From contig NZ_WWIA01000440.1 in the NCBI RefSeq assembly GCF_009870065.1, forward strand, positions 1 to 35,782: a stretch of DNA of 35,782 bases, given 5' to 3'. The DNA is from Streptomyces sp. SID5785 (GTDB lineage: Bacteria > Actinomycetota > Actinomycetes > Streptomycetales > Streptomycetaceae). The notes under the pieces are model-generated. The model was not told where the DNA came from. It made no database searches and worked only from the letters and a program-made list of their open reading frames with translations. The translations under genes were made by a program, and so were the position numbers. Of the stretch, positions 1-35,782 are shown piece after piece. Numbering within the stretch: the first letter of the stretch is position 1; every line of letters starts with the position of its first letter.

Positions 1-903
1 ACCGCCGGCGGCATCCGGGCCCCGCGGCGCGGCCTGCTGGCGGTCGTCGCGGTGGTCCTGCTCGTGCTGGGTGTCGGCACGGGCGTCTGGTACATCAACT
101 CGGGCCAGTTCACGAAGGTGCCCGCGCTCCTGACGAAGACGCAGGCGCAGGCGGAGCAGCGGCTGGAGGACGCGGGGCTGCAGGCGGGCACGACCCGCTT
201 CGCGTACAGCAGCACGTACGACCGCGGCACGGTCATGGCCACCGACCCCGAGCCGGGCGCCCGGATCCGGGACGACGGCACGGTGACGCTGACCGTCTCC
301 AAGGGCCCGAAGACCGTGAAGGTGCCCGACCTGAAGGGCACGCCGCTCGCCACCGCGCGCAGCGACCTGAAGGGGCGCGGCCTGGCGGCCGGGATGGTCA
401 CGAAGGCGTTCAGCGAGGAGATCGCCAAGGGGGCCGTCATCAGCACCGACCCCGAGGCGGGCACGACCCGTGACGCGGGCACCGCGGTGGCGCTCGTGGT
501 GTCCCGGGGCGCGCCGATCGACGTCCCGGACGTCACGGGCGAGTCCCAGCAGGACGCGGTCGCGGAGCTGGAGGAGGCCGGACTGCGGGCGGAGATCGCG
601 CCGCAGCGCGTCCAGTCCGACGAGGACAAGGGCGATGTGGCCGCGCAGTCACCGCACGACGGGGAGCTGGCCGAGGGCGACAAGGTGAAGCTGACGATCT
701 CCAAGGGCCCGCCCATGGTCGAGGTCCCGGACGTCACGGGCCTGAAGGTCGACGAGGCGCACGACAAGCTGGAGTCGGCGGGCTTCGAGGTCAAGGACGA
801 CCGCGGCATCCTGGGCCTGTTCGGTGACACGGTGAAGAGCCAGTCGGTCGAGGGCGGCGACGACGCCCCGAAGGGCTCGGAGATCACGATCACCATCCGC
901 TGA
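1..903 (+). CDS. PASTA-domain Ser/Thr protein kinase, C-terminal part (5' end outside window)
   Basis: The reading frame is open from base 1, so only the C-terminal part of the gene is present. A basic stretch (APRRG) is followed by one transmembrane helix (about bases 31-95, rich in V/L/A). Four PASTA repeats of about 66 residues follow, starting near bases 112, 313, 514 and 718. Each begins with a VP(D/A)LxG or VPDVTG motif and ends with an SKGP-like turn. This is the architecture of PknB/StkP-type kinases: cytosolic kinase, one membrane pass, extracellular PASTA domains that sense muropeptides or lipid II during wall growth. The kinase domain itself is not visible, so kinase identity rests on the PASTA array and membrane anchor. 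A PASTA-only or PBP protein is less likely because the array follows the anchor directly and ends the protein. The stop is at 901-903. Confidence 0.85.
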   Translation, partial: TAGGIRAPRRGLLAVVAVVLLVLGVGTGVWYINSGQFTKVPALLTKTQAQAEQRLEDAGLQAGTTRFAYSSTYDRGTVMATDPEPGARIRDDGTVTLTVSKGPKTVKVPDLKGTPLATARSDLKGRGLAAGMVTKAFSEEIAKGAVISTDPEAGTTRDAGTAVALVVSRGAPIDVPDVTGESQQDAVAELEEAGLRAEIAPQRVQSDEDKGDVAAQSPHDGELAEGDKVKLTISKGPPMVEVPDVTGLKVDEAHDKLESAGFEVKDDRGILGLFGDTVKSQSVEGGDDAPKGSEITITIR

Positions 904-948
904 ACCGCGCTGTCGGGCACCGCACGGGCGCGTGACACCCTTGGCCCG

Positions 949-1875
949 GTGAAGAGCAGCAGCACCGTGCCGAACACGCGCGGCCCGAGCAGTGTCCGCG
1001 ACGCGACCGCACCGGGCGTCACCCTCCGCAATCCGGTCGGCGGCCATGTGCCGGTGGCCGGAGGGCTGGCCTCGACAGGCCTGGCCTACGCGCGCGAGCT
1101 GGCCGCCGAGACGGTCCAGGTCTTCGTCGCCAACCCGCGCGGCTGGGCCACACCGGCGGGGAACCCGAAGCAGGACGAGGCGTTCCGCGCGCAGTGCGCC
1201 GAGGACGGCGTCCCCGCGTACGTCCACGCGCCGTACCTGATCAACTTCGGCTCGCACACCGAGGCGACCGTGGACCGGTCCGTGGACTCGCTGCGGCACT
1301 CGCTGCGCCGGGCCCGGGCGATCGGCGCGCTCGGCGTCGTCGTGCACACCGGCTCGGCGACCGGCGGCCGGCCGCGCGAGACGGCGCTGGCGCAGGTGCG
1401 TGAGCGGATGCTGCCGCTGCTGGACGAGCTGACCCACGACGACGACCCGTTCCTGCTGCTCGAGTCGACGGCGGGCCAGGGCTTCTCGCTGTGCTCGCGC
1501 ACCTGGGACTTCGGCCCGTACTTCGACGCCCTGGACCGCCATCCCAAGCTGGGCGTCTGTCTCGACACCTGCCACATCTTCGCCGCGGGCCACGACCTGA
1601 CGGGCGCGCACGGCATGCGGCAGACCCTGGACCTCCTGGTGGAGACGGTCGGCGAGGGCCGTCTGAAGCTGATCCACGCCAACGACTCCAAGGACGTCGT
1701 GGGCGCCCACAAGGACCGGCACGAGAACATCGGCTCGGGTCACATCGGTGCCGAGCCGTTCCGTGCGCTCATGGCTCATCCGGCGACGGCGGGCGTGCCG
1801 CTGATCATCGAGACGCCGGGCGGCAAGGAGGGGCACGCGGCGGACGTGGCCCGCCTCAAGAAGCTCCGCGGCTAG
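949..1875 (+). CDS. nfo: Endonuclease IV (AP endonuclease, Nfo)
   Basis: This is a TIM-barrel AP endonuclease that nicks DNA 5' of abasic sites in base-excision repair. The trinuclear zinc ligands of the family are all present: VHTGS (His), LLESTAGQG (Glu), CLDTCHIFAAGHD (Asp and His), HANDSK (His), KDRHENIG (Asp-x-His) and IIETPGG (Glu). The core begins at NPVGGHVPVAGGLA, about 28 residues into the frame. The N-terminus is therefore uncertain: GTG 949 has no clear ribosome-binding site and GTG 967 is an alternative. It lies 45 bp after the PASTA kinase gene on the same strand, with no functional link evident. The usual bacterial length is about 280-300 residues; this frame gives 308. Confidence 0.9.
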   Translation: MKSSSTVPNTRGPSSVRDATAPGVTLRNPVGGHVPVAGGLASTGLAYARELAAETVQVFVANPRGWATPAGNPKQDEAFRAQCAEDGVPAYVHAPYLINFGSHTEATVDRSVDSLRHSLRRARAIGALGVVVHTGSATGGRPRETALAQVRERMLPLLDELTHDDDPFLLLESTAGQGFSLCSRTWDFGPYFDALDRHPKLGVCLDTCHIFAAGHDLTGAHGMRQTLDLLVETVGEGRLKLIHANDSKDVVGAHKDRHENIGSGHIGAEPFRALMAHPATAGVPLIIETPGGKEGHAADVARLKKLRG

Positions 1876-1928
1876 GGCGGTCACACAGAAGAGAAGCGCG
1901 CCGGAGAACGGAAGAACAGGAGACGGGA

Positions 1929-1945
1929 ATACCCCCAGGGGGTAT
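1929..1945 (+). promoter_or_regulatory. CsoR-like palindromic operator over the DUF4396 promoter
   Basis: ATACCCCC-A-GGGGGTAT is a perfect inverted repeat with 8-bp arms and a 1-bp centre. Runs of C and G flanked by ATA/TAT are the hallmark of CsoR/RcnR-family sites (copper, nickel or cobalt derepression). A -10-like TATGGT (1945-1950) abuts the right arm, so a bound repressor would cover the -35/-10 region. The DUF4396 ATG lies 46 bp further on, after a GGGGGAA ribosome-binding site. The palindrome is seen directly; assignment to CsoR rests on similarity to known actinobacterial sites. Confidence 0.7.
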
Positions 1946-1991
1946 ATGGTTCACACTGTCGGCAGGAACCGCTCCGGACACTGGGGGAACC

Positions 1992-2510
1992 ATGCAGCAC
2001 GGGACGCACGCCGGCCACGACCACAGCGCGCACGGGCACGAGCACCACGGGCCGGGCCACGGCGGCACGGGGCGGGTCAGCTGGGCCACGGCCGCGCAGG
2101 CGACGCTGCACTGCCTCATCGGCTGCGCCATCGGCGAGGTGCTCGGCATGGTCGTCGGCACCGCACTCGGCTGGGGCAACCTGCCGACGATGGTCCTCGC
2201 GATCGCGCTCGCGTTCCTCTTCGGCTACTCGCTCACCCTGCGCGGTGTACTCAAGGCGGGCCTGGACCTCAAGGCAGCCTTCCGGGTCGCGCTCGCCGCG
2301 GACACCCTGTCGATCGCGGTCATGGAACTGATCGACAACGGCGTGATCGCCCTGTGGCCGGACGCCATGGACGCGCACCTGTCGGACGGCCTGTTCTGGG
2401 GCGCGCTGGCCGCGTCCCTCGCGCTCGCCTTCGCCGTCACGACGCCGGTGAACCGCTGGATGATCGGCCGCGGCAAGGGGCACGCGGTGGTGCACCAGTA
2501 CCACCACTGA
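1992..2510 (+). CDS. His-rich DUF4396 membrane protein, probable metal homeostasis
   Basis: The 172-residue protein opens with a histidine-rich tail: nine His in the first 23 residues, in HxH, HxHH and GHDH patterns. Four hydrophobic helices follow: about 34-58 (containing HCLIGC), 62-85, 91-115 and 130-155. The C-terminus is also His-bearing (VVHQYHH). This matches the uncharacterised DUF4396 family. The first helix carries a Cys pair (HCxxxC) that could coordinate metal within the membrane. The start is ATG 1992, preceded by GGGGGAAC; a longer in-frame extension overlaps nfo and is not supported. The palindromic operator upstream points to derepression by copper or a similar cation. I infer a role in metal binding, export or buffering; the sequence does not show the direction of transport. 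The gene converges on the oxidoreductase gene with 58 bp between the stops. Confidence 0.75.
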   Translation: MQHGTHAGHDHSAHGHEHHGPGHGGTGRVSWATAAQATLHCLIGCAIGEVLGMVVGTALGWGNLPTMVLAIALAFLFGYSLTLRGVLKAGLDLKAAFRVALAADTLSIAVMELIDNGVIALWPDAMDAHLSDGLFWGALAASLALAFAVTTPVNRWMIGRGKGHAVVHQYHH

Positions 2511-2568
2511 CCACGCGCGGCAGCAGGACCGGTCAGGCCCCGGCCAGGACAGGCCAGAGGTGGTCAGG

Positions 2569-3201
2569 CTAGAGCTCGGGGCCTTCCCCGGGCTCTTCCT
2601 GGTAGGAGTAGCGCTGCTCGCGCCACGGATCACCCACGTTGTGGTACCCGCGCTCCTCCCAGAAGCCGCGCCGGTCCGCGGTCATGTACTCGACGCCGCG
2701 CACCCACTTCGGCCCTTTCCAGGCGTACAGGTGCGGGACGACGAGGCGCAGCGGGAAGCCGTGCTCGGCGGTGAGCAGCTCGCCACCCTTGTGCGTGGCG
2801 AAGATGGTGCGCTCGTCCGCGAAGTCGGCCAGCCGCAGGTTCGAGCTGAAGCCGTACTCGGCCCAGACCATGACATGGGTGACGCCGGGGGCGGGCGGGG
2901 CGAGGTCGAGGATCGTGGAGGCGCGCACACCGCCCCATTCGGCGCCGAGCATGCTGAACTTCGTCACGCAGTGCAGGTCGCCCACGACCGTCGCGTACGG
3001 CAGAGCGGAGAACTCCTCGTGGTTCCAGCAGTGCTTGTCGCCGTCGGCCGTCGATCCGAAGACCCTGAACTCCCAGCGCTCGGGCCGGAACTTGGGCACG
3101 GGCCCGTAGTGCGTGACGGGCCAGCCGCGCTGGAGGCGCTGCCCCGGCGGAAGCTCCGGTTGCACTGCTCCCCCAGACTCGCGACCCACCGGATGACCCA
3201 T
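2569..3201 (-). CDS. Sulfite oxidase-like (MsrP/YedY-type) molybdopterin oxidoreductase, cytosolic
   Basis: This 210-residue protein has the oxidoreductase molybdopterin-binding fold. The key motif is DLHCVTKFS, whose Cys is the expected molybdenum ligand. It also has a WEFRVFG entry strand, an EHGFPLRLVVPHLYAWKG segment and a C-terminal Trp/Tyr-rich tail (GFWEERGYHNVGDPW), all usual in this family. There is no Tat signal and no dimerisation domain, so it should be a small cytosolic member. Its substrate is unknown. ATG 3201 is preferred: GGAGG lies only one base upstream, but AGGA is at a better distance, and residues further upstream look non-coding. It diverges from bfr across a 172-bp gap. 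Confidence 0.8.
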   Translation of the reverse strand: MGHPVGRESGGAVQPELPPGQRLQRGWPVTHYGPVPKFRPERWEFRVFGSTADGDKHCWNHEEFSALPYATVVGDLHCVTKFSMLGAEWGGVRASTILDLAPPAPGVTHVMVWAEYGFSSNLRLADFADERTIFATHKGGELLTAEHGFPLRLVVPHLYAWKGPKWVRGVEYMTADRRGFWEERGYHNVGDPWREQRYSYQEEPGEGPEL

Positions 3202-3373
3202 GCCTCCATCCTGACAGACCCCGGGCAGTGGCCATGACCACACGGCGCCCGACGACCGCAGTCGATCATGGATCCGGGCAACTCCTACTAAGCGTGCACT
3301 TACTGGACGCGTTTCGGCGCCAGTGCAAGGATGCGCGGACCTGCCCAGTCACCGCTTGGAAGGAGCCTCTGCG

Positions 3374-3853
3374 ATGCAGGGCGACCCCGAGGTCATCGAA
3401 TTTCTCAACGAGCAGCTGACGGCCGAGCTCACGGCCATCAACCAGTACTTCCTGCACGCCAAGATGCAGGAGAACTTCGGCTGGACGAAGCTCGCGAAGT
3501 ACACGCGCTCCGAGTCGATCGACGAGATGAAGCACGCGGAGGTGCTCACCGACCGGATCCTGTTCCTGGACGGGCTGCCCAACTACCAGCGGCTCTTCCA
3601 CGTCCGGGTCGGGCAGTCGGTCACGGAGATGTTCCAGGCGGACCGGCAGATCGAGGTCGAGGCCATCGACCGGCTGAAGCGGGGCATCGAGGTGATGCGC
3701 GCGAAGGGCGACATCACGTCCGCGAACATCTTCGAGTCGATCCTCGAGGACGAGGAGCACCACATCGACTACCTGGACACGCAGCTGGAGCTGGTGGAGA
3801 AGCTCGGCGAGCCGCTCTATCTCGCCCAGGTCATCGAGCAGCCGGAGAGCTGA
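3374..3853 (+). CDS. bfr: Bacterioferritin
   Basis: This 159-residue protein is a full-length, heme-binding 24-mer iron-storage ferritin. All ferroxidase ligands are in the family positions: Glu18, Glu51, His54, Glu94, Glu127 and His130. The inter-subunit heme ligand Met52 is present in DEMKHAE. GGAAGGAG lies 8 bases before ATG 3374, which fixes the start. The partner ferredoxin gene bfd lies just downstream on the opposite strand (40 bp between stops). The pair therefore covers iron loading and release. The 172-bp divergent region upstream contains a loose ACTGG/CCAGT inverted repeat (about 3300-3326), but no iron box that I can recognise. Confidence 0.95.
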   Translation: MQGDPEVIEFLNEQLTAELTAINQYFLHAKMQENFGWTKLAKYTRSESIDEMKHAEVLTDRILFLDGLPNYQRLFHVRVGQSVTEMFQADRQIEVEAIDRLKRGIEVMRAKGDITSANIFESILEDEEHHIDYLDTQLELVEKLGEPLYLAQVIEQPES

Positions 3854-3892
3854 CCACAGCCGGGAAGCCGACCCAGACCGACTCAGGCCGCC

Positions 3893-4132
3893 TCAGGCCG
3901 CCTCGGGCAGCTCGGCCTGCGGGGCGAGCGCGACCGCGCTGCCTCCCTGGTCGACGAGCTCGCGGCGGGGGCACGCGCCCCGGCCGAGCAGCGCCTGGAT
4001 GCGCCGCACGCACGAGCCGCAGTCGGTGCCGGCCTTGCAGGCCGACGCGATCTGGCGGGGGGTGCAGGCGCCGTCCTCCGCGTGCCGCTTGACCTGCGCC
4101 TCGGTGACTCCGAAACAGTTGCAGACGTACAC
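3893..4132 (-). CDS. bfd: Bacterioferritin-associated ferredoxin (Bfd)
   Basis: This is a 79-residue [2Fe-2S] protein. Ligand cysteines are C4 and C6 (VCNCFGVTE) and C38 and C41 (DCGSC), the Bfd-type CxC/CxxC arrangement. Extra cysteines occur at 23, 32 and near residue 54 (GACPRRE). Bfd donates electrons to the heme of bacterioferritin to reduce and mobilise stored iron. The start is GTG 4132 with GGGAGG nine bases upstream. The C-terminal 25 residues are Ala-rich and not part of the fold. The gene faces bfr and has an iron box about 50 bp before its start, consistent with induction when iron is scarce. Confidence 0.93.
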   Translation of the reverse strand: MYVCNCFGVTEAQVKRHAEDGACTPRQIASACKAGTDCGSCVRRIQALLGRGACPRRELVDQGGSAVALAPQAELPEAA

Positions 4133-4184
4133 GCGGGTTCACCTCCCGGTCGGGACTCGTCGATGGCGCCGTCCCGTGGATCGG

Positions 4185-4203
4185 TGAGGCTTACCTAACC
4201 TTA
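4185..4203 (-). promoter_or_regulatory. Iron box (DmdR/IdeR/DtxR type) upstream of bfd
   Basis: On the bfd strand the site reads TAAGGTTAGGTAAGCCTCA. It matches the 19-bp actinobacterial iron-box consensus TTAGGTTAGGCTAACCTAA at 14 positions, with the left half-site nearly perfect. It sits 53-71 bp upstream of the bfd GTG, a promoter-overlapping position. Expected behaviour is repression by Fe-loaded DmdR1/IdeR and release in iron starvation. Confidence 0.7.
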
Positions 4204-4227
4204 CCCGGAGGGCCGGGAGCGCAAAAG

Positions 4228-4268
4228 TGCCGTGGGGCGCGGATCGCTGTGATCCGCGCCCCACGGCA
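4228..4268 (-). terminator. Strong intrinsic terminator after aroH
   Basis: An 18-bp perfect stem (4228-4245 with 4251-4268) has a 5-base loop. Read on the aroH strand it is followed by a short T run (ACTTTTG). It lies 21 bp beyond the aroH stop and shields the bfd promoter from read-through. Confidence 0.85.
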
Positions 4269-4289
4269 CATGTGGCGATGCTCCGGGTC

Positions 4290-5642
4290 CTACTGGTCGC
4301 GGTACATCTCCGCCACCAGGAAGGCCAGGTCGAGCGACTGGCTGCGGTTGAGCCGCGGGTCGCAGGCCGTCTCGTAGCGCTGGTGCAGGTCGTCGACGAA
4401 GATCTCGTCGCCGCCGCCCACGCACTCGGTGACGTCGTCACCGGTGAGCTCGACGTGGATGCCGCCCGGGTGGGTGCCGAGCTCCTTGTGGACCTCGAAG
4501 AAGCCCTTGACCTCGTCGAGCACGTCGTCGAAGCGGCGGGTCTTGTGGCCCGAGGCCGCCTCGTACGTGTTGCCGTGCATCGGGTCGGTGATCCAGGCGA
4601 CGGTCGCGCCGGAGGCGGTGACCTTCTCGACCAGCTCGGGCAGCTTGTCGCGGACCTTGTCGGCGCCCATGCGGACGATGAAGGTCAGCCGGCCGGGCTC
4701 GCGGTCGGGGTCGAGGCGCTCGATGTACTGGAGCGCCTCCTCGGCCGTCGTCGTCGGGCCGAGCTTGATGCCGATCGGGTTGCGGATCTTGGAGGCGAAC
4801 TCGATGTGCGCGTGGTCGAGCTGACGGGTGCGCTCACCGATCCAGACCATGTGGCCGGACACGTCGTACAGGTTGCCCGTGCGCGAGTCGACGCGGGTCA
4901 GGGCCGACTCGTAGTCGAGCAGCAGCGCCTCGTGCGAGGAGTAGAACTCGACGGCCTGGAACTCGGCAGGGTCGGTGCCGCAGGCGCGCATGAAGTTCAG
5001 CGCGTTGTCGATCTCGCGCGCCAGCTGCTCGTAGCGCTGGCCCGAGGGGGACGACTTCACGAAGTCCTGGTTCCAGGCGTGCACCTGGCGCAGGTCGGCG
5101 TAGCCACCGGTGGTGAAGGCGCGCACCAGGTTGAGCGTCGAGGCGGACGCGTTGTACATCCGCTTCAGGCGCTCGGGGTCCGGGACGCGGGCGGCCTCGG
5201 TGAAGTCGAAGCCGTTGACGGAGTCGCCGCGGTAGGTCGGCAGGGTCACGCCGTCGCGGGTCTCGGTCCCCTTGGAGCGCGGCTTGGAGTACTGGCCCGC
5301 GATGCGGCCGACCTTCACGACGGGCACGGAGGCCGCGTACGTGAGGACGGCGCTCATCTGCAGGAGCGTCTTGAGCTTCGCCCGGATGTGATCCGCGCTG
5401 ACGGCGTCGAAGGCCTCGGCGCAGTCGCCGCCCTGGAGCAGGAACGCCTCGCCACGGGCGACGGCTCCCATCCGGGCGCGCAGCTGGTCGCACTCACCGG
5501 CGAAGACCAGCGGCGGATACGTCTCGAGCTCGGCGATCACATCGCGCAGAGCCTCGGCATCCGGGTACTCGGGCTGCTGCGCCGCGGGCAGGTCTCGCCA
5601 GGTGTTGCCAGCGCTTGCGCTGGTCTTAGCGTTCACGGTCAC
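4290..5642 (-). CDS. aroH: Class II 3-deoxy-7-phosphoheptulonate (DAHP) synthase
   Basis: The protein condenses phosphoenolpyruvate and erythrose 4-phosphate into DAHP, the first step of the shikimate pathway. Its 450 residues fit the plant/actinobacterial class II enzyme. Metal ligands are visible: Cys74 in LLQGGDCAEAF, the His of DPMHGNT, the Glu of GGIHVELTG and the Asp of ACDPRLNRSQ. Phosphate-binding stretches include GQYSKPRS, LPTYRGD and RMGADKVRDKLP. The start is GTG 5642 (MTVNAKTS, the form usual in Streptomyces). A second GTG lies at 5636, and the longer frame upstream is non-coding. No Shine-Dalgarno sequence is evident, but a TAATGT -10 box lies exactly 7 bases upstream, suggesting a leaderless mRNA. 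It diverges from the trp leader/trpEG unit. Confidence 0.95.
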   Translation of the reverse strand: MTVNAKTSASAGNTWRDLPAAQQPEYPDAEALRDVIAELETYPPLVFAGECDQLRARMGAVARGEAFLLQGGDCAEAFDAVSADHIRAKLKTLLQMSAVLTYAASVPVVKVGRIAGQYSKPRSKGTETRDGVTLPTYRGDSVNGFDFTEAARVPDPERLKRMYNASASTLNLVRAFTTGGYADLRQVHAWNQDFVKSSPSGQRYEQLAREIDNALNFMRACGTDPAEFQAVEFYSSHEALLLDYESALTRVDSRTGNLYDVSGHMVWIGERTRQLDHAHIEFASKIRNPIGIKLGPTTTAEEALQYIERLDPDREPGRLTFIVRMGADKVRDKLPELVEKVTASGATVAWITDPMHGNTYEAASGHKTRRFDDVLDEVKGFFEVHKELGTHPGGIHVELTGDDVTECVGGGDEIFVDDLHQRYETACDPRLNRSQSLDLAFLVAEMYRDQ

Positions 5643-5649
5643 CTCGACA

Positions 5650-5655
5650 ACATTA
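5650..5655 (-). promoter_or_regulatory. Predicted -10 box of aroH (leaderless start)
   Basis: On the minus strand TAATGT is followed by 7 bases and then the GTG initiation codon at 5642. That spacing would place the transcription start at or next to the start codon. No convincing -35 hexamer is seen. Confidence 0.45.
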
Positions 5656-5753
5656 CGGGGTCGCGCCGACCGTCCATTCCGCCGCTCATCTTTTGAGACG
5701 GCCGGTTCACACGAGAGCGGGCGGGCGGCGCCCCGGACGGCCCGGAGTTCGGG

Positions 5754-5759
5754 TACGGT
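5754..5759 (+). promoter_or_regulatory. Predicted -10 box of the trp leader transcript
   Basis: TACGGT lies 7 bases before the ATG of the leader peptide at 5767, so the leader peptide is probably translated from a leaderless transcript. The -35 region is weak. It shares a 124-bp divergent intergenic region with the aroH promoter. Confidence 0.5.
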
Positions 5760-5766
5760 GACGTCC

Positions 5767-5826
5767 ATGTTCGCGCAGCTTCTGCACCGCACCTGGTGGT
5801 GGACCGCACATCCGGCGGCCCACTGA
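5767..5826 (+). CDS. trp operon leader peptide (three consecutive Trp codons)
   Basis: This 19-residue ORF reads MFAQLLHRTWWWTAHPAAH. TGGTGGTGG at 5794-5802 encodes Trp10-12. Three adjacent codons for the rarest amino acid, immediately before a terminator and a trpEG gene, define a ribosome-mediated attenuator leader. A His codon precedes the Trp run and others follow; these are unlikely to matter. No Shine-Dalgarno sequence lies upstream, and the -10 box 7 bases before the ATG suggests leaderless translation. A comparable trpE(G) attenuator has been described in S. venezuelae. Confidence 0.9.
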   Translation: MFAQLLHRTWWWTAHPAAH

Positions 5827-5879
5827 CTGCGCGTACCCGAGTCCGCGAAGGCCGCCCGAGGGGCGGCCTTCCGTGTTTT
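5814..5879 (+). terminator. Trp attenuator: antiterminator arm and intrinsic terminator
   Basis: The terminator is a perfect 11-bp stem (5847-5857 with 5861-5871, 3-base loop) followed by TTTT at 5876-5879. An upstream GGCGGCC (5814-5820) is complementary to GGCCGCC (5850-5856) within the 5' terminator arm. It can therefore form a competing antiterminator. GGCGGCC starts 11 bases after the last Trp codon, so a ribosome stalled at Trp10-12 would leave it free, whereas a ribosome reaching the stop at 5824-5826 would cover it. This fits classical transcription attenuation of trpEG. Confidence 0.85.
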
Positions 5880-5953
5880 CGAGTGTTGCGGCACCGGCAC
5901 CGGCTGTTCCTCCCGAACCCCCGCTCTCCTGAAGCGCTCCGGAAGGACAGCCC

Positions 5954-7861
5954 ATGAGCCAGAACCTCCTGAACCTGCACGACCTGCTCGCCGACGACCG
6001 CCCCTTCGCCCTGCTCCGCCGCCGCACCCCCGGCCGTGCCGCCGCGGGAGGTGACGTGGTCGAGGTCCTGATCGGCGGGACCGGCACGTACGAGCGGCTC
6101 GCCGACGTCCCCGAGGGCCTCGCGCTCGTCCCGTTCCGGCAGATCAGGGAGCGCGGCTTCGACGTCCGCGACGACGGCACCCCGCTGACCGTGCTGCGCC
6201 CCGAGGAGACCTACGAGATCCCGCTCGACGAGGCCCTCGACCAGCTGCCGCGGCACGCCGTGGACGTGCGGGGCGGCGGCTTCGACGTCGACGACGACAC
6301 GTACGCGGAGATCGTCGGGCGGGTGCTGCGGGACGAGATCGGGCGCGGCGAGGGCGCGAACTTCGTGATCAGGCGGACGTACGAGGGCGAGATCCCCGGG
6401 TTCTCGCGGGCCGACGCACTGGCGCTGTTCCGGCGGCTGCTCGACGGCGAGCGGGGCGCGTACTGGACGTTCGTCGTGCACACCGGGGACCGGACGCTGG
6501 TCGGGGCGAGCCCCGAGGTGCACGTGCGGATGTCCGGCGGCACGGTCGTGATGAACCCGATCAGCGGTACGTACCGGTACCCGGCGGCCGGGCCGACCGC
6601 CGACGACCTGCTGGACTTCCTCGCCGACGGCAAGGAGATCGAGGAGCTGTCGATGGTCGTCGACGAGGAGCTCAAGATGATGTGCACCGTCGGCGACATG
6701 GGCGGCGTCGTCGTCGGCCCGCGCCTGAAGGAGATGGCGCACCTCGCCCACACCGAGTACGAGCTGCGCGGGAAGTCGACGCTCGACGTGCGGGAGGTGC
6801 TGAAGGAGACCATGTTCGCGGCGACCGTCACCGGTTCGCCCGTGCAGAACGCCTGCCGGGTCATCGAGCGGTACGAGTCCGGCGGGCGCGGCTACTACGC
6901 GGGCGCGCTCGCCCTGATCGGGCGGGACGCGGGCGGGGCCCAGACGCTCGACTCGCCCATCCTGATCCGCACGGCCGACATCGACGCGGGCGGGCGGTTG
7001 CGGGTGCCGGTCGGCGCGACGCTGGTGCGCGGCTCCGACCCGGCGGGCGAGGTCGCCGAGACGCACGCCAAGGCGGCCGGGGTGCTCGCCGCTCTCGGGG
7101 TGCGGCCGGCGCGGCCCCGGGCGGAGGGCACGCGGCCCGCGCTCGCCGACGATCCTCGGGTGCGGGCGGCGCTGGACGGGCGCCGCGCGGCCCTCGCGCC
7201 GTTCTGGCTGCGGATGCAGCAGCGCTCGGGCGAGCTGTCCGGGCATGCGCTGGTCGTCGACGGCGAGGACACGTTCACCGCGATGCTCGCCCATGTGCTG
7301 CGCTCGTCGGGGCTCGACGTCACGGTGCGGCGCTACGACGAGGCGGGGCTGCGCGAGGCCGTGCGGGCGCACGAGGGGCCCGTCGTGCTCGGACCGGGGC
7401 CGGGCGACCCGGCCGACACGGCCGATCCGAAGATGCGCTTCCTGCGCTCGCTCGCCGCCGACGTGCTGCGGGACCACCGGTACGGGGTGCTCGGCGTCTG
7501 CCTCGGGCACGAGCTGCTCGCGGTGGAGCTCGGCCTGGAGATCGTGCGCAAGGAGGTGCCGTACCAGGGCGCGCAGGTCGACGTGGACCTGTTCGGGCGG
7601 ACCGAGACGGCCGGGTTCTACAACAGTTTCGTGGCGCGCTGCGACGACGAGGCCGCGCACGAGCTGGCCGCGCACGGGGTGGAGATCGCCCGGGACGCGC
7701 GGACCGGCGAGGTGCACGCGCTGCGCGGGCCCGGCTTCGCGGGCGTCCAGTTCCACCCGGAGTCGGTGCTGTCGCTGCGCGGGGCGGGGATCGTCCGGGA
7801 GCTGCTCGCTCAGGTGGCGGCGGGCACCAGCACGTTCTCGGAGCGGCGGCCCGCGCGGTAG
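5954..7861 (+). CDS. trpE(G): Anthranilate synthase, fused TrpE-TrpG
   Basis: The 635-residue fusion converts chorismate and glutamine to anthranilate. Residues 1 to about 415 are the chorismate-binding TrpE-like part (GASPEVHVRMSGG, NPISGTYRYP, EELKMM, TGSPVQNACRVIERYE, GRGYYAGALALI). Residues about 430-630 are the class I glutamine amidotransferase: LGPGPGDP, nucleophile Cys516 in GVCLGHE, and His601/Glu603 in FHPES. ATG 5954 has GGAAGGA upstream. The fold resembles PhzE/ADIC-synthase fusions, but a homologous S. venezuelae TrpEG has, to my recollection, been shown to be anthranilate synthase, and the Trp attenuator supports that role. The N-terminal feedback motif LLES of standard TrpE is replaced by LLRR (residues 20-23). 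Its last 52 bases overlap the convergent dehydrogenase gene. Confidence 0.92.
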   Translation: MSQNLLNLHDLLADDRPFALLRRRTPGRAAAGGDVVEVLIGGTGTYERLADVPEGLALVPFRQIRERGFDVRDDGTPLTVLRPEETYEIPLDEALDQLPRHAVDVRGGGFDVDDDTYAEIVGRVLRDEIGRGEGANFVIRRTYEGEIPGFSRADALALFRRLLDGERGAYWTFVVHTGDRTLVGASPEVHVRMSGGTVVMNPISGTYRYPAAGPTADDLLDFLADGKEIEELSMVVDEELKMMCTVGDMGGVVVGPRLKEMAHLAHTEYELRGKSTLDVREVLKETMFAATVTGSPVQNACRVIERYESGGRGYYAGALALIGRDAGGAQTLDSPILIRTADIDAGGRLRVPVGATLVRGSDPAGEVAETHAKAAGVLAALGVRPARPRAEGTRPALADDPRVRAALDGRRAALAPFWLRMQQRSGELSGHALVVDGEDTFTAMLAHVLRSSGLDVTVRRYDEAGLREAVRAHEGPVVLGPGPGDPADTADPKMRFLRSLAADVLRDHRYGVLGVCLGHELLAVELGLEIVRKEVPYQGAQVDVDLFGRTETAGFYNSFVARCDDEAAHELAAHGVEIARDARTGEVHALRGPGFAGVQFHPESVLSLRGAGIVRELLAQVAAGTSTFSERRPAR

Positions 7862-8820
7862 TCGAGCACGTTCTGCACGGTGGTGTCGATGATCTGGCCG
7901 ACGGCGTCCGCCGTGTAGTACGCCTGGTGGGACGTGACCAGCACGTTGGGGAAGGTGACCAGGCGGGCCAGGGTGTCGTCCTCGACGACGTCGAGCGACT
8001 TGTCGAGGAAGAACAGGCCCGCCTCGGCCTCGTACACGTCGAGGCCCACGCCCGTGAAGCGGCCCTCGCGCAGCTCGGCGACGAGGGCCTTGGTGTCGAC
8101 GAGGCCGCCGCGGCTGGAGTTCACCAGGATCGCGTCGTCCTTCATGGTGCGCAGCGCGGCGGCGCCGACGATGTGCTCGGTGGACGGGAGCAGCGGGACG
8201 TGCAGGCTGATGAGGTCGGCCTCGGCGAACAGCCGCTCCTTGTCGACGTACTTCATGCCGAGCTCCAGGCACTCCGGGTTCTCGGCGACGTCCCAGCCGA
8301 GCAGGTTCATCCCGAAGCCGTGCGCGATCCTGGTGAACGCGGCGCCGATCTTGCCGGTGCCGAGCACGCCGACGGTGCGGCCGCGCAGGTCGCGGCCCAT
8401 CAGTCCGTCGAGCCGGAAGTCGAAGTCGCGGGTGCGGTTGCTGGCCCGGACGATGCGGCGGTTGACGGCCATGGCGAGGGTCCAGGCGAACTCGGCGACC
8501 GAGTACGGCGAGTAGTACGAGACCCGGGCGACGGTGAGCCCGAGGCGCTCGGCGACCTCCAGGTCGATGTTGTTGAAGCCCGTCGAGCGCTGGGCGATCA
8601 TCTGCGTGCCGCCGGCCGCGAGGGTCTGCAGGACGCGGTTGTTCAGACTGGCGTTGACGCTGGTGGAGACGATCTCGTAGCCCGAGGCGATGGGCGCGGT
8701 GTCCTCGTTGAGGAACACGTCCAGGCAGCGCACCTCGGTGCCGGTCCCGGGGTGCCCCGCGAACGCCTTCTCCATCAGGGGCTTTTCATCCGATTGGACG
8801 CCGAATGCGAGGATCTCCAT
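7810..8820 (-). CDS. D-2-hydroxyacid dehydrogenase (D-lactate dehydrogenase-like)
   Basis: This is an NAD-dependent enzyme interconverting a 2-oxoacid and a D-2-hydroxyacid; the 336 residues and motifs fit fermentative D-lactate dehydrogenases (LdhA). Visible are the Rossmann motif VGVLGTGKIG, the substrate-binding Arg in NSSRGGLVD, the DVYEAEAG segment carrying the acidic partner and the catalytic His of SHQAYYT. Also visible are RSTGFNNIDL and YSPYSVAEFAW, typical of this subfamily. The start at ATG 8820 has no Shine-Dalgarno sequence, but TAAACT sits 6 bases upstream, suggesting a leaderless mRNA. Its 3' end overlaps trpEG tail-to-tail by 52 bases. It follows pfkA by 42 bp. Exact substrate is inferred from subfamily likeness. 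Confidence 0.85.
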   Translation of the reverse strand: MEILAFGVQSDEKPLMEKAFAGHPGTGTEVRCLDVFLNEDTAPIASGYEIVSTSVNASLNNRVLQTLAAGGTQMIAQRSTGFNNIDLEVAERLGLTVARVSYYSPYSVAEFAWTLAMAVNRRIVRASNRTRDFDFRLDGLMGRDLRGRTVGVLGTGKIGAAFTRIAHGFGMNLLGWDVAENPECLELGMKYVDKERLFAEADLISLHVPLLPSTEHIVGAAALRTMKDDAILVNSSRGGLVDTKALVAELREGRFTGVGLDVYEAEAGLFFLDKSLDVVEDDTLARLVTFPNVLVTSHQAYYTADAVGQIIDTTVQNVLDYRAGRRSENVLVPAAT

Positions 8821-8862
8821 GGCTGGAGTTTAGGGCCGGGTGCCCGCTTCGGCGCGCCGGGC

Positions 8863-9891
8863 TCAGCCGAAGAAGACACCGACCTCCTCGTACAGGGCCG
8901 GGTCGACCGTCTTGAGGCGGGAGGTCGCGTCGGTGATCGGGACACGGACGATGTCGGTGCCGCGCAGGGCGACCATCGTGCCGAAGTCGCCGTCCCGGAC
9001 CGCGTCGATCGCGTGCAGGCCGAAGCGGGTGGCCAGCCAGCGGTCGAAGGCGGACGGGGTGCCGCCGCGCTGGACGTGGCCGAGGACCGTGGTGCGGGCC
9101 TCCTTGCCGGTGCGCTTCTCGATCTGTTTCGCGAGCCACTCGCCGACGCCCGACAGCCGCACGTGGCCGAAGGAGTCGAGCGACTCGTCCTTGAGGACCG
9201 CGTCGCCGTCGCGGGGCATCGCGCCCTCGGCGACGACCACGATCGGGGCGTACGAGGCGCGGAAGCGGGACGTGACCCACGTGCAGACCTGTTCCACGTC
9301 GAAACGCTGCTCGGGGATGAGGATGACGTTGGCCCCGCCGGCCAGGCCCGAGTGCAGCGCGATCCAGCCCGCGTGCCGGCCCATGACCTCGACGACGAGG
9401 ACCCGCATGTGGGACTCGGCGGTGGTGTGCAGCCGGTCGATGGCCTCGGTGGCGATGCCGACGGCGGTGTCGAAGCCGAAGGTGTAGTCGGTCGCGGACA
9501 GGTCGTTGTCGATGGTCTTCGGGACGCCCACGACCGGGACGCCGTACGTGTCGCAGAGTTCGGCGGCGACGCCGAGGGTGTCCTCGCCGCCGATCGCGAC
9601 GAGCGCGTCGACCTCCTGCTTGGCAAGGCTGTCCTTGACGCGGCGGATGCCGTCGGGGGCCTTCAGCGGATTGGTGCGGGAGGAGCCGAGGATGGTGCCG
9701 CCGCGGGGCAGGATGCCCCGGACGGCCGGGATGTCGAGGCGGACAGTGGCGTTCTCCAGGGGCCCGCGCCAGCCGTCGCGGAAACCGACGAAGTCGTAGC
9801 CGTACTCCTGGACCCCCTTGCGGACGATGCCCCGGATGACGGCATTGAGCCCGGGGCAGTCGCCGCCACCGGTGAGTACTCCGACCCTCAT
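8863..9891 (-). CDS. pfkA: 6-phosphofructokinase, PfkA family with PPi-type active-site residues
   Basis: This 342-residue group III phosphofructokinase phosphorylates fructose 6-phosphate in glycolysis. Phosphoryl-donor loops are LTGGGDCPGLNAVIRG, ILGSSR and IGGEDTLG; the catalytic loop is PKTIDNDLSATDYTFGFDTA with Asp128 as base; sugar-phosphate contacts are in EVMGRHAGW and GHVQRGGTPSAFDR. Position 104 is Asp (GGED) where ATP-dependent enzymes have Gly, and residue 125 is Lys (PKTIDND). Asp104 plus Lys is the combination of pyrophosphate-dependent PFKs. Ordinary Streptomyces ATP-PFKs read GGEGT there. Donor specificity may therefore be PPi, making the step reversible. ATG 9891 has AAGGGAG upstream. 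It is 52 bp after the response-regulator gene. Confidence 0.9.
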   Translation of the reverse strand: MRVGVLTGGGDCPGLNAVIRGIVRKGVQEYGYDFVGFRDGWRGPLENATVRLDIPAVRGILPRGGTILGSSRTNPLKAPDGIRRVKDSLAKQEVDALVAIGGEDTLGVAAELCDTYGVPVVGVPKTIDNDLSATDYTFGFDTAVGIATEAIDRLHTTAESHMRVLVVEVMGRHAGWIALHSGLAGGANVILIPEQRFDVEQVCTWVTSRFRASYAPIVVVAEGAMPRDGDAVLKDESLDSFGHVRLSGVGEWLAKQIEKRTGKEARTTVLGHVQRGGTPSAFDRWLATRFGLHAIDAVRDGDFGTMVALRGTDIVRVPITDATSRLKTVDPALYEEVGVFFG

Positions 9892-9943
9892 CGCGTAACT
9901 CCCTTGTCACGGTGGGTGGTTCACACCACTGTCCCGCGCGGGG

Positions 9944-10675
9944 TCACGCGTCGTCCAGACCCCGCTCGATGGCGTACCGGACGAGCTCGACGCGGTTGTG
10001 CAGCTGGAGCTTGCCGAGGGTGTTCTGCACGTGGTTCTGGACCGTGCGGTGGGAGATGACGAGGCGCTCGGCGATCTGCTTGTAGCTCAGGCCCTTGGCG
10101 ACGAGCCGCAGCACCTCGGTCTCGCGCTCGGTGAGCTGGGGCGCCTTGGGCTCGTCGGCCCCCGCGGCGGGCGCGGGCTCGGAGGCGAGCCGGCGGTACT
10201 CGCCGAGGACGAGGCCCGCGAGGCCCGGGGTGAAGACGGGGTCGCCGGCCGCGGTGCGGCGCACGGCGTCGACCAGTTCACCGGTGGAGGCGGACTTGAG
10301 GAGGTAGCCGGTCGCGCCGGACTTGACCGCCTCCAGGACGTCGGCGTGCTCGCCGCTCGCGGACAGCACGAGGACCCGCAGCCCGGGGTCGGCACCCACG
10401 AGCTCCTTGCAGACCTGGACACCGGGCTTGGCCGGCAGGTTCAGGTCCAGGACGAGGACGTCGGGCCCGGCGGCGCGGGCGCGGCGCACCGCCTGGTCGC
10501 CGTCGCCCGCGGTGGCGACGACGTCGAAGCCGGCCCCGGCCAGGTCGCGGGCGACGGCGTCGCGCCACATCGGGTGGTCGTCGACGACCATGACCTTGAT
10601 CGCGGGCCCGTCGTCCTGCTGCTGTCGCTGCTGTTCACTCATCGCTGCGGTCCTGCCTTCCCCCGTGCCGTCCAT
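9944..10675 (-). CDS. NarL/LuxR-family response regulator
   Basis: The receiver domain spans about residues 25-145: acidic pair D32/D33, phosphoacceptor D77 in VLVLDLNLP, the LSAS switch residue and the conserved Lys in GYLLKSAS. A LuxR-type helix-turn-helix occupies the C-terminus (LTERETEVLRLVAKGLSYKQIAERL, then SHRTVQNHVQN). The linker (about 150-175) is Ala/Pro-rich. Start choice: ATG 10675 has GAGGTG six bases upstream and lies 25 bp after the kinase stop. ATG 10642 (MSEQQ, with GGCAGGA) is a credible alternative. It is the partner of the adjacent sensor kinase and resembles the MacR/DesR group. The regulon is not evident; the flanking genes (plsC, pfkA) are candidates only by position. 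Confidence 0.88.
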   Translation of the reverse strand: MDGTGEGRTAAMSEQQRQQQDDGPAIKVMVVDDHPMWRDAVARDLAGAGFDVVATAGDGDQAVRRARAAGPDVLVLDLNLPAKPGVQVCKELVGADPGLRVLVLSASGEHADVLEAVKSGATGYLLKSASTGELVDAVRRTAAGDPVFTPGLAGLVLGEYRRLASEPAPAAGADEPKAPQLTERETEVLRLVAKGLSYKQIAERLVISHRTVQNHVQNTLGKLQLHNRVELVRYAIERGLDDA

Positions 10676-10700
10676 GCCGTTCACCTCTGCTTCTGTGCGG

Positions 10701-11924
10701 TCAGCTCTTCGGTACCGTCAGCTCGACCTCGGTGCCCTGGCCGGGGACGGAGATCAGCTCGGCGGTGCCGCCGATGTCGCGCAGCCGGCCGCGGATCGAC
10801 TGGGCGACGCCGAGCCGCCCCTCGCCCTCGGCCTGCACCAGCCGGCCCTCGGGGATGCCGGGGCCGTCGTCCCGCACCGTCACCACCACCGCGCCGGGCT
10901 CGTCCTCGACGAGGATCCAGGCGTGCGCCTCCTCGCCCGCGTGCCGCCGCACATTGTCCAGGGCCGCGCTCACCGCCGCAGCCAGTTCGCGGGCCGCGCC
11001 GGGCGCCATCAGCACCGGGGCGCCCGGCTCCGAGAACGTGACGCGGGCGTTCGCGTGCCCGGCGAGCATCGGCCGCAGGTCGCGCGGGCCCCCGGCGTCC
11101 CCGGCGGCGCCTTCCTCGCCCGGGTCCTCGAGCACCCGCACCACCGCGCCCTGGGCCGCGTCCTCCGAGGCATGGGACGCGGTGAGCCCGCCCGCCACCA
11201 GGGTGCGCAGCGCGATCTCCTGCTCACCGGCGAGCCGGCCGAGCTCGGCGGCCTCGCCGCCCAGGGCGGAGCCGCGCCGCTGCACCATGGCGAGCACCTG
11301 GAGGACGCTGTCGTGGATGTCCCGGGCGAGGCGCTCGCGCTCGCGGGTCGCGGCCTCGATCTCCAGGGCGCGGGCGAGGGTGCGCTCGGAGGCGCGGGCC
11401 ACCTCGACCACGTAGCCGATCGCTATCGAGGCGATGCAGACCAGCAGCACGTTGTGGATCGTGGAGCGGCTGACGGCGCCGCGCTGGATCACGTTGGCCA
11501 CGCCGATCAGCAGGGACGCCGAGGCCGCCCAGCGCCAGCCGCCCTTGACCGCCCAGGCCAGGACGGCGCCCGCGGTCCAGATCGACGGGAGCGTCGAGCC
11601 GCCGGTGACGGCCCGGTCGTGCCCGGCGACCGGGGAGAGCAGGATGCCGACGACCGCGATCGTCAGGTCGGCGGTCAGGAAGCGCTTGGTGCAGCGCCGG
11701 GCGCCGGAGACCTGGGGCAGCGTCGCCAGCGTCCACACGGCGAGGACGACGAAGAAGCCGATCGCGACCCAGGGCCGCTCGTAGACCTCGTACGCGGAGG
11801 CGAAGAGCCCGATCGCGTACAGCATGGTCAGGACGCGGTACCCCATGAGGGCGCGCCACAGCGGCTGCTCGACCGACATCCGCACGACGCGCTCGCGCCG
11901 GGTCGTGTTCACCGTCTCCCCCAC
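10701..11924 (-). CDS. MacS-type membrane sensor histidine kinase
   Basis: The 407-residue protein has five or six N-terminal hydrophobic helices (about residues 28-180) with little extracytoplasmic loop. A HisKA_3 dimerisation segment follows, with the phosphoacceptor His in LARDIHDSVLQVLAMV, then an HATPase domain (N box LDNVRRHA, G1 box VRDDGPGIPEG, G2 GRLGVAQSIRGRL). This is the NarL-partner class of kinases. The membrane-buried sensor suggests detection of a membrane state or lipophilic signal; the phospholipid acyltransferase gene 16 bp upstream makes an envelope cue plausible. Start is uncertain: GTG 11924, GTG 11912 (with GGGGGAG just upstream) and ATG 11879 are all in frame. Confidence 0.87.
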   Translation of the reverse strand: MGETVNTTRRERVVRMSVEQPLWRALMGYRVLTMLYAIGLFASAYEVYERPWVAIGFFVVLAVWTLATLPQVSGARRCTKRFLTADLTIAVVGILLSPVAGHDRAVTGGSTLPSIWTAGAVLAWAVKGGWRWAASASLLIGVANVIQRGAVSRSTIHNVLLVCIASIAIGYVVEVARASERTLARALEIEAATRERERLARDIHDSVLQVLAMVQRRGSALGGEAAELGRLAGEQEIALRTLVAGGLTASHASEDAAQGAVVRVLEDPGEEGAAGDAGGPRDLRPMLAGHANARVTFSEPGAPVLMAPGAARELAAAVSAALDNVRRHAGEEAHAWILVEDEPGAVVVTVRDDGPGIPEGRLVQAEGEGRLGVAQSIRGRLRDIGGTAELISVPGQGTEVELTVPKS

Positions 11925-11940
11925 CCCCGCCGGTGCGCCC

Positions 11941-12690
11941 CTACGAGCCGCTCCGCTCCTTCTTGGCGTCCTTCTCGTCCTTCTTGGCTTCCTTCTCGGC
12001 CTTCTCCGCCTCCGCGAGCTGCCGCTTGGCGGCGGTCGCGTACATGTCGACGTACTCCTGGCCGGAGAGCTTCATGATCTCGTACATGACCTCGTCGGTG
12101 ACCGCGCGCAGCACGAACCGGTCGGCCTCCATGCCCTGGTACCGGCTGAAGTCGAGCGGCTCGCCGATGCGGATGCCGGGGCGCATGAGCTTGGGGACGA
12201 CCTTGCCCGGGGGCTGGATCTTCTCCGTGTCGATCATGGCGACGGGGATCACGGGCGCGCCGGTGGCGAGCGCCACGCGCGCGAGGCCGCCCGGCTTGCC
12301 CCGGTAGAGCCTGCCGTCGGGCGAGCGGGTGCCCTCGGGGTAGATGCCGAACAGCTCGCCGCGCTCCAGGACGTCGATCCCGCTCTTGACGGCGGCCTCA
12401 CCGGCGCCGCGCGAGCCGGAGCGGTCCACGGGCAGCTGGCCGACGCCCTTGAAGAACGCGGCCGTGAGCTTGCCCTTGACCCCGGGCGTGGTGAAGTACT
12501 CGGCCTTCGCGATGAAGGTGACCTTGCGGTCGAGCACGGCCGGCAGGAAGAACGAGTCCGAGAAGGACAGGTGGTTGCTGGCCAGGATCGCGGGGCCCTC
12601 GGCGGGGATGTTCTCCAGGCCTTCCACCCACGGCCGGAAGCCGAGCTTCAGCGGCCCCCCGATGGCCACCTTCATTGCGCCGTAGATCAA
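11941..12690 (-). CDS. plsC: 1-acyl-sn-glycerol-3-phosphate acyltransferase (PlsC family)
   Basis: The protein transfers an acyl chain to lysophosphatidate, forming phosphatidate for membrane phospholipids. Family blocks are clear: NHLSFSD (HX4D catalytic motif), the GQLPVDRSG region, YPEGTRSPDG (acceptor phosphate site) and VIPVAM. After residue 222 the tail becomes a Lys/Glu/Ala-rich helix (EKAEKEAKKDEKDAKKE), a probable charged coiled coil specific to actinomycete homologues. The start is TTG 12690, chosen because GGAAGG lies 7 bases upstream; ATG 12675 is the alternative. It is the first gene of a minus-strand run through the kinase and response regulator. Confidence 0.88.
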   Translation of the reverse strand: MIYGAMKVAIGGPLKLGFRPWVEGLENIPAEGPAILASNHLSFSDSFFLPAVLDRKVTFIAKAEYFTTPGVKGKLTAAFFKGVGQLPVDRSGSRGAGEAAVKSGIDVLERGELFGIYPEGTRSPDGRLYRGKPGGLARVALATGAPVIPVAMIDTEKIQPPGKVVPKLMRPGIRIGEPLDFSRYQGMEADRFVLRAVTDEVMYEIMKLSGQEYVDMYATAAKRQLAEAEKAEKEAKKDEKDAKKERSGS

Positions 12691-12735
12691 CCCACTGCCT
12701 TCCCTCGCACTCGGACCGGGCCCCGGCGGGCCGCC

Positions 12736-12771
12736 GATCAGTCCGAGAATCAGACCGAGGATCAGACCTTA
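12736..12771. repeat. Three imperfect 12-bp tandem repeats in the plsC/esterase divergent region
   Basis: GATCAGTCCGAG, AATCAGACCGAG and GATCAGACCTTA lie head to tail. On the minus strand the period is (T/A)CTGAT every 12 bp. They sit 46-81 bp upstream of plsC and 121-156 bp upstream of the esterase start. Regular spacing near one helical turn resembles regulator direct-repeat sites, but no known consensus is matched. Confidence 0.5.
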
Positions 12772-12891
12772 ACCCGCGAGGCCGTCCCGGGCCCCGACGA
12801 CCCTGGTCGGTGTCGGTCCGGTCGCGTACGGTGAAGTGCACGCGCGCACTCCGGAGTCCTCCCCCGCCCCCCTTTCACGAACAGGAGACCG

Positions 12892-13695
12892 ATGGTGCCG
12901 GTCCTCCCTGGAGCCGAGCCGTACCGCCACGAAGGCGGCGAGGTAGGCGTCCTCCTCTGTCACGGCTTCACCGGATCCCCGCAGTCGCTGCGCCCCTGGG
13001 CGGAGCGGCTCGCCGAGCACGGCCTGACCGTCTCGCTCCCGCTGCTGCCGGGCCACGGCACCCGGTGGGAGGACCTCGCCATCACGGGCTGGCAGGACTG
13101 GTACGCGGAGGTGGACCGGGCCCTCGGCGAGCTGGCCGAGCGCTGTACGCAGGTGTTCGTGTGCGGTCTGTCCATGGGCGGCGCGCTGGCCCTGCGGCTG
13201 GCCGCCCGGCACGGGGACGCGGTGGCCGGCCTGGTCCTCGTGAACCCGGGGAACAAGGTGCACGGCGCCGCCGCGCACGCCCTCCCGGTCGTGCGGCACG
13301 TCGTCCGCACGATCCCCGGCATCGCCTCGGACATCGCCAAGGAGGGCTCGGTCGAGGTGGGCTACGACCGGGTGCCGCTGCACGCCGCGCACCAGCTGAG
13401 GAACTTCTTCCGGATCGTCGACCGCGAGCTGCCGCAGGTCACGCAGCCGCTCATGGTGCTGCACAGCACGCAGGACCACGTGGTGCCGCCCGCCGACTCG
13501 GCCCGGGTCCTCGGCCGGGTCTCGTCCCGCGACGTCACCGAGATCCTGCTGGAACAGAGCTACCACGTGGCGACGTTGGACCATGACGCGGACCGGATCG
13601 CCGAGGAGAGCCTCGCGTTCATCGACCGGCTCGCGTCCGGTGTCGACGAGAGCTCCGCAGCGGGCGGCGTGGAAGGGACGGCCAGCGGTGGCTGA
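12892..13695 (+). CDS. Carboxylesterase/monoacylglycerol lipase-like alpha/beta hydrolase
   Basis: This 267-residue serine hydrolase resembles the Est30/thermostable carboxylesterase family. The oxyanion motif is LLCHGFTGSP, the nucleophile is Ser94 in CGLSMGG, the acid is Asp in STQDHVVPP and the His is in SYHVATLDHD. There is no signal peptide. AGGAGA lies just before ATG 12892. A TACGGT -10 candidate at 12827-12832 would give a leader of about 50 bases. The stop overlaps the next gene by 8 bases, indicating coupled translation. The last 20 residues are low-complexity. Substrate is unknown; the plsC gene diverges next door, so a lipid ester is plausible. Confidence 0.85.
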   Translation: MVPVLPGAEPYRHEGGEVGVLLCHGFTGSPQSLRPWAERLAEHGLTVSLPLLPGHGTRWEDLAITGWQDWYAEVDRALGELAERCTQVFVCGLSMGGALALRLAARHGDAVAGLVLVNPGNKVHGAAAHALPVVRHVVRTIPGIASDIAKEGSVEVGYDRVPLHAAHQLRNFFRIVDRELPQVTQPLMVLHSTQDHVVPPADSARVLGRVSSRDVTEILLEQSYHVATLDHDADRIAEESLAFIDRLASGVDESSAAGGVEGTASGG

Positions 13696-14368
13696 GCAGG
13701 AGCGGCGGGAGCCCGAGAGCCCGGACGGCGGCGAGAGCCGCGAGCCCGAGGCGGGGGCCTCGGAGGCGCGGGCGGCGGACCGGGGCGGCGAGCAGCCGCC
13801 GCCGGAGCCGGCCCGCGATCCGCTGCTGCCCACCGACGAGGACGCGGTGTGGGAGCAGATCGTCGCCGGGTACGGGGCGGAGCCGCCGGACCCGCCGGGC
13901 GCCAGGCCGTTCAGGTCGATCGAGGACCTGGCCCTCCCGGACCCGGAGCAGAGCGGGCGGGACGAGACGTCCGCCGACGAGCCGGACGACGCCGCGGGCC
14001 GGTCCGCCAAGGGGCCGCTGGGCTCCTCGGTGTCCTTCGCCCCGGGCGTCGCGGCGACGCCCGGCCCGCGCGACTACACGGCGCGCGAGGCCTCGGACGA
14101 CGACCTCGACGAGGACGACGAGGGGCATTTCGTGCCGCCCGAGCCGCCGCCGCTCCCGGAGGCGGACGTGACGTCGCGGTTCGCCTGGCTGGCCGTGGTC
14201 GGCGGGCCCGTGCTGCTGCTGGTCTCGGTGCTGCTCGGCTGGGACATGACGTGGTGGCTGGCGACGCTGTGCATCGGCGGCTTCCTGGGCGGCTTCGCCA
14301 CGCTGGTGGCCCGGATGCAGCCGGGTGACGACGAGGACGACGACCCGGGGCGCGGCGCCGTCGTGTGA
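13688..14368 (+). CDS. Acidic membrane protein of unknown function
   Basis: This is a 226-residue protein with a long disordered acidic, Pro/Glu/Asp-rich N-terminal part (about 1-155), with two short conserved-looking islands: TDEDAVWEQIVAGYG and RPFRSIEDLALP. Two transmembrane helices follow (about 166-186 and 190-208) and a DDEDDD tail. The topology suggests both ends are cytoplasmic. GTG 13688 overlaps the esterase stop by 8 bases, and GGAAGGGA lies about 11 bases upstream, so the pair is almost certainly one transcript. I do not recognise a functional domain. The VWEQIVAGYG segment may be a binding motif. Confidence 0.75.
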   Translation: MAEQERREPESPDGGESREPEAGASEARAADRGGEQPPPEPARDPLLPTDEDAVWEQIVAGYGAEPPDPPGARPFRSIEDLALPDPEQSGRDETSADEPDDAAGRSAKGPLGSSVSFAPGVAATPGPRDYTAREASDDDLDEDDEGHFVPPEPPPLPEADVTSRFAWLAVVGGPVLLLVSVLLGWDMTWWLATLCIGGFLGGFATLVARMQPGDDEDDDPGRGAVV

Positions 14369-14421
14369 GCCGGTGCCGCCGGGGGCGATGAGTCTGCCGG
14401 GCGGCGCCGGTCTGCCCTGGT

Positions 14422-15036
14422 ATGACGCAGATCATCGCTGACATCTCGGTCTCGCTCGACAACTTCGTCACCGGCCCCGATCCGGGCCCCGAGAGCGGTC
14501 TCGGCACCGGCGGAGAGGGCCTGCACACCTGGGCGTTCTCCGACGACGCGGAGGACCGCCGGGTGCTGAGCGAGACGACCGCCCGCTCCGGCGCCGTGAT
14601 CATGGGCCGGCGGCTGTTCGACGTGGTCGACGGCCCGGACGGCTGGAACGACGAGGTGGGCTACGGAGCCCGCGAGGCCGGCAGGCCGTCCTTCGTCGTC
14701 CTGACCGGCACGCCGCCGCCGTCGGTGCGGCTGACGGACCTGGACTGGACGTTCGTGTCGACGGGCCCGGCGGACGCGGTCGCCTTCGCGCGCGAGCGTG
14801 CCGAGGCCGCCTCCGCGGCGTCCGGCCGGGAGCTCGACGTCCTGATCATGGGGGGCGGCGCCACGGTCCGCTCGGCGCTGGACGCCGGGCTGGTCGACGT
14901 CCTCTCGCTGCATCTGTCGCCGGTCGTGCTGGGCGGCGGCACCCCGCTGTTCACCGGCGCAGTGCCGCGCGCGCTGGTCCAGCGGAGCGTGCTGGTGACG
15001 TCGACGGCGACGCATCTGACCTACGACGTGACCTGA
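14422..15036 (+). CDS. DHFR/RibD C-terminal-family reductase
   Basis: The 204-residue protein starts IIADISVSLDNFVTGPD, a frequent opening of the RibD_C/dihydrofolate-reductase-like family. It then carries GAVIMGRRLFDVV (nucleotide-phosphate site), FVVLTGTPPP, VLIMGGGATVRSALDAGLVD (glycine-rich dinucleotide motif) and LHLSPVVLGGGTPLF. It is probably an NADPH-dependent reductase of unknown substrate; these proteins are often annotated as dihydrofolate reductase but are unlikely to supply tetrahydrofolate. ATG 14422 lacks an evident ribosome-binding site. After the stop, a 12-bp unit (ACCTGAGCGACG) is tandemly duplicated at 15031-15060. Confidence 0.82.
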   Translation: MTQIIADISVSLDNFVTGPDPGPESGLGTGGEGLHTWAFSDDAEDRRVLSETTARSGAVIMGRRLFDVVDGPDGWNDEVGYGAREAGRPSFVVLTGTPPPSVRLTDLDWTFVSTGPADAVAFARERAEAASAASGRELDVLIMGGGATVRSALDAGLVDVLSLHLSPVVLGGGTPLFTGAVPRALVQRSVLVTSTATHLTYDVT

Positions 15037-15066
15037 GCGACGACCTGAGCGACGACCTGACCTGCG

Positions 15067-15849
15067 CTACGACCCGGCCTCACCTGCGGCGCCGGCCGCC
15101 GCGGGGACCCGGAGCGCGGCGAGGACGGGCAGATGGTCGGTGGCCGCGCACAGCTCGCCCCGGTCGAGGAAGCCGGGCACGCCGCAGCCGAGCACCTCGA
15201 TGCCCCCGGTGGTCAGGATGGCGTCGATGCGCTGGTGCGGGTCCTGCGGCGTCGAGGTGTGCTCGCCGCCCCAGGGCCGGGCCGCCCACGCATCGGTCAG
15301 GACCTCGGTCAGCCGGCGGAAGGTGCGGCCGCCGGGGCGCTCGTTGAGGTCGCCGCCCGCGACGGCGTGCTCGGTGCCGAGCGCGGCGATCCGGTCGAGG
15401 AGCATCCCGCCCTGGGCGTACCGCTCGTCCTTCTGCAGGCTCAGATGGCAGCTGACGACGCCGATCCTGGCACCGCCGAAGCGGACGACGGCGGTGGCGA
15501 AGCCGCGCCGGTGGAGTCCGGGGGTGAGCGGCAGGAGCACGTCCTCGGTGCGCTCGACGGTGGCGCGCAGCGAGCAGAGCAGCGCGGGCCCGGCCGCGCT
15601 GCCGCCGCCGGAGAGGACGACCAGGTCGGCGGCGCGGGCGAGCCGGGCGAGCTTCTTGCGCCAGCGGAAGAAGCGCGGGGCCTCCTGGACCAGGACGAGG
15701 TCGGGGGCGCACGCCTTCATGACGCGGGCGAGGGCCACGGGGTCGTCGCGCATCGAGCGGATGTTGTAGCTGAGGACGCGGATCACGGCGGAACCGTCGG
15801 GTTCCGTACGGGAGTTGGGCAGCGGGTCGGTCGGGGCGTCGGTCGGCAT
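15067..15849 (-). CDS. Endonuclease/exonuclease/phosphatase (EEP) family hydrolase
   Basis: The 260-residue protein has the EEP fold. Expected metal and catalytic motifs are VLSYNIRS (Asn), LVQEAPRF (Glu), SCHLS (His), AGGDLNERPG (Asp, Asn), RIDAILT (Asp) and a final ATDHLPV (Asp-His). Such enzymes cleave phosphodiester or phosphomonoester bonds in DNA, phospholipids or inositol phosphates; substrate cannot be chosen here. No signal peptide is seen. The start is ATG 15849, supported by a TATCTT -10 box exactly 7 bases upstream; GTG 15786 is the alternative. The frame stays open far upstream through glkA, but that part is antisense-phase shadow. Confidence 0.82.
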   Translation of the reverse strand: MPTDAPTDPLPNSRTEPDGSAVIRVLSYNIRSMRDDPVALARVMKACAPDLVLVQEAPRFFRWRKKLARLARAADLVVLSGGGSAAGPALLCSLRATVERTEDVLLPLTPGLHRRGFATAVVRFGGARIGVVSCHLSLQKDERYAQGGMLLDRIAALGTEHAVAGGDLNERPGGRTFRRLTEVLTDAWAARPWGGEHTSTPQDPHQRIDAILTTGGIEVLGCGVPGFLDRGELCAATDHLPVLAALRVPAAAGAAGEAGS

Positions 15850-15856
15850 GGTGATC

Positions 15857-15862
15857 AAGATA
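15857..15862 (-). promoter_or_regulatory. Predicted -10 box of the EEP gene
   Basis: On the minus strand TATCTT is followed by 7 bases and the ATG, implying a leaderless mRNA. The -35 region would fall inside the hairpin at 15866-15902. Confidence 0.4.
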
Positions 15863-15865
15863 CGC

Positions 15866-15902
15866 CGGTGCCCGCCGCTCCCCGGGGGAACGACGGGCAC
15901 CG
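15866..15902 (-). terminator. Hairpin after glkA
   Basis: A 9-bp stem (15866-15874 with 15894-15902) has a 19-base loop that can itself pair partly (CCCC/GGGG). It lies 21 bp past the glkA stop. There is no U run, so termination strength is uncertain. Confidence 0.5.
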
Positions 15903-15922
15903 TCGTGCGGACGACTCGGGTC

Positions 15923-16876
15923 TCACATGATCGGGTCGGGCTCCCGGGCCAGGTCGGCGGCGCCCACGAGACCCGCCTTGTTCCCCAGCTGGGCGGCGAT
16001 GACGTCCGCGACCGGCCGCCAGTTCCCCCCGACGAGCCAGCGCTTGTACGACTTGCGGATGGGGTCGAGCACGAGCTCGCCCTCGTCCGAGAGGCCGCCG
16101 CCGACGATGAACGCCGACGGGTCGAAGAGCGAGGCCAGGTCGGCGAGACCGGCGCCCGCCCAGCGGGCCAGCTCACGGTACGAGTCGACGGCCACGGCGT
16201 CGCCCTGCCGGGCGGCCATGGAGATGTGCTTGCCCTCGATGCCCTCGGGGGTGCCGTCGCCGAGGGAGAGCAGGAACTCCGCGTTCTCCGGGGTCGCGTT
16301 GGCCCGCTGCTTCGCGTAGCGCACGAGGGCGCGGCCGGAGGCGTACTGCTCCCAGCAGCCCTGCGAGCCGCAGCCGCACTGCAGACCGTCCGGCACCATG
16401 CGGATGTGGCCGAACTCGGCGGCGACGCCGAAGTGGCCGCGGCGCAACTTGTTGCCGATGATGATGCCGCCGCCGAGGCCGGTGCCGAGCGTGATGCAGA
16501 TGACGTTGCGGTGGCCCTTGCCCGCGCCGAACTTGTACTCGCCCCAGGCGGCCGCGTTCGCGTCGTTCTCCACGACGACCGGGAGGCCGACGCGCTCCTC
16601 GACCTTCGCCTTGAGCGGCTCCTGGCGCCAGTCGATGTTCGGCGCGAAGTACACCGTCGAGCGCTGGCGGTTGACGTATCCGGCCGCACCGATGCCCACG
16701 CCGACGATCTCGTGCCCGGCCCTGGCACCTTCCACGGCCGAGGCGATGGCGTCGACGATCCCGTCCGGCGTGGAAGGCGTCGGCACCTTGAACGTGGAGA
16801 GGATGTTGCCGTCCTCGTCGACCACGCCGGCCGCGATCTTCGTGCCGCCGATGTCGACGCCGATGGTGAGTCCCAT
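15923..16876 (-). CDS. glkA: ROK-family glucokinase
   Basis: This 317-residue ATP-dependent glucokinase forms glucose 6-phosphate and in Streptomyces is also required for carbon catabolite repression. It has the N-terminal phosphate motif VDIGGTKIAAG, the sugar site ENDANAAAWGE and ITLGTGLGGGII. The ROK zinc motif is CGCGSQGCWEQYASG, with the preceding His in AAEFGHIRMV. ATG 16876 has GAGGGA six bases upstream. It follows the DUF5304 gene by 66 bp on the same strand, the arrangement seen at the S. coelicolor glkA locus. No DNA-binding domain is present, so regulatory action would be through protein contacts or metabolism. Confidence 0.95.
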   Translation of the reverse strand: MGLTIGVDIGGTKIAAGVVDEDGNILSTFKVPTPSTPDGIVDAIASAVEGARAGHEIVGVGIGAAGYVNRQRSTVYFAPNIDWRQEPLKAKVEERVGLPVVVENDANAAAWGEYKFGAGKGHRNVICITLGTGLGGGIIIGNKLRRGHFGVAAEFGHIRMVPDGLQCGCGSQGCWEQYASGRALVRYAKQRANATPENAEFLLSLGDGTPEGIEGKHISMAARQGDAVAVDSYRELARWAGAGLADLASLFDPSAFIVGGGLSDEGELVLDPIRKSYKRWLVGGNWRPVADVIAAQLGNKAGLVGAADLAREPDPIM

Positions 16877-16942
16877 GAATCCCTCAGTTCGGTCGAGCCC
16901 CGCTACGGCCCACCGTACCTGAGGGCCCGGCCTCGCCCGGGG

Positions 16943-17410
16943 TCAGTCCAGGTCGATGTGTTCCCCACCGGGGGCTTCGTCCTCGGGGCCGCGGGGCGGG
17001 GTGCCCGGCGTCCTCGGCTCCTGGCCGCGCTGGGTCCAGCGGGACTCCTGGCCCTCGACGGCGGACCGGTAGGCGGCGAGCAGCTCGGAGCCGGCGGCGG
17101 CGAGGTGGTCGAAGACATCGGAATTGCGCTCTATGACCGGCTCGACGACGGACCTGGCCTGCCGGACGACCTGCTTGACGGCCTGCTCGGCGGTGCCCTG
17201 TGCGACGGCGCCGAGGAAGGGCGCCTGGACACCGGAGAGCTTGTCGGCGACGGCGTCGACGAGCTTCTTCAGCTCCTCGGCGGCGGTGCCGGGCTGCGGC
17301 CCGTGCTCGGCGCGGCGGCGGGCCTTCTCGGCCGCGAGATCCTCGGCGCAGGCCTTCTCCCAGGCGTCGGCGTCGACGCGGGGGCCGGGCTGCTCGGTGG
17401 CGTCGCTCAT
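16943..17410 (-). CDS. DUF5304 protein upstream of glkA (SCO2127-like by position)
   Basis: The 155-residue hydrophilic protein has a charged helical N-terminus (DADAWEKACAEDLAAEKARRRAEH), a central amphipathic region with helices (EELKKLVDAVADKLSG; AVKQVVRQARSVVEPVIERN) and a disordered Pro/Gly/Glu-rich C-terminus from about residue 118. There is no catalytic motif or membrane segment. AGGAG lies 9 bases before ATG 17410. The gene upstream of glkA in S. coelicolor (SCO2127, by recollection) has been reported to affect glucose uptake, glucokinase activity and catabolite repression. Membership of that family is inferred from position and character. The mechanism is unknown; a scaffold or glucokinase partner is my inference. 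Confidence 0.75.
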   Translation of the reverse strand: MSDATEQPGPRVDADAWEKACAEDLAAEKARRRAEHGPQPGTAAEELKKLVDAVADKLSGVQAPFLGAVAQGTAEQAVKQVVRQARSVVEPVIERNSDVFDHLAAAGSELLAAYRSAVEGQESRWTQRGQEPRTPGTPPRGPEDEAPGGEHIDLD

Positions 17411-17478
17411 GACGGCTGACTCCTACGGGGAGCTGAGGCTGTGGTGTCTTCGACGTTACCCGAACGCAGCCGCCGCGT

Positions 17479-18576
17479 TCACCGGGTCCGGGGCCACAGG
17501 TCCGGATCCGGCGCGAACCGCACCCGCAGCTCGCCCTCGACGAGTCCGGCCCCGGCGACCGTGCAGCGGCGGGGCGCGGAGGGCAGCGGCACGATCCGGC
17601 GGAACGGTCCGGCGCCGACGACGAGTTCGTCCCCGCGCCGGATCAGGGTGAGCTCCTCGCGCACGGCGCCGGGCAGCGGGATGTGCCAGACCAGGACGCC
17701 GTCCTCGGCGATCCGGTCCTCGACGGGCCAGTCGGCGCGCGGCCCGGGCTCGCGCGCGGCGGGCACGTCGGGGAGCGCGTCCTCGGGGTCCCGGCCCAGG
17801 TGGGCGATCTCGTGCGCGCTGCGCCACCCGGCGATCACCTTGCGCTGCCGGGCGGCGGCGTCGGCCAGCCAGGGGTCGGTGGAGCCGTCGGGCAGGACGC
17901 GGTTGGCGAGGACGGCCTCGACGGGCAGTCCGTGCAGGGCGAGCCCGGTGCGGGTCACCCGGAGCGACTCGGCGGCGGCCGCGGTGGGCTCGGCGACGAG
18001 GCGCACGGCGGTGCCGGGGGCGTCGATGACGTCCTGGGCCGCGGCGAGTTCGGCGTCCCAGCGGGCCGCGGTCTCGTAGAGCCAGCCGGCGGGCATCGGG
18101 ACCCCGGCGAGGCGGCCGAGGACGGGGCGCAGGGCGCGGGCCGCCTGGCGTTCGGCGGGCAGCAGGCGGCGCAGGTAGCGGCGCAGCTGTGCGGGCAGGG
18201 CGAGCGTGGCGACGGCCGCCGGACCGGCCGGGAGGTCGACGACGACGAGGTCGTGGGGTCCGTCGGCGCTGTCGCGCAGGGCGCGCAGCAGGGCGAGCTC
18301 GGTGCTCCCGGGCAGCGGCGTCAGCTCGTCCGCGTCGAGGCGGGCGGCGCCGAGCATCTCGAGGACGCCGCCGGCCCGCTCCTGGAGGGCGAGCAGGTCG
18401 TCGCGGAAGTCGTCGGCCGGTATCAGCCGCCGCACCTCCGCCCCGGGCAGCGACGGCACGGCGTCCGCGCTGATCAGCAGCGTCCGCAGTCCGTCGTGCA
18501 CGGCCTGCCGGGCCGTCGCGACGGCGACCGTGGTCCGCCCGGCGCCACCGGGCCCGGCAACAAGGAGAGTCCGCAT
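17479..18576 (-). CDS. ArsA/Get3-like SIMIBI ATPase homologue with altered P-loop
   Basis: The 365-residue protein starts with a deviant Walker A sequence, GPGGAGRTT (residues 8-16), followed by a DHDLVVVDLPAG-type Walker B region (near 108-118). The C-terminus has a beta-rich ArsA-HSP20-like tail (VWHIPLPGA, GDELVVGAGPFRRIVPLP). Family members read GKGGVGKTT, so both the signature Lys and the P-loop Lys are lost (Pro and Arg here). ATP hydrolysis may be weak or absent. Arsenite transport is unlikely because no ArsB or metalloid Cys site is present. ATG 18576 has no strong ribosome-binding site; TAGCCT lies 6 bases upstream. It sits between the SRPBCC and DUF5304 genes. Confidence 0.75.
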   Translation of the reverse strand: MRTLLVAGPGGAGRTTVAVATARQAVHDGLRTLLISADAVPSLPGAEVRRLIPADDFRDDLLALQERAGGVLEMLGAARLDADELTPLPGSTELALLRALRDSADGPHDLVVVDLPAGPAAVATLALPAQLRRYLRRLLPAERQAARALRPVLGRLAGVPMPAGWLYETAARWDAELAAAQDVIDAPGTAVRLVAEPTAAAAESLRVTRTGLALHGLPVEAVLANRVLPDGSTDPWLADAAARQRKVIAGWRSAHEIAHLGRDPEDALPDVPAAREPGPRADWPVEDRIAEDGVLVWHIPLPGAVREELTLIRRGDELVVGAGPFRRIVPLPSAPRRCTVAGAGLVEGELRVRFAPDPDLWPRTR

Positions 18577-18629
18577 CCCGCGAGGCTACCGCCCCCACGG
18601 GGCCGTGGACCGCGCCGGTCGGGCGCTGC

Positions 18630-19076
18630 CTACCGGTCGGCCTGGCCTGCCTCGACCCGCTTCTTCAGGCCGGCGAGGGCGCGGTCGATGATGACCTTCT
18701 CGGCCTTGCGCTTGATCATCCCGAGCATGGGGATCTTCACGTCGACGGTCAGCGAGTACGTGACCTCGGTGCCGTCGCCCACGGAGCGCAGCGCGTACGA
18801 CCCGTCGAGGGAGCGGAGCATCTGGGACTTCACGAGCGTCCAGGACACCTCGTCGGCGCCGGTCCACGTGTACCGCAGGGTCTGGTCGTCCTTGATGGCA
18901 CCGGCGTCCATGACGAGCCGGACCTGCTCGGCGCGGCCGGCGTCGTCGGTCGCCAGGACCTCCGCCTCCTTCACCTCGCCCGTCCAGTCCGGGTAGCGGG
19001 CGAAGTCGGCGATCACGTCCATGACGTCGGCCGGTGCCGCCCCGATCGTGATGCTCGAGCTGGTGTGTTCCGCCAT
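18630..19076 (-). CDS. SRPBCC (polyketide cyclase/START-like) family protein
   Basis: The 148-residue protein has the helix-grip lipid-binding fold: an opening strand (SSSITIGAAPADVMDVIADFARYPDWT) typical of the family, alternating strands with WTGADEVSWTL and GTEVTYSLTVDV, and a long C-terminal helix (KAEKVIIDRALAGLKKRVEA). Proteins of this type bind hydrophobic ligands; there is no polyketide cluster here, so a cyclase role is unlikely. GGAGGAG lies 8 bases before ATG 19076. It is followed after 53 bp by the ArsA-like gene, a pairing that suggests shared function. The ligand is not identifiable. Confidence 0.85.
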   Translation of the reverse strand: MAEHTSSSITIGAAPADVMDVIADFARYPDWTGEVKEAEVLATDDAGRAEQVRLVMDAGAIKDDQTLRYTWTGADEVSWTLVKSQMLRSLDGSYALRSVGDGTEVTYSLTVDVKIPMLGMIKRKAEKVIIDRALAGLKKRVEAGQADR

Positions 19077-19177
19077 CGCCGTGGCTCCTCCGGTAACGGT
19101 CAGGGGTTCGGCCGTGCCTACGTGTGTGCGCGTGAAGGCTATCGCGCGCGGGCGGCGGCGCCGTCACCGCTGTGCCG

Positions 19178-19939
19178 TCACCACTCCAGGGCCCAGGGCC
19201 GTCCGCCCCGCGCGAAGTGTCCGACGTTGACGCACTCGGTGGCGCCGATCCGCATCCGGCGGGTGAGCGGCTGGTGGACGTGGCCGAACAGGGAGTACCG
19301 CGGCCGGGTCCTGCGGATGGCGTCGAGCAGGGCCCTGCTGCCCCGCTCGAAGCGCCGCGCGACCGTGTCGTAGACCAGCTCGGGGACCTCCGGCGGGATG
19401 TGCGTGCACAGCACGTCGACCTCGCCGACGGCCTCGATCTTCGCCGCGTACTCCTCGTCGTCGATCTCGTAGGGCGTGCGCATCGGCGTGCGCAGTCCGC
19501 CCCCGACGAAGCCGAAGACGCGGCCGCCGATCTCGGCCCGCTGCCCGTCGAGGACCGTGGTGCCCGGTCCGGCGTACTCGCTCCACAGCTGGGGGATGTC
19601 GACGTTGCCGTAGGTCGCGTACGTCGGAGTGGGGAAGGCGGGGAACATCTCGGCGTACTGCTTGCGCACGGCCTGCTCGATGGCGGGCCGCCGGTCGACC
19701 CCGGCCCACAGCTCGGCGCCGAAGGCGCGGGCCTCGTCGAAGCGGCGGGCGGTGCGCAGCTCGACGAGGCGGTCGGCGTTCCCCCTGCCGAACAGATCGG
19801 GAAAAATGCCGCGTGAATGATCGGCGTAGTCCAGGAAGAGGACCAGGTCACCGAGGCAGACGAGGGCGTCGGCGCCCTCGCCGGCTCGTGCGAGGTCGGT
19901 GGAGTTTCCGTGCACATCGCTGACCACATGAACGCGCAT
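19178..19939 (-). CDS. Calcineurin-like metallophosphoesterase
   Basis: The 253-residue protein carries the full metallophosphatase signature in order: SDVHGN (residues 7-12), LGDLV (29-33), YGNVD (a GNHE variant), LCTHIPPE and GHVHQP. The fourth motif (CTHIPPE) and the final GHVH indicate an intact dinuclear metal site. There is no signal peptide. Substrate is unknown: cyclic nucleotides, nucleotide sugars or phosphoproteins are all possible. The start at ATG 19939 has TAGGGT 6 bases upstream (19946-19951) and no Shine-Dalgarno sequence, so the mRNA is probably leaderless. Confidence 0.85.
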   Translation of the reverse strand: MRVHVVSDVHGNSTDLARAGEGADALVCLGDLVLFLDYADHSRGIFPDLFGRGNADRLVELRTARRFDEARAFGAELWAGVDRRPAIEQAVRKQYAEMFPAFPTPTYATYGNVDIPQLWSEYAGPGTTVLDGQRAEIGGRVFGFVGGGLRTPMRTPYEIDDEEYAAKIEAVGEVDVLCTHIPPEVPELVYDTVARRFERGSRALLDAIRRTRPRYSLFGHVHQPLTRRMRIGATECVNVGHFARGGRPWALEW

Positions 19940-19997
19940 GCGATCACCCTAGGACGCCTGCCCGAAGGTGGGTAGAGGCCGCCGGACCTGCGGTTAC

Positions 19998-20027
19998 TTC
20001 CGAGTCGGGAAGCGGGTGGACTACTGT
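19998..20027 (+). promoter_or_regulatory. Candidate promoter of the acyl-CoA ligase gene
   Basis: TTCCGA (19998-20003), an 18-bp spacer and TACTGT (20022-20027) form a housekeeping-type promoter candidate. It would give a leader of about 190 bases before the TTG at 20224. The leader contains short ORFs. No other convincing signal is seen in the 284-bp intergenic region. Confidence 0.35.
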
Positions 20028-20099
20028 GCGCAGAGCACCGCCATGACGTGTGACGCACCGAACATCTGGCCTGGACCCCCTACCGAAGAGGCTGTACTC

Positions 20100-20144
20100 A
20101 TGGGTAACGTCCGGGCAGTCCAGTCGTGCTCAGTTCAACCATGA
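20100..20144 (+). CDS. Possible upstream mini-ORF in the acyl-CoA ligase leader
   Basis: The ORF reads MGNVRAVQSCSVQP then TGA. GAAGAGG lies about 7 bases before its ATG. Its stop overlaps the next ATG (20141/20144), which opens a second out-of-frame ORF running to 20278 across the TTG start of the ligase gene. It may be chance; the coupled arrangement is the reason to record it. Confidence 0.3.
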   Translation: MGNVRAVQSCSVQP

Positions 20145-20223
20145 TGAGCACCTGCCCGATCTTGGACCGTACCGACGCAGCACACAGAGTCGTGGCGCCG
20201 GCGCCCTATGAGGAGCAGCAGTC

Positions 20224-22020
20224 TTGCGCGAGTTCAGCCTTCCGGCTTTGTACGAGGTCCCTGCCGACGGCAATCTGACCGACATCGTCCGCAGAAACGC
20301 CGCGCAGCATCCCGACGTCGCCGTCATCGGCCGCAAGATCGGCGGCACCTGGCAGGACGTCACGTCCGTGCAGTTCCTGGCCGAGGTCCGCGCCGCCGCC
20401 AAGGGGCTCATCGCCTCCGGCGTGCAGCCCGGCGACCGGGTCGGCCTCATGTCCCGCACGCGCTACGAGTGGACGCTGCTCGACTTCGCGATCTGGAGCG
20501 CGGGCGCGATCACCGTCCCCGTGTACGAGACGAGCTCCGCCGAGCAGATCCAGTGGATCCTGGGCGACTCCGGCGCCGTCGCGATCCTCGTCGAGTCGGA
20601 CGCGCACGCCGCGGCCGTCGCCTCCGTCCGCGACCGGCTGCCCGAGCTGCGCCACGTCTGGCAGATCGAGGCCGGCGGCGTCGAGGAGCTGAACCGGACC
20701 GGCGCCGGCCTGCCCGACTCGGCCGTCGACGAGCGCAGCGCGATCGCCAAGGCCGACGACCCGGCGACCATCGTCTACACCTCCGGCACGACCGGCCGCC
20801 CCAAGGGCTGTGTGCTCACCCACCGCAGCTTCTTCGCCGAGTGCGGCAACGTGGTGGAGCGCCTCAAGCCGCTCTTCCGGACCGGCGAGTGCTCGGTCCT
20901 CCTCTTCCTGCCCGTCGCGCACGTCTTCGGCCGCCTGGTCGAGGTCGCCTCGCTGATGGCCCCGATCAAGCTGGGCCACGCGCCCGACATCAAGCACCTG
21001 ACGGACGAACTCGCCGCGTTCCGGCCGACGTTGATCCTCGGTGTGCCGCGCGTCTTCGAGAAGGTCTACAACTCGGCGCGGGCCAAGGCGCAGGCCGACG
21101 GCAAGGGCAAGATCTTCGACAAGGCGGCCGACACCGCCATCGAGTACAGCCGCGCGCTCGACACCCCGAAGGGCCCCTCGCTGGCCCTCAAGGTCAAGTA
21201 CAAGACCTTCGACAAGCTGGTCTACAGCAAGCTGCGCGCGGTGCTCGGCGGCCGCGGCGAGTACGCGATCTCCGGCGGCGCCCCGCTCGGCGAGCGCCTC
21301 GGCCACTTCTTCCGCGGCATCGGCTTCACGGTCCTCGAGGGCTACGGCCTGACCGAGTCCTGCGCCGCGACCGCGTTCAACCCGTGGGACCGCCAGAAGA
21401 TCGGCACGGTCGGCCAGCCGCTGCCCGGCTCGGTCGTCCGGATCGCCGACGACGGCGAGGTGCTGCTGCACGGCGAGCACCTGTTCACGGGCTACTGGAA
21501 CAACGCGGGCGCCACCGAGGAGTCGCTGGCCGACGGCTGGTTCCACACCGGTGACATCGGCACCCTCGACGAGGACGGCTACCTCCGGATCACCGGCCGC
21601 AAGAAGGAGATCATCGTGACGGCGGGCGGCAAGAACGTCGCCCCGGCCGTCATCGAGGACCGCATCCGCGCGCACGCGCTCGTCGCCGAGTGCATGGTCG
21701 TCGGCGACGGCCGGCCGTTCGTCGGCGCGCTCGTCACCATCGACGAGGAGTTCCTCGGCAAGTGGGCCGAGGACCACGGGAAGCCGGCCGGCGCGAGTGT
21801 GGCGTCCCTGCGCGACGACCCGGATCTGCTGGCCGCGATCCAGAGCGCGGTGGACGACGGGAACGCGGCGGTGTCCAAGGCGGAGTCCGTGCGCAAGTTC
21901 CGGGTGCTCGGGGCGCAGTTCACGGAGGACTCGGGGCACCTCACGCCGTCGCTGAAGCTCAAGCGGAACGTTGTGGCGAAGGACTACGCCGAGGAGATCG
22001 AGGCGATCTACCGGGGCTGA
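20224..22020 (+). CDS. Long-chain fatty-acid-CoA ligase (FadD15-like)
   Basis: The 598-residue ANL-family enzyme activates fatty acids as acyl-adenylates and then acyl-CoA. Motifs: IVYTSGTTGRPKGCVLTH (AMP-binding loop, near 180), the gate region VLLFLPVAHVFGR, GYGLTESCAATAFN (A5), GWFHTGDIG and ITGRKKEIIVTAGGKNVAP (hinge and A10 region). Length and these motifs match bacterial long-chain ligases rather than small acetyl-CoA synthetases. The start is TTG 20224, chosen for the GAGGAG 8 bases upstream. The protein begins REFSLPALYEVPADGNL, usual in actinomycetes. It converges on the GT4 gene, with a palindromic repeat between. The role is membrane lipid turnover or fatty-acid use. Confidence 0.93.
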   Translation: MREFSLPALYEVPADGNLTDIVRRNAAQHPDVAVIGRKIGGTWQDVTSVQFLAEVRAAAKGLIASGVQPGDRVGLMSRTRYEWTLLDFAIWSAGAITVPVYETSSAEQIQWILGDSGAVAILVESDAHAAAVASVRDRLPELRHVWQIEAGGVEELNRTGAGLPDSAVDERSAIAKADDPATIVYTSGTTGRPKGCVLTHRSFFAECGNVVERLKPLFRTGECSVLLFLPVAHVFGRLVEVASLMAPIKLGHAPDIKHLTDELAAFRPTLILGVPRVFEKVYNSARAKAQADGKGKIFDKAADTAIEYSRALDTPKGPSLALKVKYKTFDKLVYSKLRAVLGGRGEYAISGGAPLGERLGHFFRGIGFTVLEGYGLTESCAATAFNPWDRQKIGTVGQPLPGSVVRIADDGEVLLHGEHLFTGYWNNAGATEESLADGWFHTGDIGTLDEDGYLRITGRKKEIIVTAGGKNVAPAVIEDRIRAHALVAECMVVGDGRPFVGALVTIDEEFLGKWAEDHGKPAGASVASLRDDPDLLAAIQSAVDDGNAAVSKAESVRKFRVLGAQFTEDSGHLTPSLKLKRNVVAKDYAEEIEAIYRG

Positions 22021-22081
22021 CGCGCCTTCGCGCCGTAGCGGGTACTTGCCGGTCGGCGAGTGCCCGCTTCGTCGTGGTTGC

Positions 22082-22190
22082 TCGCGCAGTTCCCCGCGCC
22101 CCTGAAGGCATGCGGCTTCGCCGCGCCTTCCCCCATCGGAGAGATGCGGCGCGAAGCGCAGGCATCTCAGGGGCGCGGGGAACTGCGCGA
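22082..22190. repeat. Large interrupted palindrome of Streptomyces intergenic type
   Basis: Perfect 22-bp outer arms (22082-22103 and 22169-22190) contain AGTTCCCCGCGCCCCT and its complement. An imperfect inner stem follows (GGCTTCGCCGC against GCGGCGCGAAGC). The arm and its continuation (GCGACCAGCCCCCACCGG) are a motif I recognise as very common between Streptomyces genes. It lies between two convergent genes and could act as a bidirectional terminator or RNA stabiliser. Confidence 0.8.
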
Positions 22191-22226
22191 CCAGCCCCCA
22201 CCGGGCCCGCAGACGCCGACGTACCG

Positions 22227-23369
22227 CTACAACAACCCCCGCAGGCGCTCCGCCAGCAAGTCCCAGCGCCACTTCTCCTCGACCCAGGCGCGCCCCCGCT
22301 CCCCCATCCGTGCCCGAAGCTCCGGGTCCAAAAGAAGCGGCACGATGCGCTCCGCCGCCGCCTCGGGGGACCCGCCCCGCACGACCCACCCGGTCTCCCC
22401 GTCGAGCACCGCGTCCGGCGCCCCGCCGGAGTCCCCGGCGACGACGGGCAGCCCGGTCGCGGACGCCTCCAGGTAGACGATGCCGAGCCCCTCGACGTCC
22501 AGCCCCCCGCGCCGCGTCCGGCACGGCATCGCGAAGACGTCCCCGGCCCCGTAGTGCGCGGGCAGCTCCGCCCACGGCACCGCCCCGGTGAACCGCACCG
22601 AGTCCGCGACCCCGGTCTCCTGCGTGAGCCGCCGCAGCTCCTTCTCGTAGGGGCCGCCGCCGACGACGAGCAGCACCGCGTCGGGCACCTCGGCGAGGAT
22701 CCGCGGCATCGCGAGGATCAGCGTGTCCTGCCCCTTGCGCGGCACGAGCCGTGACACGCACACGACGACGGGACGGTCGCTGAGCCCGAGCCGGGCCCGC
22801 ACCACGTCGCCGCCCGAGCCGGGGTGGAAGGTCTTCTCGTCGACGCCGGGCGGCAGTTGCACCATGCGTCCGGCAGCCGCCGGGGTGAGTGCGGCCGCGA
22901 TCCGGGAGCGCGTGTACTCGCCCAGGTACGTGATCGTGTCGGTGCCCTCGCCGATGCGGCGCAGCAGTTGGCGGGAGGCGGGCAGCTGGGCCCAGCCCGC
23001 CTCGTGGCCGTGCGTCGTGGCCACGAGCCGCTCCGCGCCCGCCCGGCGCAGCGCGGGGGCCATCAGGCCGAGCGGCGCGGCGGCCCCGAACCAGACGCTC
23101 GTACAGCCGTGTTCCTTCAGGAGGTCCACGGCGCGCCGGGTGACGCGCGGGGTCGGCAGCAGCATCGTCGTGCGGTCCCGGACGACGGTGAAGGGCTGCT
23201 CGGCGTCGAACGCGGCGGTCGCCTCGACGCCCTCCCGGCTCCGCTTCCACGTGGAGGCGTAGACGACGAGCTCCCCGGGGTCCAGACGCAGCGCCATGTT
23301 GTGCAGGAAGGCCTGGATGCCGCCGGGGCGGGGCGGGAAGTCGTTGGTCACGATCAGGGTCTTGTGCAT
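22227..23369 (-). CDS. GT4 glycosyltransferase, PimB'-like
   Basis: This is a 380-residue GT-B glycosyltransferase. N-terminal FPPRPGGIQAFLHNMA is the acceptor-side loop typical of mannosyltransferases such as PimB' (second mannose of phosphatidylinositol mannosides). TTHGHEAGWAQLP follows. Donor-side motifs are VCVSRLVPRKGQDTLI and EGLGIVYLE (the EX7E motif) with PVVAGDSGGAPDAV. ATG 23369 (MHKTLIVTNDFPPRPGG) is preferred over the longer frame; TACTGT lies 8 bases upstream. It diverges from a GT87 membrane glycosyltransferase, supporting a glycolipid pathway. The exact acceptor is inferred from resemblance to PimB'. Confidence 0.85.
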   Translation of the reverse strand: MHKTLIVTNDFPPRPGGIQAFLHNMALRLDPGELVVYASTWKRSREGVEATAAFDAEQPFTVVRDRTTMLLPTPRVTRRAVDLLKEHGCTSVWFGAAAPLGLMAPALRRAGAERLVATTHGHEAGWAQLPASRQLLRRIGEGTDTITYLGEYTRSRIAAALTPAAAGRMVQLPPGVDEKTFHPGSGGDVVRARLGLSDRPVVVCVSRLVPRKGQDTLILAMPRILAEVPDAVLLVVGGGPYEKELRRLTQETGVADSVRFTGAVPWAELPAHYGAGDVFAMPCRTRRGGLDVEGLGIVYLEASATGLPVVAGDSGGAPDAVLDGETGWVVRGGSPEAAAERIVPLLLDPELRARMGERGRAWVEEKWRWDLLAERLRGLL

Positions 23370-23461
23370 CGTCGCAGACAGTACCGAACCGGCGGACGGG
23401 AACACGGCACGCCGTGGGGCGCCGTGGCCAGGGCACGGCGGCGCCGGGCATGATGACTCGA

Positions 23462-24700
23462 ATGAAGACGCGACCCCCCGCCTCGCTGCTCGTCGTCTGG
23501 GTCCTGACCAGGACCCTTCTCCTGCTGTGCGTCTTCGGGGTCGTGACGGTGCCGGGCCCGGACGTGACGAGCGACGTGTCGGTGATCTACCACGGCTGGT
23601 CCGACGTCCTGCGTACCGGAACGTTTCCGCTCGACGACGTGACCTGGCAGTACCCGCCGGCCGCCGCGGTCGCGATCCTCTCCCCCGCGCTGCTGCCGTT
23701 CCTCGAGTACGCCTCGGCGTTCTTCCTGCTGGCGTTCCTCGCGGACGCGGCCGTGTTCTTCATGCTTCTGTACGTCGCCGAGCGGCAGGGCAAGGCCAGG
23801 CGCGGGGTGTGGGTGTGGGTCGTGGGCCTGCCGCTGCTCGGGCAGACGGTGTACGCGCGCTACGACGTGATGGTCACCGCGGTCGCCGTCGCGGCGCTGC
23901 TCGCGGCGGCCCGGCACCCGCGCGCGGCCGGGGTCCTCACGGCGGTCGGCGCGATGCTCAAGGTGTGGCCGGTGCTGCTGCTGATCGGGACCCGGCGCGG
24001 CCGGGCCACCCGGGAGGCGTGGGGTGCGGCCGCGCTGACCGCGGCCGGGATCGCGGGGGTGTGCGCGCTGGCGATGCCGGGGGCGTTCGCGTTCCTGACC
24101 TTCCAGCGCGACCGGGGCACGGAGGTCGAGTCGCTGGGCGCCCTGGTGTTCCACGTGGCGCGGCGCTTCGGCTGGTCGGGGACCGTGCAGCTGAACTACG
24201 GCTCGGTGGAGTTCCTGGGCCCGTACGTGGATCTGGTCAGCGCCCTCGCGCAGGGGCTGACGGTGCTGGGCTTCGGCTGGCTGGTGCTGTGGCGGCTGCG
24301 GGCGCGCGCCTGGGGCTCGGCGACGCCGGCCGACGCGGGCCTGGTCGCGGTGCTGCTCTTCACGACGACGAGCCGGGTGATCAGCCCGCAGTACATGGTC
24401 TGGCTGGTCGGCGTCGCGGCGGTGTGCCTGCTCTTCCGGGAGAGCCGGATGACGCTGCCGGTGTGGCTGGTGCTCGCGGCGAGCCTCGTGACCTTCCTGG
24501 AGTTCCCGGTCTGGTTCGGGCACGTGGTGGCCAGCGACACCCAGGGGCTGCTCCTGATGCTGGTGCGCAACGGCCTGCTGGTGGCCGCCACGCTCAGCGC
24601 CTGCCACCGGCTGTGGCGGGCCACGGTGACCGAGCCGCGCCGCGCCGAGCGCACCCCGCTGCCCCGGCAGGCGACGGACGAGCGCTCCGTGCCCGCCTAG
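23462..24700 (+). CDS. GT87 (DUF2029) polytopic glycosyltransferase, mannosyltransferase-like
   Basis: The 412-residue integral membrane protein has about ten hydrophobic helices. GT87 members use polyprenol-phosphate mannose to extend glycolipids on the outer membrane face; PimE is the best-known example. Features: a charged first loop (GPDVTSDVSVIYHGW, with Asp candidates for the catalytic base), the WQYPPAA motif after it, LKVWPVLLL and a C-terminal ISPQYMVWLVG. The start is uncertain: ATG 23462, or ATG 23450/23453 upstream; none has a clear Shine-Dalgarno sequence, while CATGAT lies 7 bases before 23462. The stop lies in a palindrome shared with the convergent metallopeptidase gene. Confidence 0.78.
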   Translation: MKTRPPASLLVVWVLTRTLLLLCVFGVVTVPGPDVTSDVSVIYHGWSDVLRTGTFPLDDVTWQYPPAAAVAILSPALLPFLEYASAFFLLAFLADAAVFFMLLYVAERQGKARRGVWVWVVGLPLLGQTVYARYDVMVTAVAVAALLAAARHPRAAGVLTAVGAMLKVWPVLLLIGTRRGRATREAWGAAALTAAGIAGVCALAMPGAFAFLTFQRDRGTEVESLGALVFHVARRFGWSGTVQLNYGSVEFLGPYVDLVSALAQGLTVLGFGWLVLWRLRARAWGSATPADAGLVAVLLFTTTSRVISPQYMVWLVGVAAVCLLFRESRMTLPVWLVLAASLVTFLEFPVWFGHVVASDTQGLLLMLVRNGLLVAATLSACHRLWRATVTEPRRAERTPLPRQATDERSVPA

Positions 24701-24722
24701 GGCGTGAGCAGACACGCCCTAG
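24697..24722. terminator. Bidirectional hairpin holding both convergent stop codons
   Basis: CTAGGGCGTG (24697-24706), a 6-base loop and CACGCCCTAG (24713-24722) form a perfect 10-bp palindrome. The TAG of the GT87 gene (24698-24700) and the TAG of the metallopeptidase gene (complement of 24719-24721) occupy mirror positions in its arms. Only 18 bp separate the two genes. Confidence 0.65.
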
Positions 24723-25927
24723 CCGTCCCCCAGCTGCTCCTGCACGTAGGTCCGCCACCGGGCGGTGAAGTCCTGCTCGCCGATGCCGAGGATGCTCTGC
24801 AGGGCGCCCTCGACGGCCCCCGAGCGCTGGGTGTGGCCCCCGACGGCCCGGTAGAAGGCGTTGAGGCGGTCCTCGCCCCAGCGGTCCGCGATCATCCGGC
24901 AGGCCAGCCACCCGCTCTCGTAGGCCCGTGCGAGCCGGGCCGGGTCGCTGCTGAAGCCGAAGTCGCCGTCCTCGGGCAGCTGCTGCGGCGCGGTCCCGGC
25001 GCGGACGGCCCGCTGCAGCTCGGGGGCGGCCTGCCCGGGGGTGCGTCCGGCCTTGCGGTAGCCGGTCCAGTCCGCGTAGCCCTCGGACAGCCACAGCGGG
25101 GTCGCCGCCGTGGTGACCGCGCGGGTCGCCACGTGCGCCGTCTCGTGGGTGAGGACGACCTGCTTGCCGACGGTGCCGAGCACCCCGTACGCCTCCGGGT
25201 TGATGATCACGCGGTCCGCGGGCGCCGCCCCCGAGCCGCCCGCCTCGCCGGTCGTGACGGCGGCGATGCCCCGGTAGCCGGAGGCGGGCGAGCCGAGGAG
25301 CTCGCCCATGCCGTCGAGCGAGCCGGGCACCAGGACGACGACCTGGCCGGCCCACTCCTTGCCCCAGGAGTCGGTGACGGCGGGCACCGCCCGGTCGGCG
25401 AGGCGGCTGTAGCCCCGCAGCACGTTCTCCTGCTGGCCGACGCCGAGCACGAGGCTGTGCTCGCCGCGCACCGCCGTGACCTCGCCCTGCTCCCACAACT
25501 GCCGCCCCGAGCGGTCGGCGGGCTCGTCGCCGACCACGCGCCAGCGGCCGTCGGTGCGCTTGAGGGTCAGCGTGCGGCGGGTGACGACGGGCACCTTGTC
25601 GTACCCCTCGACCCGGTAGCGCAGCTCGGCGTCGGCGGTGATCCGGGAGCCGCTGCCGGAGAGCCCGTCCAGCCGGTAGGCCCAGGAGGCGAACGGGATC
25701 GCGGCGAGGTCGGTGAGCAGGTACGGGTCGGCGCCGCCGGTCGCCCGGTACGCGGCGCCGTCCCCGTCGAGGACGGCGTCGGCGCGCCGGTCGAGCACGC
25801 GCTGCACGGCGGCCCGGCGGGCGTCCACGGGCGCCGGGGCCGTGTCGCACCCGGCGAGCCCGAGGAGCAGGGCGCCGAGCGCCACGAAGCACCCCGCCCT
25901 GCTCACCGCACGCCGTCGACCAGCCAT
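24719..25927 (-). CDS. Secreted lipoprotein zinc metallopeptidase (HExxH, gluzincin-like)
   Basis: The 402-residue protein has a lipoprotein signal: basic MAGRRR, a hydrophobic core and lipobox LAGC (Cys27), so it is anchored outside the cell membrane. An NTF2/SnoaL-like region (residues about 35-135) precedes the peptidase part. The zinc site is HETAHVATR (HExxH), with the third ligand expected in EGYADW about 20 residues later, a gluzincin arrangement. Conserved YESGWLACRMIADRWGEDRL follows. Family members are often listed as peptidase M1-like or basic-secretory-like; the substrate is unknown. The start ATG 25927 has TACGAT 7 bases upstream, suggesting a leaderless mRNA. Confidence 0.82.
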   Translation of the reverse strand: MAGRRRAVSRAGCFVALGALLLGLAGCDTAPAPVDARRAAVQRVLDRRADAVLDGDGAAYRATGGADPYLLTDLAAIPFASWAYRLDGLSGSGSRITADAELRYRVEGYDKVPVVTRRTLTLKRTDGRWRVVGDEPADRSGRQLWEQGEVTAVRGEHSLVLGVGQQENVLRGYSRLADRAVPAVTDSWGKEWAGQVVVLVPGSLDGMGELLGSPASGYRGIAAVTTGEAGGSGAAPADRVIINPEAYGVLGTVGKQVVLTHETAHVATRAVTTAATPLWLSEGYADWTGYRKAGRTPGQAAPELQRAVRAGTAPQQLPEDGDFGFSSDPARLARAYESGWLACRMIADRWGEDRLNAFYRAVGGHTQRSGAVEGALQSILGIGEQDFTARWRTYVQEQLGDG

Positions 25928-25973
25928 CGAGCCGATCGTACGGCGTGCCGGCGCGGCCCACCCCGGGGCCGGT

Positions 25974-27008
25974 TCAGACGCGGGTCACGGAGGAGACGGG
26001 CATCATGCCGACCGGGTCGTAGCGGACCGGGGCGCCCGGGTGCGGGGCGTGGATGACCTGTCCGTTGCCCGCGTAGATGCCGATGTGGTGGGCGTCCGAG
26101 CCGTAGGCGACGAGGTCGCCGGGGCGGGCCTGGGACAGCGGTACCTGCCGGCCGGCGTAGCGCTGGGCCTGCGACGTGCGCGGCAGGCCCACCCCGGCCT
26201 GCGCGTACGACCACTGCATGAGCCCCGAGCAGTCGAACGAGGAGGGCCCGCTGGCGCCCCACACGTACGGCTTGCCGAGGGCGGACCGGGCGGCGGCCAG
26301 GGCGGCCGCGGCGCGGCCGGAGGCGGCGGGTCCGGCGCCGGTCAGGTCGGGACGCTCGTCGCCGCGCGAGGAGCGCTCGTACGCGGCGCGGTCGGCGTCG
26401 GGCAGGGAGTTGAGCAGCTGCCGGGCGCGGGCGAGCTTGTCCTCGACGGTGTGTTTGTGCCGGGCGACGGCCTTGCGGCTCGCGTCGAGGTCGGCGAGCT
26501 TGCGGCGGGCCTCGGAGCGCTCCTGGGCGAGGTCGCGCTGGGCGGTGCGCAGCCGGGTGAGCTCGCCCGCGTTCCGGCTGCTGATGCGGTCGAGGGTGCC
26601 CGCCCGGTCCAGGTAGGAGTCCGGGTCCGAGGAGAGCATGAGGGCGAGTGCGGGGTCGACGCCGCCGGAGCGGTACTGGGCGCCGGCCAGCAGACCGAGC
26701 GCGCGCCGCATCTCGTTGATGCGCTCCTGGCCGCGGGCCACCTGGTCCTGCGTGGCGCGCAGTTCGGTGCGCAGCCGGCCGGCCCGCTCGCCGGCCTTGT
26801 TGTACGCCTCGGTGGCCTGCTCGGCCTGTTCGTAGAGGCGGTCGACCTGCGCCTTGGTCTCGGCCGGTTCGTCCTGCGGGGCGGCGCCCGCGGGCCCGGC
26901 GCCGAGGGCGGCGGCGGCCGACGCGGCGGCCACGGTGAGGACGGTTGCGCGTGTGTTCCGGTCGAGACCGGGGAGCCGAGAGTGCGCAGTTCGGCGATGG
27001 GACCCCAC
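25974..27008 (-). CDS. Secreted NlpC/P60 peptidoglycan endopeptidase (paralogue 1)
   Basis: The 344-residue cell-wall hydrolase has a basic N-terminus and signal peptide ending near ALGAGPAGA, then a long coiled-coil region (about 50-215) as in RipA/CwlO-type proteins. The C-terminal NlpC/P60 domain has Cys in SSFDCSGLMQW, His in AHHIGIYAG and the third polar residue in IHAPHPG. It cleaves peptide stems, and the coiled coil probably keeps it inhibited until activated. The start is GTG 27008 (MGSHRRTAH), with AAGGGAG about 11 bases upstream; the frame extends further but is poorly coding. It is 208 bp from its paralogue, with which it shares the SHRR N-terminus and overall plan. Confidence 0.9.
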   Translation of the reverse strand: MGSHRRTAHSRLPGLDRNTRATVLTVAAASAAAALGAGPAGAAPQDEPAETKAQVDRLYEQAEQATEAYNKAGERAGRLRTELRATQDQVARGQERINEMRRALGLLAGAQYRSGGVDPALALMLSSDPDSYLDRAGTLDRISSRNAGELTRLRTAQRDLAQERSEARRKLADLDASRKAVARHKHTVEDKLARARQLLNSLPDADRAAYERSSRGDERPDLTGAGPAASGRAAAALAAARSALGKPYVWGASGPSSFDCSGLMQWSYAQAGVGLPRTSQAQRYAGRQVPLSQARPGDLVAYGSDAHHIGIYAGNGQVIHAPHPGAPVRYDPVGMMPVSSVTRV

Positions 27009-27119
27009 GGGACGCCGCTCTCCCTTCCGCTGACGGACCCCCGTGCTCGGGGGAAGTGCGCGCCGACAGTAGTCGGGAGGACCGGGGGCGGCCAACGATC
27101 GAACAGCGGGCGCACAGCG

Positions 27120-27159
27120 CGGCGCCCCGCCTCTGACGCAGGTCAGTGGCGGGGCGCCG
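27120..27159 (-). terminator. Strong hairpin after NlpC/P60 paralogue 2
   Basis: A 12-bp stem (27120-27131 with 27148-27159) is extended by a T-T mismatch and a further 5-bp stem (CTGAC/GTCAG) capped by a 4-base loop. It lies 57 bp after the stop at 27217. No U run follows, so it may be a Streptomyces-type stem-only terminator. Confidence 0.65.
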
Positions 27160-27216
27160 GGTCAGTACGAGGTGCCGGAATTCGCCCGAACGGGCGCGTT
27201 TTGGTGGCGCGGCGTG

Positions 27217-28245
27217 TCAGGCGACGCGGACGCCGAACTGGAAGGAGCCGATCGTGCTCATCGACTCGTAGCGCACGACGGCGCCGGGGTGCGGGGCGTG
27301 CAGCACCTGGCCGTTCCCGGCGTAGAGGCCCACGTGCGCGAGGCTGTTGAAGAAGACGAGGTCGCCCGGCTTGAGCTGGCTCATGCCGATCTTGGTGCCG
27401 TCGTTCTGCTGCGTGTACGTGGTGCGCGTGATGGAGACACCGGCCTGGCCGTACGCGAACTGCGTCAGGCCCGAGCAGTCGTACGAGTTGGGGCCGGTGC
27501 CGCCGGAGACGTACGGCTTGCCGAGCTGGGTGGCGGCCGCGCTGAGGGCGGCGCCGCCGCGCTGCGAGGCGGGCACCTCGTTGCCGAGGTCGACGCGGGA
27601 GGAGGCGGCGCGACTGGCGCGCTGCTCGTCCTGGGCCATCTTGGCGCGCTGCTCGGCGGTGAGGGTGTTCAGGAGCTTCTGGGCGGCGCCCAGCTTGCTC
27701 TGGACTTCCTTCTTCTTCTTGCCGAGCTCGGTGCGGGTCTCGGCGAGGTCCTTGAGCTTCTCGGAGGCCTCGGCGCGCTCCTGGGCCAGGGTGCGCTGCT
27801 TCTCCTGGACCTTCTTGAGCGACTGCAGCTGCTGGGCGCTGAGCGAGTCGAGCGTGGACGCCTTGTCGAGGTAGTCGTCCGGGTCGGCGGAGAGGAAGAG
27901 CTGGACCGAGGGGTCGATGCCGCCGGAGCGGTACTGCTGGCTGGCGAGCGAACCGAGGCCCGTGCGCAGGTCGTTGAGATCCTCCTGGCCGCGGGCGACC
28001 TTGTCCTGGATCTCGCCGATCTCCTTCTCGAGCTTCTTCTGCTTCTCCTTGGCCCCGTTGTAGAGGTCGGTGGCCTTGCCCGCCTCTTCGTAGAGCTTGT
28101 CGACCTTGGCCTTGACCTCGCTCTTGTCGGGCTTCGGCGCGGCGTCGGCCGCCTGCGAAGTGAGGGCCACGGCAGCGGCGGCGGTCGCGGTGAGCACGGT
28201 CACACGGGTGCGGCTCGGCTGCTTGGGTCGACGGTGGGACGCCAC
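27217..28245 (-). CDS. Secreted NlpC/P60 peptidoglycan endopeptidase (paralogue 2)
   Basis: The 342-residue paralogue has a basic start MASHRRPKQPSRTRV and a signal peptide with probable cleavage after TSQAADA. A strongly charged Lys/Glu coiled coil spans about 40-215 (KVDKLYEEAGKATDLYN to KKKKEVQSKLG). The C-terminal domain has Cys in NSYDCSGLTQF, His in LAHVGLYAG and LHAPHPGAVVRYE. The start is GTG 28245 because GAAGGAG lies 9 bases upstream; ATG 28305 is possible but adds residues not typical of signal peptides. It has its own promoter candidate, a leader of about 100 bases and a downstream hairpin, so it is probably transcribed separately from paralogue 1. Confidence 0.9.
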   Translation of the reverse strand: MASHRRPKQPSRTRVTVLTATAAAAVALTSQAADAAPKPDKSEVKAKVDKLYEEAGKATDLYNGAKEKQKKLEKEIGEIQDKVARGQEDLNDLRTGLGSLASQQYRSGGIDPSVQLFLSADPDDYLDKASTLDSLSAQQLQSLKKVQEKQRTLAQERAEASEKLKDLAETRTELGKKKKEVQSKLGAAQKLLNTLTAEQRAKMAQDEQRASRAASSRVDLGNEVPASQRGGAALSAAATQLGKPYVSGGTGPNSYDCSGLTQFAYGQAGVSITRTTYTQQNDGTKIGMSQLKPGDLVFFNSLAHVGLYAGNGQVLHAPHPGAVVRYESMSTIGSFQFGVRVA

Positions 28246-28354
28246 GAAGGCGAGCTCCTTCTTCCTCCAGCCGCCCACAGACACCCGGTGGGCGGTGCCC
28301 TCCACCGTCGCTCACCTCATGAGAGCGATCACCCGAGCGGAGGTTCGAGGCCCG

Positions 28355-28384
28355 ACCCTAGTGACCTTCTTGTGATCAGTTCAA
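28355..28384 (-). promoter_or_regulatory. Candidate promoter of NlpC/P60 paralogue 2
   Basis: On the minus strand TTGAAC (28379-28384), an 18-bp spacer and TAGGGT (28355-28360) match a housekeeping sigma promoter. Surrounding DNA (28370-28470) is the most A/T-rich stretch in the window, including AGATTTTTCTCG. The leader to the GTG is about 100 bases and holds a GGGCACCGCCC-type hairpin. Confidence 0.5.
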
Positions 28385-28529
28385 ATCCTGACGAGAAAAA
28401 TCTCGGTCACGCACAGCATTCTTTGCGCGCAACTCACGTGCAGTGATGTCCGTTTGACGCTACGTTGCGTGAAGGTTTCGCCAATTCGGGCAAGCGGAAC
28501 GGAGTTTGAGAAAACTCCCCAACCGGACA

Positions 28530-29882
28530 TCAGCCGTGGGAAAGCCGCTTCAGGAGCATCACGGACGCAACCGGACGGGCACCCGCCTTCGCGACACCGT
28601 CCGCCACCTCCCGGTCCGTCGACACGACGATGACCGGACGGCCCGGCGGCTCGGCCCGCACCAGCTGCCGGATCAGCTCGTCGGCCGTGACACCGGCCTT
28701 CGAGAACAGCACCCGGACCCCGCGCGGCGGCGCGAGCAGCACCGGCGCGGCCAGCTCGGCCCCGTCGAAGACACACGTGACCTCGGCGCCGGTCTGCGCC
28801 GCCAACTGGGACAGCGAGCCGAGCAGCCGCAGCCGCTGCTTCTCCAGGGGCATCGTCGGATAGCCGGTCTTGGTGACGTTGTAGCCGTCGACGACGAGAT
28901 GGGCCTGCGGCAGCGCCAGCAACTGGTCGAGGATCGCCGGGTCGTGCTCGTGCAGGGCGCGCGCGGCGATGTCCTTCGGCGTCATCCGGCCCGGCTCGAC
29001 CGCGTCCACCGAGTCCGCCGGCCGCACCGACACCGGCGGCAACGCCAGCTCCCTGCGCAGCCCCTGGGCCGCGTCGAGCACCGTGTCGAGCAGCAGGCGG
29101 ACCCGCATGTCCTCGACGCTGCGCCCCTCGCGGGCCGCCCGGCGGGAGGCCTCGAGGGCCGCCTCGGCCTCACCGAGCCGGCCCTTGAGCCGCCGGCTCT
29201 CGCTCTCGGCGGCCGACACCTGCGCCTGCCCCTCGGCCCGTACCGCCTCGGTCTCGGCCCGCGCCTTGCGGGCGGCGGCCTCCCCGCGCTTGACGTCGCT
29301 GAGCGCGGCCCGCAGCTTGCGGTGCACGGCGTCGGCCTCGCGGCGCGCCGCGTCGAGCTCCGCGCGCAGCCGCTCGGTCTCGGCCCGGGTGCGCGCCTGC
29401 GCCTCGGCGAGCTGCTCGCGCAGCCGGTCGAGCTCGGCCCGGGTCTCCTCGTCGACGCGCTCGGCATCGGCCCGCTGCGCCTCCTCGCCGGCCGCGGCCA
29501 CGAGCTTGGACCAGCCCACGGGACGCAGCACGTACGCGGCCGCCGCCACGTCCAGCGGGTCGGCGGCGGGCGGCGGCGTCCCCGCGTCGAGGGCGCCGGC
29601 GAGCTCCGGCTGCGTCTCGCGCAGCCGCTCCCCGATCCGCTGGCGGAAGAGCGTGTCGCCCTCCAGGGCGGCCGCCATCGCGTTGCCCGCGAACTTGGCC
29701 CGGCGGGTCGGGGTGAAGCGCGCGTACTGGCGCAGCTGGGCCGGGAGTTCGTTCACCGTCAGACCGCCGAAGCCGTCCGAGACGATCGCCACGACCCTGC
29801 GCCGTACTCCTTCGGGCAACGGCCGGTCGAGCAGCTCGGCGGCTCCGCCGTCCCCGGCCTCCCCGCCCGTGCTCTCCACCAT
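28530..29882 (-). CDS. NYN-domain (YacP-like) RNA-binding/nuclease protein with coiled coil
   Basis: The 450-residue protein has a helical N-terminal domain (about 1-135), a long Ala/Arg/Glu coiled coil (about 135-250) and a C-terminal NYN/PIN-like domain. NYN motifs: HLVVDGYNVTKTGYP (first Asp), EVTCVFDGAEL (second Asp) and VIVVSTDREVADG (third Asp), the usual Mg-binding triad of YacP/Rae1-type ribonucleases. RNA cleavage is therefore likely, but the N-terminal extension has no known role; it resembles actinomycete homologues rather than short YacP proteins. ATG 29882 is supported only by a weak GGTGACGG. It follows the zinc-ribbon gene by 34 bp and is probably cotranscribed. Confidence 0.83.
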   Translation of the reverse strand: MVESTGGEAGDGGAAELLDRPLPEGVRRRVVAIVSDGFGGLTVNELPAQLRQYARFTPTRRAKFAGNAMAAALEGDTLFRQRIGERLRETQPELAGALDAGTPPPAADPLDVAAAAYVLRPVGWSKLVAAAGEEAQRADAERVDEETRAELDRLREQLAEAQARTRAETERLRAELDAARREADAVHRKLRAALSDVKRGEAAARKARAETEAVRAEGQAQVSAAESESRRLKGRLGEAEAALEASRRAAREGRSVEDMRVRLLLDTVLDAAQGLRRELALPPVSVRPADSVDAVEPGRMTPKDIAARALHEHDPAILDQLLALPQAHLVVDGYNVTKTGYPTMPLEKQRLRLLGSLSQLAAQTGAEVTCVFDGAELAAPVLLAPPRGVRVLFSKAGVTADELIRQLVRAEPPGRPVIVVSTDREVADGVAKAGARPVASVMLLKRLSHG

Positions 29883-29916
29883 CCGTCACCCCAAAGTCAC
29901 TGTGGGGCCCGCTCCG

Positions 29917-30156
29917 TCAGGAGTCGGAGCCCGGCCTGTCGACGAGTTCGACCTGATCCACTGCGTTGCACCAGCGGCAGCGCACCGACTCGATGGTCTC
30001 ACTGACCACCTTGCGCTCCTCGACGCTCGGCTCACCGGCCAGGTCGAGGTGGACGTACTCCTCGACCTTCGACGAACGCGTCACGTCGAACCGCGTCAGG
30101 TTGCCGCAGAGCGTGCAACGCCAGCGGGTGGTGGCGGTCGGCAGGGGAACCGTCAT
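29917..30156 (-). CDS. Small zinc-ribbon protein
   Basis: The 79-residue protein has two CxxC pairs, Cys14/Cys17 (RCTLCGN) and Cys60/Cys63 (RCRWCN), forming a zinc ribbon. The intervening stretch (RSSKVEEYVHLDLAGEPSVEER) is predicted strand and helix. This is a small actinomycete family of unknown role, likely nucleic-acid or protein binding. ATG 30156 has AAGAAGG about 9 bases upstream. A TAGGGT -10 candidate at 30228-30233 gives a leader of about 65 bases. It precedes the NYN gene; together they may act on RNA. Confidence 0.8.
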   Translation of the reverse strand: MTVPLPTATTRWRCTLCGNLTRFDVTRSSKVEEYVHLDLAGEPSVEERKVVSETIESVRCRWCNAVDQVELVDRPGSDS

Positions 30157-30270
30157 CGGACTGTGCCTTCTTTCCAGCTCGCTCGGCGCACTCGGTGCAC
30201 TCGGCCGTCATGGCCTTCTTGCCCGTTACCCTACGGCCTGCCGTCCCCCGGGCGCGCCCCACCGTGCGTC

Positions 30271-31023
30271 ATGCTCTCTTCCATGATCGGCAAAGGGCGC
30301 GAGGGCGTCGTGCGGGCGGGCGCGTTGCTGAGGGGCACGTCGGCCCCGGTCACGTACGCGCTGATCGCGGTGTGCTGTGTCGTGTTCGTGCTCTCCCCGG
30401 CCTCCGGGCTCAACCCGTCGTACGGCACCGGGGACCGGCTGCTCGCCGCGCAGAGCGACTACTTCGCGCGCTGGGGCGTGGTGCCGGCCGACCTGTTCGC
30501 GGGGTCCTGGCGCACGGCGCTCACCCCCGCGACCGCGCTGTTCGTGCACGGCAGCTGGCTGCACCTGCTGGGCAACATGCTGTTCCTGCACGTCTTCGGC
30601 ACGATGACCGAGGAGCGGATGGGCCGCCTGCCCTACCTGCTCTTCTACCTCGTGACCGGCTATCTGGCCCTCTTCGGGTACGCGGCCGCGCACGCCGGGT
30701 CCGAGCAGACCCTCGTCGGCGCGTCCGGGGCGATCTCCGCCGTGCTCGGCGCGTTCCTCTACCTCTTCCCCGACGCGCGCGTGACGAGCCTGTTCCCCTT
30801 CCTCCTCTTCCTGCCGCTGCGCTTCCCCGCGTGGGTGGTGCTGCCGTTCTGGGTGGCGCTCCAGTGGGCGGCGGCGGGCCAGGCCGGGCAGGGGCCGGGG
30901 GTGGCGTACCTGGCGCACCTCATCGGCTTCTCCACCGGGTTCCTCTACGCGTGGGTGCGCTACCGCCGGGCTAGAGTGAGGGCGACCCACACCACGGCCA
31001 CCGAGGGAGACAGCCAGCCGTGA
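30271..31023 (+). CDS. Rhomboid-family intramembrane serine protease
   Basis: The 250-residue, six-helix membrane protease cleaves transmembrane helices. Conserved elements: HGSWLHLLGNMLFLHVFG (oxyanion His and Asn), LVGASGAISAVLG (catalytic Ser in GxSG) and YLAHLIGFSTGFL (catalytic His). The FPDARV loop after the Ser helix is typical of actinomycete rhomboids. The start is unclear: ATG 30271 or ATG 30283, neither with a Shine-Dalgarno sequence; CATGCT lies 7 bases before 30283. Its stop overlaps the next gene (GTGA), so the two are translationally coupled. Substrates are unknown. Confidence 0.9.
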   Translation: MLSSMIGKGREGVVRAGALLRGTSAPVTYALIAVCCVVFVLSPASGLNPSYGTGDRLLAAQSDYFARWGVVPADLFAGSWRTALTPATALFVHGSWLHLLGNMLFLHVFGTMTEERMGRLPYLLFYLVTGYLALFGYAAAHAGSEQTLVGASGAISAVLGAFLYLFPDARVTSLFPFLLFLPLRFPAWVVLPFWVALQWAAAGQAGQGPGVAYLAHLIGFSTGFLYAWVRYRRARVRATHTTATEGDSQP

Positions 31024-31301
31024 TCACCGCGATCGTGCTCATCAAGACCAGCGTGGACCGGATCCCCGAGATCGCGGAGTCGATCGCCTCCCTGGACAGC
31101 GTCAGCGAGGTCTTCTCCGTCACCGGCACGTACGACCTGATCGCCATGGTCCGGGTCGCCCGCCACGACGACCTGGCCGATGTCATCCCCGGCCGGATCA
31201 GCAAGATCCCCGGCGTGGAGGGTACGGACACCCACGTCGCCTTCCGCACCTACTCGCAGCACGACCTCGAGGCCGCGTTCGCCATCGGCCTGGACGGCTG
31301 A
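31020..31301 (+). CDS. Stand-alone Lrp/AsnC ligand-binding (RAM) domain protein
   Basis: The 93-residue protein consists only of the alpha/beta RAM fold of Lrp/AsnC regulators: ITAIVLIKTSVDRIPEIAESI, SEVFSVTGTYDLIAMVRV (the GxYDL effector-site motif) and EGTDTHVAFRTYSQHDLE. The N-terminal helix-turn-helix is absent, so it binds an amino acid-like ligand or pairs with a full-length Lrp rather than DNA. GTG 31020 overlaps the rhomboid stop by 4 bases, with GAGGGAG upstream. It converges on the aminotransferase gene, 22 bp between stops, where a short CCCGC/GCGGG hairpin sits. Confidence 0.9.
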   Translation: MITAIVLIKTSVDRIPEIAESIASLDSVSEVFSVTGTYDLIAMVRVARHDDLADVIPGRISKIPGVEGTDTHVAFRTYSQHDLEAAFAIGLDG

Positions 31302-31323
31302 GCCGCCCGCACCGCCGCGGGAC

Positions 31324-32742
31324 CTACGCGGCCGGGACGCAGCGGCCGTCCTCGGTGCGGTAGGTCCACCGCGCGCCGTCGCGCACCAGCTCGGTCACGG
31401 CGGCGACGAACCGCTCGACGTGCTCGTCGGGCGTGCCCGCGCCGAAGCTGACCCGGATCGCGTTCAGCGACTTCTCCCCCGGTGCCGCCTCCGGCGCCCC
31501 GCACTCGCCCTGCTGCTGCGGGTCCGAGCCGAGCAGGGTGCGCACGAGCGGGTGGGCGCAGAACAGTCCGTCGCGCACGCCGATGCCGTACTCGGCCGAG
31601 AGCGCGGCGGCGAAGTGCGAGGAGTTCCAGCCCTCGACGACGAACGAGATGACGCCGACCCGCGGGGCGTCGTCCCCGAACAGCGACAGCACCTTCACCT
31701 CGGGCACCGCGGCGAGCCCCGAGCGCACCTTCGCGATCAGGTCCTGCTCCCGGGCGACCAGGGAGTCGAAGCCCGCCTCGCTCAGGGCCTTGCAGGCCGA
31801 GGCGATGGAGTACACACCGATGACGTTCGGCGAACCGGCCTCGTGGCGGGCGGCGTTCTCGTGCCACTCGACGTCCACGCCGCCGTCGGTGCGCCGCGCG
31901 ACCTTGCGCGAGGCGCCGCCGCCGGCCAGGTAGGGCTCGGCCGCGGTCAGCCAGTCGGCGCGGCCCGCGAGCACCCCGGAGCCGAACGGCGCGTACAGCT
32001 TGTGGCCGGAGAAGGCGACCCAGTCGACGTCCAGCTCCCGCACGGAGACGGGGTGGTGGGGCGCGAGCTGCGCGGCGTCGAGGACGATCCGGGCGCCGTG
32101 CGCGTGCGCGGCGGCGGCCAGTTCACGCACGGGCCACAGCTCACCGGTGACGTTGGACGCGCCGGTGACGCAGACGAGGGCCGGACCGTAGGGGTCCCGG
32201 TCGGCGAGGGCACGCTCCAGCGTCGCGACGGCCTCGTCCGGGGTGCGCGGCGCGTTCAGGTAGGTGACGCGGGCGTCGCGCCAGGGCAGCAGCGAGGCGT
32301 GGTGCTCGGTCTCGAAGACGAAGACCTGGCAGTCGGCCGGCAGCGCGGCGGCCAGCAGGTTGAGCGAGTCGGTGGTGGAGCGGGTGAAGACGACCTGGTC
32401 GTCCTCGCGGCAGCCGAGGAACGTGGCGACGGTGGTGCGGGAGTTCTCGAACAGGTCGGTGGACAGCTGGGAGAGGTACCCGGCACCGCGGTGCACGCTG
32501 CCGTAGTACGGGGCGTACGCGGCGACGTCGTCCCACACGCGCTGCAGGGCCGGGGCGCTGGCGGCGTAGTCGAGCGCGGCGTAGGTGACCTCGCCGCCGG
32601 TGACGAGCGGCACGGTGACGTCGCGGCCGAGGACGGGCAGCGGGGCGCCGCAGACGGGGTCGGCGCAGTCACCGGCGTCGGCGGAGGCCGGCACGGCGGC
32701 GGTGGCGGTGGCGACGGAGGCGGTGTGGGGGCGTGCGGACAT
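31324..32742 (-). CDS. Class V PLP aminotransferase (cysteine desulfurase-like)
   Basis: The 472-residue fold-type I PLP enzyme has an N-terminal extension of about 45 residues (Ala/Thr-rich, then DCADPVCGAPLPV with two Cys). PLP-site motifs: HHASLLPW, VTGASNVTGELWPV, VLDAAQLAPHHPV (cofactor Asp) and the Schiff-base Lys in FSGHKLYAPFGSGVL. The C-terminal domain has VEWHENAARHEAGSPNVIG and INAIRVSFG-type Arg. Overall it resembles SufS/CsdA and isopenicillin epimerase-like enzymes. A SAM-IV riboswitch in its leader indicates a role in sulfur amino acid metabolism, an inference. ATG 32742 has GGGAGA about 8 bases upstream; the frame runs open to 33069, but that is leader RNA. It converges with the AsnC-like gene. 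Confidence 0.85.
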   Translation of the reverse strand: MSARPHTASVATATAAVPASADAGDCADPVCGAPLPVLGRDVTVPLVTGGEVTYAALDYAASAPALQRVWDDVAAYAPYYGSVHRGAGYLSQLSTDLFENSRTTVATFLGCREDDQVVFTRSTTDSLNLLAAALPADCQVFVFETEHHASLLPWRDARVTYLNAPRTPDEAVATLERALADRDPYGPALVCVTGASNVTGELWPVRELAAAAHAHGARIVLDAAQLAPHHPVSVRELDVDWVAFSGHKLYAPFGSGVLAGRADWLTAAEPYLAGGGASRKVARRTDGGVDVEWHENAARHEAGSPNVIGVYSIASACKALSEAGFDSLVAREQDLIAKVRSGLAAVPEVKVLSLFGDDAPRVGVISFVVEGWNSSHFAAALSAEYGIGVRDGLFCAHPLVRTLLGSDPQQQGECGAPEAAPGEKSLNAIRVSFGAGTPDEHVERFVAAVTELVRDGARWTYRTEDGRCVPAA

Positions 32743-32894
32743 GGCGGTATCTCCCGGCAGGACAAGGCGAATGGGTGTGTGGAGCCCGCACGGCGGCGAC
32801 GGCTGACAACCGGACCGCGGTGTACGGGTGTTGACCTCGACGCACGGCACGACGGTGCGGCCGGGCGGAGGGTGTGGAGAAGGGGCGAGACGCC

Positions 32895-32915
32895 CTATCG
32901 CATTCGCTTGCTCAC
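32895..32915 (-). CDS. Six-residue mini-ORF in the SAM-IV leader
   Basis: On the minus strand GTG AGC AAG CGA ATG CGA TAG encodes MSKRMR. A strong GAGGGAG (32923-32929) lies 7 bases before the GTG. A small hairpin (GGGCG-TCT-CGCCC, 32881-32896) begins at its stop codon. Another hairpin (7-bp GGACCCC/GGGGTCC, 32940-32964) separates it from the riboswitch core. Confidence 0.4.
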   Translation of the reverse strand: MSKRMR

Positions 32916-32996
32916 GAGACTGCTCCCTCGAACGACCCAGGACCCCAGGATTCGCGAGGGGTCCGCGCTTGCCACACGCCTTGCTGCGTATGACCT

Positions 32997-33077
32997 GGTC
33001 TTCACCCGGGGCACCCCGCCACGGACGGAGGGTTGCCGGACAGCGGGCCGGGGCCGTATTCGCTGTCACTCATGACC
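32997..33077 (-). ncRNA. SAM-IV riboswitch
   Basis: The minus strand contains the SAM-IV core in order: GGTCATGAGTG, ACAGCG...CGCTGT hairpin, CCGGCAACCC (33029-33039), CCTCCGTCCGTGGCGGGG and TGCCCCGGGTGAAGACC closing P1 with GGTC/GACC. These are the conserved elements of the actinomycete S-adenosylmethionine riboswitch class IV. It heads a leader of about 340 bases to the class V aminotransferase; the rest of the 418-bp gap holds a promoter candidate, two hairpins and a mini-ORF. High SAM is expected to lower expression. Confidence 0.9.
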
Positions 33078-33086
33078 TTGGGAAGC

Positions 33087-33114
33087 ATCCTGCCATACGT
33101 CCCGGGAACGGCAA
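33087..33114 (-). promoter_or_regulatory. Candidate promoter of the SAM-IV/aminotransferase transcript
   Basis: On the minus strand TTGCCG (33109-33114), 16 bp and CAGGAT (33087-33092) give a plausible sigma-70-type promoter, with transcription starting a few bases before the riboswitch. The -35 box touches the trpD terminator stem. Confidence 0.45.
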
Positions 33115-33144
33115 GGGCGCAGTCCAGGATCTGGACTGCGCCCT
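33114..33144 (-). terminator. Perfect hairpin after trpD
   Basis: A 14-bp perfect stem (33114-33127 with 33131-33144) has a 3-base loop, 17 bp after the trpD stop. No U run follows, but the stem is strong and G/C-rich. It insulates the riboswitch transcript from trpD. Confidence 0.8.
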
Positions 33145-33160
33145 GTGTCACACCGTGCGT

Positions 33161-34225
33161 TCAGCGCTGGGTCGCGGCCACCCAGCGCTCCAGCGCGCCC
33201 TTGGCGGAGCCGCTGTCGAGGGACTCGGCGGCCCGTTCCATGCCGGCCGCGATCTGCTCGGTGAGTGTGCCCTCGCCGGGGCGTACGGCGACGAGGGCCG
33301 CGGCCGAGTTGAGCAGGACGGCGTCGCGGACCGGGCCACGCTCGCCGTCGAGGAGCCGGCGGGCCACGTCCGCGTTGTAGGCGGGGTCGCCGCCGCGCAG
33401 TGCCTCGATGGGGACCGGCTCGATGCCGACGTCGCGCGGGTCGAAGCGCTCCTCGCGCACCGCGCCGTCCCGCACCACCCAGACCCGGGAGGTGCCGGTG
33501 ACGGTCAGCTCGTCGAGGCCGTCGTCGCCGCGGAAGACGAGCGAGGAGTTGCCGCGCTCGGCGAAGACCCCGGCCACGACGGGCGCCATCCGGGGGTCGG
33601 CGACACCGACGGCCTGGGCGCGCACGCGGGCCGGATTGGTCAGCGGGCCGAGCAGGTTGAAGACCGTGCGGATGCCGAGCTGGCCGCGGGCCGCACCGGC
33701 GTGCCGCAGCGCGGGGTGGAACTTCACGGCGAAGCAGAAGGTGATGCCCGCCTCCTCCGCGACCTCGGGCACCCGGGCGGGCGGCAGGTCGAGGTTGACC
33801 CCGAGCTTCTCCAGGACATCGGAGGCGCCGGAGGCGGAGGACGCGGCACGGTTGCCGTGCTTGACGACCTTGACGCCCGCGCCGGCCACCACGATCGCGG
33901 ACATCGTCGAGATGTTGACGGTCTTCGCGCCGTCGCCGCCGGTGCCGACGATGTCGACGGTCTCGCCGGGCACCTCGATCACGTTGGCGTGCTCGTACAT
34001 GCCGCGGACCAGACCGGAGATCTCCTCGACGGTCTCGCCCTTGGCGCGCAGGGCCACCGCGAAGCCGGCGATCTGCGCGTCGGTGGCCTCGCCCCGCATG
34101 ATGCGGTCCATCGCCCATGCGGTGTCGTCGGCGCTCTGGTCGCGGCCGTCGAGCAGTCCGTTCAGCACGGAGGGCCAGGAACGGCCCGCCGCGGTGTCGC
34201 CTCCAGCGGGGGTCAAAGCGCTCAT
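33161..34225 (-). CDS. trpD: Anthranilate phosphoribosyltransferase
   Basis: The 354-residue enzyme transfers phosphoribose from PRPP to anthranilate, the second step of tryptophan synthesis. The PRPP/Mg site [14 protein letters not shown] (94-107), [15 protein letters not shown], the anthranilate-site Arg region and [11 protein letters not shown] are all present, with GDDGLDELT supplying the second metal ligands. The start ATG 34225 (MSALTPAGG) has AGGAG 5 bases upstream; an earlier ATG at 34243 lacks one. It is separated by about 25 kb from trpEG and has no Trp leader of its own that I can see, so it may not be attenuated. It lies between terminators and is probably monocistronic. Confidence 0.95.
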
Positions 34226-34301
34226 GGCCGCTCCTGTGTGCATACGTGGGGACGGTGGGAAAAAGGGGCGGGTCCACCTTATCCAGCCCCGGGACGGCGA
34301 A

Positions 34302-34332
34302 GAGCCCCCGTCCAGCGCATGGACGGGGGCTC
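34302..34332 (-). terminator. Terminator after qcrB
   Basis: A 13-bp perfect stem (34302-34314 with 34320-34332) and 5-base loop begin 25 bp after the qcrB stop. A CTTCG tail follows rather than a U run. Confidence 0.75.
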
Positions 34333-34357
34333 CTGCCGTGGCGAACAGCGTCAGAGA

Positions 34358-35782
34358 TCAGTGATGGCCGTGGCCGCTGGTGATCTCCTTGTACTCCTCG
34401 ACGGTGGGCTTGGGGATCTGGTTGTGCTCCCCGTAGTAGCCCTTGGACAGCTTCGCGCGCAGCTTCTGCGTCCGCGACACCTTGCGCGCCACACCGTTCT
34501 CGTCGACCGCGGGGCCGAGCTCGACCGGCTGGTACTGCTCGTGCGCCGTGAGGGTGTGCAGGGCCTCGGCCGCGAGCGGCTCGTGGACCTCGACGAACTC
34601 ACCGTGCGGCAGGCGCTTGATGATGCCGGACTCGCGTCCGTGCAGCACCTTGTCCTTGTCCCGGCGCTGGAGGCCGAGGCAGATCCGCTTGGTGACGATG
34701 AAGACCACGACCGGCATCACGAAGAAGCTGACGCGGACGAACCAGGTGATCGCGTTGATCGACAGGTGGAAGTGCGTGGCCCAGAGGTCGTTGCCACCAC
34801 CGATCATCAGCACGAAGTACCAGGAGATCCACGCGGCACCGAACGCGGTGCGCGTCGGGGCGTTGCGCGGGCGGTCCAGGATGTGGTGCTCGCGCTTGTC
34901 GCCGGTGACCCAGGACTCGATGAACGGGTAGACGGCGATGGCGACCAGGACCAGCGGGAAGATCACCAGCGGGACGAACACACCCAGGACGAGCGTGTGA
35001 CCCCAGATGTTGATCTCCCAGCCCGGCATCGTACGGATCAGGCCTTCGGAGAAGCCCATGTACCAGTCGGGCTGGGCGCCCGTGGAGACCTGGTCCGGAC
35101 GGTACGGGCCGATGGCCCAGATCGGGTTGATCGTGGCGATCGCCGCGATGATCGCGATGACGCCGAAGACCAGGAAGAAGAAGCCGCCCGCCTTGGCCAT
35201 GTAGACCGGGAGCAGCGGCATGCCGACGACGTTCTTCTCGGTCTTGCCGGGGCCCGCGAACTGCGTGTGCTTGTGGTAGAAGACCAGGATCAGGTGCGCC
35301 ACCATCAGGCCGAGCATGATGCCCGGCAGCAGCAGGATGTGGACCGAGTAGAACCGGGCCACGAAGTCGCCGCCCGGGAACTCTCCGCCGAACAGGAAGA
35401 ACGAGAGGTACGTGCCGACGATCGGCACGGACAGGACCGCGCCCTCCATGAAGCGGACACCGGTGCCCGACAGCAGGTCGTCCGGGAGCGAGTAACCGGT
35501 GAAGCCGGTGAACATGCCGAGGACGAACAGCAGGAAGCCGAACAGCCAGTTGACCTCACGCGGCTTGCGGAACGCGCCGGTGAAGAACACGCGCATCATG
35601 TGCACGAACATGCCGGCGAGGAAGATCAGCGCGGCCCAGTGGTGGATCTGCCGGATGAGCAGACCACCGCGCACATCGAAGGAGATGTGCATGGTCGAGT
35701 TGAACGCCTCGGACATCAGCTGTCCCTGCAGCGGGACGTAGCTGCCGTGGTACTCCACCTCGTTCATCGACGGGTGGAAGAA
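34358..35782 (-). CDS. qcrB: Cytochrome bc1 complex cytochrome b subunit, actinobacterial (5' end outside window)
   Basis: The frame is open to the window edge (FFHPSMNEVEYHGSYVPLQGQ near the truncated N-terminus), giving 474 visible residues. QcrB oxidises menaquinol and passes electrons to heme b and QcrA/QcrC. Heme ligands lie in RQIHHWAALIFLAGMFVHMMR and HILLLPGIMLGLMVAHLILVFYHKH. The quinol-site loop has PDWY (AQPDWYMGF) rather than PEWY, as usual in actinobacteria. At least eight transmembrane helices and a long cytoplasmic C-terminal tail (from about residue 365) ending SGHGHH are present. The start, with the first helix, is upstream of the window. The missing part is probably about 60 residues, by recollection of Streptomyces homologues. 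Confidence 0.95.
   Translation of the reverse strand, partial: FFHPSMNEVEYHGSYVPLQGQLMSEAFNSTMHISFDVRGGLLIRQIHHWAALIFLAGMFVHMMRVFFTGAFRKPREVNWLFGFLLFVLGMFTGFTGYSLPDDLLSGTGVRFMEGAVLSVPIVGTYLSFFLFGGEFPGGDFVARFYSVHILLLPGIMLGLMVAHLILVFYHKHTQFAGPGKTEKNVVGMPLLPVYMAKAGGFFFLVFGVIAIIAAIATINPIWAIGPYRPDQVSTGAQPDWYMGFSEGLIRTMPGWEINIWGHTLVLGVFVPLVIFPLVLVAIAVYPFIESWVTGDKREHHILDRPRNAPTRTAFGAAWISWYFVLMIGGGNDLWATHFHLSINAITWFVRVSFFVMPVVVFIVTKRICLGLQRRDKDKVLHGRESGIIKRLPHGEFVEVHEPLAAEALHTLTAHEQYQPVELGPAVDENGVARKVSRTQKLRAKLSKGYYGEHNQIPKPTVEEYKEITSGHGHH

Follow-up and report, generated by a model that had tools for sequence, protein, structure and literature searches.

A DUF4396 membrane protein behind a CsoR-type operator as a candidate component of copper handling in Streptomyces

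Introduction

Copper steers differentiation and antibiotic production in Streptomyces, and the published picture of its control, as outlined in the accessible part of PMC6414726, encompasses CopZ/CopA, the repressor CsoR and a storage protein. In S. lividans, the copper CsoR requires a TAC-x9-GTA dyad, and the regulon described for this species and S. coelicolor employs operators with G/C tracts within the dyad, with three named sites located before csoR and before two copZA operons (available sections of PMC3902906). The sulfane-sulfur circuit of S. coelicolor (CsoR/CstR, SCO0620) relies on a paralogous repressor that recognizes a similar palindrome, but it differs in its x8 operators, with the sequence ATACC-n6-GGTAT, and in its targets, which are rhodanese and persulfide dioxygenase genes (excerpted text of PMC7533328). 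Further predicted CsoR targets are cited in the accessible text of PMC6414726 by gene number only (SCO1044, SCO3280, SCO4137, SCO6710, SCO7265), so that a DUF4396 gene with a CsoR site may already figure in a published list. In the open-licence literature, one paper names DUF4396, with no more than its position at the border of a metal-resistance island, and the Pfam accession PF14342 is not named; we therefore know of no tested function of the family in this literature. The accessible portion of a paper on the copper proteome of Kineococcus does not name the DUF4396 gene either.

Here, we have analysed a stretch of 35,782 nucleotides from Streptomyces sp. SID5785 (contig NZ_WWIA01000440.1), referred to as the window, in which an earlier note had described a perfect palindrome of CsoR type before the gene of a His-rich DUF4396 membrane protein and had proposed that both form a copper unit. 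The operator is of the same kind as in the CsoR regulon of S. lividans and S. coelicolor. Like the genes of the P1B copper ATPase CopA and of CopZ, the DUF4396 gene would be regulated by CsoR, and some actinobacteria have it in the same cluster as these, whereas its product, a protein of 172 amino acids with four helices, differs from CopA in carrying neither an ATPase nor an HMA domain.

Results

Operator and promoter of the DUF4396 gene

The region preceding the gene contains the following features:

1922..1927, + strand: -35 position, GACGGG, 17 bp before the -10 hexamer
1929..1945, strand not applicable: putative CsoR-type operator, 17-bp palindrome ATACCCCCAGGGGGTAT with TAC-x9-GTA spacing, filling the -35/-10 spacer
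1945..1950, + strand: -10 hexamer TATGGT (majority in same-locus relatives TACGGT)
1948..1970, strand not applicable: inverted repeat GGTTC...GAACC

The perfect palindrome, ATACCCCC-A-GGGGGTAT, shares its last base with the first T of the -10 hexamer (position 1945) and, since GACGGG and TATGGT are 17 bp apart, it occupies the spacer of the promoter. Its TAC and GTA elements are separated by 9 bp (TAC CCCCAGGGG GTA, 1930-1944), which corresponds to the definition of a type 2 CsoR operator in the available text of PMC3902906. Up to three mismatches, it is the sole site of this kind in the window, compared to 0.02 expected from shuffled sequences. Relatives with the gene at the same locus exhibit the majority layout ttgaGG-AA-TACCCC...GGGGTA-TAcGGT, which is clearer than the promoter of the window; its -35 element is ttgaGG instead of GACGGG, and the -35 of this strain is weak.

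Directly behind the operator resides an inverted repeat, GGTTCCTG...CAGGAACC, and a GGTT...AACC-type repeat follows the site in 39 of the 56 site-bearing loci that share the deoxyribonuclease IV/oxidoreductase neighbourhood (nfo-type loci). A fold of the corresponding leader RNA predicts only five pairs, one of which shows changes on both sides, and this fold leans towards the repeat since it used 45 of the 56 loci, the other 11 having been left out beforehand as divergent-looking by eye. In view of the weak covariation the element may be either a DNA dyad or a hairpin in the 5' leader, and we claim neither a leader hairpin nor a role in DNA.

The gene behind this promoter (1992-2510) encodes the 172-residue protein with nine histidines among its first 23 residues that the earlier note had read from the open reading frame. 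As also stated there, no copA or copZ gene is found beside it in the window, where its neighbours encode deoxyribonuclease IV, a molybdopterin oxidoreductase and bacterioferritin. A small convergent gene without Pfam match accompanies the downstream bacterioferritin gene (window positions 3374-4140); judging from position and sequence, it probably encodes the bacterioferritin-associated ferredoxin (bfd).

Conservation of gene and site in the genus

Among 150 Streptomyces genomes, 107 contain a match to the protein and 103 full-length copies, which amount to 117 loci after removal of 20 of the 137 match rows as weak or fragmentary (E above 4.4e-57; of these, L154-L157 were fetched before being dropped, and L153 was dropped as second copy of L007). 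The gene had been placed in the core genome, which is too strong a term in light of 103 of 150 genomes with a full-length copy: it is common, not universal. A TAC-x9-GTA site, searched up to 500 bp upstream of the codon for residue 30, precedes 105 of the 117 genes, compared to about 0.005 expected per gene from a control with five matches in the remaining 514,852 bases of these loci. The palindrome is thus found upstream of most orthologues, where its absence would have spoken against the initial proposal. All 105 sites have x9 spacing, with one locus carrying an additional x8 match, and 98 of the 117 loci display the strict form TACCCCN3GGGGTA. The site is present in both settings of the gene, at 56 of 61 nfo-type loci and at 49 of the 56 genes located elsewhere. 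As judged by eye, the 12 genes without site include four close behind nfo, two with an apparently decayed site and six with none. These 12 genes, together with the 47 genomes lacking a full-length copy, indicate that the unit is not essential.

Strict x9 sites occur 156 times over 41 genomes, compared to three occurrences of the reversed pattern. In the 19 of these genomes for which the sites were fully listed, 42 of 75 sites precede genes of HMA proteins of the copZ/copA type, 18 precede DUF4396 genes and 15 other genes.

Spacing of the operator and identity of the repressor

The spacing of the dyad was compared between 30 loci of copper-type CsoR proteins (with Cys, His and Cys as ligands), 20 copZ-type loci and 20 CstR-like loci. 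In the latter group, the 19 proteins read have no histidine as the corresponding ligand, the protein of locus L178 not being caught by the motif. A TAC-x9-GTA site is found within 260 bp upstream of 29 of the 30 csoR genes and the remaining locus contains x9 sites at a distance of 1.2 kb; one csoR locus also shows an x10 match and some show additional x9 matches. The copZ loci contain x9 sites in all 20 cases. Among the 20 CstR-like loci, 17 contain a site, which is x8 in every case. The difference between x8 and x9 thus seems to separate the two CsoR-type regulons of the genus cleanly. With its x9 spacing, the site before the DUF4396 gene differs from the x8 operators of the CstR regulon and is thus assigned to the copper sensor CsoR instead of its sulfane-sulfur paralogue.

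In relatives, the C-H-C residues are present in all 30 top-scoring CsoR proteins that were fetched. Among 40 related genomes, chosen for containing a DUF4396 gene and few contigs, 14 encode a single protein of the CsoR family, and in 11 of them the DUF4396 gene is still preceded by the x9 site; the six of these 14 proteins that were read are all C-H-C copper CsoRs. Together, this comparison lets us predict with high confidence that the DUF4396 gene is under the control of the copper CsoR, and the central step of the earlier note, from a CsoR-type operator to a copper unit, is supported by the spacing and by the recurrence of the site before orthologues.

In the genome of the strain itself, the sequence ATACCCCCNGGGGGTAT occurs once in the whole 7,488,674-base (7.49-Mb) assembly, and strict x9 sites number four, which equals the number read before the DUF4396 gene (one), a copA-like gene (two) and a copZ-like gene (one). 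A csoR gene of the copper (C-H-C) type was not found in this assembly, whose completeness is 93%, and its sole match to the CsoR family is CstR-like. As the 2.7-kb csoR region of that relative whose protein is most similar matches the assembly only over stretches of up to 54 bases, we take the missing gene as a probable assembly gap. A 16-bp palindrome with x8 spacing precedes the strain's own rhodanese-CstR-like operon (contig C639, locus L002, about 817-833).

Features of the DUF4396 protein

The coding region and the sequence motifs of the protein are located as follows:

1992..2510, + strand: DUF4396 (PF14342) membrane protein, 172 aa, four helices, predicted N-in/C-in by the positive-inside rule
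1992..2081, + strand: His-rich N-tail, residues 1-30, variable, presumably cytosolic
2109..2138, + strand: helix 1 motif H40-C41-x3-C45-x3-E49
2301..2339, + strand: helix 3 motif D104-T-x-S107-x3-M111-E112-x2-D115-N116
2478..2507, + strand: C-tail GHAxxHxYHH, G163-H172, presumably cytosolic

The protein is a full-length member of its Pfam family (151 bits compared to a cut-off of 27, covering model positions 1-141 of 141), with no other Pfam domain detected up to an E-value of 1 and no matching NCBIfam model. An AlphaFold2 model based on 54 sequences shows four long helices (residues 31-58, 63-88, 93-121 and 133-169) at a mean pLDDT of 81.1 and a pTM of 0.66, with block means of the pLDDT between 84 and 97 over residues 31-160 and of about 50 in both tails. 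The HCxxxC motif that had been proposed to be intramembrane falls inside predicted helix 1 and contains the only two cysteines of the protein. Lysine and arginine are concentrated in the loop between helices 2 and 3 and in the C-tail (on average 3.53 and 3.18 residues compared to 0.03 in each outer loop), and the positive-inside rule thus supports a cytosolic location of this loop and of both ends.

Three motifs, HCx3Cx3E, ADTxSx3MEx2DN and GHAxxH, are present in all 117 Streptomyces orthologues, and in an alignment of 12 members that extends beyond the genus the residues H40, C41, C45, E49, D104, S107, M111, E112, D115, N116, H164 and H168 are invariant. With ideal helix angles, C41, C45 and E49 would point to the same side of helix 1, as would D104, M111 and D115 in helix 3. 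The invariant acidic residues of helix 3 might likewise take part in a proton path or have a structural function. The ligand-rich termini that had been emphasized differ in their conservation: the C-terminus, which in the window ends with the four histidines of HAVVHQYHH, contains the constant GHAxxH, whereas the N-tail varies between 0 and 24 histidines across the 117 relatives, with start codons chosen by script, and contains at least three of them in 113. In some members outside the genus this tail is short and contains at most one histidine, and we consider it the least conserved part of the protein by sequence comparison.

Searches for known relatives returned neither a solved structure related to the protein nor a Foldseek match at E-values up to 0.001. 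The best VIA-align score (Z 9.4, rmsd 4.0, 123 aligned residues), for the membrane part of dolichyl phosphate mannose synthase, is below the level that is meaningful for helix bundles. No transporter family and no clear fold matches the protein, and a transport activity is thus proposed from its motifs. In Pfam searches at E-values up to 1, it lacks the P-type ATPase and HMA domains of P1B-type copper ATPases, and with no DUF326 match and two cysteines in all it does not belong to the Csp/DUF326 copper storage proteins.

Genomic context within and beyond Streptomyces

In many Streptomyces genomes, the DUF4396 gene has genes for deoxyribonuclease IV, the oxidoreductase and bacterioferritin nearby. 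Since 56 of the 117 genes are located elsewhere and 49 of these keep the site, a partnership with the oxidoreductase and bacterioferritin is unsupported. At 18 of these 56 loci, genes of DUF305, CopA, CopZ, CsoR, DUF6153 or F510_1955 proteins are located within about 2.5 kb, and none of the copper genes sought is found within this distance at the other 38; a DUF326 protein is encoded at seven of the 56. In the vicinity of the 61 nfo-type loci, no sought copper gene was found in flanks of 2.5 kb (1.5 kb for 30 of them).

In the phylum, 26 of 246 genomes contain a match to PF14342, 21 of them over the cut-off. Outside the genus, 12 genes of the short type were readable, leaving out the split or partial loci L221 and L222 and the weak matches L223-L227. 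Nine of the 12 are preceded by a CsoR-like site, one of which is x8, and the three without site are located directly behind csoR (L331, in the order copA-csoR-DUF4396) or behind copZ near copA-csoR (L328, L332). The short subfamily, to which the window protein belongs, is characterized by the ADTxSx3MEx2DN and GHAxxH motifs; at five loci of other DUF4396 types, no CsoR-like site was found, and those proteins that were read lack the motifs.

Ten plasmid stretches were inspected, one of which carries no annotation. The plasmid of Kineococcus radiotolerans displays the order DUF305-CsoR-CopZ-CopA-DUF4396-F510_1955 and three Streptomyces plasmids the order DUF6153-DUF305-F510_1955-DUF4396. In two plasmids, the next gene after DUF4396 carries the annotation of a four-helix bundle copper-binding protein, which in the one scanned by Pfam is a cysteine-rich DUF326 protein. 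Two stretches contain no copper gene in their annotated part, in one of them with DUF4396 at the edge of the record, and two are of haloarchaeal origin and encode a longer DUF4396 protein. A DUF305 protein, CopM of Synechocystis, is a copper-binding resistance protein according to the title of PMC4335983.

Discussion

Comparison of sequences supports the operator and its CsoR type, the conservation of gene and site, the company of copper genes, the motifs and the topology of the DUF4396 protein. As a membrane protein encoded behind what appears to be a copper-responsive DNA switch, it very probably constitutes an undescribed part of the handling of copper excess in soil bacteria. We consider the chances about even that it is a copper-induced membrane protein handling Cu(I), most likely as exporter, which belongs to the copper CsoR regulon as a single-gene unit. 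At low cytosolic Cu(I), apo-CsoR would be bound to the palindrome between the -35 and -10 elements and block transcription. Upon filling with Cu(I), CsoR would leave the DNA and the protein would be made together with CopZ and CopA. Cytosolic histidines, in the C-terminal GHAxxHxYH and in Streptomyces also in the N-tail, could collect copper and pass it into an intramembrane route lined by C41, C45 and E49 (with M53) on helix 1 and by D104, M111, E112 and D115 on helix 3, from where Cu(I) would be moved out of the cytosol, possibly by an oligomer and coupled to protons. In this sequence of events, the binding of CsoR, the induction by copper, the binding of copper by the protein and the direction of its transport are what we infer. 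Somewhat more tentatively, the short DUF4396 subfamily might define a new ATP-independent class of small actinobacterial Cu(I) exporters, with a Cys2-Glu/Asp intramembrane path and induced by CsoR in parallel to CopZ/CopA.

Export is our first choice, with a membrane-bound copper relay or buffer in second place. Such a protein would not transport but serve as membrane-anchored Cu(I) buffer or chaperone, which binds the ion at its His/Cys sites and passes it to CopA or to a DUF326 storage-type protein. We regard this as unlikely, though as the most serious of the alternatives, as it would account for the His-rich tails and for copZ-DUF4396 and DUF326 neighbours and finds a parallel in the membrane-anchored chaperone CupA of Streptococcus (described in the accessible part of PMC7558416). 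Yet, the N-tail varies, whereas the residues buried in helices 1 and 3, among them several acidic ones, are found in all 117 orthologues, which exceeds the needs of a tethered buffer. A role in the making or protection of copper enzymes or in membrane-associated thiol redox chemistry, with HCx3C as redox or copper-delivery site, appears improbable: the strict conservation of the Cys pair in 117 of 117 proteins and CsoR-type sites upstream of multicopper oxidases in two genomes would agree with it, but the copper genes nearby are mostly tolerance genes (DUF305, CopA, CopZ, DUF326) and control by CsoR signals copper excess, not enzyme supply.

We have also considered that the palindrome could serve a CstR-like sulfane-sulfur repressor, the protein thus acting in sulfur stress, which the adjoining molybdopterin oxidoreductase, resembling sulfite oxidase, would fit. 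In the assembly, the CsoR family is represented by a CstR-like protein alone, and the rhodanese operon of the strain lies behind a similar palindrome. However, the 17 CstR-like loci with a site are all x8 compared to x9 in the window, the site persists in 11 of 14 genomes with a single CsoR-family protein, with all six proteins read being copper CsoRs, and three of the 12 genes outside the genus are accompanied by copA and csoR. We thus reject this very improbable assignment on account of operator spacing and of genomes without a CstR-like protein. That the palindrome arose by chance before an unrelated housekeeping membrane protein has next to no probability, since, even if G-rich DNA gives rise to some C/G tracts, the low numbers expected in the window and per gene and the conservation of the site before orthologues in several contexts refute it.

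With a predicted copper CsoR unit as preferred reading, the site before 105 of 117 DUF4396 genes suggests that the published account of copper control probably lacks a membrane component. The operator provides the DUF4396 family with a direct and testable role, and the alignment points to residues for mutation.

Further occurrences of the family and of the operator

On the haloarchaeal plasmids (L317, L318), the genes of the longer DUF4396 proteins have DUF302, SHOCT, cupredoxin or heavy-metal-associated genes in their vicinity, and the family may thus have a broader connection to metals. DUF4396 genes are also contained in a 40-kb record from human faeces labelled as bacteriophage (MT835530.1) and in a 310-kb IMG/VR contig (L320), both of which may include host DNA. 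Besides the genes described above, strict x9 sites are located upstream of multicopper oxidases (two genomes), of DUF998 membrane proteins (two) and, in one case, of a DUF326 protein convergent with DUF4396 (among loci L346, L349, L345, L353 and L356). In three genomes, more than one x9 site each precedes MFS transporter-like genes with similar N-termini (L347, L350, L352, with the Pfam assignment made for L350).
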